A DNA stretch of 64,000 nt. Origin: Clostridia bacterium (GTDB lineage: Bacteria; Bacillota; Clostridia; Christensenellales; Aristaeellaceae). Below are positions 1 to 64,000 of this stretch, one piece after another. The position numbers were made by a program, and so were the translations under genes. The stretch is taken from assembly GCA_017549335.1 (NCBI GenBank), contig JAFYVB010000036.1, positions 1 to 64,000 of the forward strand. Reading direction: 5' to 3'. The notes beneath the pieces are model-generated. The model was not told the DNA's origin. It did no database searches and saw nothing but the letters and a program-made list of their open reading frames with translations. Within the stretch, counting starts at the first letter, position 1. Each line of letters begins with the position of its first letter.

Positions 1-1
1 C

Positions 2-1003
2 CAGTACGCCGGTGAAATCAAGAAGAGCGTGTTCTCCGTGATGAACTACGTGCTGCCCAAGATGGGCGTGTTCCCCATGCACTGCTCTGCCAACATCGGC
101 AAGGACGGCGACAGCGCCGTGTTCTTCGGCCTGTCCGGCACCGGCAAGACCACCCTGTCTGCCGACCCCAACCGCATGCTGATCGGCGATGACGAGCATG
201 GCTGGGCGGATGATTCCGTGTTCAACTTCGAAGGCGGCTGCTATGCCAAGTGCATCAACCTCTCTGCTGAGAAGGAGCCCGATATCTACAATGCCATCAA
301 GTTCGGCGCGCTGGTTGAAAACGTGGTCATGGATCCCGAAACCCGCGAGTTCGACTTTGACGACGCCTCTCTGGCCGAGAACAGCCGCGTAGGCTATCCC
401 GTTGAGTACATCAACAACGCCAAGCTGGACGGCGTGGGCGGCACTCCCAAGACCGTTATTTTCCTGACGGCCGACGCTTTCGGCGTACTGCCTCCCATCT
501 CCAAGCTGGATCGCAACCAGGCCATGTACTACTTCGTTTCCGGCTTCACCAGCAAGCTGGCCGGCACCGAGATCGGTATCACCTCTCCCGTGCCCACCTT
601 CTCCACTTGCTTCGGCGAGCCCTTCCTGCCCCTTGATCCTTCCGTCTATGCCGAAATGCTGGCTGAGAAGGTGGAAAAGAGCGGCGCCAACGTATATCTG
701 GTCAACACCGGCTGGAACGGCACCGGCAAGCGCACCAAGCTGGCTTATACCCGTGCCATGGTTACCGCGGCCCTCAACGGCGATCTGGAAAAGGGCGAGT
801 TCGTAACCGATCCCTATTTCGGCGTTTCCGTGCCCACTGCCTGCGAAGGCGTGCCCGCCGAGCTGCTGATCCCCGAAAAGACCTGGGAAGATAAGGCTGC
901 TTACGAAGAAGCTGCCAAGAAGCTGGCGCAGATGTTCCGCGACAACTTCACCAAGTATACTCATATGCCTGAGGAGATCGTTGCCGCCGGTCCCCGCGGC
1001 TGA
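2..1003 (+). CDS. pckA: ATP-dependent phosphoenolpyruvate carboxykinase, 3' part (5' end outside window)
   Basis: Interconverts oxaloacetate plus ATP and PEP plus CO2 plus ADP in the cytoplasm. The frame is open from base 2, so the first ~200 residues of the usual ~530 lie outside the window; 333 residues are visible. Seen: kinase loop [11 protein letters not shown] at partial residues ~43-53, metal/nucleotide motif LIGDDEHGW just after, and the family signatures [12 protein letters not shown] and NTGWNGTGK. The next gene starts 15 bp downstream and belongs to a Na+-pumping decarboxylase. This pairing suggests that oxaloacetate is handled either by PEPCK (ATP yield) or by the decarboxylase (Na+ gradient); that link is inference. 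Family assignment is secure. Confidence 0.96.
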
Positions 1004-1018
1004 TTGAGGAGGTAAACT

Positions 1019-1345
1019 ATGCCTGTTGAAACCCTGAATGGGGCTCAAGTCCTGAGTCAGGAGATCCCCACCTGGTTCGTATGTGCCATGGGTATGGGTA
1101 TCGTGTTCATCGGACTGATCTGCCTGATCGTACTGATTAAGATTTTCGGTAAGGTTTCTGAACTGGTCGCCGGTAAGGAAGCCGTACCTGCGCCCGTTGC
1201 AGCTGCGCCTGCCCCTGTGGCGGCGCCTGCGGCGGATGTGATCCCCAACCGCGGTGAACTGGTTGCAGCTGTGTCTGCGGCACTTGCCGAAGAACTGGGC
1301 ACCGACGTGCAGGCCATCCGCATTGTAAGCATCAAGCGCGTCTGA
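1019..1345 (+). CDS. oadG: Sodium pump decarboxylase gamma subunit (OadG-like)
   Basis: Small membrane subunit that, in known oxaloacetate decarboxylases, holds the alpha and beta subunits together. The 108-residue protein has one transmembrane segment at ~19-43, an Ala/Pro-rich linker at ~56-75 and a short C-terminal domain ending IRIVSIKRV, the usual gamma layout. A GAGGAGG site lies 6-7 bases before the ATG. It sits between pckA and the biotin carrier gene, with all genes on one strand and gaps of 15-25 bp, so one transcript is likely. Gamma subunits are poorly conserved; the call rests on layout plus context. Confidence 0.85.
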   Translation: MPVETLNGAQVLSQEIPTWFVCAMGMGIVFIGLICLIVLIKIFGKVSELVAGKEAVPAPVAAAPAPVAAPAADVIPNRGELVAAVSAALAEELGTDVQAIRIVSIKRV

Positions 1346-1369
1346 TTAGCAGAAAGGAAAAGAAATACC

Positions 1370-1729
1370 ATGAAAAAGTATCGCGTGAACGTAAACGGCA
1401 CCGTGTATGATATTACCCTTGAAGTGCTGGAAGGCGAAGCCGCCAAGGCTCCCGCTCCCGCTGCTGCGCCTGCTCCCGCTGCCGCTCCTGCGCCTGCGGC
1501 CGCTCCTGTGGCCGGCGGTCAGAGCATTGATGCTCCCATGCCCGGCAACATCATTTCCATCAACGTTAAACCCGGCCAGCCCGTCAAAAAGGGCGACGTG
1601 CTGCTGATCCTGGAAGCCATGAAGATGGAAAACGAGATCATGGCGCCCGCGGATGGCACCGTTGCTTCCGTGGCTGTCAACGCCGGCCAGACCGTTCAGT
1701 CCGGCCAGCAGCTGCTGACCCTCGCTTAA
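1370..1729 (+). CDS. Biotin carboxyl carrier subunit of the decarboxylase
   Basis: Carries the carboxyl group from the alpha-subunit carboxyltransferase to the membrane beta subunit. The 119 residues comprise a short N-terminal segment, an Ala/Pro linker (~25-46) and a biotinyl/lipoyl domain with the biotinylation motif EAMKM at residues 82-86 (Lys85 is the biotin site). In classical OadA this domain is fused to the C-terminus of alpha; here alpha (2928-4346) ends without it, so this free-standing protein supplies it. The order gamma, carrier, beta, alpha is consistent with a split-type Na+-translocating decarboxylase. Could also serve the second beta subunit at 15753-16886 (inference). Confidence 0.94.
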   Translation: MKKYRVNVNGTVYDITLEVLEGEAAKAPAPAAAPAPAAAPAPAAAPVAGGQSIDAPMPGNIISINVKPGQPVKKGDVLLILEAMKMENEIMAPADGTVASVAVNAGQTVQSGQQLLTLA

Positions 1730-1744
1730 AACAGGAGAGTACCA

Positions 1745-2911
1745 ATGGAAACGATTATCAATTTCTGGAATCAGACCGGCTTTTCCATGATCGCCGACAA
1801 TGGGAAAATGCTGGTGATGGTCGTGATTGCACTGGTGCTGATGTACCTGGCGATTGCTAAGAAGTTTGAACCCCTGCTGCTTTTGCCCATTGCCTTTGGC
1901 ATGCTGCTCACCAACCTGCCCGGCGCGAATATGTATCATGAAGAACTTTTCGCCGGCGGTCATATCAACTGGGTGGCGCTTTCCGAACAGGGAGGCCTGC
2001 TGGACTACCTGTATCTGGGCGTCAAGCTGGGTATCTATCCCTGCCTGATCTTTATCGGCGTGGGCGCCGGTACAGACTTTGAACCGCTGCTGGCCAATCC
2101 CAAAACGCTGCTGCTGGGTGCTGCGGCGCAGCTGGGCATCTTCATTGTGTTCATTATTTCCCGTCTGCTTGGCTTTACCGGACAGGAAGCCGGTTCCATC
2201 GGTATCATCGGCGGTGCGGACGGCCCCACGGCGATCTATACCGCGATCCGTCTTGCGCCCCATCTGCTGGGCCCCATCGCTGTAGCTGCCTATTCTTACA
2301 TGGCGCTTGTTCCTGTGATTCAGCCGCCCATCATGCGTCTGCTGACCACTGAAAAGGAACGCAAGATCGTCATGAAGCCGCTGCGCAAGGTCACCAAGGC
2401 GGAAAAAATCTGCTTCCCCTTCGTAGTTACCATTTCTGTGGCGCTGTTGGTGCCCTCTGCCGCTCCTTTGATCGGCTGCCTGATGCTGGGTAATCTGCTG
2501 CATGAGTGCGGCGTGACCCAGCGTCTTGACAAGACGGTGCAGAACGAGCTGATGAACATTGTTACGGTGTTCCTGGGCGTGTGCGTTGGCGCCACGGCGA
2601 CTGCCAATACCTTCCTGAGCTGGAATACCCTTAAGATCATGTCCATGGGTATCTTCGCGTTTGGCTGTGGCAGCGCAGGCGGCGTATTGCTGGCTAAGTT
2701 CATGAACCTGTTCCTCAAGGACAAAATCAATCCCCTCATCGGCTCTGCCGGCGTATCCGCTGTGCCTATGGCTGCCCGTGTTTCGCAGCGCGAGGGCCAG
2801 AAGGCCGATCCCGGCAACTTCCTGCTGATGCATGCCATGGGCCCCAATGTGGCGGGCGTTATCGGCTCTGCCATTGCGGCCGGCGTGATGCTGGCGCTTT
2901 TCGGCGCATAA
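1745..2911 (+). CDS. oadB: Na+-translocating oxaloacetate decarboxylase, beta subunit
   Basis: Integral membrane subunit that decarboxylates carboxybiotin and couples this to Na+ export. 388 residues, mostly hydrophobic, with the diagnostic beta-subunit motif GGADGPT near residues 155-162 (its Asp is part of the Na+ path in characterised homologues) and a conserved C-terminal stretch [19 protein letters not shown]. The start ATG follows AGGAGAG by 5 bases. Lies 15 bp after the carrier gene and 16 bp before alpha. A second, diverged beta subunit is encoded at 15753-16886. The family is certain; the substrate (oxaloacetate rather than another acid) follows from the alpha subunit. Confidence 0.95.
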
Positions 2912-2927
2912 CGGAGGATATTCATTT

Positions 2928-4346
2928 ATGCCTAAACTTCACATTACCGACACCATTCTGCGCGATGCGCATCAGTCTCAGGCCGCTACCCGTATGCGTC
3001 TTGAGGATATGCTGCCGGCGTGCGAGATCTTGGACAGCATCGGTTACTGGTCGCTGGAATGCTGGGGCGGTGCCACCTTTGACAGCTGTATGCGCTTCCT
3101 GGATGAGGATCCTTGGCAGCGTCTGCGTGAACTGAAGAAGCACATGCCCAACACCAAGCTGCAGATGCTGCTGCGCGGTCAGAACCTGCTGGGCTACAAG
3201 CACTATGCCGACGACGTGGTGGATGCTTTCTGCGCCAAATCCATCGAAAACGGCATTGACGTGGTGCGCATCTTCGACGCCCTCAACGATCCCCGCAACA
3301 TCGAGCGCTCCATGCGCGCCGTTAAAAAGTACGGCGGTCTGGCGGAAGGCTGCATCAGCTATACCGTAAGCCCCGTGCACAACGAAGAATACTTCGTGAA
3401 GCTGGCTAAGGAAATTGAGCAGATGGGCGCTGATACCATCTGTATCAAGGACATGGCCAACCTGCTGCTTCCCTATGACGCCTATTCTCTGGTGAAGAAG
3501 CTCAAGGAAAACGTGAAGGTGCCCATCCATCTGCATACCCACAACACCACCGGTACCGGCGATATGACCTATCTGATGGCGGCGCAGGCCGGCGTGGATA
3601 TCGTGGATACTGCCTTGTCGCCTCTGGCCAACGGCACGTCCCAGCCCTCCACCGAGGCGCTGGTCGCCACCATGAAGGGTACCGAGTATGATACCGGCCT
3701 TGATATGGATAAGCTGATGCGGGCGGCGGAGCATTTCCGCAAGGTGGCTCAGCGCCTGAAGACGGCGGGCTCTCTGGATCCCAAGGTGCTCAATACCGAC
3801 GTAAAGACCCTGGTATATCAGGTGCCCGGCGGTATGCTCAGTAACCTCATCAGCCAGCTCAAGCAGGCCAATGCGGAAGATAAGTATTACGACGTGCTCA
3901 ACGAAGTGCCCCGCGTGCGCGAGGACTTCGGCTTCCCGCCCCTTGTTACGCCTACCAGCCAGATCGTGGGCACGCAGGCCGTGCTGAATGTGCTGGCCGG
4001 CGAACGCTACAAGATGGTCTCCAAGGAAAGCAAGGGCCTGCTCCGCGGCGAATACGGTCGTCTGCCCGCTCCCGTCAATGAGGAAGTGCGCAAGAAGTGC
4101 ATCGGCGATGCCGAAGTCATCACCTGCCGTCCTGCCGATCTGATCGCGCCCGAGCTGGAAATGTACCGCGAAAAGACCAAGGACGTGGCCAAGAGCGAAG
4201 AGGACGTACTGTCCTACGCGCTGTTCCCGCAGGTCGCTCCCGGCTTCTTTGCCAAGCGCGACGGCAAGGCCGAGGAGAAAAAGCCTGAAGTCAAGGCTGA
4301 TCCCAACGCCGTGCGCGAACTGTACGTGCAGGATATGGGTCTGTAA
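2928..4346 (+). CDS. oadA: Oxaloacetate decarboxylase alpha subunit (carboxyltransferase), without biotin domain
   Basis: Transfers CO2 from oxaloacetate to biotin, releasing pyruvate. 472 residues: an HMGL-like TIM barrel starting with ITDTILRDAHQS (residues ~5-16, metal/substrate site), CIKDMANLL (~171, the carbamylated-lysine region of the family) and the metal-binding HLHTHNTTG (~201-209), then the conserved carboxylase domain. The chain ends after a Lys/Glu/Pro-rich tail with no EAMKM, so the biotin domain is the separate 119-residue protein upstream. Last gene before a strong terminator at 4358. Pyruvate carboxylase subunit B is the closest alternative, but the beta and gamma subunits favour the decarboxylase. 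Confidence 0.93.
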   Translation: MPKLHITDTILRDAHQSQAATRMRLEDMLPACEILDSIGYWSLECWGGATFDSCMRFLDEDPWQRLRELKKHMPNTKLQMLLRGQNLLGYKHYADDVVDAFCAKSIENGIDVVRIFDALNDPRNIERSMRAVKKYGGLAEGCISYTVSPVHNEEYFVKLAKEIEQMGADTICIKDMANLLLPYDAYSLVKKLKENVKVPIHLHTHNTTGTGDMTYLMAAQAGVDIVDTALSPLANGTSQPSTEALVATMKGTEYDTGLDMDKLMRAAEHFRKVAQRLKTAGSLDPKVLNTDVKTLVYQVPGGMLSNLISQLKQANAEDKYYDVLNEVPRVREDFGFPPLVTPTSQIVGTQAVLNVLAGERYKMVSKESKGLLRGEYGRLPAPVNEEVRKKCIGDAEVITCRPADLIAPELEMYREKTKDVAKSEEDVLSYALFPQVAPGFFAKRDGKAEEKKPEVKADPNAVRELYVQDMGL

Positions 4347-4357
4347 AACAATTACAA

Positions 4358-4391
4358 ACAGACAGGCGACAAGTTCGTCTGTCTGTTTTTT
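4358..4391 (+). terminator. Intrinsic terminator after oadA
   Basis: Twelve-base arms 4358-4369 and 4375-4386 (one G-T pair) close a 5-base loop and are followed by a run of T. Confidence 0.9.
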
Positions 4392-4435
4392 GTTGCTGTT
4401 ATAGCGTTTTTTGACGATTTATACATCAACTTCTC

Positions 4436-4463
4436 ATCACCGAAAAAAATTCGGTGATTTTTT
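4436..4463 (+). terminator. Second hairpin terminator just before the padR promoter
   Basis: Arms ATCACCGAA (4436-4444) and TTCGGTGAT (4450-4458) with an A-rich loop, then TTTTT. It lies 12 bp before the -35 box of the padR promoter, so it would insulate that promoter from upstream reading. Confidence 0.8.
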
Positions 4464-4474
4464 AAAAAAAGGGG

Positions 4475-4503
4475 TTGACAAATATATCGGAGGTCGATAT
4501 AAT
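4475..4503 (+). promoter_or_regulatory. Consensus sigma-A promoter of the padR operon
   Basis: TTGACA (4475-4480), 17-bp spacer, TATAAT (4498-4503): a perfect match to the vegetative consensus. The spacer and -10 box are embedded in the palindrome at 4483-4501. Confidence 0.9.
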
Positions 4504-4523
4504 GTATATCGTAAGCCGATATA
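4483..4523. promoter_or_regulatory. Twin palindromic operator, probably for PadR
   Basis: Two identical inverted repeats, TATATCG and CGATATA separated by 5 bp, occupy 4483-4501 and 4505-4523. Their centres are 22 bp apart, about two helical turns. The first covers the spacer and -10 box and the second the start point. PadR repressors are known to bind such AT-rich palindromes at their own promoters; binding by this PadR is inference. Confidence 0.8.
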
Positions 4524-4575
4524 ACGGAAACGGATACAACGGTTGCAGATATAACGGGATCCGATAAAGAAAGGA
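4516..4575 (+). repeat. Four degenerate 15-bp tandem repeats in the padR leader
   Basis: Units at 4516-4530, 4531-4545, 4546-4560 and 4561-4575 share the core GATA-x-AACGG (last unit GATAAAGAAA). The first unit shares its start with the second operator half-site, and the last runs into the ribosome binding site of padR. Confidence 0.7.
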
Positions 4576-4581
4576 GACAGA

Positions 4582-4899
4582 ATGAAAAATGTTGCTTTGA
4601 CGGAGGCGGTATACTATATGCTGCTTTCGCTGATCAAGCCCATGCATGGCTACGGCATCATGCAGAATGTGGAGGAACTCTCGGGCGGGCGCGTGCGGCT
4701 GGCCGCCGGTACGCTGTACGGAGCCATCACCACGCTGCTGGAAAAGGGATGGATCGAATCGGTAGACGCGGAGGATGCAAGCCGCAAGAAGGAATATCAG
4801 ATCACTTCTCTTGGTAGGACTGCGCTGCTGGATGAGATTGAACGGCTGCGTGAACTGTATGAAAACGGCTGCAGAATTACGCAGGAGGATGCACAATGA
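4582..4899 (+). CDS. PadR-family transcriptional regulator
   Basis: Winged-helix repressor of 105 residues, the size of the short (PadR-s2) subgroup. Seen: the family pattern AVYYMLLSLIKPMHGYGIMQNVE at ~8-30 (helix 1-2), LAAGTLYGAITTLLEKGWIE (recognition helix and wing start), then a C-terminal dimerisation helix. AAAGGAGA precedes the ATG by 5 bases. The stop overlaps the next gene by 4 bp (ATGA), so it is translationally coupled to the first DUF2812 gene. PadR plus DUF2812 neighbours are a recurring pair in Firmicutes; the inducer is unknown. The twin palindrome over its promoter suggests autoregulation. Confidence 0.94.
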   Translation: MKNVALTEAVYYMLLSLIKPMHGYGIMQNVEELSGGRVRLAAGTLYGAITTLLEKGWIESVDAEDASRKKEYQITSLGRTALLDEIERLRELYENGCRITQEDAQ

Positions 4900-5435
4900 G
4901 AAAGATCGTCTGGAAAGTTATTCTGGATTGGGATTACGAAGCCGAAGAACGGTGGCTCAATGAAATGGCTGCTGACGGCTGGGCCATGGTATCGACGCGT
5001 TTGTTCCGCTATGAGTTTGAAAAAACGGAGCCGGGCGAGTATGCTATTCGTATGCAGAAACTGGAAAACGGCATCAAGCATCCAAAAAGCAAAAAGTATC
5101 TGGAGTTTATCCGGGAAATGGGCATAGAAGTCGTTGGTTCGCTGGTGGGCTGGGTTTATCTTCGTAAAAAGACGGCGGACGGCCCCTTTGAACTGTTCTC
5201 TGACAAAGAGTCGAGAATCAAGCACCTGACGAGCATCATTTATGTGTTTGCGGCGCTTGCCGGTGTAAATCTGGCGGTAGGAATTGTGAATGTAGCGATG
5301 TATGCGGCGATGAAGGTGCCGTTTAATCTGTTTGGCATGGTGAATTTGCTGGTGGGAGCTTCCATGTGCTGGTACGTGAAACGGTTGCTGAACAACCGAA
5401 AGCGGCTGAAAAAAGAACAGCAAATTTACGAATAA
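4896..5435 (+). CDS. DUF2812 domain membrane protein (first paralogue)
   Basis: 179 residues. The N-terminal half matches DUF2812: WDYEAEERWLNEMAADGW, then FEKTEPGEY and VYLRKKTADGPFELFSD. Two hydrophobic segments follow (~108-130 and ~136-155) and a basic C-terminal tail. Function unknown; membrane location inferred. Coupled to padR by a 4-bp overlap and followed after 20 bp by a paralogue. The co-regulation with padR suggests a stress- or compound-responsive membrane unit, but nothing in the sequence shows the ligand. Confidence 0.88.
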   Translation: MRKIVWKVILDWDYEAEERWLNEMAADGWAMVSTRLFRYEFEKTEPGEYAIRMQKLENGIKHPKSKKYLEFIREMGIEVVGSLVGWVYLRKKTADGPFELFSDKESRIKHLTSIIYVFAALAGVNLAVGIVNVAMYAAMKVPFNLFGMVNLLVGASMCWYVKRLLNNRKRLKKEQQIYE

Positions 5436-5455
5436 GATTTTGAGGAGGATGAATT

Positions 5456-5974
5456 ATGAAAAAGACCGTTCACAAGTTGTTCTGGATCTGGGATTTTGAA
5501 AAAGAGGAAAAATGGCTTAACGAAATGGCTCAGCAGGGCTGGGCGCTTTCGGATGTTGGCTTCTGTAGGTTTGAGTTTGAAGAATGCAAGCCCGGTGAAT
5601 ACGCCGTGTGTCTGCAGATGCTTGAAAACAATCCCTGCAATCCCGAGAGCGTAAAGTACATCAAGTTTGTGGAGGAAATGGGCGCTGAGCATGTGGGTTC
5701 ATGGATCAGATGGGTATACTTCCGCAAAAAGACGGATGACGGCCCCTTTGAACTGATCTCGGACAGGGCCGGCAGAATCAAGCATCTCTCTACGATCATT
5801 CACTTTATGCTGCCTCTTGGCCTGCTCAATCTGGGTATTTCCTCCATGAACTATTCGACGCTCGGCGCAGCTTCGCTGATCAACGGCGTATTGGGCGGTG
5901 TTCTTCTGTGGAAGGCATGGGAACTGCACGCCAAGCGTGAAAAGATCAAGGCGGAGCAGGAGTTCTTTGAATAA
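5456..5974 (+). CDS. DUF2812 domain membrane protein (second paralogue)
   Basis: 172 residues, clearly a duplicate of the preceding gene: it keeps WDFEKEEKWLNEMAQQGW, FEECKPGEYAV, VYFRKKTDDGPFELISD and RIKHL, while the C-terminal membrane part has diverged. Two hydrophobic segments near 108-150, then a Lys/Glu-rich end. A GAGGAGG site lies 5-6 bases before the ATG. Last gene of the padR operon, ending at the terminator at 5982. Function unknown; retention of the soluble domain in both copies suggests that part interacts with a shared partner (inference). Confidence 0.88.
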   Translation: MKKTVHKLFWIWDFEKEEKWLNEMAQQGWALSDVGFCRFEFEECKPGEYAVCLQMLENNPCNPESVKYIKFVEEMGAEHVGSWIRWVYFRKKTDDGPFELISDRAGRIKHLSTIIHFMLPLGLLNLGISSMNYSTLGAASLINGVLGGVLLWKAWELHAKREKIKAEQEFFE

Positions 5975-5981
5975 TCGATTT

Positions 5982-6011
5982 CCCGAAGCGGAGTTTCCGC
6001 TTCGGGTTTTT
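5982..6011 (+). terminator. Terminator of the padR operon
   Basis: Perfect 11-bp arms 5982-5992 and 5996-6006 with a GTT loop, followed by TTTTT. Confidence 0.93.
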
Positions 6012-6022
6012 CTTTGTCTGTC

Positions 6023-6051
6023 TTGACAAAAATAATTGTTTGGCATACAGT
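6023..6051 (+). promoter_or_regulatory. Promoter of the flavodoxin-like gene pair
   Basis: TTGACA (6023-6028), 17 bp, TACAGT (6046-6051). The region CATACAGTATATG is also partly palindromic. The start codon of the first gene is 47 bp downstream. Confidence 0.65.
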
Positions 6052-6097
6052 ATATGGAAGAAGATGTGCTTCGAAACATACATAAGGAGAAAGAATA

Positions 6098-6589
6098 ATG
6101 AGGCTGCTCATTCATGATTTGCCTGAAAAATGGGATGAGATCCTTCGTCCGAAAGCAGAGGAGGTTTTCCGCGCCGATGGGAATTATGCCCCTTGTCAGG
6201 GGTGCTTCGGCTGCTGGACAAAGCATCCGGCTCAGTGTTTTATGAAGGATAAGCTGCAGACGATCTGCCAAAAATTCGGCAAGGCGGATGAATTGATCAT
6301 CGTGACCGAAAATCATTATGGCAGTTACAGCGCCGCCATCAAAAATGTAATGGACAGAACCATCGGTCTGTCCACGCCTTTCATGACGTACCGTAAGGGA
6401 TTGACCCATCATACGTTGCGCTACGGCAAAAAGAAAAAGCTGACGGTGTATGTGTACGGCGATATGACGGAGGATGAAAAGAATACCTTCCGTCTGCTGG
6501 CAGAATGCAATGCCGTTAATTTCGGCTACAGGGAAATGGAACTGCACTTCGCTGCGTCTGCTGAAGAGCTGGAAGGGGTGATGGCATGA
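6098..6589 (+). CDS. Flavodoxin-like NAD(P)H:FMN oxidoreductase family protein
   Basis: 163 residues of the flavodoxin/FMN-reductase fold. Seen: a Cys-rich segment APCQGCFGCWTKHPAQC (~31-47) typical of clostridial multimeric flavodoxins, and ENHYGSYSAAIKNVMDRTIG (~69-88), which in this family follows the flavin-binding strand. It should bind FMN and reduce a small substrate or partner; the substrate is unknown. The usual N-terminal phosphate loop GSPR-x-x-SNT is shortened to RLLIHDLP, so cofactor binding may be weaker. Overlaps the next gene by 4 bp, suggesting that the two form one complex or pathway. Confidence 0.75.
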   Translation: MRLLIHDLPEKWDEILRPKAEEVFRADGNYAPCQGCFGCWTKHPAQCFMKDKLQTICQKFGKADELIIVTENHYGSYSAAIKNVMDRTIGLSTPFMTYRKGLTHHTLRYGKKKKLTVYVYGDMTEDEKNTFRLLAECNAVNFGYREMELHFAASAEELEGVMA

Positions 6590-7329
6590 AAACGATATTT
6601 GTCAACTGCAGCCCCAAAAAGAAAATGAGCGTCAGCGGCTATCTGAATACTTTGGCGGCCCTTGGCATCAAAGGGGAAAAGGTAAAAGAGCAGGTGCGCA
6701 ACAAGGGCGATCATGAGCGCGTGCTCTCTCAGATCAAGGAGGCAGAGGCTGTTGTTTTCAGCATGCCTTTGTTTGTGGACAGCGTGCCCTCCCACATCAT
6801 GAACTTCCTTGCAGATATGGAAGCGTTTTGTCTTGAAAAGGGACTTGCGCCCAAGGTGTATGTGATCGCAAACAACGGCTTTATTGAAGGCCGGCAGAAC
6901 AAAGCGCTGATGCAGGTGATGCAAAACTTCTGCAAGCGCTCGCACCTGCCCTTTGGCGGCGGTATCGCTGTGGGCGGCGGAGTGATGCTCAACGTAACGC
7001 GCATTCTTTTTCCCATCCAGTGCGGTCTGGTGGTGTTCAGCTCTCTCATGAACGGCCTTCAGACGGGCAATTTTATGCTTCGGGAGGCTTTGCTTGCCTT
7101 CATTGAGCTGGCATTGGTGATGACGGTGCTTCATTGCGGCGTGCTGTTTTTCGGCGCAAGGCTGATCAAAGCCATCAACCGGCGCGGAGAATGCAGCGTG
7201 GGTTATACCCGCATGATGCTGCCCTCCTTCCTGTTTGCACTGGTGGCGGATATCTTTTTCATCATCATTTCGATCTTCGGCGGCGGCATCTTCAAGGGCT
7301 GGCTGGCGCGGAAGACGGAGGAACAGTAA
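6586..7329 (+). CDS. Flavodoxin-like protein fused to C-terminal membrane segments
   Basis: 247 residues. The N-terminal ~125 residues have the flavodoxin-like order TIFVNCSPKKKMSVSGYL (phosphate-loop position), AEAVVFSMPLFVDSVPSHIM and YVIANNGFIEG; the remainder holds three hydrophobic stretches (~125-150, 165-190 and 210-235), so it is probably membrane-anchored. Translationally coupled to the preceding flavodoxin-like gene (ATGA). The two may form a membrane-linked electron-transfer pair. No substrate can be named. An alternative reading is an FMN-free scaffold, since no Cys cluster is present here. Confidence 0.65.
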   Translation: MKTIFVNCSPKKKMSVSGYLNTLAALGIKGEKVKEQVRNKGDHERVLSQIKEAEAVVFSMPLFVDSVPSHIMNFLADMEAFCLEKGLAPKVYVIANNGFIEGRQNKALMQVMQNFCKRSHLPFGGGIAVGGGVMLNVTRILFPIQCGLVVFSSLMNGLQTGNFMLREALLAFIELALVMTVLHCGVLFFGARLIKAINRRGECSVGYTRMMLPSFLFALVADIFFIIISIFGGGIFKGWLARKTEEQ

Positions 7330-7333
7330 CACA

Positions 7334-7379
7334 AAGCAAAACGAGCATCCGACAAATGTGCCGGATGCTCGTTTTGCTT
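7334..7379. terminator. Bidirectional terminator between the flavodoxin pair and nfnB
   Basis: Perfect 18-bp arms 7334-7351 and 7362-7379 (first arm begins AAGCAAAACGAGC). A/T runs inside the stem base give a T-run in either direction; it serves both converging operons and overlaps the stop of nfnB by 2 bp. Confidence 0.9.
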
Positions 7380-8766
7380 ATTTCGTTTGGATCATCTCGT
7401 CAATGGCTGCGGCGGCTGTTTTGCCTGCGCCCATGGCAAGGATGACGGTGGCTGCGCCTGTGACGGCGTCGCCGCCGGCGTATACGCCCTCGCGGGAGGT
7501 CTTGCCCGTTTCCTCCTCTACAATGATGCCGCCGCAGCGCTGGGTATCCAGCCCTTTGGTGGTATCGCTGATGAGGGGGTTGGGGGAGGTGCCCAGCGCC
7601 ATGATCACGGTATCAAGGGGGATGATTTCCTCTGCGCCCTCGATGGCAACGGGGCGGCGGCGGCCGGAAGCGTCGGGTTCTCCCAAGGCCATTTTCTGGC
7701 AGCGGGCAGCAGATACCCAGCCTTCGTCATCGCTGAGGATTTCCAGCGGATTGGTCAGGAATTTGAAAACGATGCCCTCTTCCTTGGCGTGTTCGATCTC
7801 CTCCAGACGGGCGGGCAGCTCGGCCTCGGTGCGGCGGTAGATCACCGTGACCTCAGCGCCCAAACGCCTTGCGCAGCGGGCAGCGTCCATAGCCACGTTG
7901 CCGCCGCCCACAACGGCAACCTGCTTGCCCTTGCGGATGGGGGTGGTGCTGTCGGGGAGATAGGCCTTCATCAGATTGGTGCGGGTGAGGAACTCATTGG
8001 CGGAATACACGCCCTTGAGGTTTTCGCCCGGGATATTCATAAACTTGGGCAGACCGGCGCCGGAGCCGATGAACACCGCCTCGAAGCCGTATTCTTCCAT
8101 CAGTTCGTCCACTGTAATGGTGCGGCCGATGATGACGTTGGTTTCGATCTTTACGCCCAGCGCTTTCAGCTGTTCAATCTCGCGGCGAACGATCTCCTTG
8201 GGCAGGCGGAACTGGGGAATGCCGTATACCAGTACGCCGCCGGCGACGTGCAGCGCTTCAAAGACCGTAACTTCATATCCTTTGCGGGCCAGATCACCGG
8301 CGCAGGTGAGGCCGGAGGGGCCGGAGCCCACCACAGCCACCTTATGACCGTTTTTCTCAATGGCAGGAGCGGCTTTTTCGCCGTGGGCGTTGTGGTAATC
8401 CGCTACAAAGCGTTCAAGGCGACCGATGGCGACGCTTTCGCCTTTGATGCCGCGAACACACATTTTTTCGCACTGGCTTTCCTGGGGGCATACGCGACCG
8501 CATACGGCGGGCAGCGCGCTGTCGCGGCTGATGATTTGATAAGCCGCTTCAAAATTGCCTTGGGCCACCTCGGCAATGAATTCGGGAATGTGGATCTTCA
8601 CCGGGCAGCCGGCGATGCAGGGCTTATGCTTGCAGTTCAGGCAACGCTGCGCTTCGTCGATGGCCTGCGCCTCAGTGTAGCCCAGTGCCACTTCGTCAAA
8701 ATTGCACCGGCGGATATCAGCATCCTGCACGGGCATGGGATTGCGATCCATACGCATGTTGGGCAT
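7378..8766 (-). CDS. nfnB: NfnB-type ferredoxin:NADP+ oxidoreductase large subunit (GltD-like)
   Basis: Large subunit of the electron-bifurcating NADH-dependent reduced ferredoxin:NADP+ oxidoreductase. 462 residues from ATG 8764-8766, chosen because GGGAGG lies 9 bases before it; the open frame runs 46 residues further upstream without support. Two cysteine groups for 4Fe-4S clusters: C42, C45, C50, C54 and C89, C93, C99, C103. First nucleotide fold GSGPSG at 147-152, second at VVGGGNVAMDAA. The partner gene nfnA lies immediately upstream and its stop is 1 bp from this start. Databases often name such proteins glutamate synthase small subunit, but no large subunit is nearby. Confidence 0.9.
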   Translation of the reverse strand: MPNMRMDRNPMPVQDADIRRCNFDEVALGYTEAQAIDEAQRCLNCKHKPCIAGCPVKIHIPEFIAEVAQGNFEAAYQIISRDSALPAVCGRVCPQESQCEKMCVRGIKGESVAIGRLERFVADYHNAHGEKAAPAIEKNGHKVAVVGSGPSGLTCAGDLARKGYEVTVFEALHVAGGVLVYGIPQFRLPKEIVRREIEQLKALGVKIETNVIIGRTITVDELMEEYGFEAVFIGSGAGLPKFMNIPGENLKGVYSANEFLTRTNLMKAYLPDSTTPIRKGKQVAVVGGGNVAMDAARCARRLGAEVTVIYRRTEAELPARLEEIEHAKEEGIVFKFLTNPLEILSDDEGWVSAARCQKMALGEPDASGRRRPVAIEGAEEIIPLDTVIMALGTSPNPLISDTTKGLDTQRCGGIIVEEETGKTSREGVYAGGDAVTGAATVILAMGAGKTAAAAIDEMIQTK

Positions 8767-8767
8767 A

Positions 8768-9607
8768 TCACTTGACCTCCCGGAACAGATTGCAGGTGCT
8801 TTCATAGGCGTGACGCTCAAATTCCTTGTACTGAGCGTTGCGGGCGATGGCTTCGTCAAAATCGATGAGATGCCCGTCAAATTCGGGGCCGTCCACGCAG
8901 GCAAACTTGGTTTGTCCGCCCACCGTCAGGCGGCAGCCGCCGCACATGCCCGTGCCGTCGATCATCACGGGGTTCATGCTGGCGACGGTCTTGATGCCGT
9001 ATTCCTTGGTGAGGGCGCATACGGCCTTCATCATGGGCAGCGGGCCGATGACGATCACCTCGTCATAGGTTTCGCCGCTTTCCAGCAGCTTTTTCAGCGC
9101 ATCGGTCACAAAGCCTTTTTCACCAAAGGAGCCGTCGTCGCTCATGGGGAAAAGGCGGGTGCTGTTTTGCGCAAAAGCGTCTTCGAGAATAGCCAGCTCT
9201 TTGTTTCTGAAGCCGATCACGGCGTCCACATGGGTGCCCTGACGGAAGAACTTTTTGGTAACGGGATAGGCAATGGCGCAGCCTACGCCGCCGCCCACAA
9301 CGCAGACTTTTTCAAGACCTTCGGTTTGGGTCATGCGGCCCAGCGGCCCTGCGAAATCCTGAAGATAATCGCCGGGCATCAGGTGATTGAGCTTTTCCGT
9401 GGTGGCGCCCACCACCTGGAAAATAACGGTCACGCTGCCCTCTTCACGGTCAAAATCAGCCACGGTCAGGGGAATGCGCTCGCCGTTTTCATCGGCGCGC
9501 AAAATGATAAACTGCCCCGGCTCCGCCTTTTTCGCCACAAGGGGCGCATCTACTTTGAGAAGCGTAACAGCCGGACACAAAACCTGTCTGTCAAGGATCC
9601 TGTTCAT
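8768..9607 (-). CDS. nfnA: NfnA-type FAD/[2Fe-2S] subunit (SudB-like)
   Basis: Small subunit of the NfnAB complex, resembling ferredoxin-NADP reductase and PyrK. 279 residues from the internal ATG at 9607, preceded by GGAGG at 5 bases; the longer frame starting at 9628 has no ribosome site. Seen: N-terminal FAD domain with KAEPGQFIILR, the NAD site VVGGGVGCAIAYPV, and a C-terminal [2Fe-2S] set in GTGMCGGCRLTVGG plus a further Cys in KFACVDGPEFDG. First gene of a two-gene operon with nfnB. Alternatives are sulfide dehydrogenase or dihydroorotate dehydrogenase subunit, which share the fold; the gene pair favours Nfn. Confidence 0.9.
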   Translation of the reverse strand: MNRILDRQVLCPAVTLLKVDAPLVAKKAEPGQFIILRADENGERIPLTVADFDREEGSVTVIFQVVGATTEKLNHLMPGDYLQDFAGPLGRMTQTEGLEKVCVVGGGVGCAIAYPVTKKFFRQGTHVDAVIGFRNKELAILEDAFAQNSTRLFPMSDDGSFGEKGFVTDALKKLLESGETYDEVIVIGPLPMMKAVCALTKEYGIKTVASMNPVMIDGTGMCGGCRLTVGGQTKFACVDGPEFDGHLIDFDEAIARNAQYKEFERHAYESTCNLFREVK

Positions 9608-9641
9608 GAGAACCTCCGCAATCCGCATGGAATATTTTCTT

Positions 9642-9670
9642 ATTATATACTATCAAAAGCGTTTCGTCAG
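9642..9670 (-). promoter_or_regulatory. Promoter of nfnAB
   Basis: On the minus strand: CTGACG (9670-9665), 17 bp, TATAAT (9647-9642). The -10 box is perfect and the -35 box weak. The leader to the chosen nfnA start is about 30 bases. Confidence 0.6.
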
Positions 9671-9715
9671 TACATAATCTGTTTTATATTCGTACTTTTT
9701 GCAGAAAAACGAAAC

Positions 9716-9744
9716 TTGCAATCAAATCGATCCTTTGATATAAT
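9716..9744 (+). promoter_or_regulatory. Promoter of the tat operon
   Basis: TTGCAA (9716-9721), 17 bp, TATAAT (9739-9744); divergent from the nfnAB promoter. Confidence 0.75.
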
Positions 9745-9782
9745 ATTCAGGTAAACTACAATGATGACGGGAGGAAAGAAGA

Positions 9783-10106
9783 ATGTTCAACATGGGTTCA
9801 GGCGAACTGATTCTGATCCTGCTCGTTGCGTTTATCATCGTTGGCCCCAAAGATCTGCCAAAGGTTGCCCGTGCCATCGGCCGTGCGATCCGCTATATCA
9901 AGGCCATGTTTGAGGAATTCAAAGAAGAAACGGGTCTGGGGGAAGCGCTGGAGGAACTGAAAGAGACCGAGCGTGACCTGAAGAAGACCATCAAAGAGGC
10001 GGATCCCACGGAAGAAATCAGACAGGCAGGGCACGAGGTGGAATCTGCCGTCCGCGACGTGGAGAAGAGCGTAAAGGCTGAATTCAAGCCTGAAGAAAAG
10101 AATTAA
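9783..10106 (+). CDS. Twin-arginine translocase TatA/TatB-family subunit (longer form)
   Basis: 107 residues: short N-terminus, one membrane helix (~7-21) running straight into VGPKDLPKVARAIGRAI, the TatA/B hinge and amphipathic helix, then a long charged coiled-coil tail with many Glu and Lys. Length and tail resemble TatB more than TatA. The Tat system exports folded, often cofactor-bearing proteins. GGGAGGAAAGAAG precedes the ATG. First of three tat genes (9783-11054). Gram-positive bacteria commonly run Tat with TatA and TatC only, so two different A/B-type subunits here is worth noting. Confidence 0.88.
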   Translation: MFNMGSGELILILLVAFIIVGPKDLPKVARAIGRAIRYIKAMFEEFKEETGLGEALEELKETERDLKKTIKEADPTEEIRQAGHEVESAVRDVEKSVKAEFKPEEKN

Positions 10107-10124
10107 ATTTGGAGGTTTACTGTT

Positions 10125-10289
10125 ATGAGACTGGGCGTATTGGAAATCGTATTGATCCTTGTGCTGGCGTTTGTGGTATTCGGCGGCGGCAAGCTGGCGG
10201 GCGTTGGCAAGGCGCTGGGCCAGAGCATCCGTGAATTCAAGAAGGAAGTCAAGAGCCCCGAAGAGACCAAAGACGAGGAAGCCAAGTAA
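10125..10289 (+). CDS. tatA: Short TatA subunit, 54 residues
   Basis: A 54-residue protein starting MRLGVLEIVLILVLAFVVFG, then GGGKLAGVGKALGQSIREF and a short Lys/Glu-rich tail: a membrane helix (~4-20), the conserved F-G hinge and the amphipathic helix of TatA. GGAGG lies 8 bases before the ATG. It sits 18 bp after the TatB-like gene and 6 bp before tatC, so all three are one operon. TatA forms the variable-size membrane patch through which folded substrates pass. Very short for TatA, but both defining helices are complete. Confidence 0.9.
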   Translation: MRLGVLEIVLILVLAFVVFGGGKLAGVGKALGQSIREFKKEVKSPEETKDEEAK

Positions 10290-10295
10290 GAGTAT

Positions 10296-11054
10296 ATGAC
10301 TGCAGCAGAAAAGAAAGAAACGCTGGCTTCGCACCTGAAAGCATTCCGGAAAATGCTGGTGGTGTCCGTGGCTGCGGTGTTCGTCGTATTTTTCGTGCTG
10401 TTTTACCTGTGCTGCACTCCGCTGGTGGACTTTATCCTCATTCCCGTGCGTTCCCGCGGGATCGAGGTGATCACAACGGCGGTTTCCGACGCGCTGATGA
10501 TGAAGTTCAAAACCTGCCTGATCACGGCTGTTGTATTGACAATGCCGGTGATCCTCTGGCAGATCTGGAGCTTCATCGCGCCCGCGCTGTATCCCCATGA
10601 AAAGAAAATGGTTGTTGTCATCGTCGGCACGGCTATTTTGCTTTTCGCCGCAGGCGTTGTGTTCTGCTATGTATATGTGTTCCCGCTGGCCATCGATCTG
10701 TTCTGGCAGGCGGCGGACGGCGTGGCGGATACCATGTGGTCGGTGAAGGAGTACTTTAATTTCGTGCTGTCCTTCGTGCTGCCCTTCGGCGTGATGTTTG
10801 AACTGCCGGTGGCGATTTACATCATGACGCGCCACGGTTGGGTGAACTACAGGAAAATGGCGAAAAACCGCAAATACGTGATTTTGGCTATCGCTGTGAT
10901 CGCGGCGTTCCTGACGCCGCCCGACGTGGTATCGCAGTGCATGCTGATGCTTCCCATGATCATTTTGTACGAATTCTCCGTTCAGTTGACACGCTTTGTA
11001 AAGCCTGTCAAGAAGAATGAATATAATATTGATCTGGATAACGCACAAGAGTAA
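10296..11054 (+). CDS. tatC: Sec-independent protein translocase TatC
   Basis: Core receptor of the Tat pathway that recognises twin-arginine signal peptides. 252 residues with six predicted membrane helices. Family landmarks seen: ASHLKAFRKMLVVS near the N-terminus (the usual HL-x-ELR region), MPVILWQIWSFIAPALYPHEKK around residues 86-107 and FVLPFGVMFELP in the middle, and AFLTPPDVVSQCMLMLPMIILYEFS near the end, which is the TatC hallmark. No clear Tat substrate is encoded next door. The start lies 6 bp after tatA, within the ribosome-site distance of its terminal AAGTAAGAG. Confidence 0.95.
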   Translation: MTAAEKKETLASHLKAFRKMLVVSVAAVFVVFFVLFYLCCTPLVDFILIPVRSRGIEVITTAVSDALMMKFKTCLITAVVLTMPVILWQIWSFIAPALYPHEKKMVVVIVGTAILLFAAGVVFCYVYVFPLAIDLFWQAADGVADTMWSVKEYFNFVLSFVLPFGVMFELPVAIYIMTRHGWVNYRKMAKNRKYVILAIAVIAAFLTPPDVVSQCMLMLPMIILYEFSVQLTRFVKPVKKNEYNIDLDNAQE

Positions 11055-11061
11055 GCAAATC

Positions 11062-11095
11062 AAACAGGCCGGGGCTGGATTCCCGGCCTGTTTTT
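11062..11095 (+). terminator. Terminator of the tat operon
   Basis: Arms 11062-11073 (AAACAGGCCGGG) and 11082-11093, 8-base loop, T-run. Confidence 0.9.
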
Positions 11096-11154
11096 CCATG
11101 CGTCATGTATGAATTATGTATCAAATAAACATACATACCTGTACAAAAAAGGAC

Positions 11155-11183
11155 TTGAAGTATTGTTTTTTAGCAGATATAAT
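11155..11183 (+). promoter_or_regulatory. Promoter of the oxidoreductase operon
   Basis: TTGAAG (11155-11160), 17 bp, TATAAT (11178-11183). Upstream, ATGTATG (11105-11111) and CATACAT (11130-11136) form a spaced inverted repeat that could bind a regulator; that is speculative. Confidence 0.7.
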
Positions 11184-11258
11184 GATTATGTCGGATCTTT
11201 GTTCGTTATTACAAGTGAAAAATACAGATAACTGCGAGCGCGGGAAAGGAAGGGTATT

Positions 11259-12410
11259 ATGGCACGTGATATTCTTAACGAGTTTGAAACCATCCACGAT
11301 GAGGCAGCGGCGGTTGACGTTGCGCACAAGGTAAAGATCGGTATTATTGGCTGCGGCTGGATCGCCGGAGCGCATATCATTGAGTATCTGAAGATGGCGG
11401 ATGTGGAGGTTGTCGCGCTGGCGGATCTGATCCCCGGCAAGGCAGAGGTCTTTGCGGAGCAGTATGGCGTAAAGGGCGCCCGTTTCTATGCCTCCGGTCA
11501 TGAAATGCTGGAGAATGAGCAGCTGGACGGCGTGAGCATCTGCACCTACAATACGCAGCACGCGCCCTGCGCCATTGATGCGCTGGAGCACGGCGTGAAC
11601 GTGATGCTGGAAAAGCCCTTCACCGTGACGCTGGATGAGGCGATCGAAGTGATGAAGGCCGAAAAGAAGAGCGGCAAGATCCTCACCATCGGCTTCCAGC
11701 CACGCATGAGCGAGAATATCCGCATGATCAAAAAGATCATCGATTCGGGCGAACTGGGCAAGGTGTATTATATGCAGGCGGGCGGCGGCCGCCGCCGCGG
11801 CATTCCCACGCCCTACGGCACCTCTTTTATCGAAAAGGAAACGGGCGGCATCGGCGCCATGGGCGATATCGGCTGCTATACGCTGGATATGCTGCTCAAT
11901 GCTGTGGGCTATCCCAAGCCGCTGACGGTGTCGGGCTATGCTTCCAACTTCTTCGGTATCGATCCCGAAAACTATCCGGGTCATCCCGAATATGCTGAAA
12001 AGTTCGGCGTTGAGGACTTCGCTGCCGGCTTTATCCGTCTGGAAGGCGGCATTGTGCTGGACTTCCGTATCGCCTGGGCCATGAATATGGATACCTGCGG
12101 CGATACGCTGATCCTGGGCACCAAGGGCGGCCTGCGTATTCCCTCCATGTCCTGCTACAACGGCGACCTGCCCGCGCCCATGAAGATCTACAAGAACGTG
12201 GCCGGCAAGAAGGTTTGCTTTGAAGTGCCCAAGGACGAAGCGCCCGATTTGTTCTTCAAGAAGCTGCGCTCCTTCGTGGATGCCATCAAGAACGGCGGCG
12301 AAGCCACGGTTTCTTCCAAGGAGATCGTTATCAATCAGGCGATCATCGACGCCATCCTCCGCTCCAACGAAGCGGGGCATGAAGTGGAAGTTGTTATTCC
12401 CGAAGTGTAA
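11259..12410 (+). CDS. Gfo/Idh/MocA-family NAD(P)-dependent oxidoreductase
   Basis: Sugar or polyol dehydrogenase family. 383 residues: Rossmann domain with IGIIGCGWIAGAH (residues ~27-39) and the catalytic-lysine motif EKPFT (~116-120), followed by the mixed alpha/beta substrate domain. An extra ~22 residues precede the Rossmann fold. Substrate unknown; members act on inositol, glucose, sugar acids or aminosugars. It is followed after 14 bp by two flavoprotein genes, so the trio likely degrades or modifies one carbohydrate-like compound. A 75-base leader separates the promoter from the start. Confidence 0.93.
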   Translation: MARDILNEFETIHDEAAAVDVAHKVKIGIIGCGWIAGAHIIEYLKMADVEVVALADLIPGKAEVFAEQYGVKGARFYASGHEMLENEQLDGVSICTYNTQHAPCAIDALEHGVNVMLEKPFTVTLDEAIEVMKAEKKSGKILTIGFQPRMSENIRMIKKIIDSGELGKVYYMQAGGGRRRGIPTPYGTSFIEKETGGIGAMGDIGCYTLDMLLNAVGYPKPLTVSGYASNFFGIDPENYPGHPEYAEKFGVEDFAAGFIRLEGGIVLDFRIAWAMNMDTCGDTLILGTKGGLRIPSMSCYNGDLPAPMKIYKNVAGKKVCFEVPKDEAPDLFFKKLRSFVDAIKNGGEATVSSKEIVINQAIIDAILRSNEAGHEVEVVIPEV

Positions 12411-12424
12411 GAGAGGATAAAACC

Positions 12425-13813
12425 ATGTGTGAACTACAGGTAAAAAGCCCGGTAAAAGTTGTTGCTGAATGTGACGTGCTGGTGGTCGGCGGCGGCCCCG
12501 CGGGCCTGTGCGCGGCCATCGCAGCAGCGCGTCAGGGCGTGAAGGTGGTATTGGCCGAGCGCTACGGTTATTGCGGCGGCATGGCTACTGCCGGTCTGGT
12601 AGGGCCGTTTATGACCTGCTATGACGCTGAGGGCAAGCAGATGCTCATTCAGGGCGTTTTTGCTGAATTGGTGGATCGTCTGGTAAAGGAAGGCGGCGCC
12701 ATTCATCCCTCTCAGGTGCCGGCAGCTTCGTCCTTTACTTCCTATATCGGCCCCGGTCATCTGCACGTAACGCCTTTTGATCCTGAGATCCTCAAGCGTG
12801 TGGCGGATGATATGCTCACCGAAGCGGGCGTTGACGTGCGCTACCATGTGCAGTTTGTGGAGCCCATCATGGAAGAAAACCGCGTTGCCGGCGCTGTTTT
12901 TGCCGCAAAGGGCGGTCTGGAAGCCGTTAAGTCCGGGATGACCGTGGACTGCACGGGCGACGGCGACGTATGCTTCAAGTCCGGCGCGCCCATGCTCATC
13001 GGATCGGACGGCAACGGCAAGATGCAGCCTGCGACGATGTTCTTCCGCATTGGCAATGTGGATCTTGAAAAGGTGGACAAGGATATTCAGGAGCATCTGC
13101 ACCTGTTCTACCGCAAGGACGGCGTGAACTACCGCTCCTTCCACTGGCGTGTATCCGAAGCCCGTGAAAACGGGGACTGGGATCTGGATCGCGTGTCCAT
13201 CGGTATGTTCCGCGGTGTTAAGGAAGACGAATGGAGCATCAATACCTCCCGCGTAATGCACGTGGACGGCACCGACTCCAAGAGCCTCACCCGGGGCGAA
13301 ATGGAAGGACGCAAGCAGGTGGACGTTATTTTCAACTTCCTGCGCAAGTATGTGCCCGGCTGCGAAAACGCAAAGCTTTTGTCCGTAGCGCCGCAGATCG
13401 GCATCCGCGAAACCCGCCATTTGAAGGGCCTTAAAACGCTGATGCTGGATGACGTGCTGGGCGCTGTGATCCCCGATGATGCCGTTTTGCTGTGCGCCAA
13501 TTCCGTGGACGTTCACGGTAAGTTCGGGCCCAAGAGCAATCAGTACATTCCCATCGAGCCCGGCAAGCATTACGGTGTGCCCTACGGTGCGCTGGTGCCC
13601 CGGCAGATCGAAGGCTTGATCGCCGCCGGCCGCTTCATTTCGGCGGAGCCTGATGCTTCCGGTGCCATCCGCGTGATGCCGCCCTGCATGGGTATCGGTC
13701 AGGCGGCGGGTACGGCGGCAGCCATGTGCGTAAAGGAAAACCTGCAGCCCGCGCAGGTGGATGTAGAGAAACTGCGTGAAACGCTGAAAGAGAACGGAGC
13801 GTATCTGGGATGA
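12425..13813 (+). CDS. FAD-dependent oxidoreductase (PF12831-type), first copy
   Basis: 462 residues. N-terminal FAD-binding fold with DVLVVGGGPAGLCAAIAAARQG (~18-39) and the CGGMATAGLVGPF motif (~58-70) typical of the FAD_oxidored family; a C-terminal FAD-contact region contains GLIAAGRFISAEPDASG and MGIGQAAGTAAA. The family oxidises secondary alcohols or related groups on carbohydrates, but individual substrates are mostly unknown. The stop overlaps the next gene by 4 bp, and that gene encodes a larger relative. The enzyme may use the product of the Gfo/Idh/MocA protein upstream (inference). Confidence 0.88.
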   Translation: MCELQVKSPVKVVAECDVLVVGGGPAGLCAAIAAARQGVKVVLAERYGYCGGMATAGLVGPFMTCYDAEGKQMLIQGVFAELVDRLVKEGGAIHPSQVPAASSFTSYIGPGHLHVTPFDPEILKRVADDMLTEAGVDVRYHVQFVEPIMEENRVAGAVFAAKGGLEAVKSGMTVDCTGDGDVCFKSGAPMLIGSDGNGKMQPATMFFRIGNVDLEKVDKDIQEHLHLFYRKDGVNYRSFHWRVSEARENGDWDLDRVSIGMFRGVKEDEWSINTSRVMHVDGTDSKSLTRGEMEGRKQVDVIFNFLRKYVPGCENAKLLSVAPQIGIRETRHLKGLKTLMLDDVLGAVIPDDAVLLCANSVDVHGKFGPKSNQYIPIEPGKHYGVPYGALVPRQIEGLIAAGRFISAEPDASGAIRVMPPCMGIGQAAGTAAAMCVKENLQPAQVDVEKLRETLKENGAYLG

Positions 13814-15597
13814 GCAACATCAATATCGTGATGCCTGAAGAAAAGAAACTGCCGACCGTTGTACATGAAGCGGATGTTTGCGTGGTGGGCGGCGGCATGG
13901 CGGGTCTTTTGGCTGCCATGGCTGCGGCGCGTCACGGGGCAAAGGTTATCCTGATGCAGGATCGTCCCATGCTGGGCGGCAACGCATCCAGCGAGATCCG
14001 CGTGCCTATCCGCGGCTGCAAGGGCAAGGAAAACCGTGAATCGGGCATCCTGATGGAGCTGGAACTGAAAAATATCTACCGCAATCCCACCATGAACTGG
14101 CATCAGTGGGATCATGTGCTGTACGAAAAGGCGGCTGCCCAGGAAAATCTGGAACTGCTGCTGAACTGCTCCTGCCTGCACGCCGAAATGGATGGCAGCC
14201 GCATCAAAAGTGCCATCGGCTGGCAGACAACCACCTACGCTTTCCATGAAGTCACTGCCAAGCAGTTTATCGATTGCTCAGGCGACAGCATTTTGGCGGC
14301 GCTGGCGGGCGCGGATATGCGTATCGGCCGCGAAGCGAGGGATGAGTTTAACGAATACGGCGCCAACGAAACGGCAGACCGCGGCACCATGGGCAATACG
14401 CTGATGCTTACCACCCGTGAGCATGACCATCCCGTTCCCTTTACGCCTCCTGCCGACGCTTACGTGTATGAAACCGATGAGGATCTGTTCCTCCATGAGC
14501 ATGATTTCATCAACAAGCACGGCAATTTCTGGTGGATCGAGCTGGGCGGCGAAGAAGAGACTGATCCGCTCCGCGACGCAGAAGAGATCCGCAAGGAGCT
14601 GGTGCGCGTGGCCATGGGCGTGTGGGATCATATCAAAAACCGCGGCGATCACGGTGCGGACAACTGGGAACTGGATTTTGTGGGCCTGCTTCCCGGCAAG
14701 CGTGAAACCAGACGCTGCATCGGCGATCATATCCTGACGCAGAACGATCTGGAACACGGCGTGCATTTCCCCGATACCGTGGCTTTCGGCGGCTGGACGA
14801 TGGATAATCACAATCCCAAAGGCTTTTACTACATGGGCTATTCCTCGCATCACATCCCGCCCAAGGTACCCTTTGAGATTCCCTACCGCAGCCTGTATTC
14901 CCGCAATATCGATAACCTGTCCTTTGCCGGCAGAAATATCAGCGCTACCCACATGGCTATGAGCGCCACCCGCGTAATGGCTACCTGTGCGGTGATGGGT
15001 CAGGCAGCGGGCACGGCAGCGGCTATCGCCGTGCGTGAAGGCATTGATCCCCGCGTTGTGGGGCAGCAGTATATTACTGAACTGCAGGAAACGCTGATGG
15101 ATGACGGCTGCTGGCTGCCCGGGTCGATGCGCAAGATTTCCGAGGCATCCAGAACGGCGGCGTACAGCGTTTCCGATGCGGAGAAGGCTGTTCTTCTTGA
15201 CGGCTGGGAGCGTCCCCGCGAGGGCGAGGAACATCGCGTTATGATCCCGGTGGGCGATACGCTGACCATGGAGCTTGCCGAGCCTGTGAAAGAAGGCGAG
15301 CTGCGCATCATGCTCGATCCTGATTTCTCCCGTCAAAGCATTTCTCCCCGCGGCAAGATGCAGCTGTTCTCCATGCAGATCCATTGTCCGCGCAAGGATT
15401 ACAAGGTGAATATGCCCTCCTCTCTGGCCAGGGAAATGTCGGTGCTGGCAGATGGTGTGGAGATCGCCTATTTCTGCGACAACCACGAAACGCTGCTGCA
15501 CATTTCTTTGCCGGAGGGCACAAAGAAGATCGAAGTGCGCTTTGATGCAAGCTGGGGCAGCGAGTGCGTGGGCGTATATGCCTTTGACGTGAAATAA
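13810..15597 (+). CDS. FAD-dependent oxidoreductase (PF12831-type), larger copy
   Basis: 595 residues. FAD fold VCVVGGGMAGLLAAMAAARHG (~22-42), then MLGGNASSEIRVPIRG, and the C-terminal FAD signature SFAGRNISATHMAMSATRVMATCAVMGQAAGTAA (~377-410). The last ~150 residues look like an added beta-rich domain with no recognised family. Translationally coupled to the previous flavoprotein, so the two may be subunits or successive enzymes. Related proteins with N-terminal GGNAS are annotated only as FAD-dependent oxidoreductases. No signal peptide is visible, so it is probably cytoplasmic. Confidence 0.87.
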   Translation: MSNINIVMPEEKKLPTVVHEADVCVVGGGMAGLLAAMAAARHGAKVILMQDRPMLGGNASSEIRVPIRGCKGKENRESGILMELELKNIYRNPTMNWHQWDHVLYEKAAAQENLELLLNCSCLHAEMDGSRIKSAIGWQTTTYAFHEVTAKQFIDCSGDSILAALAGADMRIGREARDEFNEYGANETADRGTMGNTLMLTTREHDHPVPFTPPADAYVYETDEDLFLHEHDFINKHGNFWWIELGGEEETDPLRDAEEIRKELVRVAMGVWDHIKNRGDHGADNWELDFVGLLPGKRETRRCIGDHILTQNDLEHGVHFPDTVAFGGWTMDNHNPKGFYYMGYSSHHIPPKVPFEIPYRSLYSRNIDNLSFAGRNISATHMAMSATRVMATCAVMGQAAGTAAAIAVREGIDPRVVGQQYITELQETLMDDGCWLPGSMRKISEASRTAAYSVSDAEKAVLLDGWERPREGEEHRVMIPVGDTLTMELAEPVKEGELRIMLDPDFSRQSISPRGKMQLFSMQIHCPRKDYKVNMPSSLAREMSVLADGVEIAYFCDNHETLLHISLPEGTKKIEVRFDASWGSECVGVYAFDVK

Positions 15598-15607
15598 TAA
15601 TGGACTC

Positions 15608-15640
15608 AACAGGGTACATCGTTTGGATGTGCCCTGTTTT
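15608..15640 (+). terminator. Terminator of the oxidoreductase operon
   Basis: Arms 15608-15620 (AACAGGGTACATC) and 15626-15638 with one G-T pair and a 5-base loop; only four T follow. Confidence 0.75.
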
Positions 15641-15657
15641 GAAATGGAAAAAACAGG

Positions 15658-15687
15658 TTGCCACTTGACAAAAAACTGTGATATAAT
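15658..15687 (+). promoter_or_regulatory. Promoter of the second decarboxylase beta gene
   Basis: TTGCCA (15658-15663), 18 bp, TATAAT (15682-15687). A TTGACA at 15665 is only 11 bp from this -10 box and cannot pair with it. Confidence 0.65.
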
Positions 15688-15752
15688 AAACTGACGGAGA
15701 ATGTGGTTTGCGATGCGTTTCTCCGAAGATTATATCCGAAAGGATGAAAAAG

Positions 15753-16886
15753 ATGGAAGCGCTGTTCAGTAACTTTGCGAACTTTGACGTGCGAATGATC
15801 GTCATGTGGGCGATCGGCGGTGTTCTGATCTATCTGGCGATCAAAAAGGATATGGAACCCACGCTGCTGCTGCCGCTGGGCTTTGGCGCTATTTTGATGA
15901 ACCTCCCTGTTCCCACGGTGATGGAGGACGGAGCGCTGAAGCTGCTTTCCGGCGTTGGCAGCGAAGAGGGCGTTCTTTCTGTGTTGTTCAATGCCGGTAT
16001 CGGCAATGAGCTTTTCCCGCTGCTTCTGTTCATCGGCATCGGCGCCATGATCGACTTTGGCCCTGTGCTTTCCAACCCGAAACTGATGATCTTCGGCGGC
16101 GCGGCGCAGTTCGGTATTTTCTTTACCCTGTGCATGGCTTCCATGTTCTTTGATATCAACGACGCCGCTTCCATCGCCATCATCGGCGCGGCGGACGGCC
16201 CCACCTCCATTGCGGTTGCGATTTCGCTGGGCAGCAAATATCTGGGCGCCATCATGGTAGCCGCTTATTCCTATATGGCGCTGGTGCCTGTCATTCAGCC
16301 GCCCGTTATCAAGCTGCTGACCACCAAGAAAGAGCGCATGATCCGTATGCCCTACAAGGCGGCCAATGTAAGCAAGCGCACCCGCATTCTCTTCCCCATC
16401 ATCACCACCGTGGTGACCGGCCTGTTTGCGCCCGACGCTGTTGCGCTGGTAGGCTTTTTGATGTTCGGTAACCTGATCCGCGAGTGCGGCGTGCTCAACT
16501 CCCTGTCCGAAACCGCACAGAAGGTGCTGGCGAACCTGGTCACCATCTTCCTTGGCATCACCATCGCCAGCAAGATGCATTATTCCGAATTCTTGGCGCC
16601 CGATACCCTGCTGATCCTGGGCCTGGGTCTGATCGCCTTTATTGTGGATACCGCCGGCGGCGTGCTGTTTGCCAAGTTCCTCAACCTGTTCCTCAAGAAC
16701 AAGATCAATCCCATGATCGGCGCAGCGGGCATCTCCGCGTTCCCCATGTCCGGCCGTATCGTGCATAAGCTGGGTCTGGAGGCCGATCCTCAGAACTTCC
16801 TGCTGATGCACTCCATCGGCGTCAACGTTTCCGGTCAGATCGCGTCCGTGATCGCGGGCGGCCTGATCCTCAACTTCTTCCTGTAA
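15753..16886 (+). CDS. Sodium ion-translocating decarboxylase beta subunit, orphan paralogue
   Basis: 377 residues from the ATG at 15753, chosen because AAAGGA lies 8 bases upstream; the open frame begins at 15708 but its first 15 residues look random. Polytopic membrane protein with the beta-subunit motif AADGPTS near residue 147 and the C-terminal NFLLMHSIGVNVSGQIASV. It shares layout with oadB at 1745-2911 but has GAADGPTS where that copy has GGADGPTA. No alpha or biotin gene is adjacent; only a tiny gamma-like gene follows. It may borrow the biotin carrier encoded at 1370 or serve another carboxybiotin donor. Confidence 0.93.
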   Translation: MEALFSNFANFDVRMIVMWAIGGVLIYLAIKKDMEPTLLLPLGFGAILMNLPVPTVMEDGALKLLSGVGSEEGVLSVLFNAGIGNELFPLLLFIGIGAMIDFGPVLSNPKLMIFGGAAQFGIFFTLCMASMFFDINDAASIAIIGAADGPTSIAVAISLGSKYLGAIMVAAYSYMALVPVIQPPVIKLLTTKKERMIRMPYKAANVSKRTRILFPIITTVVTGLFAPDAVALVGFLMFGNLIRECGVLNSLSETAQKVLANLVTIFLGITIASKMHYSEFLAPDTLLILGLGLIAFIVDTAGGVLFAKFLNLFLKNKINPMIGAAGISAFPMSGRIVHKLGLEADPQNFLLMHSIGVNVSGQIASVIAGGLILNFFL

Positions 16887-16906
16887 GCTGATTAGGAGGT
16901 AAGATT

Positions 16907-17035
16907 ATGCAGTTCAATCCGGCTAATTTCCTGAGCAATCTGAAGTACATGGGTCTTGGCATGCTGGGCATCTTCATTGTAATCGGTATCATTGTGGGCG
17001 TTGTTGTGGGCCTCAATAAAGTGACCAAGGAATAA
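16907..17035 (+). CDS. 42-residue membrane protein, gamma-subunit-like
   Basis: MQFNPANFLSNLKYMGLGML begins a 42-residue protein with one membrane helix (~17-36, Gly/Ile/Val-rich) and a basic end LNKVTKE. AGGAGGT lies 7 bases before the ATG, 20 bp after the orphan beta subunit and before a terminator, so it is a genuine translated unit. By position and topology it corresponds to the gamma subunit, but it lacks the Ala/Pro linker and zinc-binding tail. I treat it as a minimal gamma-like partner; the sequence is too short to prove homology. Confidence 0.8.
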   Translation: MQFNPANFLSNLKYMGLGMLGIFIVIGIIVGVVVGLNKVTKE

Positions 17036-17049
17036 TTGCACAGAAAAAG

Positions 17050-17077
17050 AGCCAAGCCGTAAAAACACGGCTTGGCT
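17050..17077. terminator. Shared terminator between converging genes
   Basis: Perfect arms AGCCAAGCCGT (17050-17060) and its complement (17067-17077) with a 6-base A-rich loop; the minus-strand gene stops at 17080. Confidence 0.8.
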
Positions 17078-17079
17078 TT

Positions 17080-17490
17080 CTAATTTGTCGAATACCTGAT
17101 TTGCTTATCAAGGAAAACGGGCTTGGAGCGGTCATCTGCTTCGAATGTGGAATGATCCACACGGATAAACGCGCTGCCCACTTCTGAATCAAGGTACGGA
17201 ACGATATCGGGATCGTAATTGCAAACGGTGTTGAGGGCAAAAATGTGATGGTTGCGGGCATCGCTCATATAGGCGTCGTCTTCGTTCCCCGCAAGAAACA
17301 CCCAGCCGCTGTCGGGATTGCCTGTAGTGGGCTCATCCCGGTACATATACCCAACCTTGTAGCCCTCCTTGGTGATACGGTCGGATACAATGCAGCCCTG
17401 CGGGCCTTGCCAATGAATAAGCTGCCGCACTTCGATCAGAAGAAAACCGTCCTTGGTTCTGTTTGTCTTTTCCTTTCCGAAAAGTCCCAT
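17080..17490 (-). CDS. DUF2185 (Imm33-like) protein
   Basis: 136 residues matching the DUF2185/immunity-protein-33 pattern: GCIVSDRITKEGYKVGYMYR, DSGWVFLAGNEDDAYM, then LNTVCNYDPDIVPYLDSEVG and SAFIRVD. This domain is found alone in many Firmicutes and as a polymorphic-toxin immunity protein in others; no toxin gene is visible here. It starts 12 bp after the radical SAM gene on the same strand, with GGAGGAGCAC just before its start, so the two are co-transcribed. Function unknown. Confidence 0.8.
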   Translation of the reverse strand: MGLFGKEKTNRTKDGFLLIEVRQLIHWQGPQGCIVSDRITKEGYKVGYMYRDEPTTGNPDSGWVFLAGNEDDAYMSDARNHHIFALNTVCNYDPDIVPYLDSEVGSAFIRVDHSTFEADDRSKPVFLDKQIRYSTN

Positions 17491-17502
17491 GTGCTCCTCC
17501 TG

Positions 17503-18633
17503 TCAAAACAGCATGCTCATATCGCCCGGGCGGTAGCCTTCGGGCAGGTCTTCCTCTTCCACAAATTCGAAATCGGGATCCATCAGCGTGGGCAGGAAGG
17601 CTTCGTAGGGCGTTTTGTCAAATTCACAGCCGTAATTGCTGGCGCCAAACCATGCGCCTTCCTTGGCGCGCAGGTTGAGATCTCTTGCAAACTTGGTGCG
17701 GTTGGAGCAGTCATGCACCACGATAGGCCAGCTTTCGTCATCGGCGATCTTCATGAATTTCAGCGTCAGCTCGCGGCTCCAGATGGGGGATACGTAGCCG
17801 TGGCGCGCCATGTACATGGGTTCGTTTTCATAATTGCCGATGTTATTGGGGTTCAGGTGCAGCTCGGCGCAGTTGATAAAATCAAGCCCTGTGGCGAAAA
17901 TCTTTTCCTTTTTTGTAAAGAACTGCTCAAAGAAATCGGGGGTCATGGGCGTTTCGATGCCGATGCGGGGGATATACTTTTTGGCGATCGCCATGTTTTC
18001 GATCACCTTATCGGCGCAGTTGGTGCCGCCCAGATTGAAGCGCAGCTCGTCAAGCCCCGCTTCGCCCAAGGCCTTGAGGTTTTCCTCAGTACACAAAAGA
18101 CCGTTGGTATACATATGCTGATGGATGTCGGCTTCACTGAATTTTTTGACGATCGGGTAGTACTTTTCGATCTCCATGAAGGGCTCCAGATAGACGTAGG
18201 AAATGCCCGTGGGCTTGTTGCCCATGCTCAGCAGCAGATCGATATCTTCCACGCGGAATTTGGTGCCGCCGATCTCCCACATGCCCTCGCCAATGGGCGG
18301 GATGCAGTGAAGCTCGCCGTAGTTATAGCAGAATTTGCACTGAATGTTGCATTTGTTGGTTTTGCGGATGGCAGAAAGCCCCGTGCCTGTGAGACAGGAT
18401 CGGCAGCCGGCGGGGAAATCCTTCTCATCGCCCACATACAGCGTGCGCCCGGCCAGGGATTTGAGATGCTTGATCTCGTTCATCAGCTTCTGCTGACGCG
18501 CTTCCTCCGCCAGTTCGATCTGGGACAGCACGGCATAAACGATCTCCTGCTGATAGGGCATCAGCACTTCGTCTTCAGGCAGCTGGGCAAAAAAGTTAAA
18601 CCACATCAGGGCGTCTTTCTTGGAAATTTTCAT
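17503..18633 (-). CDS. Radical SAM protein of unknown substrate
   Basis: 376 residues from the ATG at 18633, supported by GGAGG 6 bases upstream (the frame extends to 18660). The [4Fe-4S]/SAM motif is C95-x3-C99-x2-C102 (KCNIQCKFCYN), preceded by another pair C77/C80 in AGCRSC. A GNKPTGISYVYLEPFMEIE segment and HMYTNGLL follow the usual radical SAM strand order. The C-terminal third (YGCEFDKTPYEAF) has no recognised domain. Not a known maturase. The linked DUF2185 gene may be a partner or target, which is inference. A TATAAT-like -10 box is present upstream near 18663-18668, with no good -35 box. Confidence 0.85.
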   Translation of the reverse strand: MKISKKDALMWFNFFAQLPEDEVLMPYQQEIVYAVLSQIELAEEARQQKLMNEIKHLKSLAGRTLYVGDEKDFPAGCRSCLTGTGLSAIRKTNKCNIQCKFCYNYGELHCIPPIGEGMWEIGGTKFRVEDIDLLLSMGNKPTGISYVYLEPFMEIEKYYPIVKKFSEADIHQHMYTNGLLCTEENLKALGEAGLDELRFNLGGTNCADKVIENMAIAKKYIPRIGIETPMTPDFFEQFFTKKEKIFATGLDFINCAELHLNPNNIGNYENEPMYMARHGYVSPIWSRELTLKFMKIADDESWPIVVHDCSNRTKFARDLNLRAKEGAWFGASNYGCEFDKTPYEAFLPTLMDPDFEFVEEEDLPEGYRPGDMSMLF

Positions 18634-18684
18634 GGGTTCCTCCGAAAAGTGAGTTTGCATATGCTATTATAGCGGAAAATGCAG

Positions 18685-18718
18685 AAAAACGCCACCCCAA
18701 AGCGAAAATTGGGATGGC
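18685..18718 (-). terminator. Terminator after the XRE gene
   Basis: Arms 18709-18718 and 18691-18700 (one G-T pair) with an 8-base loop, T-run at 18689-18685 on the minus strand. Separates the XRE gene from the radical SAM gene. Confidence 0.8.
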
Positions 18719-18719
18719 G

Positions 18720-19016
18720 TCATTTTTTGTTTTGATTATCCAGCAGGAAGGCTTTAAAACGCTGCAGAGCGGAATGGTTTTCGGGGGTGAGAGGATCGTC
18801 TTTGCGGAAGAGGGGATCGTCATCGGTCAATCCCAGCAGAAAATCCGAAGATGCGCTGTACATACGGCAGATGGCGACAAGCAGTTCGTGGCTGGGATCG
18901 CTTTTGTCCTGCTCCCATGATTGCACGGTGGATACGGAAACTTTCAGCAATTCTGCAAGCTGCTGTTGTGTGTGTTTGTGATCTTTGCGTATTTCTTTCA
19001 GCCGTTCACCGATCAA
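18720..19016 (-). CDS. XRE-family (Cro/CI-type) transcriptional regulator
   Basis: 98 residues. Helix-turn-helix at ~5-58: IGERLKEIRKDHKHTQQQLAELLKVSVSTVQSWEQ, followed by LLVAICRMYSASSDFLLGLTDD, the standard HTH_3 ending, then a ~35-residue tail. The start is TTG at 19016-19014, with AAGGAGGG 8 bases upstream; an overlapping ATG at 19022 is in another frame and closes at once. The gene stands alone between its own terminator and a divergent gene, so it may control itself and the divergent zinc-ribbon membrane protein (inference). Confidence 0.92.
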   Translation of the reverse strand: MIGERLKEIRKDHKHTQQQLAELLKVSVSTVQSWEQDKSDPSHELLVAICRMYSASSDFLLGLTDDDPLFRKDDPLTPENHSALQRFKAFLLDNQNKK

Positions 19017-19082
19017 AGTGCATCCCTCCTTTGATATAAGTATAACTTTCTTCGGAGTTTATGCGAAAATATCGTAAATATC

Positions 19083-19111
19083 TTGCGAATTATTAAATAA
19101 TATGATAAGAT
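19083..19111 (+). promoter_or_regulatory. Possible promoter of the zinc-ribbon membrane protein gene
   Basis: TTGCGA (19083-19088), 17 bp, TAAGAT (19106-19111) in a very AT-rich stretch divergent from the XRE gene. Confidence 0.4.
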
Positions 19112-19169
19112 AAATACGATAAAAACGCAGAATGCGGAAGAAACTTACGAGAATAATGGAGGAGATTGT

Positions 19170-19556
19170 ATGGAAGTGCCTGAAGGAAAATGGAAGTGTC
19201 CTGATTGCGGAGGTTTTGTAGACCTTAACGAAATAGTGTGTCCTAATTGCGCTGTGCAAACCCATGAGGAGAAGCAGGAGGAAGATACTAAAAAAACAGT
19301 TACCGACGGAAGCTGGGCGGCAAAGTTTATGAAAGGTCTTACGGCTTTTCTTTGGATTGGCGGTTTGCTGGCAGCAATCGGACTCAGTCTTGATACATCG
19401 GGGTATGGCACAACGTTCAGTTTCTCTGCCTTCCTGATCTACGCATCGGTTTATTTTATTCTGGGCGGGATGACTCTTTGCGCATCAGAGCTTTTGGATA
19501 ATGTTCATAGGATGGCCAAAGACATACGTCAAATCAGATCAAAAATAGAAGAGTAA
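19170..19556 (+). CDS. Zinc-ribbon membrane protein
   Basis: 128 residues: a zinc ribbon WKCPDCGGFVDLNEIVCPNC (~8-27; four Cys in two C-x2-C pairs), an acidic linker, two hydrophobic segments (~57-72 and ~82-103) and a basic, possibly coiled-coil tail. GGAGGAG lies 7-8 bases before the ATG. No enzymatic signature. Proteins of this kind are usually small membrane sensors or scaffolds. Divergent from an XRE gene and immediately followed by a terminator, so it is a single-gene unit. Function unknown. Confidence 0.75.
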   Translation: MEVPEGKWKCPDCGGFVDLNEIVCPNCAVQTHEEKQEEDTKKTVTDGSWAAKFMKGLTAFLWIGGLLAAIGLSLDTSGYGTTFSFSAFLIYASVYFILGGMTLCASELLDNVHRMAKDIRQIRSKIEE

Positions 19557-19559
19557 AGA

Positions 19560-19592
19560 AAAAGCACTTCTCGATTTGAGAAGTGCTTTTTT
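19560..19592 (+). terminator. Terminator of the zinc-ribbon gene
   Basis: Perfect arms 19560-19572 (AAAAGCACTTCTC) and 19578-19590, loop GATTT, T-run to 19592. Confidence 0.92.
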
Positions 19593-19618
19593 GATGGAAG
19601 GAACGCGCTCGCGGAGCG

Positions 19619-19787
19619 CTACACCTCATCCGACACGGCTTTGCCGTGCCACCTTCCCCTCAAGGGGAAGGCAAGAGGGACTGAAATCCAGCAATTGTTT
19701 TTTGTTAACAAAATAATTAACAGAAAGCAATCCTTGGCTTCCCCTTGAGGGGAAGCTGTCGCCCGAAGGGTGACTGATGAGGTGTAG
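19619..19787. repeat. 169-bp fold-back (MITE-like) element
   Basis: Perfect 12-bp terminal inverted repeats CTACACCTCATC (19619-19630) and GATGAGGTGTAG (19776-19787). Inside lie two further palindromes, a CCTTCCCC/GGGGAAGG pair near 19652-19671 and GCTTCCCC/GGGGAAGC near 19737-19756, around an AT-rich core. No reading frame. This is the architecture of small non-autonomous repeats common in gut Clostridia. No second copy was noticed in the window. Confidence 0.8.
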
Positions 19788-19810
19788 CCGCTGTAAGCGG
19801 CGTTGTCCTC

Positions 19811-20143
19811 TTACAGACTCAGCAGCCCCGAAACCAGCAGGAAATCATCAAACACCGGCCAGAAATTGTTGAGAAGCTCGGCGTATTGGAGGGCTTTTTC
19901 GTCATCGGGATCAAAGCGCTCGCACAGCTGATCCAGCATGAATTCCACGGCTTCGTCTTCGTCAAATTCGCCGTCGGCGCTGTCGCCGTCGCTGAGCGCG
20001 CCGCAGGCGTGCAGATAATCCACAGCAGCGTCCACCAGCGCGGGGCACAGGAAGGGCGATTCGGAGGCGAGCTTTTTCAGCGGCAGTTTCTTCAGCAGAT
20101 ACTGCGCAGCTGCCTGCTTGTCAAGACCCAGCATTTCAGCCAT
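19811..20143 (-). CDS. Small acidic hypothetical protein downstream of pepF
   Basis: 110 residues, acidic, predicted all-helical, with a low-complexity acidic stretch DGDSADGEFDEDEAVEFM (~52-69). No family recognised and no membrane segment. Its ATG overlaps the stop of pepF by one base (TAATG), so it is translationally coupled to the peptidase and is probably genuine. It could be a small regulator or chaperone of PepF, but nothing beyond linkage supports this. No terminator precedes the fold-back repeat at 19787. Confidence 0.7.
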   Translation of the reverse strand: MAEMLGLDKQAAAQYLLKKLPLKKLASESPFLCPALVDAAVDYLHACGALSDGDSADGEFDEDEAVEFMLDQLCERFDPDDEKALQYAELLNNFWPVFDDFLLVSGLLSL

Positions 20144-21927
20144 TACAGCAGCGCCTCCAGCTTGTCCACGGTATCGGCAAAGACCTTGAGGGCGTCCTGC
20201 ACGGTGGCGGGATCTTCCATATCCACGCCCGCGAACTTGAGGGCTTCAAGGGGCGGTACGCTGCCGCCGGCGCTGAGGAAGCGATAGTAATCCTTGACGG
20301 CGGGATCGCCCTCGGTCATGATGCGGTTGGCAATGTACACGGCGGCGGAGAAGCCGGTGGCATACTTGTATACGTAGAAGGAACGGTAGAAGTGGGGGAT
20401 GCGCATCCATTCGTGACGCACGCAGTCATCGATGACGCACTCGCCGCCGTAGTACTTTTCGTTCAGTTCGTAATGCACCTTGCTGAGGGTATCGGCGGTC
20501 AGCGGGATGCCGTTTTCCTCCATGCGATGGCTTTCGCGCTCGAAGGCGGCGAACATGGTCTGGCGGAAGACCGTGCCGCGGAACTCTTCCAGCAGCTGGT
20601 TGGCAAGGAAAGCACTGGCCTTCTTGTCATCCTTGTATTCGTTCATCAGCGCGTGCATCAGCAGCATTTCGTTGCAGGTGGAGGCAACCTCCGCCACGAA
20701 CAGGGAATAGCCCGCCTTGGCATAGGGCAGCGCTTCGTTGCTGTGATAGGTATGCATGGCGTGACCCAGTTCATGAGCCAGCGTCATGGCGCCGTTCAGG
20801 TTATCGGTATGGTTGAGCAGCACGTAGGGATGGGAATCATACACGCCCCAGGAGTAAGCGCCGGAGTGCTTGCCTTCGTTTTCGTATACGTCGATCCAGC
20901 CCTCGTTATAGGCCTTGTCCAAAAGTTCGGCATAGCGTTTGCCCAGGGGCTTGAGGCCCTTTTTGACCACCTCAAAGGCCTCGGGGTAGGTCATTTCCAT
21001 ATCGAAATCGCTGACCATGGGAACATACAGATCGTACAGGTGCAATTCGTCCACACCCAGTGCCTTTTTGCGCAGCTTGAGATATTTCTGCATGGCGGGC
21101 AGCGCGGCTTCCACGCTGGAAAGCAGGTTGTCATACACCTTTACGGGGATGCGGTCGGGATGCAGGGAGGCTTCCACAGCGCTGTTAAAGCCGCGGACGC
21201 GAGCACCGAAAACATCCTTTTTTACGTTGGCGCGGTAGGTGGTGGAAATGGTGGAGCGGAAGTCGGCATACATTTTCATCATGCCTTCGTAAGCACCCTT
21301 GCGAGCGTCGCGGTTGCGGGAATGCAGCAGGCGGCTGAAGGTGGCGCCGGTGAGCTTGACGTCGCTGCCGTCTTCATCCTTGACGGTGGCCTTGGGCATA
21401 TCCACGTCAGTGAGCATGGTGAAGATGTTGTGGGAGGCGCCCATGACCTCGCCGGCCATGGCCAGCAGCTTTTCCTGTTCGGCAGGCAGGGTATGGGGCT
21501 TGTCGCGCAGGATGTCCTCGATGAATACGCTGTATTCGTCAAAGTCGGGATCCTTCATCATATCGGTAAGCGTTTCCTCGGGCAGCGCCAGCAGCTCGGG
21601 CTGCAGGAAAGCACTGGCGCCTGCGGCGCGGGCGGCCAAACCCTGTACACGGGTGAGCAGCAGCTGCGCTTCGCTGTCGCCGCCGTCCTCGTCCGAGCGC
21701 ATACGGGCATAGGTGAACAGCGGTTCGATCATGCGCGTGCCTTCAAAATTCATGCGGATGGCCTTGCGGGGATCCTCCGCCACATGTCCCTGACAGGCAG
21801 AAAAGACTTCCAGCGCTTTTTCGGCTTTTTCAAACAGCGCATCAAAGGCTTCGGTACCGTTCAGGATGTCATTAAGGTTCCACATCCACTTGGGATCCAT
21901 TTCGCAGCGTTTTTTCAACTGACTCAT
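20143..21927 (-). CDS. pepF: Oligoendopeptidase F (M3 family)
   Basis: Cytoplasmic zinc metallopeptidase that cuts short peptides. 594 residues from the ATG at 21927 (GGAGG 6 bases upstream; a TTG two codons earlier overlaps the ribosome site). Zinc motif in LAHELGHAMHTYHS near residues 380-395: H-E-x2-H, with the third ligand Glu in VAEVASTCNEMLL. The C-terminal EGDPAVKDYYRFLSAGGS is conserved in the M3B family. A 110-residue acidic protein gene is coupled downstream. No clear promoter was found in 21934-22060. Confidence 0.95.
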   Translation of the reverse strand: MSQLKKRCEMDPKWMWNLNDILNGTEAFDALFEKAEKALEVFSACQGHVAEDPRKAIRMNFEGTRMIEPLFTYARMRSDEDGGDSEAQLLLTRVQGLAARAAGASAFLQPELLALPEETLTDMMKDPDFDEYSVFIEDILRDKPHTLPAEQEKLLAMAGEVMGASHNIFTMLTDVDMPKATVKDEDGSDVKLTGATFSRLLHSRNRDARKGAYEGMMKMYADFRSTISTTYRANVKKDVFGARVRGFNSAVEASLHPDRIPVKVYDNLLSSVEAALPAMQKYLKLRKKALGVDELHLYDLYVPMVSDFDMEMTYPEAFEVVKKGLKPLGKRYAELLDKAYNEGWIDVYENEGKHSGAYSWGVYDSHPYVLLNHTDNLNGAMTLAHELGHAMHTYHSNEALPYAKAGYSLFVAEVASTCNEMLLMHALMNEYKDDKKASAFLANQLLEEFRGTVFRQTMFAAFERESHRMEENGIPLTADTLSKVHYELNEKYYGGECVIDDCVRHEWMRIPHFYRSFYVYKYATGFSAAVYIANRIMTEGDPAVKDYYRFLSAGGSVPPLEALKFAGVDMEDPATVQDALKVFADTVDKLEALL

Positions 21928-22071
21928 ATTCAACCTCCATATAAACGGGTATAGTTACAGTAGTCCCTGTCAATGTAACACGGCTGCGGGTGGCTGTCAA
22001 GCGCGGATAAGTGCGAAATTGCGGGAAATAGTGAAAGACTGCGCAAAGAAACGCGCAACGACGCTCAGCAC

Positions 22072-22100
22072 TTGAAAATTCATGGAAAATGCAGTATAAT
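22072..22100 (+). promoter_or_regulatory. Promoter upstream of the DUF2461 gene
   Basis: TTGAAA (22072-22077), 17 bp, TATAAT (22095-22100). Confidence 0.75.
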
Positions 22101-22132
22101 TCAGATTGGGTAAGTGTAATCATGGAGGTTGT

Positions 22133-22819
22133 ATGTTTCAGGGATTTAATGCAGATCTTCTTTCCTTCTGCGCCGACATTCGCTTTAACAACAACAAGGC
22201 TTTTATGGATGCGCACAGGCAGGAATACTATCAGAAGATGCGCGATCCGTATTATGAATTCATCCGTGAGTTAGCACCCGCGATGCTGAAGATCGATGGC
22301 GATATGGAGGTAAGACCCCACAAGTGTCTTTCCCGTATCAACCGCGATACGCGTTACTCCAAGGATAAATCGCCCTACCGCGATCATCACTGGGTGGCCT
22401 TCCGCCGGGCGGCGGCACCCAAGGACGGCATGCCCTTTTTCTGGTTTGAGATCCGGCTGGAGGAGATCAGCTGGGGGCTTGGTGTATGGGGTGAAAACAG
22501 AAATCTATTCGACGCGCTGCGCCGCAGAATGGAAGCCGATCCCAAAGAGATGCAGCGCATCATGCAGATGGTAAGCGACAGCGGCTTTGCTGCGGACGGT
22601 CATCGCTGGAAAAAGATGAAGCCGCCTGCCGGACTTCCGGTATCGCTTGCGCCCATCTATAATGTCAAAACACTTTTCTTTGAAAAGCAGAACATCGATC
22701 CAAAGTGGATTTTTGAACCGTCCATCGTGCAGCGCGTGGCTAAGGATTTTGAAGCTCTGACGCCTGTGTGGAAGCTGCTGCGGGGACTGAGTGATTTAGG
22801 GGAGGAAATAAACGTATGA
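22133..22819 (+). CDS. DUF2461 family protein
   Basis: 228 residues from the ATG at 22133, with GGAGG 5 bases upstream (the open frame starts at 22106). The family pattern is clear: FNNNKAFMDAHRQEYY near the start, SRINRDTRYSKDKSPYRDHHW in the middle (conserved R-D-x-R-F/Y-S-K-D-K-x-P-Y) and SWGLGVWGEN. Biochemical role unknown. Its last codons overlap the start of the phosphohexomutase gene by 4 bp, so it leads an operon with carbohydrate enzymes. Confidence 0.88.
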   Translation: MFQGFNADLLSFCADIRFNNNKAFMDAHRQEYYQKMRDPYYEFIRELAPAMLKIDGDMEVRPHKCLSRINRDTRYSKDKSPYRDHHWVAFRRAAAPKDGMPFFWFEIRLEEISWGLGVWGENRNLFDALRRRMEADPKEMQRIMQMVSDSGFAADGHRWKKMKPPAGLPVSLAPIYNVKTLFFEKQNIDPKWIFEPSIVQRVAKDFEALTPVWKLLRGLSDLGEEINV

Positions 22820-24339
22820 TCAATTACCAGGCGCTTAAGAGTGGAACGGACGTCCGCGGCTGCGCTCTGGGCTCCAAAGCTGTGCTTACGAACGAGGTGG
22901 CGCTGTGCATCGGCGGAGCGTTCATCACCTGGCTCAGCGATAAAACGGGCAAGCATCCTTCGCAGCTGACGGTAGCTATCGGCCGTGACTCCCGCCTTTC
23001 CGGGCCTTCCCTGCTGGCGGCCTGTGCCGAGGGCATGGCGCGCAGCGGTGCAAAGGTATGGGACTTTGGTATGTGCACCACGCCGGCGATGTATATGTCG
23101 CTTCTGACGGAGGGTTTCAAGTCGGATGCATCTGTGATGGTGACGGCTTCCCATCATCCCAGCGACAGAAACGGCCTGAAATTCTTCCTGCCCGAAGGCG
23201 GCATTTCTTCCACTGATCTGAGCATGATTCTCTCCATCGCAGGCAGCACTGCGCCTGTGGCAAAAGAACATAATAACATCGAAAAGCGGGAGTTCCTCCC
23301 TGTTTACAAACAGCAGCTCATTGACCGCATCCGCAAGGGTCTGGATACCGACATTGCCTGTCCTTTGCTGGGACTGCATGTGGTGGTGGACGCCGGTAAC
23401 GGCGCGGGCGGCTTCTATGAAGAGATGCTCCGTGAGCTGGGCGCGTGGACGGAGGGCAGCCAGTTCCTGGAGCCTGACGGAAACTTCCCCAACCATATTC
23501 CCAATCCCGAAAATAAAGAGGCCATGGCTTCGATATCCGCAGCGGTGACCAAAGTAGGCGCTGACCTGGGTCTGATCTTTGATACCGACTGCGACCGCGC
23601 TGCCATTGTGGACCGCACGGGCCGCGAGATCAACCGCAATCGTCTGATCGCGCTGATCTCCGCCGTTCTTCTGGATAAGAAGCCGGGCGGTACCATCGTT
23701 ACGGACTCGGTTACTTCCTCCGGCCTTGCACAGTTCATTGCGGAGTGGGGCGGTGTGCATTATCGCTACAAGCGGGGATATCGCAACGTGATCGATGAGG
23801 CCATTCGCCTCAACGAAGCCGGTATCGATTGCCCGCTGGCCATTGAAACCAGCGGCCACGCAGCGCTGCGGGAGAATTATTTCCTGGATGACGGTATGTA
23901 CCTGACTACAGTTCTGCTGGTGGAGGCCATGCGCCTTAAACAGGAAGGCAAGGAGCTGTCAAGCCTTCTGGACGGTCTGCGCGAGCCTGTGGAAAGCGTG
24001 GAGCTGCGCCTTGCCATTACCGATGAAGTCAACTTCCGCGATGTGGGCCGCGCCGCCATCGAACAGGTGATGGATCACGCCTCCTTTGCCGAAGGCTGGC
24101 ATATTGCCCCGGATAACCGAGAGGGCGTGCGCATCAATTTTGACCTTGCAGACGGGCTGCAGAACGGCTGGTTCCTGCTGAGAATTTCGGTGCATGATCC
24201 TGTGCTGCCGCTGAATGCGGAAAGCGACGTTCCCGGCGGCATAAGGCTGATGCTTGAAAAGCTGCTTTCTGTGCTGGAAGGCGCAGAGAACATAGATATT
24301 ACTCCCATTCGAAATTATCTGTCCCTAAATACGAAGTAA
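22816..24339 (+). CDS. Phosphomannomutase/phosphoglucomutase family protein
   Basis: 507 residues of the alpha-D-phosphohexomutase superfamily, which moves phosphate between C1 and C6 of a hexose. Active-site serine in TASHHPSDRNGLKFF (~residue 112; most relatives have TASHNP), metal loop DTDCDRAAIV near 256-265, sugar loop ETSGHAALRENYFLDDG near 345-361. The N-terminus LKSGTDVRG is diagnostic. GGGGAGGAAA precedes the ATG. Precise sugar (mannose or glucose) not determinable. The H-H-P variant instead of H-N-P in the catalytic loop is a mild oddity. Confidence 0.9.
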   Translation: MINYQALKSGTDVRGCALGSKAVLTNEVALCIGGAFITWLSDKTGKHPSQLTVAIGRDSRLSGPSLLAACAEGMARSGAKVWDFGMCTTPAMYMSLLTEGFKSDASVMVTASHHPSDRNGLKFFLPEGGISSTDLSMILSIAGSTAPVAKEHNNIEKREFLPVYKQQLIDRIRKGLDTDIACPLLGLHVVVDAGNGAGGFYEEMLRELGAWTEGSQFLEPDGNFPNHIPNPENKEAMASISAAVTKVGADLGLIFDTDCDRAAIVDRTGREINRNRLIALISAVLLDKKPGGTIVTDSVTSSGLAQFIAEWGGVHYRYKRGYRNVIDEAIRLNEAGIDCPLAIETSGHAALRENYFLDDGMYLTTVLLVEAMRLKQEGKELSSLLDGLREPVESVELRLAITDEVNFRDVGRAAIEQVMDHASFAEGWHIAPDNREGVRINFDLADGLQNGWFLLRISVHDPVLPLNAESDVPGGIRLMLEKLLSVLEGAENIDITPIRNYLSLNTK

Positions 24340-24365
24340 GCGCGCCGCGCAAAAAAGGAGAAGAA

Positions 24366-26345
24366 ATGATGGATATCCAGCAAAAGACGATCAATACTAT
24401 CCGTACGCTTTCCGTTGATATGGTACAGAAGGCCAATTCCGGTCATCCCGGCGCGCCCATGGGTATGGCGCCCATGGCCTATGCCGTGTGGGCTGACGCC
24501 ATGAGCCACAATCCCAAGAATCCTGCCTGGCACAACCGTGACCGCTTCGTTCTTTCCAACGGTCATGCCAGCGCGCTGCTGTACTCCCTGCTGCATATGT
24601 TCGGCTACGGCCTGACCATGGACGATCTGAAGTCCTTCCGTCAGTGGGGCGCCAAGACCCCCGGTCATCCCGAATACAAGCATACTCCCGGCGTTGAAAC
24701 CACCACCGGCCCGCTGGGTCAGGGTATTGCCAATGCCGTCGGTTTCGCCATTGCCGAAACCATGCTGGCTGCCAAGTTCAACAAGCCCGGTTTCCCTGTG
24801 GTGGATCACCGCGTGTTCACCTTCTGCGGCGACGGCTGCATGATGGAAGGCGTGGCTGCCGAGGCTGCTGCGCTGGCCGGTACGCTGAAGCTGGGCAAGC
24901 TGACCATCCTGTACGATGACAACGATATCTCCATCGAAGGCAACACCGATATCGCCATGCGCGAGGACATCGGCGCCCGCTTTGCCGCCTACGGCTGGCA
25001 GGTGCTGTATGTGGAAGACGGCAACGACTGCCAGCAGATCCTCTCTGCCGTTTCCGAAGCCCGCCGCGACGACCGTCCCAGCCTGATCGTTTGCAAGACC
25101 ATCATCGGCTACGGCTGCCCCGCCAAGCAGGGCACTGCCGGCTGCCACGGTTCTCCTCTGGGCGATGAAAACGTGCTGGCTATGAAGCGCACCCTTGGCA
25201 TGCCCGAAGATACCTTCTTTGTGGATGACGAAGTGTATGCTCATATCGCCGAATGCAACCGCCGCGGCGAGCAGCGCGAAGCCGAATGGAACGACATGAT
25301 GCTCCGCTATGCGCAGGAGTATCCCGAGCTCAAGGCTGAATACGATGCGTGGATGGAAAACGAACTGCCCGAGGGCTTCTGCAAGGATGAAGAACTGTGG
25401 CAGTATGAGGGCAAGATCGCTACCCGCGCCACCTCCGGTACCATGATCAACCGCCTGGCCAAGCGTCTGCCCAACCTGGTGGGCGGCAGCGCCGACCTGG
25501 CTCCCTCCAACAACACCTACATCAAGGACGGCGGCGATTACTCCGCCGAAAACCGTGCCGGCCGCAATATGCACTTCGGCGTTCGTGAGCACGCCATGGC
25601 GGCTATCTGCAACGGTATGGCGCTGCACGGCGGTCTGCGCGTGTTCTGCGGCACCTTCTTCGTGTTCAGCGATTACATGAAGCATTCTATCCGCATGAGC
25701 GCCATCATGAAGCTGCCCGTGACCTATGTTTTGACCCATGACTCCATCGGCGTGGGCGAAGACGGCGCTACTCATGAGCCTGTCGAGCATCTGGCCGGCC
25801 TGCGCTCCATTCCCGATCTGAACGTTATCCGTCCTGCCGACGGCAAGGAAACCACCGTTGCCTGGCTGACGGCTTTGACGAGCGGCCTGCCCACCTGTCT
25901 GGTGCTGACCCGTCAGAACTTGCCCCAGTACGAAGGCGCTTGCCCCTGCACCATCAAGAAGGGCGGCTACGTGCTCTCCGATTGCGACAAGACGCCCGAC
26001 GTGCTGCTGATGGCTTCCGGTTCCGAAGTGGAGCAGATCCTCGCCGCTCAGAAGGTGCTGGCAGACGAAGGTATTGCTGCCCGCGTTATCTCCATGCCTT
26101 GCATGGAACAGTTCCTCAAGCAGGATAAGGAATATCAGGAAAGCGTCATTCCTTCCGCCGTGCGTGCCCGCGTGGCCATGGAAGCCGGCGCCACCATGCC
26201 CTGGTATCGCTTCACCGGCCTTGACGGCGAAGTGATCGGTATCGATCATTTCGGTGCTTCCGCTCCTGCCGCCATCCTCTTTAAGGAATATGGCTTCACC
26301 GTAGAAAACGTTGTTGAAACTGCCAAGCGCGTGCTGGGCAAGTAA
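24366..26345 (+). CDS. tkt: Transketolase
   Basis: Thiamine-diphosphate enzyme that moves two-carbon units in the non-oxidative pentose phosphate pathway. 659 residues, full length. Seen: GHPGAPMGMAPMAY near the start, the ThDP/Mg motif GDGCMMEG with downstream ILYDDNDISIEG (~150-182), the Pyr domain VGGSADLAPSNNTYIK and GVREHAMAAICNGMALHGG, and C-terminal HFGASAPAAIL. Lies 26 bp after the mutase with its own AAAGGAG site. Codon use is very strongly biased to C/G-ending codons, typical of a highly expressed gene. Confidence 0.97.
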   Translation: MMDIQQKTINTIRTLSVDMVQKANSGHPGAPMGMAPMAYAVWADAMSHNPKNPAWHNRDRFVLSNGHASALLYSLLHMFGYGLTMDDLKSFRQWGAKTPGHPEYKHTPGVETTTGPLGQGIANAVGFAIAETMLAAKFNKPGFPVVDHRVFTFCGDGCMMEGVAAEAAALAGTLKLGKLTILYDDNDISIEGNTDIAMREDIGARFAAYGWQVLYVEDGNDCQQILSAVSEARRDDRPSLIVCKTIIGYGCPAKQGTAGCHGSPLGDENVLAMKRTLGMPEDTFFVDDEVYAHIAECNRRGEQREAEWNDMMLRYAQEYPELKAEYDAWMENELPEGFCKDEELWQYEGKIATRATSGTMINRLAKRLPNLVGGSADLAPSNNTYIKDGGDYSAENRAGRNMHFGVREHAMAAICNGMALHGGLRVFCGTFFVFSDYMKHSIRMSAIMKLPVTYVLTHDSIGVGEDGATHEPVEHLAGLRSIPDLNVIRPADGKETTVAWLTALTSGLPTCLVLTRQNLPQYEGACPCTIKKGGYVLSDCDKTPDVLLMASGSEVEQILAAQKVLADEGIAARVISMPCMEQFLKQDKEYQESVIPSAVRARVAMEAGATMPWYRFTGLDGEVIGIDHFGASAPAAILFKEYGFTVENVVETAKRVLGK

Positions 26346-26421
26346 TCGGCTTTGACAGCAAAAGCGTCCGCCTGTGTGCGGGCGCTTCTGCTGCCTGAAT
26401 AAATAACAAGGGGGAACTTCC

Positions 26422-27819
26422 TTGAACACGCCCCATATTCGCGATTATAAAGGAAAACGCATTCACATGATCGGCATCGGCGGCAGCAGTATGTCGGGCC
26501 TTGCGCAGATGCTCTTTGACAAGGGCTATGAGATCACAGGCTCGGATAACACCCACAGCCATGCCGTGGAACGCCTTGAAGCTCAGGGCATCAAGGTGTA
26601 TATCGGTCATTATGCCCAAAATGTGCCGGGTGCAGAGCTGCTGATCTATTCCGCTGCCATTCATCCCGATAATCCCGAGCGCGTGTATGCCTTTGAACAC
26701 GGCATTCCCCAGATCGAACGCGCCGTGCTGCTGGGTCAGGTAATGGAAGGCCATAAGGCCAGCGTGTGTATCAGCGGCGCTCACGGCAAGACCACCGCAT
26801 CTTCCATGCTGGCGCAGACGCTGCTTGACTGCGGGCTTGATCCCGCCGTGCATATCGGCGGCAGACTGGATGCGCTGGGCGGCGGTACCCGTATCGGCGG
26901 CGAAAATGTGTTCGTAGCCGAGGCTTGCGAGTTTGCAGGCAGCTTCCTGCATATGAAGCCTACGCTGGCGGTGGTGCTCAATATCGATGAGGATCATCTG
27001 GATTATTACGGCGATATGGCGCATATTGAAGAGGCCTTCTTCAATTTCTGTTCGCTGGTGCCCGAAAGCGGATTGGCATTGGGCTGGGGCGAGGATGAGC
27101 GCGTGAAAAAGCTGTTCGAAAAGCTTTCCTGCCGCTGCCAGACCTTCGGCTTTACCGATCAATGCGATTGGTACGCCAAGGATCTGACCTATTCCGATCA
27201 CGGTGCGCCGCAGTATACGGCAGTGTTTGAGGGGAAAGAGATTTGCAGCGTACAGCTGCGCGTGGCAGGAAAATTCAACGTGCTCAACAGCCTGTCTGCG
27301 CTGGCCTGCGCCTATGAGCTGGGCGCCGATATGCAAAAGGCAGCCGATGCGCTGAATAATTTTGCCGGCGTTCATCGCCGCTTTGAGCATACGGGCGATA
27401 TCGACGGCGTGCATATGTATCACGATTACGGTCATAATCCTGTGGAGATGCGCGGTGCGCTGTCCGTTGCCTGCGATCAGCATGCCAACCGTGTATGGGC
27501 CGTGATGCAGCCCCATACCTACAGCCGCGTCAAAACGCTGTTTGACGGGTATCTCACCTGCACGGAGCAGGCGGACATCACGCTGGTGACGGATATTTAT
27601 GCCGCCCGCGAAAAGGATCCGGGGGATATCCACAGCAGCATGATCGTGGAAGGAATGAAAAAGAACGGAATCAATGCCGTGCTTACGCCCACCTTTGACG
27701 ATACAGAAGCCTATCTGCGTGCTCACTGGCAGCCCGGCGATCTGGTGCTGACCATGGGCTGCGGCAATATCAATCTGCTGAACGAACAGATGCAGCAGCA
27801 CGGTGATACCAAAAAATAA
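26422..27819 (+). CDS. murC: UDP-N-acetylmuramate--L-alanine ligase (MurC)
   Basis: Adds L-Ala to UDP-MurNAc in peptidoglycan precursor synthesis, cytoplasmic. 465 residues: N-terminal UDP-binding GIGGSSMSGLAQML (~18-31), ATP loop SGAHGKTTASSML (~117-129), middle-domain EACEFAGSFL (~171) and NIDEDHLDYY, and C-terminal HDYGHNP and MQPHTYSR. Begins with TTG, since no ATG fits; AAGGGGG lies ~8 bases upstream. Mpl, which attaches a tripeptide, is the alternative, but the EACE-type middle domain is usual for clostridial MurC. A GC-rich hairpin without T-run lies between tkt and this gene. Confidence 0.85.
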   Translation: MNTPHIRDYKGKRIHMIGIGGSSMSGLAQMLFDKGYEITGSDNTHSHAVERLEAQGIKVYIGHYAQNVPGAELLIYSAAIHPDNPERVYAFEHGIPQIERAVLLGQVMEGHKASVCISGAHGKTTASSMLAQTLLDCGLDPAVHIGGRLDALGGGTRIGGENVFVAEACEFAGSFLHMKPTLAVVLNIDEDHLDYYGDMAHIEEAFFNFCSLVPESGLALGWGEDERVKKLFEKLSCRCQTFGFTDQCDWYAKDLTYSDHGAPQYTAVFEGKEICSVQLRVAGKFNVLNSLSALACAYELGADMQKAADALNNFAGVHRRFEHTGDIDGVHMYHDYGHNPVEMRGALSVACDQHANRVWAVMQPHTYSRVKTLFDGYLTCTEQADITLVTDIYAAREKDPGDIHSSMIVEGMKKNGINAVLTPTFDDTEAYLRAHWQPGDLVLTMGCGNINLLNEQMQQHGDTKK

Positions 27820-27826
27820 ACAAAAC

Positions 27827-27857
27827 GCCGGAAAAACATGGTTTTTCCGGCATTTTT
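27827..27857 (+). terminator. Terminator of murC
   Basis: Perfect arms GCCGGAAAAAC (27827-27837) and its complement (27841-27851), ATG loop, then ATTTTT. Also usable on the minus strand for the convergent gene. Confidence 0.88.
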
Positions 27858-27890
27858 ATGGCTTTGGATGGAAAAACGGAATATACAAGA

Positions 27891-27922
27891 ACAGGCGCAG
27901 CGGTATGATCTGCTGCGCCTGT
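27891..27922. terminator. Hairpin between murC and the glycosidase gene
   Basis: Perfect arms ACAGGCGCAGC (27891-27901) and GCTGCGCCTGT (27912-27922). A T-run follows three bases later on the plus strand; on the minus strand none is adjacent, so its role is unclear. Confidence 0.45.
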
Positions 27923-27935
27923 TGACTTTTTTCTG

Positions 27936-28829
27936 TTATTGAACTTCTTTGATCAGTACAATATCACCCAGCGGGCGGCCGTTTTTGTAAGCGGTGGAAT
28001 AGATTTCCTTTTTGTGGCTGAACCACAGCATGGAGGATTGACCGCCGTCCAGATTATAGGCTTCCTTGCAGCCGATGCTTTCCATGTAGGCGGCAAGATC
28101 TTGCAGCGTAATCCCTTTGTTCGTCTTGGCGGAATCCACCTTGCTTTGGGTCTTGCGCCCGTCTACCTGCACAAAGCAGAAATGACCGGGAGCATAATAG
28201 CCGATGGCGGAGCGGGGATTGCGGGAGCCGATCTTATCATAATTGGAATGGAATTCCTTATAGGCTTTGCCGTTCTGATTCAGCAGAGAGGGCCCAAAGA
28301 GGAAGCAGTGCCAGATTTGTTTCTTTTCCGCCTTCAGCTTATCCTGATCGATCTCGTCGGGGCGCATGGCATCCATCACGCCGTTCTTATAGACCACGAA
28401 GATATCGCGGATGCGGTTGTGGGTGGAGCGGATGATCTTGCCGTTGCCGGCTACCCAGCCCTTTTCGAAGTAAGCGCTGCTGTCGCCCGTCATGGCGAGA
28501 ACGGCGTTGTTTTTCGTGGCAAGCTCGGTGATCTTTTTATCGCTTACGCCCCATTTGTCGTAAGGGTAGGCGCGCTGGAAGTTCTCCATGCTGCGCACGT
28601 AGATATCGGCAACGTAGATATCGGAATCGTATTTGCGGATCAGCTTTATTTCAATGGAGATGTCCTGGCTTTTATAGCTGTTTTTTGTGATGATGGGTTT
28701 TTCCCCTTCAGCCAGAAATTTATCGGCATAATCAGCACTGAAATCATAGGATTTTACGTCGGTGTTATCCGCTAAAGCGATGCCGGTCATAAGGCACAAA
28801 AGCAGGATGATCGCAAACAACCGTTTCAT
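27936..28829 (-). CDS. Secreted phosphodiester glycosidase family protein (NAGPA domain)
   Basis: 297 residues from the ATG at 28829, backed by GGGAGG 7 bases upstream; the frame extends 20 residues further without support. A Sec signal peptide, MKRLFAIILLLCLMTGIALA (1-20), is followed by a mature domain with VLAMTGDSSAY, RNPRSAIGYY, FVQVDGRKTQS and EAYNLDGGQSSMLW, which is the NAGPA/DUF2233 signature. Characterised relatives hydrolyse phosphodiester-linked sugars at or outside the cell surface, including wall polymer links; the substrate here is unknown. Single-gene unit. Confidence 0.88.
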   Translation of the reverse strand: MKRLFAIILLLCLMTGIALADNTDVKSYDFSADYADKFLAEGEKPIITKNSYKSQDISIEIKLIRKYDSDIYVADIYVRSMENFQRAYPYDKWGVSDKKITELATKNNAVLAMTGDSSAYFEKGWVAGNGKIIRSTHNRIRDIFVVYKNGVMDAMRPDEIDQDKLKAEKKQIWHCFLFGPSLLNQNGKAYKEFHSNYDKIGSRNPRSAIGYYAPGHFCFVQVDGRKTQSKVDSAKTNKGITLQDLAAYMESIGCKEAYNLDGGQSSMLWFSHKKEIYSTAYKNGRPLGDIVLIKEVQ

Positions 28830-28860
28830 GACAGTTCCTCCCGATGGTTTTGACCAAATT

Positions 28861-28889
28861 ATTATATTGCTATGGTATAAAAATGTCAA
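28861..28889 (-). promoter_or_regulatory. Promoter of the phosphodiester glycosidase gene
   Basis: Minus strand: TTGACA (28889-28884), 17 bp, TATAAT (28866-28861). A perfect consensus promoter. Confidence 0.88.
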
Positions 28890-28905
28890 GAAATAGAAAT
28901 AAAGG

Positions 28906-28934
28906 TTGACAAATATGGAAACTTAACATATAAT
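28906..28934 (+). promoter_or_regulatory. Promoter of the metal-resistance operon
   Basis: TTGACA (28906-28911), 17 bp, TATAAT (28929-28934): perfect consensus, back to back with the divergent glycosidase promoter. Confidence 0.9.
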
Positions 28935-28935
28935 A

Positions 28936-28957
28936 CATTTGAACAAGTGTTCAAATG
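28936..28957. promoter_or_regulatory. ArsR/SmtB-type operator
   Basis: Perfect 9-bp arms CATTTGAAC (28936-28944) and GTTCAAATG (28949-28957) around AAGT, placed directly after the -10 box and over the transcription start. This TGAAC-type palindrome is the kind bound by metal-sensing ArsR/SmtB proteins; the regulator gene begins 19 bp downstream. Confidence 0.85.
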
Positions 28958-28975
28958 ATAATGCGAGGTAAAACA

Positions 28976-29356
28976 ATGACCGAGAAGGAAACGTTGCAGG
29001 AAAGAGATTTTTGCTGCGAATATCATCATGAACATCCCATGCTGATCGAGGACGTGCATCAGGCGCTTGCGGCTGAAGAGGAAATGCTGCGTGCAGGAGA
29101 GCTTTTCAAGGTGCTGGGAGACGGAACGCGCATCCGTATTCTCTTTGTATTGCTGGCGTCCGAAATGTGTGTGTGCGATCTGTCCGAAACGCTGAATATG
29201 ACAGTTTCTGCCGTGTCCCATCAGCTGCGCATTCTGCGCCAGGCGCATCTGGTGCGCTATCGCAAGGTGGGGAAGACGGTCTTTTACGCTTTGGCCGACG
29301 AGCACGTGAAAACGCTGCTTTCTCAGGGCATTGATCATGTACGGGAGGGAGTATAA
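28976..29356 (+). CDS. ArsR/SmtB-family metal-sensing repressor (CadC/ZntR type)
   Basis: 126 residues from the ATG at 28976 (GCGAGGT upstream; the frame opens at 28955 inside the operator). Winged helix: LFKVLGDGTRIRILFVLL, then EMCVCDLSETLNMTVSAVSHQLRILRQAHLVRYRKVGKTVFYAL. The motif MCVCDL is the alpha-3 metal site of CadC-like sensors, and the His/Cys-rich N-terminus (FCCEYHHEHP, ~13-22) could add ligands. It probably releases its operator when Cd, Zn or Pb binds, raising expression of itself and the ATPase 2 bp downstream. Confidence 0.93.
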   Translation: MTEKETLQERDFCCEYHHEHPMLIEDVHQALAAEEEMLRAGELFKVLGDGTRIRILFVLLASEMCVCDLSETLNMTVSAVSHQLRILRQAHLVRYRKVGKTVFYALADEHVKTLLSQGIDHVREGV

Positions 29357-29358
29357 CC

Positions 29359-31347
29359 ATGAGTAATCTGCACGATCATCATCAGCACGATAACGCCTGC
29401 TGCTGCGGCCATGAGCATCATCATGCACACGAGCATGAACACTGTGGCTGCGGCTGCCATCACGGACATGAGCATACCGATGGCTGCAACTGCGGACACG
29501 ATCACGGCAATATGCAAAAGAGTGAACGCAAAAATGCCATGATGCGCATTGTTTTTGCGGCTGCTTTCATGGCCGCTGCGTTTTTGTTGCCTCTTAGCGG
29601 AGCGTACCGCGCAGCCGCATTTCTGATTCCCTATCTGATCGTTGGTTTTAAAACGCTCAAACGGGCGGCCCGCGGGATTGGATCGGGCAGCATTTTTGAC
29701 GAAAGTTTTCTCATGGCGGTGGCGTCGCTGGGCGCGTTTTTCATCGGGGAATATCCCGAAGCGGTGGCAGTGATGCTCTTTAATGCGGTGGGCGAACTGT
29801 TTGAGGACAGCGCGGTACACAGAAGCCGGGATGCGATCAAAAAGCTGATGGATATCCGTCCCGATCATGCCAATGCGGAACGCGGCGGAGAGATTGTTAC
29901 GGTATCGCCTCAGGAGGTGAAGCAGGGCGAGATCGTTGTGATCCGTCCCGGTGAACGGGTTCCCCTGGACGGCGAGATCATCGAAGGCGCAACCACGCTG
30001 GATACCTCTTCGCTGACGGGAGAAGCCGTTCCGAGAAGTGCGCAGGCGGGGGAGAATATCATCAGCGGCTGCGTGAACCTCACCGGCGCAATCCGCGTTC
30101 GCGTATCGGGCAGCTATGCCCAATCCACGGTATCGCGCATTCTGGAGCTGGTGGAGGAAGCGGCCGAACGCAAGGCGAAAACAGAGAATCTCATTACTCG
30201 CTTCGCCCGGTATTATACGCCTGCCGTGTGCGCGCTGGCACTGCTTGTGTGCATTCTGCCGCCCATTTTCACAGGTGCAGCCTTTGCGGTATGGTTCAAG
30301 AGGGCGCTGGTTTTCCTTGTGATCTCCTGCCCCTGTGCGCTGGTGCTTTCGGTACCGCTGACCTTTTACGCCGGCATTGGCTGCGCGTCGAAAAACGGTA
30401 TTCTGGTCAAGGGCTCGCATATCATTGAAGCTTTGAATAAGTGCGATACCGTGGTGCTTGACAAAACGGGTACGCTGACCGAAGGCAAGTTTGCTCTGCG
30501 CAGCATCGAAACGGAATCCTTCGATAAGGATGCGCTGCTTTCTCTTGCGGCGCACGCGGAGAGCTTGTCTACGCATCCCATTGCCCGTGCGATCTGCGCG
30601 GCGTACGAGGGCAAAATCGATGCCGAAAAAGTGGATGCCGTAACCGAAACGGCAGGCTGCGGCGTGACGGCGCTTGTGGATGGCAAACAAGTCGCTGTGG
30701 GCAGCGCAAGGCTGATGAAGGCCGTTTGCGGGGAATTTGACGCATCGGGAAAGCCTGCGGGCATTTATGTGGCGGTGGACGGCAAATATGCCGGCGTTAT
30801 GGTGATCGAAGATCAGATAAAGCAAGGCGCGGCGCAGGCGATTGCCGAGTTGAAGAAGCTGCGCGTCACCCGCACGGTGATGCTGACAGGCGACAAAGAG
30901 GAAACGGCGCAGCGTGTAGCAGAGCAGGTCAAGGTAGATCAGGTACATGCACAGCTTCTGCCTCAGGATAAAGTAACGCATGTGGAGGCGCTTTTGCACC
31001 CCGAAGGCACCCTTTTGTTTGCGGGTGACGGCGTAAACGATGCGCCTGTACTGGCCCGGGCGGACATCGGCGCGGCTATGGGCGCCATGGGCTCGGATGC
31101 GGCGGTAGAGGCTGCCGATCTGGTATTGATGGATGACGATCCCCGTAAACTGCCGCTGGCGATCCGCATTGCCCGGCGAACGGTGGGCATCGCGTGGCAG
31201 AATATTGCCTTTGCCCTTGCGGTGAAAGCGATTGTCATGCTCCTTGGCACCTGCGGCTTAACGGGCATGTGGGAAGCGGTATTTGCCGACGTTGGAGTGA
31301 TGGTGCTGGCAGTGATGAATGCCGTGCGCGCCATGAAGATCAAATAA
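29359..31347 (+). CDS. Heavy-metal-transporting P1B-type ATPase (Zn/Cd/Pb exporter)
   Basis: 662 residues. The first ~55 residues are extremely rich in His and Cys (HDHHQHDNACCCGHEHHH and repeats of GHEH/CGCGC), replacing the usual folded HMA domain. Then membrane helices, SLTGEAVP (~217, actuator loop), the transport-site motif SCPCAL near residues 323-328, the phosphorylation site DKTGTLTEG near 366, HP-locus THPIA, and GDGVNDAPVLARADIG near 555. CPC plus a linked CadC-type repressor points to Zn2+/Cd2+/Pb2+ export. Starts 2 bp after the repressor stop. Confidence 0.95.
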   Translation: MSNLHDHHQHDNACCCGHEHHHAHEHEHCGCGCHHGHEHTDGCNCGHDHGNMQKSERKNAMMRIVFAAAFMAAAFLLPLSGAYRAAAFLIPYLIVGFKTLKRAARGIGSGSIFDESFLMAVASLGAFFIGEYPEAVAVMLFNAVGELFEDSAVHRSRDAIKKLMDIRPDHANAERGGEIVTVSPQEVKQGEIVVIRPGERVPLDGEIIEGATTLDTSSLTGEAVPRSAQAGENIISGCVNLTGAIRVRVSGSYAQSTVSRILELVEEAAERKAKTENLITRFARYYTPAVCALALLVCILPPIFTGAAFAVWFKRALVFLVISCPCALVLSVPLTFYAGIGCASKNGILVKGSHIIEALNKCDTVVLDKTGTLTEGKFALRSIETESFDKDALLSLAAHAESLSTHPIARAICAAYEGKIDAEKVDAVTETAGCGVTALVDGKQVAVGSARLMKAVCGEFDASGKPAGIYVAVDGKYAGVMVIEDQIKQGAAQAIAELKKLRVTRTVMLTGDKEETAQRVAEQVKVDQVHAQLLPQDKVTHVEALLHPEGTLLFAGDGVNDAPVLARADIGAAMGAMGSDAAVEAADLVLMDDDPRKLPLAIRIARRTVGIAWQNIAFALAVKAIVMLLGTCGLTGMWEAVFADVGVMVLAVMNAVRAMKIK

Positions 31348-31351
31348 AATA

Positions 31352-31378
31352 AGAGGCTGTCATTACGGCAGCCTCTTT
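31352..31378. terminator. Terminator shared by the metal ATPase and araD
   Basis: Arms 31353-31361 and 31367-31375 (one G-T pair) around ATTAC, short T-run after; the convergent araD gene stops at 31388. Confidence 0.7.
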
Positions 31379-31387
31379 GCTATTTGA

Positions 31388-32077
31388 TTATTTTTGCCCA
31401 TAATAGGCGTTCTTCCCGTGCTTGCGCTGATAGTGCTTGTCAAGCAGATAAGCGTCGGCGCTTCGAGCCTCCGGACGGATGCTCTCGGTTAAGAGCGCCA
31501 TGCGCGCAATCTCCTCCAGTACGACGGCATGGTACACGGCCTCGTCTGCATCTTTGCCCCATGCAAAAGGACCGTGGGAGGCTACCAGCATGGCGGGAAT
31601 CTCCATGGGATCGCGTTTTCCCAGCGTTTCTGTCATCACAAGCCCTGTGTTTTTCTCGTATTCACCCTCCACCTCCTGCCGGGTCAGACGGCGGGTACAG
31701 GGGATATCGCCGTGAAAATAATCGGCATGAGTGGTGCCGTAGGCGGTGATGGGCACACCGGCCTGAGCGAAAGACGTGGCATAGGTGGAATGGGTGTGCA
31801 CCACGCCGCCGATGGCCGGGCAGGCTTTGTACAGTTCAAGGTGGGTGGGCGTGTCGGAGGACGGACGCAGATCGCCTTCGATAACGTGCCCATCAAGATC
31901 CACAACGACCATGTCTTCGGGCTTTATTTTGTCATAGGAAACGCCGCTGGGCTTGATGACCACATAGCCCGTTTCACGGTGGATGGCGCTGACGTTGCCC
32001 CATGTAAACAGCACAAGTCCGTGAGCAACCAGATCCAGATTGGCTTTGCAAACAGCTTTTTTTAACACTTCAAGCAC
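31388..32077 (-). CDS. araD: L-ribulose-5-phosphate 4-epimerase
   Basis: Converts L-ribulose 5-phosphate to D-xylulose 5-phosphate, linking L-arabinose (or ascorbate-type) breakdown to the pentose phosphate pathway. 229 residues from a GTG at 32077, giving the usual ~230-residue length; GGAGG lies 10 bases upstream. The longer frame (to 32134) overlaps its own promoter and is excluded. Class II aldolase features: [18 protein letters not shown], the zinc site [16 protein letters not shown] and [12 protein letters not shown], and [10 protein letters not shown]. No other arabinose genes are adjacent. Confidence 0.94.
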
Positions 32078-32105
32078 GGAAAAAACACCTCCGTTCGTTA
32101 TCTGT

Positions 32106-32134
32106 ATCATACTGCACCGCATGGCTTTATGCAA
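32106..32134 (-). promoter_or_regulatory. Promoter of araD
   Basis: Minus strand: TTGCAT (32134-32129), 17 bp, TATGAT (32111-32106). Confidence 0.65.
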
Positions 32135-32139
32135 GTGTT

Positions 32140-32167
32140 TTGATTGATTTTTGCGTGGAATTATGAT
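32140..32167 (+). promoter_or_regulatory. Possible promoter of the metallophosphoesterase gene
   Basis: TTGATT (32140-32145), 16 bp, TATGAT (32162-32167). Confidence 0.4.
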
Positions 32168-32201
32168 AGTATGGCAATGATTTTAACGGGAGGGAAAAGA
32201 A

Positions 32202-33077
32202 ATGGACACCTTCAAACGCAAAGAAGCGCATCAGCCCCACAGGCCGGGGAAACTGGGTCTGTTTTTCAATTCCTTTCCCGAAAAATGGAAATGGTGTTTC
32301 CCTGTGTATGCTTCACGGCAGCTGCATCTGAAGGAATATGAGATCTGCTCTTCCAAAGTCCCCGCCGCTTTTGACGGCCTGCGCATTGCCTATGCATCGG
32401 ACGTTCATTACGGTGCGCTGCTGGGGGAGGCGCGGGTCACAGACCTTGCACAGCGGCTGAATGCGCTCAAGGCGGACGTGATCATCCTTGGCGGCGATTA
32501 CGGCGAGGATGCAAAGCATTCTTTTCTGTTTCTCGAAAAGCTGCCGCCCCTTGAAGCAAAGCTGGCAGTCTGCGGTGTGGTGGGCAATCATGACCGTGCG
32601 GAGGGCACGGCGGAGGAGCTGTCTGCCGCCATGGAAAAACGGGGCATTACGCCCCTTGTCAACTCCTCGCTGATGCTTAAAATCAACGGAAAAACGCTGT
32701 GCATTTGCGCCACCGATGACGTAAGCCACGGCAATCCCAAATTCAGCGAGGTGAAAGCCCAGGCGGAGGACGCCGATTTTGTGATTTACGTGCCTCATGC
32801 TCCCGACGCGCTGCAGGCTGCCAAGGAAGAGGGCGCAGGAGTCTTTTATGATCTGGCGCTGTGCGGACATACCCACGGCGGGCAAGTATCGCTCTTTGGC
32901 TTTGCGCCTTATACTGCAAGCCTGTACGGAAACAGATACGGCAATATGTTTTTGTCGGGTCATAAGGAAGAGGATGGCGCGCACGTTATCATATCAAATG
33001 GCGTGGGTACCACATGGATGCCGCTGCGCTTGGGCGCAAAAGCACAGTATCATCTGATCACGCTGCGAAGAAAATAA
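32202..33077 (+). CDS. Metallophosphoesterase (YkuE/YaeI-like)
   Basis: 291 residues of the calcineurin-like phosphoesterase fold. Metal motifs in order: ASDVHYG (~65-71), GGDYGED (~97), GNHDRAEG (~128) and CGHTHGGQVSLFG (~224-236). The first ~50 residues are basic, with a weak hydrophobic patch but no clear membrane anchor, unlike YkuE proteins that carry a Tat signal. Known relatives hydrolyse nucleotides or lipid-linked diphosphates at the membrane; substrate unknown here. Single-gene unit ending at the terminator at 33079. GGGAGGG precedes the ATG. Confidence 0.85.
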   Translation: MDTFKRKEAHQPHRPGKLGLFFNSFPEKWKWCFPVYASRQLHLKEYEICSSKVPAAFDGLRIAYASDVHYGALLGEARVTDLAQRLNALKADVIILGGDYGEDAKHSFLFLEKLPPLEAKLAVCGVVGNHDRAEGTAEELSAAMEKRGITPLVNSSLMLKINGKTLCICATDDVSHGNPKFSEVKAQAEDADFVIYVPHAPDALQAAKEEGAGVFYDLALCGHTHGGQVSLFGFAPYTASLYGNRYGNMFLSGHKEEDGAHVIISNGVGTTWMPLRLGAKAQYHLITLRRK

Positions 33078-33078
33078 A

Positions 33079-33111
33079 ATGAAGCCTCCCAAATGGGAGG
33101 CTTCATTATTT
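33079..33111. terminator. Bidirectional terminator
   Basis: Perfect 12-bp arms ATGAAGCCTCCC (33079-33090) and its complement (33095-33106), AAAT loop, TATTTTT. Serves the phosphoesterase and the convergent transporter gene, whose stop is at 33119. Confidence 0.88.
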
Positions 33112-33118
33112 TTGTATG

Positions 33119-34042
33119 TTATTCGCCTTCGATAACCGCCAGCATCAGGATGCCCACGATGATGATGCCGATGAAGAGGTACTGCTTCTTGGTCAGCTTT
33201 TCCTTCAGGAAGATGCGGGAGAGGATCAGGGATACCACGCAGACGGCGGAGATGATAGGCGCAGCCACGGCGCCGTTGCCGCTGGCCATGGCGTACACGT
33301 AGGTCAGCTGACCTGCGGTTTCGCACACGGCGGCCAGACCCTTGTCCTTCTGCTGCATCAGGTTGCCGAACTTCACACCCTTCACCTTCATGAAGATGAA
33401 CAGCACAAGGCCAACCAGCGCAAAGGTCAGTTCGTAGGAGGTGTTGGCGATCAGTTCAATGGTATCTTCCGTAGCGCCGATAGCCAGCAGGGGGCTGGTT
33501 TCCATTTCGAGGAAGTAGATGTCCAGCACGCAGCCGAAAGCATCAATAAAGGCATACAGGAAGGGCATGCAGAAGGCGATGATCGCCAGCTTTTTGCCCA
33601 GACGCTGACGGCGTTTGAGATCGCCGCTGTTTTCCAGGAAGCCGATGCCCACAACGCCCACGGTGATGATGCCGATGGCCGCCCAGACCATGGCGTCCAG
33701 CTTGTCGCCCAGGAAGAGCACGCACATCAGCGAGCACATGGCGCCGGAGGTGTTCTCAATGGGATCGGAGATGGATTCTTCGATGAAGCGCATACCGAAG
33801 AAGGAGAACGCCATCGACAGGATATAGCAGGCAGAAACAGGCAGGTAGGTCAGCAGGTAGCTGGCGCTGTAGGTGAAATCTTCGGTCAGCAGGGTGTATA
33901 CCGCGTGCAGACCCATCACCAGACCGACCATAACGCAGATCTTCAGATGGCTGTACTTTTCGCGTTCAAGAGCACCCTTTTTGTAGAACAGTTCAGCAAG
34001 ACCCCACAAAAGCGTGGTAGCCAGTGTATAAATAAGCCACAT
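33119..34042 (-). CDS. EamA/DMT-family membrane transporter
   Basis: 307 residues with about ten membrane helices in two EamA halves, opening MWLIYTLATTLLWGLAELFYKKGAL. Drug/metabolite transporters of this fold export amino acids, nucleosides or other small molecules; substrate unknown. GGAGG lies 9 bases before the ATG. A 190-base leader separates the gene from its promoter (34231-34259) and contains a large palindrome and a possible 21-codon leader frame, so expression is probably regulated. Ends at the shared terminator. Confidence 0.88.
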   Translation of the reverse strand: MWLIYTLATTLLWGLAELFYKKGALEREKYSHLKICVMVGLVMGLHAVYTLLTEDFTYSASYLLTYLPVSACYILSMAFSFFGMRFIEESISDPIENTSGAMCSLMCVLFLGDKLDAMVWAAIGIITVGVVGIGFLENSGDLKRRQRLGKKLAIIAFCMPFLYAFIDAFGCVLDIYFLEMETSPLLAIGATEDTIELIANTSYELTFALVGLVLFIFMKVKGVKFGNLMQQKDKGLAAVCETAGQLTYVYAMASGNGAVAAPIISAVCVVSLILSRIFLKEKLTKKQYLFIGIIIVGILMLAVIEGE

Positions 34043-34096
34043 TGTTTTTTTCCTCCGTATCAGTTCAGATGGTCAGTGAAGAAACAAATGCGGCTT

Positions 34097-34162
34097 TCAT
34101 GGAAAGCCCGTGATCAGGACGATGATCTTTATCCGCCGGCAAACGGTTTCGGATGCTGCCAT
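34097..34162 (-). CDS. Possible 21-residue leader peptide
   Basis: A short frame, MAASETVCRRIKIIVLITGF plus Pro, starts at ATG 34162 with GGAGAGG 6 bases upstream and stops at 34097, 55 bases before the EamA gene. The basic-hydrophobic composition might suggest a membrane-targeted or regulatory peptide. No homologue is known to me and it may be chance; listed because it has a correct ribosome site and sits in a regulated leader. Confidence 0.3.
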   Translation of the reverse strand: MAASETVCRRIKIIVLITGFP

Positions 34163-34192
34163 CGTTTTCCTCTCCTTTTTTTCGTGTGACTT

Positions 34193-34223
34193 GTATTTCT
34201 GTTTCCAACGGAAACAAAAATAC
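34193..34223. promoter_or_regulatory. Large palindromic operator upstream of the EamA gene
   Basis: Arms GTATTTCTGTTTCC (34193-34206) and GGAAACAAAAATAC (34210-34223) are complementary except for one base, with a 3-bp centre. It lies just downstream of the -10 box of the minus-strand promoter at 34231-34259, an ideal repressor position. The protein that binds it is not apparent in the window. Confidence 0.75.
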
Positions 34224-34230
34224 ATACTTT

Positions 34231-34259
34231 ATTCTAACAGATAAACAAGGAGATTGCAA
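34231..34259 (-). promoter_or_regulatory. Promoter of the EamA transporter gene
   Basis: Minus strand: TTGCAA (34259-34254), 17 bp, TAGAAT (34236-34231). Confidence 0.7.
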
Positions 34260-34290
34260 TATTTTTTTCAAAAGGGAGAGAAGGCGCGGC

Positions 34291-34851
34291 TCACAGTGCA
34301 AAAATGACGGCTCCCAGCACGGCGGAGAGGGCGATCAGTACAAGCGGGGACAGCTTTTTCCGGCGGATGCGTTTATAAATCACCTTGGTGAAAATGAGAA
34401 GGAGCATCAGAAGCAGCGCCGGAGCATCAAAGACGGCTCCTTCGGCAGCACGCACAGCCTTGTAGGTCATAAACACGCCGGTGGCGAGAATAATACCGAT
34501 CATGGCGGGTTTCATGCCCTGCATAATGGCCTGCACATACTTGTTTTTGATGACGGTTTTGAGCAGACACATTAAGAGAAGAATCAGGACAAACGCAGGC
34601 AGCACCACGGAAAAGGTGGCAAGGAGGGAGCCGAAAAAGCCCGCCTGACTGCTGCCGACGTAGGTGGCGAGATTGACCATGATGGGGCCGGGGGTGCTTT
34701 CGCTCACGGCAATCATATAGCTGAGCGCCTCGTCGCTGAGCCAGCCGTAGCTGAGAACGATTTCGCGGATCAGGGGGATAGCGGCATATGCGCCGCCGAA
34801 GGAAAAGCACCCTACCTTCAGAAAACCGAGAAACAGATCAAGATAAATCAT
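34291..34851 (-). CDS. Chromate transporter family protein, second half-size subunit
   Basis: 186 residues, half the length of classical ChrA, with about five membrane segments. Family motifs: FSFGGAYAAIPLIREIV at ~16-32 and SESTPGPIMVNLATYVG at ~50-66, both standard in CHR proteins. It overlaps its paralogue (34848-35420) by 4 bp (ATGA), so the two half-size proteins probably pair to form one transporter, as described for short-chain CHR pairs. Chromate export is the named function of the family; the natural substrate in an anaerobe may differ. Confidence 0.9.
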   Translation of the reverse strand: MIYLDLFLGFLKVGCFSFGGAYAAIPLIREIVLSYGWLSDEALSYMIAVSESTPGPIMVNLATYVGSSQAGFFGSLLATFSVVLPAFVLILLLMCLLKTVIKNKYVQAIMQGMKPAMIGIILATGVFMTYKAVRAAEGAVFDAPALLLMLLLIFTKVIYKRIRRKKLSPLVLIALSAVLGAVIFAL

Positions 34852-35420
34852 GCTTTACCTCCTTTCCTTTTCGCCAGGAAGGTGGTAAGGCTGATAAGCC
34901 CGCCCAGCAGCATGACGGCGATGGAAGAAAAGCGAATCGAAAGGAAGTTGATCATAAGCATTGCGGCGGCGGAGAGTATTACGATGCCGACAGGCAGCGG
35001 CTTTTTCTTCATCTTTTTGATCATGGTGATGCCCGCGTCGAGGATCAGCAGACCCACGCAGATCTGAATCCCCTTGAAGGCGTTGGCGATCAACGAGATC
35101 TCAAGGAAGCTGTCAAGGAAAAGCGAGATGACAAAAATAATGATAAAGGAAGGCAAAACAATGCCAAGCGTAGTGAGAACAGCCCCCGTCAGGCCTGCCT
35201 GCTGCCAGCCTACGTAGGTAGCGCAGTTGATGGCGATGGGGCCGGGGGTGGATTCGGCCACCACGGTGACGTTCATCATGTCATCGTGGGTGATCCACTT
35301 TTTCTTTTGTACGCAAATGTCTTCGATGACGGAGATCATGGCGTATCCGCCACCGAAGGTGAACAGACCGATCTTCATGAACGTGAGAAGAAGATCAAAA
35401 AGCAGCGCTCTTTTTTTCAC
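34848..35420 (-). CDS. Chromate transporter family protein, first half-size subunit
   Basis: 190 residues starting with GTG at 35420 (AAAGGAG 7 bases upstream). CHR motifs FTFGGGYAMISVIEDI (~20-35) and AESTPGPIAINCATYVGW (~55-72); about five membrane helices. First gene of a two-gene operon with its paralogue. In short-chain CHR systems both partners are required and insert in opposite orientations; here that is inferred from the family. Preceded by a good promoter at 35446-35474. Confidence 0.9.
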   Translation of the reverse strand: MKKRALLFDLLLTFMKIGLFTFGGGYAMISVIEDICVQKKKWITHDDMMNVTVVAESTPGPIAINCATYVGWQQAGLTGAVLTTLGIVLPSFIIIFVISLFLDSFLEISLIANAFKGIQICVGLLILDAGITMIKKMKKKPLPVGIVILSAAAMLMINFLSIRFSSIAVMLLGGLISLTTFLAKRKGGKA

Positions 35421-35445
35421 GGAAAACTCCTTTGGTTTTTTTCCT

Positions 35446-35474
35446 ATTTTATATGAAAATCTATTTTATGTCAA
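35446..35474 (-). promoter_or_regulatory. Promoter of the chromate transporter pair
   Basis: Minus strand: TTGACA (35474-35469), 17 bp, TAAAAT (35451-35446). Confidence 0.75.
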
Positions 35475-35475
35475 A

Positions 35476-35501
35476 GAAAAACCGGCAGGTTTCCTGCCGG
35501 T
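35476..35501 (-). terminator. Terminator of the amino-acid ABC transporter operon
   Basis: Perfect arms 35493-35501 and 35481-35489 (ACCGGCAGG) with a 3-base loop, then TTTTT on the minus strand. Almost touches the next promoter's -35 box. Confidence 0.88.
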
Positions 35502-35507
35502 GCTTTT

Positions 35508-36251
35508 TCAGAACTGTCGGTTGATGATCCTGCCGAGGAACTCCCGGGTGCGGGGATGTTCGGGCGCGGTGAACAGCTTTTCGGGCGGCGCATCCTCTGC
35601 GATCACGCCCTGATCCATGAAGATCACGCGGCTGGCCACGTCCCGGGCGAAGCTCATTTCGTGGGTGACGATGAGCATGGTCAGCTTTGCCTGCGCCAGC
35701 TGCTGCATGACAGAAAGCACTTCGCCCACCATTTCGGGGTCAAGGGCGCTGGTGGGTTCGTCAAAAAGCAGTACCTCGGGATCCATGCACAGGGCGCGGG
35801 CGATGGCAACGCGCTGCTTCTGACCGCCGGAAAGCTGAGCGGGGCGGGCATTGCGATAGGGAGCCATGCCCACCTTTTCCAGATAGAAAACAGCCTTTTC
35901 TTCGGCTTCCTTGCGGGTGCGGTGCAATACGCGCATCTGCCCGATGACGCAGTTTTCCAGTACGCTCATGTTGGCAAACAGATTGAAGGACTGGAAAACC
36001 ATGCCCACCTTGCTCAAAAACGATACGCGGCTCCGTTCGCTTTCGGTGTTTTTGCCGTGGAACAGAACAGTGCCTGCGGTGGGCTCTTCCAAACGGTTCA
36101 GGCAGCGCAGAAGGGTGGATTTACCCGAGCCTGAAGAACCGATGATGCAGATGATCTCGCCCTTTTCCACGGAAAAGGAGATGTCGCGGAGCACTTCGTG
36201 GTCACCGAAGCTCTTTTTGAGGCCGCTTACTTCAAGAATATGTTCCTGCAT
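35508..36251 (-). CDS. Amino-acid ABC transporter ATP-binding protein
   Basis: 247 residues. Walker [13 protein letters not shown] (~37-48), signature [15 protein letters not shown] (~139-153), Walker [15 protein letters not shown] (~160-173) and the switch His in VTHEMSFAR. This matches the polar amino-acid uptake (PAAT) ATPases such as GlnQ/ArtM. Third gene of the operon binding protein - permease - ATPase; the intergenic gap to the permease is 3 bp. The lysine riboswitch in the operon leader makes lysine the probable substrate. Confidence 0.93.
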
Positions 36252-36254
36252 ATT

Positions 36255-37040
36255 TTAGGCCTCCTTTGCATCACTGATGGTGATGGAGCTTTTGCTGTCC
36301 GACTGCGAACCGTAGATAGTATAGTTGTTTTTGCCGTCCATCCTGCGCTCGACCAGACGCAGAATACGGGTGATGGAAACGGTCAGCACCAGATAAATAC
36401 AGGCGGTGATAAAAAATACTTCAAAATAACGCAGATAGGTGCCCGCGGCGGACTTGCTCATGAAGAACAGTTCGCCCACGGAAATGACGTTGAGGACGCT
36501 GGAGTCTTTGATGTTGACCACAAATTCATTGCCGATGGAGGGCATGATGTTGCGTACGGCCTGGGGCAGCACGATGCCCGTCATGCTCTGCCAGTGAGTC
36601 ATGCCCATGGCATAGGCGGCTTCCTTCTGTCCCTTGTCAATGCTGATGATGCCGCCGCGAATGATCTCGGCCATGTACGCGCCGGTATTGACCGATACGA
36701 TCACAACGGCTGCCACCATCACGGGCATGCGCAGATTCAGATACTGCATGGTGCCGTAGTAAATGATCATGGCCTGCACCATCATGGGCGTTCCGCGGAA
36801 GACTTCTATGTAGGCACCCAGCAGGAAATGGGCGATCTTCAGCGGGATTTTTTTATACACAGGATCGCGGCGCGATACGGGAACGGTACGCACAATGGCG
36901 ACCAGCAGGCCGAGAAGAAAACCCAGCAGCGTGCCGGTCACGGCGATCATAAGCGTGATGCCTGTGCCTTTCAGGAACAGCGAGCCGTACTGGTTAAGCA
37001 AAAGCTCTACCCAGCCGAAGAAAGTAGCGGGCCTGACCAT
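36255..37040 (-). CDS. Amino-acid ABC transporter permease
   Basis: 261 residues of the HisM/GlnP permease family with about five membrane helices: GSLFLKGTGITLMIAVTG (~19-36) is the usual first helix of the domain, and EVFRGTPMMVQAMIIYYG plus AAYAMGMTHWQSMTGIVLPQAVR is the EAA loop that contacts the ATPase. Starts 40 bp after the binding-protein gene with CGGAGG upstream. Only one permease gene is present, so it presumably acts as a homodimer. Lysine specificity comes from the leader RNA, not from the protein. Confidence 0.93.
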   Translation of the reverse strand: MVRPATFFGWVELLLNQYGSLFLKGTGITLMIAVTGTLLGFLLGLLVAIVRTVPVSRRDPVYKKIPLKIAHFLLGAYIEVFRGTPMMVQAMIIYYGTMQYLNLRMPVMVAAVVIVSVNTGAYMAEIIRGGIISIDKGQKEAAYAMGMTHWQSMTGIVLPQAVRNIMPSIGNEFVVNIKDSSVLNVISVGELFFMSKSAAGTYLRYFEVFFITACIYLVLTVSITRILRLVERRMDGKNNYTIYGSQSDSKSSITISDAKEA

Positions 37041-37079
37041 GTGAATCCTCCGTGACAGAATTTATCGTCGGTAATGTGT

Positions 37080-37892
37080 TTAATTATTCAGCGGCTGACG
37101 GGCAATGGCATCCAGCATCAGCTGCTCGCGGGCTGCCTGATCAATACCGTCCAGCGCGGCGTTGATCTTTTCAAGCAGCGGGCTGCCGATCTGAAGACCG
37201 ATGGCGATGGCGGTATCGTCTTCGGAAGCGGTGAACCCCTGACCTTCCGAGAATTCAATAAAGGTCAGGTCGGGGTTGGCGGTCACGTCGGCCAGGGCGC
37301 CGGGACGCTCCGCCACATAGCCGTCCACAGCGCCGGCCTGCAGCGCCACCACCATGGCGGGGAAGGATTCCATAGGCATCATGTGGCGAACACCGGGGAT
37401 CTGCTCCACCACGGTATCGTGGAGGGTGTTAAGCTGAGCGACAATGGCGGCGCCGCTCAGGTCGCTGAGGCTGGAGGCATTGGCATAAGCTCCGTCCTTG
37501 CGGACCACCACCACCAGCTCGCTCCGGTAATAGTGATCGGTAAAATCAAGGGTCATGCGGCGCTTGGCAGTGGGGCTCATGCCGGCGATGATGGCGTCAA
37601 TGGCGCCGCTCTGCACGGCCATGGGCAGACCGTCCCATTCGGTTTTGACAATGACAAGCTCCATGTTCAGCGCATCGGCGATCATGCGGGCGATCTGTAC
37701 GTCGTAGCCGTCGGCGTAACCGCCGCCTTGAATGGCAACGGTATATTCACCGGGCTCGGCCTGCATCCAGTTGAAAGCTGCGTAGCCGCATTCCATGCCT
37801 ACGCGCAGCGTGCCGTTGGTATCGGCGACGGCGGGGGAGAAGGAGACAAGCAGCATCAGTGCGAGCAGCGACGAGAAAATTCTTGCGGTCAT
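37080..37892 (-). CDS. Amino-acid ABC transporter substrate-binding protein (probably lysine)
   Basis: 270 residues from the ATG at 37892, supported by GGAGG 8 bases upstream (the frame reaches 37949, inside the terminator). N-terminal signal MTARIFSSLLALMLLVSFSP followed by AVADTNG, without an obvious lipobox Cys. Family 3 solute-binding motifs: GYDVQIARMIADAL, IDAIIAGMSPTAKR, DFTDHYYRSELVVVV and DGYVAERPGAL. Delivers a polar amino acid to the permease. The lysine-sensing leader upstream identifies lysine as the likely ligand. Confidence 0.9.
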   Translation of the reverse strand: MTARIFSSLLALMLLVSFSPAVADTNGTLRVGMECGYAAFNWMQAEPGEYTVAIQGGGYADGYDVQIARMIADALNMELVIVKTEWDGLPMAVQSGAIDAIIAGMSPTAKRRMTLDFTDHYYRSELVVVVRKDGAYANASSLSDLSGAAIVAQLNTLHDTVVEQIPGVRHMMPMESFPAMVVALQAGAVDGYVAERPGALADVTANPDLTFIEFSEGQGFTASEDDTAIAIGLQIGSPLLEKINAALDGIDQAAREQLMLDAIARQPLNN

Positions 37893-37920
37893 TGTGGTGT
37901 CCTCCTTGTTTTTTGAAATG

Positions 37921-37952
37921 AAAAAGCGGTGAAAGCCATGCGCTTTCACCGC
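37921..37952 (-). terminator. Riboswitch-controlled terminator before the lysine transporter genes
   Basis: Minus strand arms 37952-37942 (GCGGTGAAAGC) and 37936-37926 around a 5-base loop, followed by TTTTT at 37925-37921, 29 bases before the first start codon. Confidence 0.9.
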
Positions 37953-37989
37953 CTAAATACACCTTTGCCAAAAAGGAAAAAGGGCTTTA

Positions 37990-38170
37990 AACACTGAATA
38001 GCGCTCCATGGCTTTTGCCATGACAGTCAAGGCGATGTTCTCACCTTTCCCAACACAGTGTATATGCCGTATACCCTGCATTTCGGCGGCTTCCCCTTTT
38101 GGCTGCGATCGGTGCCCCGGCAGGGCTCCCGCAGCGTACTGATGTCGGCCGCGACCTCTATTCCGTTCAT
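37990..38170 (-). ncRNA. Lysine riboswitch (L-box) aptamer
   Basis: Read on the minus strand the leader has the conserved L-box blocks in order: ATAGAGGTCGCG, ATCAGTA, AAAGGGGAAGCCGCCGAAATG, the TGGG stem return, ACTGTCAT and ATGGAGCGCTATTC. P1 is GAATAG (38163-38158) with CTATTC (38001-37996). The 3' strand of P1, GCGCTATTCA (38004-37995), can alternatively pair with TGAAAGCGC (37948-37940) in the 5' arm of the terminator, apart from one mismatch. Thus bound lysine should favour P1 and termination, and its absence antitermination. Confidence 0.93.
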
Positions 38171-38194
38171 CGTTTTTAGATGAACTTGGAAATT

Positions 38195-38223
38195 ACTATA
38201 CACACGATATGTATCTTTGTCAA
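38195..38223 (-). promoter_or_regulatory. Promoter of the lysine riboswitch/transporter operon
   Basis: Minus strand: TTGACA (38223-38218), 17 bp, TATAGT (38200-38195). A hairpin with arms GTTCATC/GATGAAC (38186-38164) lies between start point and aptamer. Confidence 0.85.
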
Positions 38224-38248
38224 GAATAAATTTACACAGAAATGAAAA

Positions 38249-39169
38249 TTATTTCAGCATTTCATCCATTTCGTCGATCAGCAGGTTTTCAAACCGGGTG
38301 CTGGTGGAATTGCGGCGCGTAATGAAAAAATAGCGGTAATGGACGATGTCGCCCGACGCCTGCCGCGCAACCAGATGATGCCTTTCAAGCAGGGAAGCGG
38401 GGAGGGGACTGGCGGTGATGTAGGCGTCATGCATACGCTCAAGCAGCAAAAGCACGCTGTCACGGCCGGATACAATGATGCTGCCCTGGGAATGGAGGGG
38501 CGTGCTCAGCTCGCTTTCAAACAGGCAGGGGGTTTCCTCCAGCGTGGATTCGAGATGAACGCGGGGATAGGGAATAAGCATTTCCTTGGTGATGACGGGA
38601 ACGGAAGCGAGGGGATGATGCTTTGACATGAGCAGATGGTAGCGATAATGATCCACAATCTTATAATCCAGTTCCTTGCGGTTGAGCAGGCTGATCAGAG
38701 CAACCTCCTCATCCAGTCTGCAGCGGAAAAGACCCGCATCGCAGATGCTGTCCGCCACGGCTTCTATCACCGCTTGACGGGGCGCCTCCTTGAGGGAAAG
38801 GCGCAGCTTGGCGTCGGGATAATTGGCGTTGAGTCGTGCGCAGAAGCGGGAAAACAATTCGCTTATATAAATGGAGGGCATGGCGTAAAGGCAGTAACGG
38901 ATCTGGGTGGAGCGGTCGGGGCGGTAAAGGGATTCCACCTTATCCACCTGCGTGATGATGCCGCGGGCGTACTGCAGAAATTCCTCGCCTTCGGGCGTAG
39001 GAATGACGCCGCGGGAAGAGCGGCGGAAAAGACGGATGTGCAAACCGTTTTCAAGTTCGCGGATAGCCTTGCTCAGATTGGGCTGGCCCATAAAAAGATT
39101 TTCGGCGGCCTGCGTGATCGAGCCCGTTTTTGCCACTTCCAATGCGTAGCGCAAATGCTGGATATTCAT
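38249..39169 (-). CDS. LysR-family transcriptional regulator
   Basis: 306 residues. N-terminal winged helix MNIQHLRYALEVAKTGSITQ, AAENLFMGQPNLSKAIRELE (helix-turn-helix ~18-40) and LFRRSSRGVIPTPEGEEFL; the remainder is the two-lobed effector domain. The gene reads in the same direction as the lysine transporter and stops 26 bases upstream of its promoter, with no terminator visible between. Target genes and effector are unknown; a role in controlling the adjacent transporter is possible but unproven, since the riboswitch already does so. Confidence 0.92.
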   Translation of the reverse strand: MNIQHLRYALEVAKTGSITQAAENLFMGQPNLSKAIRELENGLHIRLFRRSSRGVIPTPEGEEFLQYARGIITQVDKVESLYRPDRSTQIRYCLYAMPSIYISELFSRFCARLNANYPDAKLRLSLKEAPRQAVIEAVADSICDAGLFRCRLDEEVALISLLNRKELDYKIVDHYRYHLLMSKHHPLASVPVITKEMLIPYPRVHLESTLEETPCLFESELSTPLHSQGSIIVSGRDSVLLLLERMHDAYITASPLPASLLERHHLVARQASGDIVHYRYFFITRRNSTSTRFENLLIDEMDEMLK

Positions 39170-39201
39170 GAATCAAATGCTCCCGAAATATATTCAAAAA
39201 T

Positions 39202-39230
39202 ATATTACTATGTAAAAAAGAATATGTCAA
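39202..39230 (-). promoter_or_regulatory. Probable promoter of the LysR gene
   Basis: Minus strand: TTGACA (39230-39225), 17 bp, TAATAT (39207-39202). Confidence 0.6.
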
Positions 39231-39274
39231 GAAGGTCGTCCGGGACGCATATGCTCTTGGGAGGGGGGAATGCA

Positions 39275-39673
39275 ATGTCTGCGATTGTTCACGGAATCCT
39301 GAAAACGGCGGGGGATGTTTTTTTGCAGACGCCCTGCGGCGGCGTATGCATTTTGTATATCATGATGGCGGCGGATTTTTTGACAGGATTGCTGTGCGCC
39401 ATGCTGGGAAAAAGCTGCAAAACAAAAAACGGCAGTTTTACACTGCCGGTATTTCTGCGGGGGATACTGCGCAAAATATTGATGCTTTTGGTGGTTTTTC
39501 TGGCTTCGCTTCTGGACGGCCTTGCCCGCTTGCAGGGTGTTTTGCAGGGCACGGCCATTTGGTTTTACATTGCCAACGAGGGATTGAGCGTAACCGAAAA
39601 CCTGATGGGCATGGGCGTTCCCATTCCCGCAAGAATGCGCAATCTTCTTTCGGGAGGCGTAAAGGATGAATAA
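39275..39673 (+). CDS. Phage-holin-family membrane protein (TcdE/UtxA-like)
   Basis: 132 residues from the ATG at 39275, preceded by the strong site GGGAGGGGGG at 5-6 bases; the open frame extends far upstream antisense to the LysR gene and is not meaningful. Three to four hydrophobic segments: CILYIMMAADFLTGLLCAML (~26-45), ILMLLVVFLASLLDGL (~67-82) and GTAIWFYIANEGLSVTEN (~91-108), matching the holin 4 / toxin-secretion family. No endolysin or phage gene lies nearby. Possibly a domesticated holin used for lysis or protein release; the role is unknown. Confidence 0.8.
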   Translation: MSAIVHGILKTAGDVFLQTPCGGVCILYIMMAADFLTGLLCAMLGKSCKTKNGSFTLPVFLRGILRKILMLLVVFLASLLDGLARLQGVLQGTAIWFYIANEGLSVTENLMGMGVPIPARMRNLLSGGVKDE

Positions 39674-39674
39674 A

Positions 39675-39702
39675 GGGAGGCTCTTTTTTCAAAAAGCCTC
39701 CC
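39675..39702. terminator. Hairpin between the holin-like gene and the spore protein genes
   Basis: Arms GGGAGGCT (39675-39682) and AGCCTCCC (39695-39702) around a T/A-rich loop; no clear external T-run, so efficiency is uncertain. Confidence 0.5.
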
Positions 39703-39711
39703 CATTGCAGC

Positions 39712-39966
39712 TTACTTGCCGCTCATCTGGCGCTCCTGCTGCTCGATCATGCGCTTTACCATATAGCCGCCGATGTAGCCGGCCTGACGGGAGGGCAGAT
39801 CGCCGTTGTAGCCGGGCTTGAGGTTGATGCCCAGTTCGCTGGCGATCTCAAACTTCATGTTGTCCAGCGCCGCGCGGGCTTCGGGAACATTGATGTTGTT
39901 GGAATTGCCGGAGCTGTTCTGCTGGTTCTGGGTAACAGGGGCCTGATTCTGCTGATTGTTATACAT
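39712..39966 (-). CDS. Alpha/beta-type small acid-soluble spore protein
   Basis: 84 residues: a Gln/Asn-rich N-terminus, then the SASP domain NVPEARAALDNMKFEIASELGI and the second conserved part GYIGGYMVKRMIEQ. These proteins coat spore DNA and protect it from UV and chemicals and are degraded at germination; the protease site normally lies at F/Y-E-I-A-S-E, present here as KFEIASELG. Lies 21 bp after a shorter paralogue on the same strand, in one operon. Expected to be read late in the forespore; no convincing forespore promoter could be confirmed. Confidence 0.95.
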   Translation of the reverse strand: MYNNQQNQAPVTQNQQNSSGNSNNINVPEARAALDNMKFEIASELGINLKPGYNGDLPSRQAGYIGGYMVKRMIEQQERQMSGK

Positions 39967-39987
39967 GATGAAAATCTCCTTTTAGTT

Positions 39988-40194
39988 TTATTTGCCGGCC
40001 ATTTGCTTTTCGGCCTGTTCGATCAGTCGCTTGACCATGTAGCCGCCCACGTAACCGTTTTCGCGGCTGGTGAGATCACCGTTGTAGCCGGGCTTGTAGT
40101 TGATGCCAAGTTCCCGGGCGATCTCAAACTTCATGTTGTTGAGGGCCTGACGGGCTTCGGGTACGTTGACCTGATTGTTTGAATTCTGAGCCAT
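39988..40194 (-). CDS. Alpha/beta-type small acid-soluble spore protein (shorter)
   Basis: 68 residues with the SASP blocks VPEARQALNNMKFEIARELGI, GDLTSRENGYVGGYMVKRLI. In the germination-protease site this copy has FEIARELG where its neighbour has FEIASELG, a mild difference. GGAGGTGAAAGG precedes the ATG. First gene of the two-gene spore-protein operon. A loose forespore-sigma-like -10 (CAAAATA on the minus strand, 40232-40226) is seen, but its -35 spacing is off, so I do not call a promoter. Confidence 0.95.
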   Translation of the reverse strand: MAQNSNNQVNVPEARQALNNMKFEIARELGINYKPGYNGDLTSRENGYVGGYMVKRLIEQAEKQMAGK

Positions 40195-40288
40195 TTCCTT
40201 TCACCTCCTCATTTCGGTACACGGCTATTTTGACCCGATCAAAGAAAAATACCCTGGCAGTTTGTGCAAGCTTTCGGAAAAACAGGGT

Positions 40289-40317
40289 TTGAAATTTGCA
40301 ACGGTTTAGAGTAAAAT
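40289..40317 (+). promoter_or_regulatory. Promoter of xpt
   Basis: TTGAAA (40289-40294), 17 bp, TAAAAT (40312-40317). The ~40-base leader is too short for a purine riboswitch. Confidence 0.7.
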
Positions 40318-40361
40318 GCTGTTGCAGGAAATAGCGTTAAAACGGACGGAGGTCATTCAAA

Positions 40362-40943
40362 ATGAAAAAACTGCGTCAGGCGATCATGGATCAGGGCAAG
40401 GGCATCGGCAGCGAGATCGTAAAAGTGGATATGTTTCTCAATCACCGTTTGGATTCGGCGCTGATTTTTGATATGGGCATCGAACTGGCAAAGTATTTCC
40501 GCAAGGATAAGCCGACGGTTGTTTTGACCGTGGAGGCCAGCGGCATCGCCGTGGCGCTGGCAGCGGCCCACTTTCTGAATGATATTCCCGTGGTGTTTGC
40601 CAAAAAGAGCACAGCCTCCAATCAGTCGGGGGATATGCTTACCGCTGTGGCGCATTCTTTTACCCACGGCAATGATAACTGTCTGCGCGTGGACAGGCAG
40701 TATCTGCCCAAAGGCAGCCGGGTACTGATCGTGGATGATTTTCTGGCCAACGGCCAGGCGGTGGAGGCGCTGATGAGCATTGCCGAGCAGGCAGGCTGCG
40801 ATGTGATCGGCGTGGGCATCGCGGTGGAAAAGGGATTTCAGGAGGGCGGAAAACGGCTGCGTGAGCGCGGCGTGAATCTCAAATCCCTTGCTGTTGTGAC
40901 GCAGATCAGCGACGGGAAGATTTCTTTGGCAGAGGAAGACTGA
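40362..40943 (+). CDS. xpt: Xanthine phosphoribosyltransferase
   Basis: Purine salvage enzyme joining xanthine (or a related purine) to PRPP to give XMP. 193 residues, full family length. Seen: VDMFLNHRLDSALIFDMG, the substrate region EASGIAVALAAAHFLNDIPVVFAKK (~58-82), and the PRPP loop VLIVDDFLANGQAVEAL (~124-140). The usual guanine-sensing leader of clostridial xpt operons is absent here, as is the neighbouring pbuX permease. Single-gene unit with its own promoter and terminator. Confidence 0.93.
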   Translation: MKKLRQAIMDQGKGIGSEIVKVDMFLNHRLDSALIFDMGIELAKYFRKDKPTVVLTVEASGIAVALAAAHFLNDIPVVFAKKSTASNQSGDMLTAVAHSFTHGNDNCLRVDRQYLPKGSRVLIVDDFLANGQAVEALMSIAEQAGCDVIGVGIAVEKGFQEGGKRLRERGVNLKSLAVVTQISDGKISLAEED

Positions 40944-40959
40944 CAAAAACAGGAAATGA

Positions 40960-40990
40960 AACGCCGGAATGCATGGATTCCGGCGTTTTT
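40960..40990 (+). terminator. Terminator of xpt
   Basis: Perfect arms ACGCCGGAAT (40961-40970) and its complement (40977-40986), 6-base loop, T-run. Confidence 0.92.
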
Positions 40991-41037
40991 CCAAAAGTAA
41001 AATATGCCAATGCGGCAGGAAGAGGCTCCTTCGCGTC

Positions 41038-41066
41038 TTGCTAAATTCCGCTTGGGCTGTTATAAT
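41038..41066 (+). promoter_or_regulatory. Promoter of the beta-propeller membrane protein gene
   Basis: TTGCTA (41038-41043), 17 bp, TATAAT (41061-41066). Confidence 0.75.
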
Positions 41067-41110
41067 AAAGTGTATTGTCTTGTCCAATGTTAGTTTAAGG
41101 AGTAGACAGC

Positions 41111-43873
41111 ATGGCTGATTTTTATGAAAACAATGAAAACAGAGCCGGCCGTAGTGACGCCGACAAGAGCTTTCAGGTAATGCCTGAAGGCTATGTTCGC
41201 CGCCGTCGTTCGGAACGCCATAAGGGAGAGGAAGCGGCTGTTGTTCTGCCCGGGCAGGAAACTGCCGACGTGCAGCAGACCCGCGTCATGCCTGTAGTGC
41301 GCAGACAGGAAACGGAAAGCGTGCAGGATGACCTGCAGCAGACCCGCGTGATCCCTACCCGCAAATATGCGGAAAACGATACGCCCTATCGCCGTCCTGT
41401 GCAGCAGGAAGCGGACGTACCCACTTACGGCGAGAGCGAGCGTTTCCGCGATAACCGTTATCAGGCCAATCGCGCCCAGCTGGAACAGGATCTGTATCCC
41501 GAAGAACAGAACGAATACAGCGACTATAACGATTACGATGATGATGAGCCGCCGCGCCGCGTGTGGCCCGTGATCCTCATCTGCATCCTGCTGGTGCTTA
41601 TTCTCTTTGCCGCCGGCATCTTCTTCCTGCCCAAGTTCATGGCTCGTCCTGCGGATAACTCCGGTGTTGCGGGCGTGCTCTATTCCATCCGTGATTCCGC
41701 AGAGGATGCGCTGGAAATGGTGGGCATTAAGGAAGATCCTGCGCAGATCCATTTGTTCCAGACCGGCAATACCACCGCGACGGTTGGCAGCGAAATGAAG
41801 TTCAGCATCACCACCACCAAGGCGGTGGAGAACGTCCGCATTCAGGATGAAGCGGGCAATGAGCTGATCGGTTCCGTGCAGTGCAAGGATGCGCCCAGCA
41901 ATACCACCTGGGTGGTTTCCGTGCGCTTTGATGCGCCCTACATGGGCAATGTGTATGCTGCCGTATGCGAAGACGGTACGTGGAATACGCTGGAAAACAG
42001 CCTGACGCTGTTGGTTGCCGCGCCCACGGTTCCGCCTACCCATACGCCTGAGCCTGCGCCGGCGGTTGTGATTGCTCCCACCGACGTTCCCGTGACGGTT
42101 ATGCCTGCGACCGACGTGCCCGCGCCTGTGAGCACCGTGTTTGTTGTGCCTGCGACGGTGTTTGTAACTCCCACGCCCACCGTTGCGCCCACGGCTACGC
42201 CTACCCCGACGCCTACTCCCACGCCTACTCCTACGCCTACCCCCACTCCGACGCCCACCCCCACGCCCACTCCTACGCCTACTCCCACGCCCACGCCTGT
42301 GCCCACCAATACGCCCATGCCCGTTCTGACGGCTGACGCCTCTGCCAATGCCGATCCCGGCAAGCTGAGCCTGACGCAGAATGTGTACGTCAACGGCAAG
42401 AGCACAAGCAATCTGCAGCGTGAAGAAGCGCTGACCATGAATTCTCCGGAAAACTACGCAGCCGCCGATCTGGGCGTGTTTGCCTTCCGCAATAACAGCT
42501 TCCGCCAGAATGCCTCCTTCGGTACGGTGGAAGTGGAACAGGAAAAGCTTTCCATTGAATGGAAGTATGAGTTGGGCAGCCTGCGTACGGCAGACAACGG
42601 CACGCTTTACGGCGTTGGCTGGACGGGTCAGCCCGCGATTATCAAATGGCCCATTGAAGCACGTACCCGCTTCATGAACATTTACGAAGAAAAGCGCAAT
42701 GTCAGCGCCATGAAGGAAGTTATCTTCGGCGCGCTGGACGGCAAGATTCATTTCCTGGATCTGAACGACGGTAAGCCCACCCGCGATGCCATCAAGCTGG
42801 GCTATCCCATCAAATCCAGCGTGGCTGTCAATACCGACGTTGTGCCCATGCTGGGCGTCGGTCAGGCCATTTCCAAGCTTTCCAACAAGACCGGCGATAT
42901 CGGCTTCTATCTGTATAACCTGCTGGATGGCAAGGAGCTGCTCTTTATTAACGGCCGCAAGTCCAATTCCCAGAGTCAGTACGCCAGCAACGGTGCTTTT
43001 GACGGCTCCGCCATCTTCGATCGCAACGGCGGCGATACCCTGATCATCGGCGGTGAAAACGGCCTGATTTATACCGTGGGTCTCAATACCCAGTTTGATT
43101 ATCTGGCAGATGAGCCCTCCATTACCGTCAAGAAGGAACAGACCGTTCTGAAAACCAAGTCCGCCAAGGAAAAGGACGCCAACGTAGGCGTTGAAACCAG
43201 CGTGGCCATGTATGATAAGTACATCTACTCCGCTGATACCTACGGCATTCTTCAGTGCATCGATTCCGACACCATGAAGGCTGTCTGGGCGGTGGACGTG
43301 GGTGATAATACCGACGCTGCCATTGCGCTGGACTTTGATAAAAACGGCGATCTGGGCCTGTATACCGGCAATACCTCCTATGCTCGTCTGAAGGGCAAGA
43401 ACCCTGTGACCATCCGCCGTTTGGATGCACTGACGGGCGAGGAAGTATGGGCCTATGAGGTGAACTGCGTTTATAACGACGATCAGTTCTCCGGCTGCAA
43501 GGCCAGCCCTGTGATCGGTGAAAACGAGATCAGCGATCTGGTGATCTTCACCGTCAACATGACGGGCGACAAGAAGTCTTCCACCGTTTTCGCACTGGAC
43601 AAAATGACCGGCAAGCTTCGCTGGAAGCACGAGATCGACAGCACAGCGATTTCGTCTCCCGTTGCCGTTTACAATGAAGATGGCGAAGCCTGGATCATTC
43701 AGGCCGATCAGTCCGGCCGTCTCTTCCTGATGGACGGCGCGACGGGCGACGTCCGCAACGTGCTTGACCTGAAGGGTGAAATTCAGGCCTCCCCTGCGGT
43801 ATACATGGATATGCTGGTTATAGGCACCTGCTCCAAGGATAATGCCTATATGTACGGCGTTCGCATTCAGTGA
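41111..43873 (+). CDS. Membrane-anchored PQQ-type beta-propeller protein with Pro/Thr stalk
   Basis: 920 residues. A ~150-residue charged N-terminus, rich in Arg/Glu/Gln and presumably cytoplasmic, contains two copies of QQTRVMP/QQTRVIP (~57-63 and ~77-83). One membrane helix (VWPVILICILLVLILFAAGI, ~151-170) is followed by a beta domain, then a long Thr-Pro repeat stalk encoded at ~42172-42300, then a large C-terminal part of PQQ/WD-like blades (TLIIGGENGLIYTVG, YSADTYGILQCIDSDT, VFALDKMTGKLRWKHEI). Blades probably bind a protein or polymer outside the cell; no quinone-enzyme catalytic residues are evident. Single-gene unit; function unknown. Confidence 0.85.
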   Translation: MADFYENNENRAGRSDADKSFQVMPEGYVRRRRSERHKGEEAAVVLPGQETADVQQTRVMPVVRRQETESVQDDLQQTRVIPTRKYAENDTPYRRPVQQEADVPTYGESERFRDNRYQANRAQLEQDLYPEEQNEYSDYNDYDDDEPPRRVWPVILICILLVLILFAAGIFFLPKFMARPADNSGVAGVLYSIRDSAEDALEMVGIKEDPAQIHLFQTGNTTATVGSEMKFSITTTKAVENVRIQDEAGNELIGSVQCKDAPSNTTWVVSVRFDAPYMGNVYAAVCEDGTWNTLENSLTLLVAAPTVPPTHTPEPAPAVVIAPTDVPVTVMPATDVPAPVSTVFVVPATVFVTPTPTVAPTATPTPTPTPTPTPTPTPTPTPTPTPTPTPTPTPTPVPTNTPMPVLTADASANADPGKLSLTQNVYVNGKSTSNLQREEALTMNSPENYAAADLGVFAFRNNSFRQNASFGTVEVEQEKLSIEWKYELGSLRTADNGTLYGVGWTGQPAIIKWPIEARTRFMNIYEEKRNVSAMKEVIFGALDGKIHFLDLNDGKPTRDAIKLGYPIKSSVAVNTDVVPMLGVGQAISKLSNKTGDIGFYLYNLLDGKELLFINGRKSNSQSQYASNGAFDGSAIFDRNGGDTLIIGGENGLIYTVGLNTQFDYLADEPSITVKKEQTVLKTKSAKEKDANVGVETSVAMYDKYIYSADTYGILQCIDSDTMKAVWAVDVGDNTDAAIALDFDKNGDLGLYTGNTSYARLKGKNPVTIRRLDALTGEEVWAYEVNCVYNDDQFSGCKASPVIGENEISDLVIFTVNMTGDKKSSTVFALDKMTGKLRWKHEIDSTAISSPVAVYNEDGEAWIIQADQSGRLFLMDGATGDVRNVLDLKGEIQASPAVYMDMLVIGTCSKDNAYMYGVRIQ
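42172..42300 (+). repeat. Six-base tandem repeat encoding a Thr-Pro stalk
   Basis: About twenty imperfect copies of the hexamer ACGCCT/ACTCCC/ACCCCC in frame, encoding a (Thr-Pro)n run inside the beta-propeller protein. The third codon bases vary between copies, which argues for selection on the peptide rather than recent slippage. Confidence 0.9.
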
Positions 43874-43884
43874 GGAAATAATTG

Positions 43885-43916
43885 GAAAAGAGAAGCCCGA
43901 AGCGGCTTCTCTTTTC
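43885..43916 (+). terminator. Terminator between the beta-propeller gene and glpK
   Basis: Perfect 13-bp arms GAAAAGAGAAGCC (43885-43897) and its complement (43904-43916) with a 6-base loop; the T-run lies in the distal arm. No separate glpK promoter was seen downstream, so some read-through may feed glpK. Confidence 0.8.
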
Positions 43917-43938
43917 TCAAGATAAAGGAGTGTATTTC

Positions 43939-45438
<1,500 letters not shown>

Positions 45439-45453
45439 CTGATAAAAAATCAA

Positions 45454-45481
45454 AGGGAACGCTTTGCGTTCTCTTTTTTTT
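45454..45481. terminator. Bidirectional terminator between glpK and dapB
   Basis: Arms AGGGAACGC (45454-45462) and GCGTTCTCT (45466-45474, one G-T pair), TTT loop, eight T after on the plus strand and TTGATTTTTT on the minus strand. It touches the dapB stop codon at 45480. Confidence 0.88.
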
Positions 45482-46217
45482 ATTGTAATATGTCTGCAGC
45501 ATCATATCGCCCCGGCGGCTGCGAAAGGAGCCATTGCGCACATCTGAGCGCGCCTCTTGCGAATATGCTGCGGTTTTCGGCGGTGTGGAGCAAAATAAGG
45601 TGCTCATCCTGTCCGTAAAAGCCCGCTTCATGGCTGCCGCAAAGCGAGCCGCCGCGCAGGGCATGAAGGCCGATCTCCTGCTTTTCCCGCTTTTGAAGGG
45701 CGGTATAGCGTCCGTAAATGGGCTTGGAATCGGGGGAAGACAGGGCGCTTAACAACATCAGAGCGGTGCCGCCCGGGGCATCTGCCTTTTGGTTGTGGTG
45801 TCGCTCGATGATCTCGATATCAAAATCGGGCAGATAGGCTTTGGCCTGCATGCAAAGCTTTTTGAGCGCTTGAATGCCGAGGCTGAAATTGGCGGATTGC
45901 AGCAGGGGAATGCTGTGTGCGGCGGCGTTGAGCATCTTTTCATGGGCAGATTCAAGGCCGGTGGTGCCAACAATAAGCGGCAGATTCTGTTCCAATGCAA
46001 AACGAAGGGTCTGCATCAGATGCGCAGCGCGGGAAAAATCAATGATCATATCGGCTTTTTCATGGCATAAAGCATAGGAGGAGTAGAGCGGAAAATCGCT
46101 CTGCTCCTCCGTTTTTACATCGATGCCCGCGACGGGCTCGAAACCGTATTCACGGCTCAAGGTAGCTGTTTCTTTGCCCATGCGACCGGCGGCGCCGGAA
46201 ATGATCAGCTTTCTCAA
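45480..46217 (-). CDS. dapB: 4-hydroxy-tetrahydrodipicolinate reductase
   Basis: Third of the three linked lysine/diaminopimelate enzymes; reduces the dapA product with NAD(P)H. 245 residues: Rossmann GAAGRMGKETATL (~8-20), VGTTGLESAHEKML, and the catalytic block IIERHHNQKADAPGGTALML (~134-153; the His pair and Lys are the acid/base residues). Its start overlaps the dapA stop by 4 bp. The usual P-S-G-T-A reads P-G-G-T-A here. Supplies meso-diaminopimelate for cell wall and dipicolinate for spores as well as lysine. Confidence 0.95.
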   Translation of the reverse strand: MRKLIISGAAGRMGKETATLSREYGFEPVAGIDVKTEEQSDFPLYSSYALCHEKADMIIDFSRAAHLMQTLRFALEQNLPLIVGTTGLESAHEKMLNAAAHSIPLLQSANFSLGIQALKKLCMQAKAYLPDFDIEIIERHHNQKADAPGGTALMLLSALSSPDSKPIYGRYTALQKREKQEIGLHALRGGSLCGSHEAGFYGQDEHLILLHTAENRSIFARGALRCAQWLLSQPPGRYDAADILQ

Positions 46218-47101
46218 TTCGGGAGCAGCCCCTTTTCATTCATTGCTGCCCATAGTATGCGTCGGTTTTCCTCTTTCATGCGTACAAGGGGAAGCCGGAC
46301 TTCGCTGCTACATAGCCCGCACAGCGCCAGCGCTTCCTTGACGGGCACGGGGCTGGTTTCGATAAACAGCGCGTCGGTCAGTTCTTTCAAATGCTTTTGC
46401 CGCGCTTCGGCGGCGGCAATATTGCCTGCGGCAACGTCGCGGAAGAGCTTGACGGTCTCTGCGGGAATGAGATTTGAAAGCACGGAGATCAGCCCCATGG
46501 CGCCCAGCCGCAGCGCGGAGCAGTTCAGCTCATCGCTGCCGCAGTAAAGGGGAAGGGGACAGGCGCGCAGCATTTCGGCAATGACGTTCAGGCTGCCGCC
46601 TGCTTCTTTGATGCCGCAGATGTTGGGGTGGTGCGACAGCTTTTCAACGGTGGCGGGCTGCATGGTCATCCCCGTTCGGGAGGGGACGTTATAGAGAAGA
46701 ACGGGCAGCTTGCTTTCCGAGGCGATGCGCTGGAAAAATACAACCAAGCCTTCCTGTGTCGTTTTGTTGTAATAGGGGGTGACGCACAGCTGGGCGTCGG
46801 CGCCCAGATCATAAGCGATTTTGGCCTTTTCCAGCGTATGAGGCAGATGGTTGCTGCCTGTGCCGGCGATGACCTTAACACGTTGGTTGATCCGTTTGAT
46901 GCAATGGCGCAAAACCAGCGTCCATTCTTCGTCGGACAAGGTACTGGGCTCGCCTGTTGTGCCGCAAATCAAAAGCGCCGGAACGCCTGCTTCGATTTGT
47001 CTTTCGATGAGTACGTCCAGCGCTTTGAGATCCACCTTGCCATTTGTAAAGGGTGTGACCAGTGCCGTGCAGACGCCGGTGAACACAGGATTTAAGGACA
47101 A
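46214..47101 (-). CDS. dapA: 4-hydroxy-tetrahydrodipicolinate synthase
   Basis: Condenses pyruvate with aspartate semialdehyde. 295 residues with the class I aldolase motifs: TALVTPFTNGKVD (~13-25), CGTTGEPSTLSDEE (~47-60), LLYNVPSRTG (~135-144, catalytic Tyr) and ICGIKEAGGSLN (~161-172, Schiff-base Lys). GGAGGGAC precedes the ATG. Middle gene of asd-dapA-dapB, 32 bp after asd and overlapping dapB by 4 bp. Typically feedback-inhibited by lysine. Confidence 0.96.
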   Translation of the reverse strand: MSLNPVFTGVCTALVTPFTNGKVDLKALDVLIERQIEAGVPALLICGTTGEPSTLSDEEWTLVLRHCIKRINQRVKVIAGTGSNHLPHTLEKAKIAYDLGADAQLCVTPYYNKTTQEGLVVFFQRIASESKLPVLLYNVPSRTGMTMQPATVEKLSHHPNICGIKEAGGSLNVIAEMLRACPLPLYCGSDELNCSALRLGAMGLISVLSNLIPAETVKLFRDVAAGNIAAAEARQKHLKELTDALFIETSPVPVKEALALCGLCSSEVRLPLVRMKEENRRILWAAMNEKGLLPN

Positions 47102-47133
47102 AGCGGTCCCTCCTTATGAAATTGTGGAGACGA

Positions 47134-48225
47134 TCAGATACGGTGCTTGATATAGCCCGCCGCGCACAGGTATTCGGCGCTCAGCACGCCGCCGCCCGCC
47201 GCGCCGCGAAGCGTATTGTGGGACAGGCAGACAAAGCGGTAATCAAACAGGCTGTCTTCGCGCAGTCTGCCGATGGTCACGCCCATGCCGCGCTCAAAAT
47301 CGCGGTCAAGCTTGGTCTGGGGGCGGTTATCCTCCTCGAAATACTTGAGGAAGGGCGTGGGCGCGGAGGGGAGCTTCAGCTTCTGCGCTTCGGTTTCCCA
47401 GTTGGCCCAGCGAGCCTTGATCTCATCCATGGTGGGCTTTTTCTTGAAGGTAACGCTTACAGCCGCCATATGACCGTCGCTGACGGGCACGCGCAGGCAC
47501 TGGGCGCTGATGACGGGCTCCGCGGCATGAACGATGGCATTGCCTTCTTCGTTGACCTTGCCCCAGATCTTCAGCGGTTCCTGCTCGCTCTTTTCTTCCT
47601 CGCCGCCAATGTAGGGTATGACGTTGTCGACCATTTCAGGCCAGGTATCAAAAGTTTTTCCTGCGCCGCTGATAGCCTGATAGGTGCAGACGCTGATTTT
47701 TTCAATGCCGAAATCCAGCAGAGGAGTCAGCGCGGGCACATAGCTCTGGATGGAGCAGTTGGGCTTAACGGCTACAAAGCCGGTATCCGTGCCCAGACGC
47801 TTTTGCTGGGCGGGGATAATGCGGGCATGGTCAAAGTTGATCTCGGGGATCAGCATGGGAACGTCGCTCACCAGACGGCAGGCGGAGTTGTTGCTGACTA
47901 CGGGCGTGCCCGAGGCTGCATATTTTTCTTCCAACTCGCGGGTAGCGGCCTTGTCCATGGCGATGGCGCAGAAGACGAAATCCACCAGCGCGTTCATGCC
48001 GTCGATATCGTAAGCGTCACGCATTTTCATCAGCCGCATTTTTTCGGGAACGGGGCAGTCAAAGGCCCAGCGGCCGCCCAGTGCTTCTTCATAGGTTTTG
48101 CCGGTGCTGCGGGGGCTGGCTGCCAGCGCGGTTACTTCAAACCAGGGGTGATCGTTCAAAAGCATGGCAAAACGCTGACCCACCATTCCGGTAGCGCCGA
48201 TGATGCCGACTCTGTATTTTTTCAT
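47134..48225 (-). CDS. asd: Aspartate-semialdehyde dehydrogenase
   Basis: Reduces aspartyl phosphate to the semialdehyde, the branch point to lysine, threonine and methionine. 363 residues from the ATG at 48225 (GGAGGG 6 bases upstream; the frame runs to 48291, inside the promoter region). NADP fold KYRVGIIGATGMVGQRFAML (~3-22), active-site Cys in VKPNCSIQSYVP near residue 156, and the acid/base His in RVPVSDGHMAAVSV. Length and KPNCS context fit the archaeal/fungal-like subgroup common in Clostridia. First gene of the asd-dapA-dapB operon. Its short leader carries no lysine riboswitch. Confidence 0.96.
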   Translation of the reverse strand: MKKYRVGIIGATGMVGQRFAMLLNDHPWFEVTALAASPRSTGKTYEEALGGRWAFDCPVPEKMRLMKMRDAYDIDGMNALVDFVFCAIAMDKAATRELEEKYAASGTPVVSNNSACRLVSDVPMLIPEINFDHARIIPAQQKRLGTDTGFVAVKPNCSIQSYVPALTPLLDFGIEKISVCTYQAISGAGKTFDTWPEMVDNVIPYIGGEEEKSEQEPLKIWGKVNEEGNAIVHAAEPVISAQCLRVPVSDGHMAAVSVTFKKKPTMDEIKARWANWETEAQKLKLPSAPTPFLKYFEEDNRPQTKLDRDFERGMGVTIGRLREDSLFDYRFVCLSHNTLRGAAGGGVLSAEYLCAAGYIKHRI

Positions 48226-48281
48226 AAAAATCCCTCCGACATATCTTATGCGGCAGATGAAAAACTGCTGCGGATAAACCG

Positions 48282-48310
48282 ATGGTAGCACGCGGAAATG
48301 ACAAAGTCAA
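48282..48310 (-). promoter_or_regulatory. Promoter of asd-dapA-dapB
   Basis: Minus strand: TTGACT (48310-48305), 17 bp, TACCAT (48287-48282). Confidence 0.6.
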
Positions 48311-48346
48311 CCGATTGCAGAAAGCAGAGCAGAAAAAGAACGAAAA

Positions 48347-50602
48347 TTATCTGAAACGCAGGGCGCGCTTGACGGAAAGACGGAGTTTTTGCCACAAATT
48401 AAGCCTTTCTTCCAGCGCCTGATAGATATCTTTCATGGAATCTGACATTTCTTTTCTCACGCTGTGACGTCCGTAGCGGATCGAAGATACCGTTTCTGCA
48501 GCTTCTGTCATATGCATTCCCAGCGTTCTTTCGGCGCGGGCGGCAAACTGAAGAGGCGTTTCTGCAGGAAGAGGTGCGCAGCGCAGAATGCCCATGCACA
48601 GCAGGGAGGCATACCAAAGAATGAGGAAAGCCTGTGTGTCTGTGGATGCTTTTTGCGCGCGAAGCATGGGATGGGTGGAACGGATGCGCCACGCCAAAAG
48701 CAGGATCAGAGCGATCAGCAGCAAGAGCAGCAGCCACGGAAGCGGCGGTTCACTGTCCGCAGGGGGCGGCGTCTGTTCAGGTTCCGGGGTCGGCGTAGCT
48801 TCGGGCGGCTCGTTTTCGGGTTCGGGGGTCGGCGTTTGCTCGTCCTGAACGGGCGGCTCGGGGGTGGGCGTTGGCGGCTGCGACTGAGGCGGCGGGGGCG
48901 TGGGCGTCTGGAAACCGGACTGCGGCGGCGTATTTTCGTTGCTGCGATCCGGCTCGTCAACGGCTGCGGTGGCGTCAAAGGTGATCCAGCCTACGCCGTT
49001 CAAATATACTTCGGTCCACGCATGGGCGTTTTTGCCTGTTACCGTGGCAATGCCGCTTCCGTCGGGCCTTGCGACGTACCCTTCGATATAGCGGGCAGGC
49101 AGGCCGGCAATGCGGCACAAAACGGTCATTGCCGTGGCAAAATAGGTGCAGTACCCCTTTTTCTCGGCCAGCAGGAACCAGGCTGCAAAGTCAACGGATT
49201 GCGGCGGCGTCTGCACGTCCAGCGAGTAATCATAATGCGTTTTGAGATAATCGCGGAGGGCGACGGCTTTTTCCCATGGTGTGGTACAGCCGCGGGTGGC
49301 AAGGGCGGCGATGTCGAAAATTTCTTTCTGAATATGGGAGGGCAGACGGGTGTACAGTTCACGCATCTGTGCATACTGCGGATCGGGAGCGTAGGCGTTT
49401 GCCTTGACCAGCATGGCCATGCCGGCATCGGTGGCTTTCATGGGCAGATAACGCACGGCATAGGTATCGTTTGGTTGCAGATTGCGGGTGATGAAAATTT
49501 CGGTGCTGTCATTGAAATAGCCCACCATATTTTCACCGAGCGAAAGCGCTCTCATGCGCTGGGGAACAAAGACAGTGCTTGCGCTGCCTGTCAGCATGGT
49601 GACGGTCAGCTGCTTTTCCTCCTGTGCGGAGAGCAGCGGATAATCCATTTCAAACAGTTTGGCGCGCAGGGATTTGTTATGCGCTGCCTCCCAGCCGCGG
49701 CGGGTATCGCCGATAGAGTCATACCATGCGCCGCCGGTGTAGGTATCAAGCACGGTGCCGCGCAGATAGGCGGTTTCCGAGGTTTCCACGCGCATGACCT
49801 TATGATCATTGGGCGACACTTTTCCGCCCAGCTGGGAATTGCCCATGGGCATCCAGCCGTCACTGGCCAGCGTATAGCGTGCGCGCTCTTCGGTGAAGAA
49901 AAGATGATCGTCTATGTAGTTTTTGATGTTTTGCGCAGCTTCTGCCATTTTGGGATGCACGGTACCCTCTTCGGGGGCGATCAAAAGCGCCAGCAGGCAG
50001 AAAACAAGGGCGATGGGCAGCGCCAAAGGCGTGAGCGTGCGGGGCGTATGCACCTCGGATACTTTTTCGTAGCTGTGAGAAAAGGCGTAGTGCAGCGCAA
50101 GGGCAGGCAATACGGGCAGCATATACAGCGCATATTGCTGGATGCCCAATACCGATACTTCGGTCAGCAGCAGGAGAAAAATGAAAAACGGTGAGAAAGA
50201 ATCACAGTCGGGCGTTGAAACAACGTAGGCCAACAGAGAAAGATAAACGGCCAGCTGCACACACAGTACGTTGCTGTACAGTGCCAGCGCGGGAGAAACC
50301 TTTGAAAAGGCAAGGGCAAGGATCTGCACGACCGCCACGGAATCGTGAAGGAAGCCTGCGCCGAAAAGGAACATGGCGGCCTGCGAAATGAAAAATACAA
50401 AAACAGCCCAGCCCAACAGCTTTTTTCTCAGCGACAGGACGCCGAAAAATACGCTCAGTGCGCTGCACAGAAGGATATATCGCGGCAAAAGAAAGGAGAG
50501 ATTGGCAGCACACAGCTGCGGCATGCCCATACCCAAAGCCCAAAGCAGGGCGGAGATTGCCCGCAGCGCAGCGCCGTATACATTTTTAAGCGGGCGTGAC
50601 AT
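48347..50602 (-). CDS. Transglutaminase-like membrane protein (TgpA/DUF3488 type)
   Basis: 751 residues from the ATG at 50602 (GGAGG 6 bases upstream), overlapping the DUF58 gene by 17 bp. Layout: about six membrane helices in the first ~200 residues, an extracellular region, a transglutaminase core with the Cys in KKGYCTYFATAM (~475), His in NAHAWTEVYL (~523) and Asp in WITFDAT, then a Pro/Thr/Glu-rich stalk (~550-605), a final membrane helix and a cytoplasmic tail. The Cys-His-Asp triad is complete. Found with MoxR and DUF58 partners in many bacteria; substrate unknown, probably a surface protein. Confidence 0.92.
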   Translation of the reverse strand: MSRPLKNVYGAALRAISALLWALGMGMPQLCAANLSFLLPRYILLCSALSVFFGVLSLRKKLLGWAVFVFFISQAAMFLFGAGFLHDSVAVVQILALAFSKVSPALALYSNVLCVQLAVYLSLLAYVVSTPDCDSFSPFFIFLLLLTEVSVLGIQQYALYMLPVLPALALHYAFSHSYEKVSEVHTPRTLTPLALPIALVFCLLALLIAPEEGTVHPKMAEAAQNIKNYIDDHLFFTEERARYTLASDGWMPMGNSQLGGKVSPNDHKVMRVETSETAYLRGTVLDTYTGGAWYDSIGDTRRGWEAAHNKSLRAKLFEMDYPLLSAQEEKQLTVTMLTGSASTVFVPQRMRALSLGENMVGYFNDSTEIFITRNLQPNDTYAVRYLPMKATDAGMAMLVKANAYAPDPQYAQMRELYTRLPSHIQKEIFDIAALATRGCTTPWEKAVALRDYLKTHYDYSLDVQTPPQSVDFAAWFLLAEKKGYCTYFATAMTVLCRIAGLPARYIEGYVARPDGSGIATVTGKNAHAWTEVYLNGVGWITFDATAAVDEPDRSNENTPPQSGFQTPTPPPPQSQPPTPTPEPPVQDEQTPTPEPENEPPEATPTPEPEQTPPPADSEPPLPWLLLLLLIALILLLAWRIRSTHPMLRAQKASTDTQAFLILWYASLLCMGILRCAPLPAETPLQFAARAERTLGMHMTEAAETVSSIRYGRHSVRKEMSDSMKDIYQALEERLNLWQKLRLSVKRALRFR

Positions 50603-51728
50603 AGCATACCTCCACAAGACACTGCTGCAGCTGCATGACCAAGGGCCTGTCCTCTTCGCTGTCGGGCGTGCGGGTGATCAGATAGACGCGGGCGTTGGGA
50701 CCCATCCGGCGGATGTGGGAAATGCCTTCCACGATATTTACGTCAAGATGGGTTGTTACAATGACCGTAGCTCCTGTCTGGCGCATACGGCGCAGTTCCA
50801 GCCGCAATACGCGGTCGAAGGAAAGCTCTTCCTCAAAGGTCTGGCAGGCCAGCATTTCCTGCAGGCGGGGCAGGTCTTCTGTTTGCTTGGAGTAGAATTC
50901 CTGTGCCCTTGTGCCGTACAGCGGCATACGCACGGGGGAATGCCCTTTCAGCTGCATGCTGATCACCGAAAGCGCCGTTTCGCACAGCGTATCGCGAAGA
51001 GTAAGGGCTTCTTCGGTATCATGGGCATTGGGACGGCTCAGATCCAGCAATACCAGCGTATCGGGGGGAGCCGGCATTTCAAATCTGCGGACGATCAGCT
51101 CTTTTTTACGGGCGGAGAGCTTCCAGTGGATGCGCTTGAGGGCGTCGCCCGTGCGGTAAGCGCGGGTATCCTCGGGGGAGGCAAGATCCTCGGAGGTGCG
51201 GTTCTGCAGCGCTTGCCCGTCGTCGTTTGAATAAAAGCGGAGTTTTTCCACGTCAAAAGCGCGGGGCAGCACCATCATTTGGCAGCTGTCCGCGTTTTTA
51301 CGGCGAATGCGGAAAAGACCGAAAATATCGTAAAAAGCGTACTGGGTGATCTCTGCGGAAAACACGCCTACATGCTGGGTAGGCAGCGCAACGGCGAAAG
51401 TGATTTCTTCCCGGCGGGAAGGCTGCTCGTCATAATGATAGACGGCGTCGCCTACTTTTACCGAAATCTCCACCGGATAAACGGGCAGAAAACCGCGCTT
51501 TCCCACGGTGATGAGCATGCTTTCTTCATCGCCTCTGGGAATACGGCTGTTTTCCATCCGGCAGGAAACGGTCAGCGAGCGCTTTGACAAAAGCACGCTG
51601 ATCAGTCCGTAAATCAGCGCAAGCAAGCCAAACAAGGCAGCCAGATAAAAGATCCGGTTGCCCAGCGACATCCCGTAGACCAGTGCGGACAGGGACATCA
51701 CAAGGATGGTGCGTCCGCGCCCCGTCAC
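50586..51728 (-). CDS. DUF58 domain protein
   Basis: 380 residues starting with GTG at 51728, overlapping the MoxR gene by 4 bp. Two N-terminal membrane segments (~6-45) are followed by a soluble part with GDALKRIHWKLSARKKELIVRRFE (~172-195), the DUF58 signature, and a von-Willebrand-like LVLLDLSRPN. DUF58 proteins are partners of MoxR ATPases and are thought to act in assembly or activation of a membrane or extracellular complex. Middle gene of MoxR - DUF58 - transglutaminase. Confidence 0.92.
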   Translation of the reverse strand: MTGRGRTILVMSLSALVYGMSLGNRIFYLAALFGLLALIYGLISVLLSKRSLTVSCRMENSRIPRGDEESMLITVGKRGFLPVYPVEISVKVGDAVYHYDEQPSRREEITFAVALPTQHVGVFSAEITQYAFYDIFGLFRIRRKNADSCQMMVLPRAFDVEKLRFYSNDDGQALQNRTSEDLASPEDTRAYRTGDALKRIHWKLSARKKELIVRRFEMPAPPDTLVLLDLSRPNAHDTEEALTLRDTLCETALSVISMQLKGHSPVRMPLYGTRAQEFYSKQTEDLPRLQEMLACQTFEEELSFDRVLRLELRRMRQTGATVIVTTHLDVNIVEGISHIRRMGPNARVYLITRTPDSEEDRPLVMQLQQCLVEVCYVTPA

Positions 51729-52678
51729 GGAAGCTTCACGGGTACGGGAACGCTTGAAAGAAGGGACAGAAGGATCTGCTGCGGAGAATGTCCCTTCATG
51801 CGTGCCTCGGGAGAAAGAATCAGACGGTGGGAAAGCACGGGTAGCGCCATGCGCTTGACGTCATCGGGAAGGATATAATCCCGGCCTGCCAGTACGGCGC
51901 AGGCCTGGGCGGCACGGATCAGCGCGATGGCGCCGCGGGGCGATACGCCCAGCAGCAGCGAGGGATGATTGCGGGTATGGGCGGCGATCTGCGCCACATA
52001 GGAGCGCACTTCGCGGCTGCAGTACACCTGCCCCACCGCTTCCTGCATGGCGAGGATATCCGCCGTGCCGCATACGGGAGAAAGCGTCTGCAGGGGAGAA
52101 ACCTGACCGGAATAGCGCTCCAGAACGTCCATTTCCTCCTCAATGGAGGGATAGCCGATGGCAATGCGCAGGAAAAAACGGTCCATCTGCGCTTCGGGCA
52201 GAGGATAGGTGCCTACAAAATCCACCGGGTTTTGGGTAGCCAGCACCATAAAAGGACGGGGCAGGGGATGGGTAACGCCGTCCACAGTGACCTGTCCCTC
52301 TTCCATGACCTCCAGAAGGGAGGACTGGGTTTTGGGCGAGGTACGGTTGATCTCGTCCGCCAGTACGATCTGACTCATGACGGCGCCGGGCTTGAATTCC
52401 ATTTCACCCGTCTGCAAAGAGGGCATGGTAAAACCGGTGATATCGCTGGGCATAACGTCGGGCGTAAACTGAATGCGCTTGAAGGAACAGGCCAGCGAGC
52501 GCGCCAGCGCCGCAGCCAGCGTGGTTTTGCCAACGCCCGGCACGTCTTCGATCAGCACATGGCCCTTGCACAAAAGCGCAATGAGCGCCAATTCGATGGC
52601 CTCATCCTTGCCGACGATGACCTGACGGATGTTGCGCTGCAGGGAATATACGAGAGAACGAACCTGATTTTGTTGCAT
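51725..52678 (-). CDS. MoxR-family AAA+ ATPase
   Basis: 317 residues. Walker A EDVPGVGKTTLA (~44-55), Walker B VLADEINRTSPKTQ (~106-119), sensor-1 LATQNPVDFVGTYPLPEAQMDRF and arginine-finger region VSPRGAIALIRAAQA. MoxR ATPases remodel or activate partner proteins, usually with a VWA/DUF58 protein. First gene of the operon; the order and 4-bp and 17-bp overlaps with DUF58 and the transglutaminase protein suggest one machine that controls the surface transglutaminase-like enzyme (inference). Confidence 0.95.
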   Translation of the reverse strand: MQQNQVRSLVYSLQRNIRQVIVGKDEAIELALIALLCKGHVLIEDVPGVGKTTLAAALARSLACSFKRIQFTPDVMPSDITGFTMPSLQTGEMEFKPGAVMSQIVLADEINRTSPKTQSSLLEVMEEGQVTVDGVTHPLPRPFMVLATQNPVDFVGTYPLPEAQMDRFFLRIAIGYPSIEEEMDVLERYSGQVSPLQTLSPVCGTADILAMQEAVGQVYCSREVRSYVAQIAAHTRNHPSLLLGVSPRGAIALIRAAQACAVLAGRDYILPDDVKRMALPVLSHRLILSPEARMKGHSPQQILLSLLSSVPVPVKLP

Positions 52679-52723
52679 AATGGCTCCTTGATCGGTGAAA
52701 AAAGTACAGTTTGTTTCGCTTAC

Positions 52724-52752
52724 AGTATACCCCGAAAGCGCGATTTTTTCAA
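52724..52752 (-). promoter_or_regulatory. Promoter of the MoxR operon
   Basis: Minus strand: TTGAAA (52752-52747), 17 bp, TATACT (52729-52724). Confidence 0.7.
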
Positions 52753-52852
52753 TGTTTCCGCCTTTTTTGCGAAATATTTACAAAGTTTTGCCCTTTCTTG
52801 CCTTTTTTTCTGCCTGATACAAAGAAAAGTATAATTGTTTTGCGTCTTTTCT

Positions 52853-52881
52853 TTGTTATTTGGCGCAAAATATGTTATAAT
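52853..52881 (+). promoter_or_regulatory. Promoter of the YesL-like membrane protein gene
   Basis: TTGTTA (52853-52858), 17 bp, TATAAT (52876-52881). Confidence 0.7.
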
Positions 52882-52914
52882 GTTTTTTGTATTATGCCCA
52901 TTGGAGGTTTTACT

Positions 52915-53946
52915 ATGTTTGGACGCTTGATGAACAGTTATTATTACGGAAAAAGCGGAAAAGGCGATTATCGCAAAGAGGATCTGCCCAAGAACCGTTG
53001 GCAGCTTTTCTGGGAAATGCTGCGCGTACGCCTGTCGGGTATCTGCCGTGTAAACCTGATGACCTGCATTTTGTGGATTCCCATGATGCTGGTGATCATG
53101 TCGTTGCTGATCAACCCCATTGTTTCCGCAAATGATATTAGGCCTGTGGCGGATGAGGCAACGGGAAACAGCTACATTGCGCTGGTATACGATCCGGTGA
53201 CCAATGAAGCGGGCGAAGTGGTTTCCGAAGGGCTGATCACTCCTCTGAGCGGTGTGATGTCCACGTTCTTCCTTTTCCTGTTTCCCTGTATTCTGATCAC
53301 CGGCCCTGCGCAGGCGGGCATGGCTTATGTTATGCGCAACTGGGCGCGTGACGAGCATGCTTTCCCCTGGTCTGATTTTAAGGATGCGGTGAAGGACAAC
53401 TGGAAGCAGGCCCTGGGCATCTCCGCCATCACCGGCCTTCTGCCATATATCGTGTATGTGGCCTACAATTTCTATTCGCAGATGCAGACAGACAAAGGCA
53501 TGTTCTTTATGCTGCCCCAGATGCTGGTGATAGTAGTGGCTGTCGTGTGGATTCTGGCGCTGGTCTTCTTCTATCCGCTGATGGTCAGCTACAGAATGTC
53601 TTTCGGTCAGCTGATTAAAAACGGCTTTGTGCTGGCGATCGGCCGTCTGCCCTTTGTTATCGCCATCCGTGCAGCAGCGCTGTTGCCCGCGATTATTGCC
53701 ATTGCCGTTATGTTCCTGTCCAACTCCTGGCTGTATGCTCTGCTGGCCCTGGCTGCCTACTACATCTTCATTGGCAACGGCCTGAGCCGCTTTATCTTTG
53801 CATCCTTCACCAACGGCGTGTTTGATAAATTTATCAATTCCCACATCGAGGGCGTTCAGATCAACCGCGGTCTGGCGCAGGAAGAGGAAGATGATTTTGA
53901 GGAAGAAGAGGAAGAGGATATGCCTTCCGCCAATCTTCCCCAATAA
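52915..53946 (+). CDS. Multi-pass membrane protein, DUF624/YesL-like
   Basis: 343 residues from the ATG at 52915, with GGAGG 8 bases upstream and just after the promoter; the frame opens at 52711 but its first 68 residues precede the transcript. About six membrane helices, an N-terminal FGRLMNSYYYGKSGKGDYRKEDLPKN patch and a strongly acidic tail (EEEDDFEEEEEED, ~322-334). The N-terminal pattern recalls YesL/DUF624 proteins, which often sit near glycoside-uptake genes, but this protein is longer and no sugar transporter is adjacent. Function unknown. Confidence 0.6.
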   Translation: MFGRLMNSYYYGKSGKGDYRKEDLPKNRWQLFWEMLRVRLSGICRVNLMTCILWIPMMLVIMSLLINPIVSANDIRPVADEATGNSYIALVYDPVTNEAGEVVSEGLITPLSGVMSTFFLFLFPCILITGPAQAGMAYVMRNWARDEHAFPWSDFKDAVKDNWKQALGISAITGLLPYIVYVAYNFYSQMQTDKGMFFMLPQMLVIVVAVVWILALVFFYPLMVSYRMSFGQLIKNGFVLAIGRLPFVIAIRAAALLPAIIAIAVMFLSNSWLYALLALAAYYIFIGNGLSRFIFASFTNGVFDKFINSHIEGVQINRGLAQEEEDDFEEEEEEDMPSANLPQ

Positions 53947-53970
53947 GAGGACGCAAACAGGCGCATACTG
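53941..53970 (+). promoter_or_regulatory. Possible forespore-type promoter before the small spore protein gene
   Basis: CAATA (53941-53945), 18 bp, CATACTG (53964-53970) resembles the sigma-G pattern (G-H-A-T-R, ~18 bp, C-A-T-x-x-T-A). The start point would fall very close to the ribosome site, so this is tentative. Confidence 0.3.
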
Positions 53971-53988
53971 CTATGCGGAGGTGATAAA

Positions 53989-54153
53989 ATGCATCCGCAT
54001 AGAGAGGAAATGTATTTGAAATACCGCGCCGCGCAGGAACTCGGATTGATGGATAAGCTTTTGCGTGTAGGCTGGGCCGGGCTCTCCGCCAAGGAAACGG
54101 GGCGTGTGGGCGGTATGGTCAGGCAGATGAAAAAAGCGGGAAAGGAGCCGTAA
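53989..54153 (+). CDS. 54-residue small acid-soluble spore protein (SspF-like)
   Basis: MHPHREEMYLKYRAAQELGL, then MDKLLRVGWAGLSAKETGR and VGGMVRQMKKAGKEP. The pattern YRAAQELGL...GWAGLSAKETGRVGGMV matches the alpha/beta SASP domain in its short F-like form: amphipathic helix, G-W turn, second helix. CGGAGGTG precedes the ATG by 5-6 bases. It lies at the head of a run of housekeeping genes (methyltransferase 1 bp later, then hslO), an unusual place for a spore protein. Too short for automatic calling but well supported by start site and motif. Confidence 0.8.
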   Translation: MHPHREEMYLKYRAAQELGLMDKLLRVGWAGLSAKETGRVGGMVRQMKKAGKEP

Positions 54154-54154
54154 A

Positions 54155-54907
54155 ATGTACACAGCGTTTGCCTCGGTTTATGACCGGCTGATGGATAACG
54201 TGGATTACGATAAGTGGGCGCAGTATTATGCGCATCTGCTGGCAGTATCCGGCATAAAGCGCGGCCGCGTATGCGAATGCGCCTGCGGCACGGGCTCCCT
54301 GACGCTTCGGCTTGCAAAGCTGGGATATCAGCTGACGGGCGTTGATCTGAGTCAGGAAATGCTCTCCGTTGCGGCGGATAAAGCCAGAAAAAGCGGTGTG
54401 ACGGTGCCCTTTGTCAAGCAGGATATGTGCAACCTTACGCTCCACCGCAGACAGGATGCCATCCTTTGCACCTGCGACGGGCTGAATTATTTGTTAAAGC
54501 CCGAAAAGGTGCGTAAATTTCTGACAGCGGCTTATCGGGCGCTTATGCCGGGCGGCGTGCTGATCCTGGATATTTCAACGCCTTATAAGCTTGAAAATAT
54601 TCTGGGAAACCGCACCTTGGGCTGTCAGGATGAGGACGTCAGTTATGTCTGGCAGAACACATGGCATCCCCGCACACACACGGTGGATCTCAATTTGTCC
54701 ATCTTCGTGAAAAATGAAGAGGGCAGCTACGCACGCTTTGAGGAAAAACAGACCCAGCGGGCGCATACCATGGAAGAAATGAAAAAATATCTGGAATACA
54801 CCGGATTTACAGCAATACGCTTTTACGGTGATCAAACAAAACGTGCCCCCAAAGAAAACGAAGTGCGCTGGCACATCCGTGCCGTAAAGCCAAAGGAGAA
54901 AAAATGA
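54155..54907 (+). CDS. Class I SAM-dependent methyltransferase
   Basis: 250 residues. SAM motif I VCECACGTGSLTLRLAKLGY (~38-57), the following acidic residue in VDLSQEML (~62-69), and the post-motif DAILCTCDGLNYLL (~103-116). The N-terminal YTAFASVYDRLMDNVDYDKW is typical of a clostridial group of unassigned methyltransferases. Substrate unknown. Starts 1 bp after the spore protein gene with AAAGGAG upstream and overlaps hslO by 4 bp. Confidence 0.9.
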   Translation: MYTAFASVYDRLMDNVDYDKWAQYYAHLLAVSGIKRGRVCECACGTGSLTLRLAKLGYQLTGVDLSQEMLSVAADKARKSGVTVPFVKQDMCNLTLHRRQDAILCTCDGLNYLLKPEKVRKFLTAAYRALMPGGVLILDISTPYKLENILGNRTLGCQDEDVSYVWQNTWHPRTHTVDLNLSIFVKNEEGSYARFEEKQTQRAHTMEEMKKYLEYTGFTAIRFYGDQTKRAPKENEVRWHIRAVKPKEKK

Positions 54908-55800
54908 TCAACCATCCTTTTCAGGAACGCGACGCCCTGCTGCGCATGACCGTATGCGGCGGTCAGGCAAGAGTTCTTTTGATGCGTACCACGCAGATGG
55001 CCCAGAAGGCGGGCGATCTGCATAATGCCTCCGACGTGGCCATCGCCGCCATGAGCCGCCTGATGACGGGCACGGCCATGCTGGGTGTGATGCTCAAGGA
55101 GGATACCGCCAATACCACCGTGATTGTGGACGGCGGCGGCCCCGGCGGCCGCATGACCTGCGTTGCCCACGGCGGCAGTGTGAAAATCAGCATGATGAAT
55201 CCCCAAATGGAGCTGCCTGCCCTTGCGGACGGCAGACCCGACGTAGCCGGCCTGATCGGCAAAAACGGTACGCTCACCGTGATCCGTGATTACGGCGTGG
55301 GCGAGCCCTACATCGGCAAGACCGAATTGATCTCCGGCGAGCTGGGCGAGGATTTCGCAGCGTACTATACCTCCTCCGAGCAGACGCCCTCCATCGTTTC
55401 GCTGGGCGCCATCGTTCATGAGGGCATGGTGCTCTCCGCCGGCGGCGTGCTGGTGCAGGCATTGCCCGGCTGCAGCGCCAAAACGCTGGAAATGCTGGAT
55501 ATGCGCGCCATGCTGTTCTCCGGCATCAGCCGCGATCTGTTTGAAGATCCGCTGGATGAGCTGGCCGACCGCTGGTTCAAGGATATGGATATGGTCAAAC
55601 TGGGCCGTCAGCCCTTGGAATACCGCTGCGACTGCAGCCGTGAAAAGGCGCTCAGGATGCTCAAAACCGTGGGCCGTCAGCAGCTGCTGGAAATGCTGGA
55701 AGAGGATCACGGCGCGGAAATGACCTGCCATTTCTGCCATACCACCCATACGTTCAATGAAGACGATCTCAAGGCGCTGCTGAGCAGCGGTATGAATTGA
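54904..55800 (+). CDS. hslO: Redox-regulated chaperone Hsp33
   Basis: Holding chaperone activated by oxidation of a zinc-bound Cys cluster. 298 residues: N-terminal domain with ATTQMAQKAGDLH-like RTTQMAQKAGDLHNASDVAIAA, GPGGRMTCVAHGGSVK, and a C-terminal redox switch C242-x-C244 (RCDCS) and C275-x2-C278 (CHFC), the canonical four cysteines. Protects proteins during oxygen or bile-type stress in an anaerobe. Translationally coupled to the methyltransferase; a TPR-like gene follows after 17 bp. Confidence 0.96.
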   Translation: MINHPFQERDALLRMTVCGGQARVLLMRTTQMAQKAGDLHNASDVAIAAMSRLMTGTAMLGVMLKEDTANTTVIVDGGGPGGRMTCVAHGGSVKISMMNPQMELPALADGRPDVAGLIGKNGTLTVIRDYGVGEPYIGKTELISGELGEDFAAYYTSSEQTPSIVSLGAIVHEGMVLSAGGVLVQALPGCSAKTLEMLDMRAMLFSGISRDLFEDPLDELADRWFKDMDMVKLGRQPLEYRCDCSREKALRMLKTVGRQQLLEMLEEDHGAEMTCHFCHTTHTFNEDDLKALLSSGMN

Positions 55801-55817
55801 TGCGGCAGGAGGAATTC

Positions 55818-57404
55818 ATGCCCAATATCGTATCGCTGGATATGCCCTCCGCCTACTGGAAGGAGAAGGCGCAGCGTGCCCGCCGTGCAGGGGATCTGGA
55901 TGAGGCTGTCCGGCTGTTTCGTGCCGCGCTTCGCAAGAAGGATGACGCACCGACCCGCCGTGAGCTGGCTGAAGTATATGCCGATATGCGCTCCTATACC
56001 GTTTCCTGCCGGCTGTACCTCAAAAATCTGGCCCTTGACGCCAACGATTCCGACAGCCTGTACGGCCTTGCCCGCAATTATTCCCTGATGGGCGATGAAA
56101 ACGGCATGGCAGACCTGCTGGATATGTATCTGCGCATGGCGCCCTGCGGCGAAAAGGCGGATTCTGCACGGGATATTCTGTGGCGTTTGCCCAGAGCCGA
56201 AAAGGAGAAAAAGCGCACCCGCCGTGCGCGGACGCTGTATTATCACGCGCTGGACAGAATGCATTCCACCGATGAAGCCTACAAAACGGCAAAGAAGTCG
56301 TGGAAGCGCGGGCATTTGCCCGAAACGGCGCAGTTGCTCAGTGAATTGTATCTTCGCCGCGGAAACGCCGAAAAAGCACGGATCTATGCAGCCCATGCCG
56401 CCCAGCAAATGCCGGGAGAAGTGCCCGTGCGCCTGCTTTTGGCAAGCGCCCTGCATGTGGAAGGCATGGAGCACGCCTGCCGCAGCGCCTTGCAGGAAGC
56501 GGCAAAGCGCTGTGAGACCCATGCGCAGACCGCGCTTTTCTGCCAGCAATGCATGATGCTGGGCTGTGCGGATATCGCAGTGGAACAAATGGAAGAACGC
56601 GCTGCAAAAATGCCGGGAAGCGCCGAAACGCTGCTTTTGCTGGCGCTGTCATTGCGGGCTTTGGGCGGCGCGGAGGATCGCGTAGAGAAGCTTTTGCACA
56701 CGATTGCCGCTATTGACGAAGAAGATCAGCTGGTGCGCGCCATGATTGAAGTGCCTCCGGAAGAAGGGGAAAGCGATCAGGCGCATTCCCTCCGGCTTTT
56801 GCGCTATATGAGCGAAAAGCTGCAGATCGATGAGGCTGCCGAAAAGGACGCGGAGCTGATGCATACAGAGCTTTTGCGTCTGATGCGCGTACCGCTGCCG
56901 GGGGTCAAGGAGTTTGCCATTCGCCTGATGCTGAGGCTGGGGGATGAAGAAGCCCTGCGGCTTGCGCTGGTGGAGGATGATCTGCCCTCGCCTGTGATTT
57001 CTTCCATTCTTGCGGCGCTGAAGAAAATGGGTTCGCCCATGCCGTGTTTTGCCAAAATGGAGGGCAAGCTGTGCCTGCTTCCGCCGCGCACCCGCCCGCC
57101 CTATGACGCTGACCTTCACGGGCTGTTGCGCAGGCTTCTGTGTAAGCTCAAGGGGGAAGCTGATCTGCATCTTATGATCCGCTGCGTGCCCGAAGCATGG
57201 CGCACATTGCCCGAAAGCGCGAAAAAGCATTATGCCCGGGAAAAGGATGACGTATGGCTCAGCGCCTTTGCGGCCTATGTGCATCTGCGGAGCGGCAGGA
57301 TGGAAGAAGCGGAAAAATGGATTGATCAGAGCAAACGCCCGCTGCGTACGGGCAGAGCATATATGCAGCTTGTCAGGAGGACAAAAACCAATGAAGTGCA
57401 TTGA
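55818..57404 (+). CDS. TPR-like helical repeat protein
   Basis: 528 residues from the ATG at 55818, with CAGGAGGAA 5-6 bases upstream; the frame begins at a TTG overlapping the hslO stop. Helical repeats of tetratricopeptide type are visible: AGDLDEAVRLFRAALRKKD (~20-38), VSCRLYLKNLALDANDSDSLYGLA (~61-84), YLRRGNAEKARIYAAHAAQQ (~178-197). No enzymatic motif and no signal peptide, so a cytoplasmic scaffold is likely. Overlaps the next gene by 14 bp. Function unknown; co-transcription with HEAT-like and zinc-ribbon TPR proteins suggests one assembly. Confidence 0.75.
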   Translation: MPNIVSLDMPSAYWKEKAQRARRAGDLDEAVRLFRAALRKKDDAPTRRELAEVYADMRSYTVSCRLYLKNLALDANDSDSLYGLARNYSLMGDENGMADLLDMYLRMAPCGEKADSARDILWRLPRAEKEKKRTRRARTLYYHALDRMHSTDEAYKTAKKSWKRGHLPETAQLLSELYLRRGNAEKARIYAAHAAQQMPGEVPVRLLLASALHVEGMEHACRSALQEAAKRCETHAQTALFCQQCMMLGCADIAVEQMEERAAKMPGSAETLLLLALSLRALGGAEDRVEKLLHTIAAIDEEDQLVRAMIEVPPEEGESDQAHSLRLLRYMSEKLQIDEAAEKDAELMHTELLRLMRVPLPGVKEFAIRLMLRLGDEEALRLALVEDDLPSPVISSILAALKKMGSPMPCFAKMEGKLCLLPPRTRPPYDADLHGLLRRLLCKLKGEADLHLMIRCVPEAWRTLPESAKKHYAREKDDVWLSAFAAYVHLRSGRMEEAEKWIDQSKRPLRTGRAYMQLVRRTKTNEVH

Positions 57405-58320
57405 TTTTGACAAGGCATTTTCCATGTTCGCGATGAAGTGGTTCAAGGATCATGCCAAGGACTATAAGAATTACGACGCCATGGAAGCAGCCATGCCCGA
57501 CGTGTATGCCGTTTTTCTGGATACGCCTGCCGATTTTCTGGCGCATCAGAAGCCCGGCGAGTATTTTGAAGCGTATGACGACGCCAAGATGCTCATTGAC
57601 TGGATGGAGGACTACTTCAAGCAGCGTGTGCCCGTGCCGGATATGCTGCTCAACCGCATCGTAACGCTGGGCGAAGACGCTGAGCGCCGTTTGGTTGCCA
57701 TGCTCAAAAAAGAGCGCACCCCGCAGGAAGCGCGCATGACCGCGGTATCCCTGCTGCAGGAGCTGGTCAGCACCCAGCCTATGGATCTGTACATTGAATG
57801 GCAGAAAAACCGTCAGGCCGATGACGAACTGTGCGACGCGGCGGCCGAAAGTCTGGCGCAGATGGGCACACAGGCTGTTGAGGCCATGCTCAAAGCGCTG
57901 CCCGAGTGCAATGATTTCGGCTGCGAGGCGCTGTGCGGTGTGTTGTCCTATTATCCCGATGAAAGCGGCGAAGTGCTGAAGCACCTTCTCCGTCTGATCC
58001 GCAAGGAGAATGCCAATATCGCTGTGCTGGCGGGCTATCTGGGCCGTCTCGGCGATGAAAAAGCGCTGGAAACGCTGATTGAGCTGTCCCTTGACGGCGA
58101 CGTTTCCTACCTCGATTACATCGAGCTGCGCTCTGCCATTGAGACGCTGGGCGGCGATGCTCCCGAGCGTGAATTTGACGAAAGCGATCCCGAATACGAG
58201 GCGATGGCACGGCTTCAGATGCCCTTCCACAAGAACAATGCGGAAGCGGATGAAGATCCCGATTCTCCCGATGCGCCTGAAATTCCCGACGGACCTGTGG
58301 ATGGAGAATATCTGCAATGA
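57391..58320 (+). CDS. HEAT-like repeat protein with acidic C-terminus
   Basis: 309 residues from the ATG at 57391 (AGGAGG 9 bases upstream). The middle contains HEAT/Armadillo-like alpha repeats, for example AERRLVAMLKKERTPQEARM, ADDELCDAAAESLAQMGTQA and IAVLAGYLGRLGDEKALETL, and the last ~50 residues are acidic and Pro-rich (ADEDPDSPDAPEIPDGPVDG). No catalytic motif. It overlaps both neighbours (14 bp and 4 bp), so its synthesis is coupled to theirs. Function unknown, presumably a binding scaffold. Confidence 0.72.
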   Translation: MKCIDFDKAFSMFAMKWFKDHAKDYKNYDAMEAAMPDVYAVFLDTPADFLAHQKPGEYFEAYDDAKMLIDWMEDYFKQRVPVPDMLLNRIVTLGEDAERRLVAMLKKERTPQEARMTAVSLLQELVSTQPMDLYIEWQKNRQADDELCDAAAESLAQMGTQAVEAMLKALPECNDFGCEALCGVLSYYPDESGEVLKHLLRLIRKENANIAVLAGYLGRLGDEKALETLIELSLDGDVSYLDYIELRSAIETLGGDAPEREFDESDPEYEAMARLQMPFHKNNAEADEDPDSPDAPEIPDGPVDGEYLQ

Positions 58321-60212
58321 TCTGTGAACGCTGCAGAAAAGAAGCGACAAACGGCGCGCATATGTGCCCGCACTGCGGTGCGCCGCTGCGCCCTTCCAGG
58401 GGGCAGAGCGGTTCTGCCGCCATGCGTCAGGGCAGAACCTACGAGCCGACGCCGGTGTATCAGCCGCCGGTCGATCCCGAAAACGTGCTGCAGGATACGC
58501 TCAGCGGCAGCCGTTATCATGCGTCCGAAAATCCTTCCCGTCAGCAGCGGGAACGCCGTGCGCAGCCTGCCCGATCCCAAAGCAGGCGCCATGTGTCCCG
58601 TCACGCCCGTGCCGCCGTTACGGCGAAGCAGGGCAAGAATGCCATGAACCGCAGCGTCAATACCGCTATGCTGATTGCGGTGCTGCTTTGCATCCTCATG
58701 ATTGCGGCGGTGGCGCTGTTTATCGTGGCCATCCGTACGACGCCGGGGCATATGTTCCTGATGAACGCCGTACAGGGGGATGAAGAGAAGGAAGCAAAGG
58801 TCGTTGTGATGATCGGTGAGGAAGCGGCAGCCAAAACGCTGTGGAAGATTGGCACCGATCTGATCGACCAGGGCTATATCGACCGATCCATCGAAACCTA
58901 TCAGCGCGCCTATGAAATGTATCCCGATATTGACGGGCTGTATGAGTATCTGCTGATGCTGGCGGAAGCCTATGAAGCGGGCGGCAGAATGAGCGACGCT
59001 GAGGGCGTATATCATCAGCTGTATACGCAGGTGGATAAAAAGAATCCCATGGCCTATCGCTATGCCATTTCCATCATGATGGATCAGGAGCGTCTGTTTG
59101 AAGCCACTGACCTGATGAAGCTGGCTTTTGAGAATACGGGCGAAATGAGCTTTAAATCCCAGCGTGATCAGCTGGTGCCCCAGGCGCCTACCGCTTCTCT
59201 GAGCGCAGGCCAGTACAAGATCGATCAGGTCACCGAGCTGCTCTCGCCTCAGGGATACGATATTTATTATCTGATCAACGATACCGAAAGCGAGCTGCCC
59301 GAAGGCGGCAGGCTGTATACCGATCCCATCAAAATGCCGGAAGGCACGTATAATATCCGTGCCGTGTGCGTATCAACTGCGCTGATCAGCGATGAAGTGA
59401 CCATCAAGTACACGATTTCGCTGCCTTCGCCCGGTGCGCCGAAAGCCAGGCTTGCCCCCGGCGAGTATGACCGCCAGCAGCGCGTTTATCTGTACGCGGT
59501 GGATGAAAACGGCAAGCAGAGTACGCTGGAAAAAGAGAAGCTGACCGTCTATTACACCATTGACGGCACGGTGCCCAACAGCGATTCGCCCATTTATACC
59601 AATGAAGGCATCCTGCTGCCCGGCGGTCGCGTGAAGCTGCGCGCCGTATCGGTGAATGAGCACGGCAAGGTATCCAACGAGCTGCTGATGGAGTATCGCA
59701 TCAACGTGAAGTTCAAGAATTTCTTCCGCGATACGGAGGATCAGTTCAAGAACTTTACCGTGGGCAAGACCACTTATGAGCAGTTCAGGAAGACCTATGG
59801 CGCAGGCGAGGCGGAAGAGATCGCCGACAGCAATGTGATCAGCGGAAAGGCCATCAAGGTAACCTATGACTGGGGCGAAGCGCGTTTTGTCAAGGATGGC
59901 GAAGGGCTGTATTACGTCCGCACCAACGCTTCTTCCATGACGGGACCGCGCAATTCCAAAGTGGGTATGGAGCTGGATGACCTTACGGCGCTGTTCCGCG
60001 ATATGGGTCAGGTGGCCAATGCAAAGGGCAACCGCAGCCTTTACTGGGACGAGTATACCGGCGCGGGCAAGTACTGGAAGGAAACGGATGAGCTTGCCCG
60101 GGTGGAGTATACGTATCTGCGTGAGGATGGCGGCGAAACGCTGCTGACCTACCGTATTAAAAACGGAAAAGTCGTTGAGATCAGCATGATGATCTCCGGC
60201 GGCGAAGTATAA
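58317..60212 (+). CDS. Zinc-ribbon, membrane-anchored protein with chitobiase C-terminal-like domains
   Basis: 631 residues. Order: zinc ribbon CERCRKEATNGAHMCPHCG (~3-21), a basic disordered stretch, one membrane helix (MLIAVLLCILMIAAVALFIV, ~119-138), TPR-like helices (~175-280), two beta domains of the CHB_HEX_C_1 type (IYYLINDTESELPEGG...YTD near 319-345 and VYYTIDGTVPNSDSPIYTN near 421-439), and a C-terminal domain of SmpA-like appearance (KTTYEQFRKTYGAGEAEEI). Cytoplasmic ribbon, extracellular repeats. Probably a surface or envelope component; the ligand is unknown. Last gene of the chain that starts at 53989. Confidence 0.82.
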   Translation: MICERCRKEATNGAHMCPHCGAPLRPSRGQSGSAAMRQGRTYEPTPVYQPPVDPENVLQDTLSGSRYHASENPSRQQRERRAQPARSQSRRHVSRHARAAVTAKQGKNAMNRSVNTAMLIAVLLCILMIAAVALFIVAIRTTPGHMFLMNAVQGDEEKEAKVVVMIGEEAAAKTLWKIGTDLIDQGYIDRSIETYQRAYEMYPDIDGLYEYLLMLAEAYEAGGRMSDAEGVYHQLYTQVDKKNPMAYRYAISIMMDQERLFEATDLMKLAFENTGEMSFKSQRDQLVPQAPTASLSAGQYKIDQVTELLSPQGYDIYYLINDTESELPEGGRLYTDPIKMPEGTYNIRAVCVSTALISDEVTIKYTISLPSPGAPKARLAPGEYDRQQRVYLYAVDENGKQSTLEKEKLTVYYTIDGTVPNSDSPIYTNEGILLPGGRVKLRAVSVNEHGKVSNELLMEYRINVKFKNFFRDTEDQFKNFTVGKTTYEQFRKTYGAGEAEEIADSNVISGKAIKVTYDWGEARFVKDGEGLYYVRTNASSMTGPRNSKVGMELDDLTALFRDMGQVANAKGNRSLYWDEYTGAGKYWKETDELARVEYTYLREDGGETLLTYRIKNGKVVEISMMISGGEV

Positions 60213-60222
60213 TACAGAACTT

Positions 60223-60262
60223 CACGGGAAATGCGGCAAAACGCTGCGTTTCCCGTGTTCTT
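60223..60262 (+). terminator. Terminator of the hslO-containing operon
   Basis: Arms CACGGGAAATGC (60223-60234) and GCGTTTCCCGTG (60246-60257) with one G-T pair; followed by TTCTTT. The next gene starts 13 bases later, so no promoter fits between and partial read-through is likely. Confidence 0.75.
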
Positions 60263-60274
60263 TGGGAGAGAACG

Positions 60275-60961
60275 ATGTTTTTGAATCGGCTCCTGCCGCT
60301 GCGGGATGAAAAATACGCGGCTTTTCAGAGAAAACTGCTGCCGACGGTGAAGGCTGATCTGATTCTCGGCGTGCGTACGCCCGCGCTGCGTGAACGGACA
60401 AGGGAAATAAAAAATACGCAGGAAGCTGAAATGTTTCTTTCTGCGCTGCCCCATAAAACCTTTGAAGAAAACCAGCTGCATGCCTTTCTTATCGCCGAAA
60501 TAACGAATTTTGAAGAGGCTTTGCACGCGGTGAATGCCTTTTTGCCCTATGTGGATAACTGGGCTACCTGCGACCAATTGCGCCCCAAAGCATTCAAAAA
60601 AGAAAAAGAGCGGCTGCTGAGTGCCATTAACGTCTGGTTGTGCTCAGAGCATCCGTATACGATTCGCTTTGGCATCGAAATGCTGATGTGCCATTTTATG
60701 GATGAAGCCTTTGACACGGCGCATCTTGGACAGGTGGCTGCGGTCACATCGCAGGCGTATTATGTAAAAATGATGACTGCGTGGTACTTTGCTACGGCGT
60801 TGACCAAACAGTACGATGCCGCGCTGCCCTATATTGAAAACAGGCTGCTGGATCCATGGACGCACAACAAAGCCATTCAGAAGGCGCGGGAAAGCCGCTG
60901 CATTCCTCAGGAAAGAAAGGAGCATCTTGCATCCTGCAGGGTGAGGGATATACAGATATGA
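60275..60961 (+). CDS. DNA alkylation repair (AlkD-like) protein
   Basis: 228 residues, all-helical HEAT-like fold of the AlkD family of DNA glycosylases for bulky or charged alkyl bases. Seen: LILGVRTPALRERTREI (~31-47), the WATCDQLRPKAF segment (~95-106; W-D-x-x-D in many relatives) and FGIEMLMCHFMDEAF. Conserved catalytic Asp appears as the D in CDQL. GGGAGAG precedes the ATG. Overlaps the nucleotidyltransferase gene by 4 bp. Family call is good; activity not provable from sequence. Confidence 0.85.
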   Translation: MFLNRLLPLRDEKYAAFQRKLLPTVKADLILGVRTPALRERTREIKNTQEAEMFLSALPHKTFEENQLHAFLIAEITNFEEALHAVNAFLPYVDNWATCDQLRPKAFKKEKERLLSAINVWLCSEHPYTIRFGIEMLMCHFMDEAFDTAHLGQVAAVTSQAYYVKMMTAWYFATALTKQYDAALPYIENRLLDPWTHNKAIQKARESRCIPQERKEHLASCRVRDIQI

Positions 60962-61737
60962 CAGATGAAAAACGGGCGTGGCTGCTGCTGGAAGAGATCA
61001 AAGACGCCTGTATTGATATTCTGGGCGACCGGCTGACGGGGATTTACGTTCACGGTTCGCTGGCGTTCGGCTGTTTTACATGGGCGACGGGCGATATCGA
61101 TTTTCTGATTGTTGCGCAGCATGAAATGACACAGGCGGAAAAGGAAGCGCTTATTCGGCTTTTGCTGGGTGCAGAAGACCGTGCGCCGTCAAAAGGGTTT
61201 GAAATGAGCGTGATGCGACGGCAGGATTGCGAAGCGTTTGTGCATCCTGCGCCTTACGAACTGCATTATTCCAAGGCGTACCGAAGGGAATACCAGGAGG
61301 ATCTCTCTTTCTGGTGCCGCAAAATGTGCGGCGTGGATGAAGACCTTGCAGCGCATATAACGGTGCTGAAGGCGGTGGGAAAAACGCTGTATGGCCCGCC
61401 TCTGGAGCAAGTGTTCGGCGATGTGCCACCGCGGGATTACCTCAAAAGCATTCTCTTTGACGTGGAAAATGCGCGGGAGGATGTTTGGGAGAATCCGGTG
61501 TATGTCACGCTGAATTTGTGCCGTGTGCTTGGGTATATGAAGGAGCGGCTTGTGCTGTCCAAGAAGACGGGCGCGCTGTGGGGGATGGAGAATCTGCCGT
61601 CATCCTGCCGCACGCTGATCCGAGGGGCGCTTGCGTGCTACGAAGGAAATAAATGTGAAATCAATTTGCAGCAGGCTGCGGATTTTGCGGATTACGCCTT
61701 GCGGCAAATTGAAAAAATGACGCAAAATGACACCTGA
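60958..61737 (+). CDS. Aminoglycoside adenylyltransferase-like nucleotidyltransferase
   Basis: 259 residues from the ATG at 60958, overlapping the previous stop by 4 bp. N-terminal nucleotidyltransferase fold: GIYVHGSLAFGCFTWATGDIDFLIV (~27-51; the G-S pair and D-x-D are the metal/ATP site) and a helical C-terminal domain with PVYVTLNLCRVLGYMKERLVLSKKTGALW (~181-209), as in AadA and ANT(9) enzymes. Relatives adenylate streptomycin or spectinomycin, but most chromosomal homologues are untested. It could be a native enzyme with another substrate. Linkage to a DNA repair gene gives no clue. Confidence 0.82.
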   Translation: MTDEKRAWLLLEEIKDACIDILGDRLTGIYVHGSLAFGCFTWATGDIDFLIVAQHEMTQAEKEALIRLLLGAEDRAPSKGFEMSVMRRQDCEAFVHPAPYELHYSKAYRREYQEDLSFWCRKMCGVDEDLAAHITVLKAVGKTLYGPPLEQVFGDVPPRDYLKSILFDVENAREDVWENPVYVTLNLCRVLGYMKERLVLSKKTGALWGMENLPSSCRTLIRGALACYEGNKCEINLQQAADFADYALRQIEKMTQNDT

Positions 61738-61753
61738 ACAGCTCGATTGTGTA

Positions 61754-61782
61754 TTGACGAGCACAACAGATGAACGTACAAT
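61754..61782 (+). promoter_or_regulatory. Promoter of the sugar isomerase gene
   Basis: TTGACG (61754-61759), 17 bp, TACAAT (61777-61782). Confidence 0.75.
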
Positions 61783-61835
61783 AAGAGAAAGAGAAAAATA
61801 TAAACCCGTTTTGCGGTTACAAGGAGGAAATATCA

Positions 61836-62825
61836 ATGAAGCGTCCTGTCAATATCTGCTCCGGTCAGTTCGGCGATCTGCCGCTGGAGGAACTGTGCCG
61901 CGTCATGCATGAAATCGGCTACAACGGCATCGAAATCGCCACGCAGGCGCATCTGGATGTTCGCCGCGCCATCGAAAGTGAAGAATACCGTAACGAAGTG
62001 CTGGGCACCTTGGCCAAGTACGATATGCATATTGGCGCCATTTCTGCCCATCTGATCGGTCAGTGTGTGGGCGATAACTGGGATCCCCGTCTGGATAATT
62101 TTGCGCCCGCCGATTGCAAGGGCAATCCCGAAGCCATCCGCGCCTGGGCGATCGAAGAAATGAAGAATGTTGCCCGCGCCGCCAAGCTGCTGGGCGTCAA
62201 GGTCGTCACCTGCTTCCTGGGCTCTCCCATCTGGGCGTGGTGGTATTCCTTCCCGCAGACCACGCAGGAAATGGTGGATGCAGGCTTTAACAAGATCAAG
62301 GAGCTGTGGACGCCCATTTTCGACGTGTATGATGAGTGCGGTGTGAAGCTGGCGCTGGAAGTGCATCCCACCGAGATCGCCTTTGACTATTACAGCACCA
62401 AGAAATTGTTTGAAACCATCGATTACCGTCCCACGCTGGGTCTGAACTTTGACCCCAGCCATTTGCTTTGGCAGGGCGTGGATCCCCAGACCTTCCTGCA
62501 TGACTTCGCCGACCGCGTATATCACGTGCACATGAAGGACGTGAAGCTCCGCCGTGACGGCAAGGCGGGCATTCTGGGCTCTCATATCGAATTTGGTGAT
62601 ACCCGCCGCGGCTGGAACTTTGTTTCGCTGGGACACGGCGATGTGGACTTTGACGGCATCATCCGCGAGCTGAACCAGATGGGCTACCACGGCCCGCTGT
62701 GCGTGGAATGGGAAGACAGCGGCATGGACCGTATGTTCGGCGCCGAGGAAGCCTACGAATTCACCAGGAAGATCAATTTCGAGCCTTCCACCTTCGCCTT
62801 TGATTCTGCGCTCAAGCGCGACTGA
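61836..62825 (+). CDS. Sugar phosphate isomerase/epimerase (AP-endonuclease-2 fold)
   Basis: 329 residues of the xylose-isomerase-like TIM barrel. Metal-ligand pattern: GYNGIEIATQAHLD near 28-41, LALEVHPTEIAFDYY (Glu ~173), LGLNFDPSHLLWQG (Asp/His ~208-211), VYHVHMKDVKL and LCVEWEDSG (Glu ~290). Similar proteins isomerise inosose, hydroxypyruvate, or act on keto-sugars. AAGGAGG lies 9-10 bases before the ATG. Single-gene unit with promoter and terminator. It may cooperate with the Gfo/Idh/MocA and flavoprotein operon at 11-15.6 kb, since such enzymes often work together; that is inference. Confidence 0.88.
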   Translation: MKRPVNICSGQFGDLPLEELCRVMHEIGYNGIEIATQAHLDVRRAIESEEYRNEVLGTLAKYDMHIGAISAHLIGQCVGDNWDPRLDNFAPADCKGNPEAIRAWAIEEMKNVARAAKLLGVKVVTCFLGSPIWAWWYSFPQTTQEMVDAGFNKIKELWTPIFDVYDECGVKLALEVHPTEIAFDYYSTKKLFETIDYRPTLGLNFDPSHLLWQGVDPQTFLHDFADRVYHVHMKDVKLRRDGKAGILGSHIEFGDTRRGWNFVSLGHGDVDFDGIIRELNQMGYHGPLCVEWEDSGMDRMFGAEEAYEFTRKINFEPSTFAFDSALKRD

Positions 62826-62835
62826 TGACAAAAGA

Positions 62836-62867
62836 AAACCGCTCCGATGGATCAGGGCGGTTTTTTT
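62836..62867. terminator. Terminator between the isomerase and the metallopeptidase
   Basis: Arms AAACCGCTC (62836-62844) and GGGCGGTTT (62855-62863) with one G-T pair, then TTTTTTT. Reaches the stop of the convergent gene at 62866. Confidence 0.85.
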
Positions 62868-63423
62868 ATTTGGGCAGCCGGCGGATCAGTGATTCGCCGT
62901 TTTCTTTCAGCCATTTTTGCTGCAGCTTGTAACCTGGAAGGAGTCTTTTCACCTCCGCCCAGAAAGCAGGGGAATGGTTCATTTGCTTGAGATGACACAG
63001 CTCATGCACGATCACATAGTCAATGACTTCGGGCGGTGTGAGCATCAGCAGACAGTTGAAATTCAGATGGCCTTTGCCGGAACAGCTGCCCCAGCGGGTG
63101 CGCTGGCAGCGGATGGTGATGCGTCCGCAGGGGACGCCCAGCCTATGGGCAAAGAATTCCACACGTGGAGGAAGAAGCGTACGCGCACGACAGACGAGGG
63201 CGTCGATTTCCTGCGGGGTAAAGGGCGTGACGGCAGGCTTGTTCTGAAGATCGAGCAGTTTCTTTTGGATCCAATCCGCTTTGCCGGATACCATGCGCTC
63301 GACCTCAATGGAGGGCAGAAACAGGGGACAGCGCACCTCAACAAGACCCCCGTCCAAAACACGGATCGAGAGGGATTTGCGATTGCTCCTGACAACGGAA
63401 TAGGAAAAAGAAAGGGGCTGCAT
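62866..63423 (-). CDS. YgjP/SprT-type metallopeptidase (M48/DUF45 family)
   Basis: 185 residues from the ATG at 63423, with AGGAG 5-6 bases upstream; the open frame to 63573 runs through the promoter. Zinc site HELCHLKQMNHSPAFW (~137-152): H-E-x2-H, followed by the H-S-x2-F-W typical of YgjP-like proteins. Upstream blocks: SLSIRVLDGGLVEVRCP and QRTRWGSCSGKGHLNFN, both characteristic. Cytoplasmic by lack of a signal. Biological role of the family is poorly known. Single-gene unit. Confidence 0.9.
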   Translation of the reverse strand: MQPLSFSYSVVRSNRKSLSIRVLDGGLVEVRCPLFLPSIEVERMVSGKADWIQKKLLDLQNKPAVTPFTPQEIDALVCRARTLLPPRVEFFAHRLGVPCGRITIRCQRTRWGSCSGKGHLNFNCLLMLTPPEVIDYVIVHELCHLKQMNHSPAFWAEVKRLLPGYKLQQKWLKENGESLIRRLPK

Positions 63424-63477
63424 GGTATCTCCTGACAAAAAAATAATCGGACTGGTCAAAAACCGCCCAACAAATAC

Positions 63478-63506
63478 ATCATAACACAAGGAGAATCGCT
63501 TGTAAA
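63478..63506 (-). promoter_or_regulatory. Promoter of the YgjP-type peptidase gene
   Basis: Minus strand: TTTACA (63506-63501), 17 bp, TATGAT (63483-63478). Confidence 0.65.
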
Positions 63507-63605
63507 GAGGTTTGGTGCATTTTCTCCCGGTTGCTAAAAAACGGGCTTTGATAGGTGCAAAAAGTTTATGCATTCTGCCGTCTATGCAAAAATCCCCGGT
63601 TATGG

Positions 63606-63930
63606 TATATTATAGACACAAGGAAGAGGTGATACCAGTGTACAGGTAAAACCCCCGATGGTTCAGCGGAGAGTGAAATATAAGAGAAAAACTGAACCGA
63701 CAGATGGAAGCTTTCAGCAAAAAGTTTCAAGAAAACCTTCCAAGAAGTGAGAATGAAAGCGGATCGTGTAAAGAAACGATCAAGAGGGAAGAAAGCCGGA
63801 AACGACCTGAAAGAGTTCGTCTGAATCTGCAGAAAGAGAGGTTGACTACATAGTGGATATCAAGATAGCAGCGAAATAACCCTTGGCGGTCAAAGTGATT
63901 AGTTGAACCGTCAAGGGTTATTTCATTTTT
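63606..63930 (+). ncRNA. Candidate structured non-coding RNA, ~310 nt
   Basis: No supported gene lies in 63574-64000. A -10-like TATATTAT (63606-63613) is followed by a purine-rich stretch with separated stems: GGTTCAG/CTGAACC (63660-63666 with 63692-63698), TGGAAG/CTTCCA (63705-63710 with 63737-63742), AGCTTT/AAAGTT (63709-63714 with 63721-63726, alternative), and GATCGT/ACGATC (63762-63767 with 63776-63781). It ends in a strong terminator at 63874. No good -35 box is visible. Family not recognised. Confidence 0.55.
63874..63930 (+). terminator. Long terminator of the candidate RNA
   Basis: Arms AAATAACCCTTG (63874-63885) and CAAGGGTTATTT (63912-63923), extended by GCGGTCAA/TTGAACCG with a bulge; CATTTTT follows. 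Confidence 0.85.
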
Positions 63931-63961
63931 GGATTCTCTGGCCCATGGCCTTTTTTTATTG

Positions 63962-63991
63962 CAAAAAAAAAGCTCCGTCCGAAGGCGGAGC
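63962..63991 (-). terminator. Minus-strand terminator for a gene beyond the right edge
   Basis: On the minus strand GCTCCGCC (63991-63984), a TTCG tetraloop, GACGGAGC (63979-63972; one G-T pair) and a run of nine T. The gene it serves lies outside the window. A short GGCC/GGCC hairpin with a T-run at 63940-63957 faces it on the plus strand. Confidence 0.85.
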
Positions 63992-64000
63992 GTATATGCA

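Follow-up and report, generated by a model that had tools for sequence, protein, structure and literature searches.

The window, i.e. the whole stretch of 64,000 nucleotides analyzed here, carries near its 3' end an intergenic unit in which a promoter is followed by a structured, purine-rich RNA region of ~310 nt and by a terminator, with a protein gene on either side. The upstream neighbor of the RNA is ygjP (62866-63423, minus strand; Pfam YgjP-like match), and the downstream neighbor is a gene for a Bmp-type lipoprotein located on the minus strand beyond the window end. On the plus strand, the sigma-A-like main promoter (63584-63611) comprises a weak -35 (ATGCAA, 63584-63589) and a -10 TATATT (63606-63611), and the RNA probably starts near 63618. 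At its 3' end, comparative analysis supports a terminator hairpin with a 17-bp stem (63873-63924) and a short U tract that extends to 63930, followed by a second terminator (63940-63957; GGCC...GGCC, then T7). A crude scan finds this second terminator in 10 of 13 complete copies from the window's order. Scan and alignment also locate a divergent promoter on the minus strand (63478-63506), with a -35 TTTACA (63501-63506), a 17-bp spacer, and a -10 TATGAT (63478-63483). The initial annotation of this region had reported a -10-like sequence, separated stems, GA-rich linkers, and a terminator, all of which are present, while it missed the second terminator and the divergent promoter.

Purines make up 67.7% of the 260-nt segment that begins at 63615, which equals the highest value in the window when scanned in 10-nt steps. 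Without its terminator, the window RNA folds with a z-score of -2.98 (0/200 shuffles equally good), and the corresponding RNA of G008, a relative from the same genus, folds with a z-score of -3.38 (0/100 shuffles). Specifically, the predicted fold contains a 7-bp stem 1 (63660-63698; GGTTCAG 63660-63666 with CTGAACC 63692-63698), a long-range stem 2 (63701-63708 with 63816-63823, and CTTTCAG 63711-63717 with CTGAAAG 63807-63813) that closes immediately 5' of a Shine-Dalgarno-like (SD-like) site, and a hairpin formed by GATCGT (63762-63767) and ACGATC (63776-63781). In G008, ~100 nt are inserted within stem 1 and both arms are kept; this insert (L007 2230-2345) is made of repeated GGACC-(G/A)ACG-like units. 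The hairpin at 63762-63781 is unchanged in G008 and hence holds no covariation information, and G008 is the only relative alignable across stem 2.

Using covariance models of the 3' part, we find 39 copies of the element in 31 genomes (the window's own and 30 others), all of the window's class. A DNA search of 60 relatives returned a single close copy (G008, 89%), and a search of 308 family genomes added G163 together with short matches through which G219, G220, and G011 were reached. Model R1, built from the 3' domain of seven sequences, has matches in 6 of the 308 family genomes (10 copies) and in 5 of 396 genomes of an order sample, where those in the own genome, G436, G459, and G554 are convincing and contribute three more genomes. 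In a class sample of 391 genomes, model R2 (13 sequences) matches 23, namely the own genome, 19 at E < 1e-5, and three weak ones; the families of G944 and G859 yield 6/21 matching genomes (three new) and 9/16 (none new), respectively. In a phylum sample of 398 genomes at E 0.001, only the own genome matches and the other 397 do not, a result that doubles as a specificity control. The E-values of both models are rough, and weak matches (G655 at E 0.03, G745, G778, and G1041) were left out of membership. The own genome holds one copy, as its second weak match is the opposite strand of the same hairpin. In G163, two tandem copies separated by ~710 bp lie on contig C41 (L057 ~200-1250), and a divergent promoter accompanies each of them; contig C33 ends in a third, cut copy.

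Covariation among homologs, which the initial annotation had proposed as a check, is present. Among 13 copies of the 3' domain, pairing holds in 99.1% of cells over 17 stem pairs, of which 6 show changes on both sides, compared with at most three when the partner is slid (alignment A5, fitted to the structure of covariance model R1). Across 16 class relatives, the 33 pairs of four helices hold in 97.5% of cells, with changes on both sides in 23 of them, against at most six in the slid control; these stems were selected on the very sequences used for the counts. The underlying alignment (A6) is based on sequence only and includes 16 of 25 class-level copies, the remaining nine having a shorter or different middle or being cut. 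Besides the terminator, the four helices comprise a long-range stem of 9 bp (GCCUUUUGC/GCAAAAGGC) whose closure lies directly ahead of the last SD-like site, a small UUCUC/GAGAA hairpin within this long-range stem, and, in the motif ACACGRCGGUGUNACGY, a stem of 3 bp. The middle of the RNA is not alignable between the window's family and other members of the class, and the shared position of stem 2 in the window suggests that it is the counterpart of the covarying GCCUUUUGC/GCAAAAGGC stem.

The RNA family is new to Rfam. A search with Rfam 15 (4227 families) gives nothing above gathering score at the window site, nor at the RNA in 20 loci with relatives, which answers the question, left open by the initial annotation, of whether the element belongs to a known family. 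Sub-threshold matches at terminator hairpins (mir-2363, 26.3 of 90 bits, E 0.013; mir-4477, 34.6 of 74 bits, E 0.0018) are taken as chance hairpin resemblance. One candidate, raiA (RF03072), has no match at the site at gathering score or among matches up to E 10, and a raiA RNA is found on another contig of this genome (C41 184557-184765, 170 bits). Genomes that carry the new RNA also have raiA in 9/9 cases searched in the window's order, and in 0/22 elsewhere in the class. Like the new element, raiA is a structured RNA that stands alone, spans a few hundred nt, and comes from Clostridia-type bacteria; it is not known to carry mini-ORFs. In C. difficile, the raiA motif RNA is ModT (PMC11706538). 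The window also holds a lysine riboswitch (37991-38168, minus strand, 115.8 bits).

The space between the two promoters is conserved as well. It contains a box, TTTTCTCCC..TT....AAAAAA (63520-63541, plus strand), that is perhaps an operator, and an inter-promoter alignment of 31 copies supports a conserved bidirectional promoter with the spacer box TTCTCC..TTT..ACAAAA. The divergent promoter occupies the expected position in 28/39 copies by automatic scan and in eight more by eye; it is seen by neither approach in G554 and G877, and the copy G1050b is cut. In the window, the position of this promoter suggests that the divergent transcript begins with GTTGGGC (63465-63471), after which its 5' part (63437-63471, minus strand) continues with a weak hairpin and a T run and doubles as the ygjP leader. 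In other copies, the divergent RNA often starts with GTTGGG or ATGGGC, and in many a terminator-like hairpin lies within tens of bases (by eye, uncounted). A conserved bidirectional promoter suggests that the RNA is regulated. A sense/antisense pair with the divergent RNA was considered and rejected, as own pairs barely outperform swapped ones in predicted complementarity (mean rank 0.47, mean gain 0.35 kcal/mol; 25 copies). The promoters of the rifampicin switch described in PMC12802891 are convergent, unlike the divergent pair seen here.

The initial annotation had seen no supported coding frame in the RNA and therein overlooked two conserved mini-ORFs (63638-63649 and 63853-63879). The two short frames that it had put forward as potential counterevidence lack conservation, their starts being absent from G008: no ATG occurs there at the position of 63658, and ACG replaces the ATG at 63704. 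The 3' mini-ORF follows an SD-like site (GAAAGAGAGG, 63832-63841, plus strand) that is present exactly or as a near variant in 39/39 copies, the copies having been located with a covariance model that covers this site and then anchored on it. In the window, this micro-ORF (63853-63879, plus strand) reads GTG GAT ATC AAG ATA GCA GCG AAA TAA (MDIKIAAK), and its stop lies within the 5' arm of the terminator. With an ATG, GTG, or TTG start, the first in-frame stop comes after 8-10 codons in all 39 copies. The absence of inner stops is a consequence of how the strings were cut, and the informative feature is the constant position of the stop in the stem. For the 38 copies long enough to include the 3' arm, 11 or 12 of the 12 nt that contain the stop pair with this arm, and the stop varies among TGA, TAA, and TAG while the pairing persists. 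A switch in which the SD-like site pairs with the CCUUUU arm is not proposed, as the SD variant GAAAGCGAGG comes with no compensating change in the partner (assessed by eye). The motif GAGAGG occurs 44 times against 8.3 expected, a count that includes the anchor site used for register and is descriptive only.

Near the 5' end of the RNA, another SD-like site (AAGGAAGAGG) precedes GTG TAC AGG TAA (63638-63649), and a UACC/GGUA hairpin encloses this start-stop minigene (63620-63649 with its SD-like site, plus strand). An SD-like site followed by a start, one or two codons, and a stop is found in 31/39 copies, with the stop at codon 4 (28 copies) or codon 3 (three copies) as TAA, TAG, or TGA. Among these, 18 different six-base strings follow the start and every one reaches a stop at codon 3 or 4, compared with 1/18 and 0/18 in the other frames and 0.14 per string after shuffling, a contrast that is overstated to the extent that distinct strings are counted as independent. 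The minigene is not found in seven testable copies (two in G219, two in G011, and those of G220, G459, and G554), and that of G1050b is cut by the contig end. Upstream of the last ORF, G835 has three tandem start-stop units and G1011 has two. The SD-like strings at the two ends resemble each other and are not identical in every copy. The phage lambda bar is a start-stop minigene that shares the SD site, start, one or two codons, and stop; unlike bar, the minigene here forms the 5' portion of a stand-alone RNA that is structured and conserved.

Its identity as an RNA gene is well supported by the comparison, in which promoter, stems, terminator, SD-like sites, and mini-frames with kept stops all recur. 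Given that the last mini-frame ends inside the RNA's own terminator hairpin, ribosomes are probably part of how the RNA works. We tentatively favor, at somewhat less than an even chance, a new ribosome-engaged, stand-alone regulatory RNA whose translation is coupled to its terminator and which acts in trans. The RNA would be made from one side of the bidirectional promoter, and ribosomes would load at the 5' SD-like site to translate the minigene, usually two codons between start and stop. Ribosomes would load anew at the similar SD-like site before the terminator and translate the 8-10 codon micro-ORF, and a ribosome at its stop would have to keep the 5' arm of the terminator hairpin open. 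Translation should hence compete with termination or with closure of the 3' end, and its state would be reflected in how much of the RNA is present, how long it is, or how it folds. Action in trans would proceed via the structured purine-rich middle. In favor of this reading count the recurrence of the element (39 copies in 31 genomes), the covarying stems, the micro-ORF stop that stays paired in the terminator stem, the preserved lysine codon, the minigene in 31 copies, and the varied strands and families of downstream genes. Points against it are that translation-coupled attenuation is the less usual arrangement in Gram-positive bacteria, that the synonymous excess in the micro-ORF is modest and most of its residues vary, that seven testable copies show no minigene, that the two SD-like strings are not always the same, and that the middle of the RNA fails to align between the window's family and other class members.

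The nearest rivals to this coupled reading are nuclease shielding by parked ribosomes and a micropeptide product. Under the first, which we regard as unlikely but the stronger of the two, the structured RNA acts by pairing or protein binding, and its SD and mini-ORF sites only park ribosomes against nucleases and carry no information, in the manner of the STAB-SD elements of Bacillus mRNAs. The presence of SD-like sites toward either end and the variability of the minigene's codons would agree with such parking, and the covarying stems with an RNA that works through its structure. However, parking requires no stop at a fixed distance, and wherever the minigene is present (31 copies) it ends at codon 3 or 4; nor does parking account for the L-D-x-K that most micro-ORFs keep. 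A protein-sponge function is not indicated: CsrB/RsmY-type RNAs are likewise purine-rich with stems linked by A/G stretches, and a CsrB-like sponge was rejected since GGA shows no enrichment in the 39 copies (223 observed vs 255.7 expected, z -3.1).

The second rival, which we consider improbable, is a small mRNA for a micropeptide of 8-10 residues (consensus M-LDIKSEQK), the remaining RNA regulating its translation. In its favor, aspartate and lysine are nearly invariant: all 33 distinct strings use AAA or AAG for the lysine, and the aspartate codon is GAT or GAC except for GAA in G835b and G768b. In G554, the micro-ORF is one codon shorter, so that it stands out of register by one codon in the codon table and its lysine falls one place on. 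Synonymous changes also occur (for example, CTG GAC ATT in G554 vs TTA GAT ATC elsewhere), with a modest excess in frame (16/58 one-step codon pairs vs 6/57 and 14/67 in the shifted frames). Against a peptide product, most positions are variable, one of them taking I, T, N, F, L, or P; D-I is replaced by E-P in two copies, and the leucine is missing from that of the window. The peptide has no export signal, and the neighboring minigene has no conserved peptide at all.

A cis-acting leader or attenuator of the next gene is very unlikely. Leader-peptide attenuators do place a stop codon within a terminator, and ygjP is seemingly transcribed from the divergent promoter of the element, as is perhaps a surE-like gene, named by eye, that this promoter precedes in G219 and G011. 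Pfam-supported downstream genes are nonetheless on the RNA strand in 10 copies and on the opposite strand in 15 of the 25 where one is assigned, and belong to many families; downstream genes that differ in kind and strand argue that the RNA is not a leader, as does the second terminator noted above. For example, the RNA of G008 again adjoins a ygjP-like gene (by position and sequence), and its downstream gene is a pyridine nucleotide-disulphide oxidoreductase (thioredoxin-reductase-like). These Pfam-supported genes replaced a crude ORF orientation, since going by the longest ORF was misleading in at least one case (G163b). The 14/39 copies with no assigned downstream gene divide into those where no scanned ORF exceeds the Pfam cut-off (G436b, G877, G794, G1011, G768b, G944, and G220) and those whose downstream genes lie outside the Pfam scan (G738, G933, G163a, G163c, G1047, G835b, and G1050b). 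Known leader-peptide attenuators and uORF motifs resemble the new RNA, in that comparison likewise places a short ORF across an intrinsic terminator, and differ from it in having one kind of main gene, whereas the new RNA has no consistent co-directional downstream gene. The ilvB and fthC uORF candidates (PMC11109978) combine an SD site, a short ORF, and overlap with an intrinsic terminator before one kind of main gene.

Several neighboring features were seen in passing. Just 3' of the element, G1031 has a Gut-1 RNA (L078 1808-1882, 72.6 bits) and a tRNA. One copy in G219 is followed by a phage portal gene (L059 8037-9530; Pfam P22_portal), and may therefore border a prophage. In G207, G206, and G200 (L043, L044, and L045), a terminator-like string ending in TTTCTTCATTTTTGGAACCC resembles the terminator end of the RNA; by eye, these strings adjoin a tRNA gene or a recombinase-like gene, and they are perhaps attachment sites.

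A repeat or mobile-element remnant is the least credible reading: some genomes have two or three copies, those of G163 include a tandem pair, and the distribution is patchy, but the 141-nt 3' domain of the G220 copy has no match in phage and plasmid collections, exact patterns have none in viral contigs, the locus is common to the close relatives represented by the window and G008, and the conserved promoters, stems, and frames point to selection for function.

The description of the element as a free-standing ncRNA in the initial annotation is supported in its first part, given the conserved promoter and terminator, the covariation, and the varied families and strands of downstream genes. Its second part is half right, because the micro-ORF and usually the minigene are conserved. 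Dual-function small RNAs such as SR1, RNAIII, and SgrS also have their own promoter and terminator, which comparative evidence supports here, and a small ORF inside a structured RNA. The new RNA differs from these in that its ORFs have 2-3 and 8-10 codons, that it usually contains two SD/ORF units, and that the last stop lies in the terminator. Our literature search, which covered open-access journal articles, found nothing alike. To our knowledge, a structured stand-alone RNA, one to several start-stop minigenes, and a micro-ORF with its stop in a terminator had been known only separately until now.

As a possibility we hold to be doubtful, the element could exemplify a stand-alone RNA class with the ribosome as ligand, in which initiation and termination events at the start-stop minigenes and at the micro-ORF with its stop in the terminator would change the RNA itself and thereby make it a free-standing translation sensor. 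Should ribosome loading control the RNA, it would offer a direct handle on translation sensing in these little-studied bacteria.
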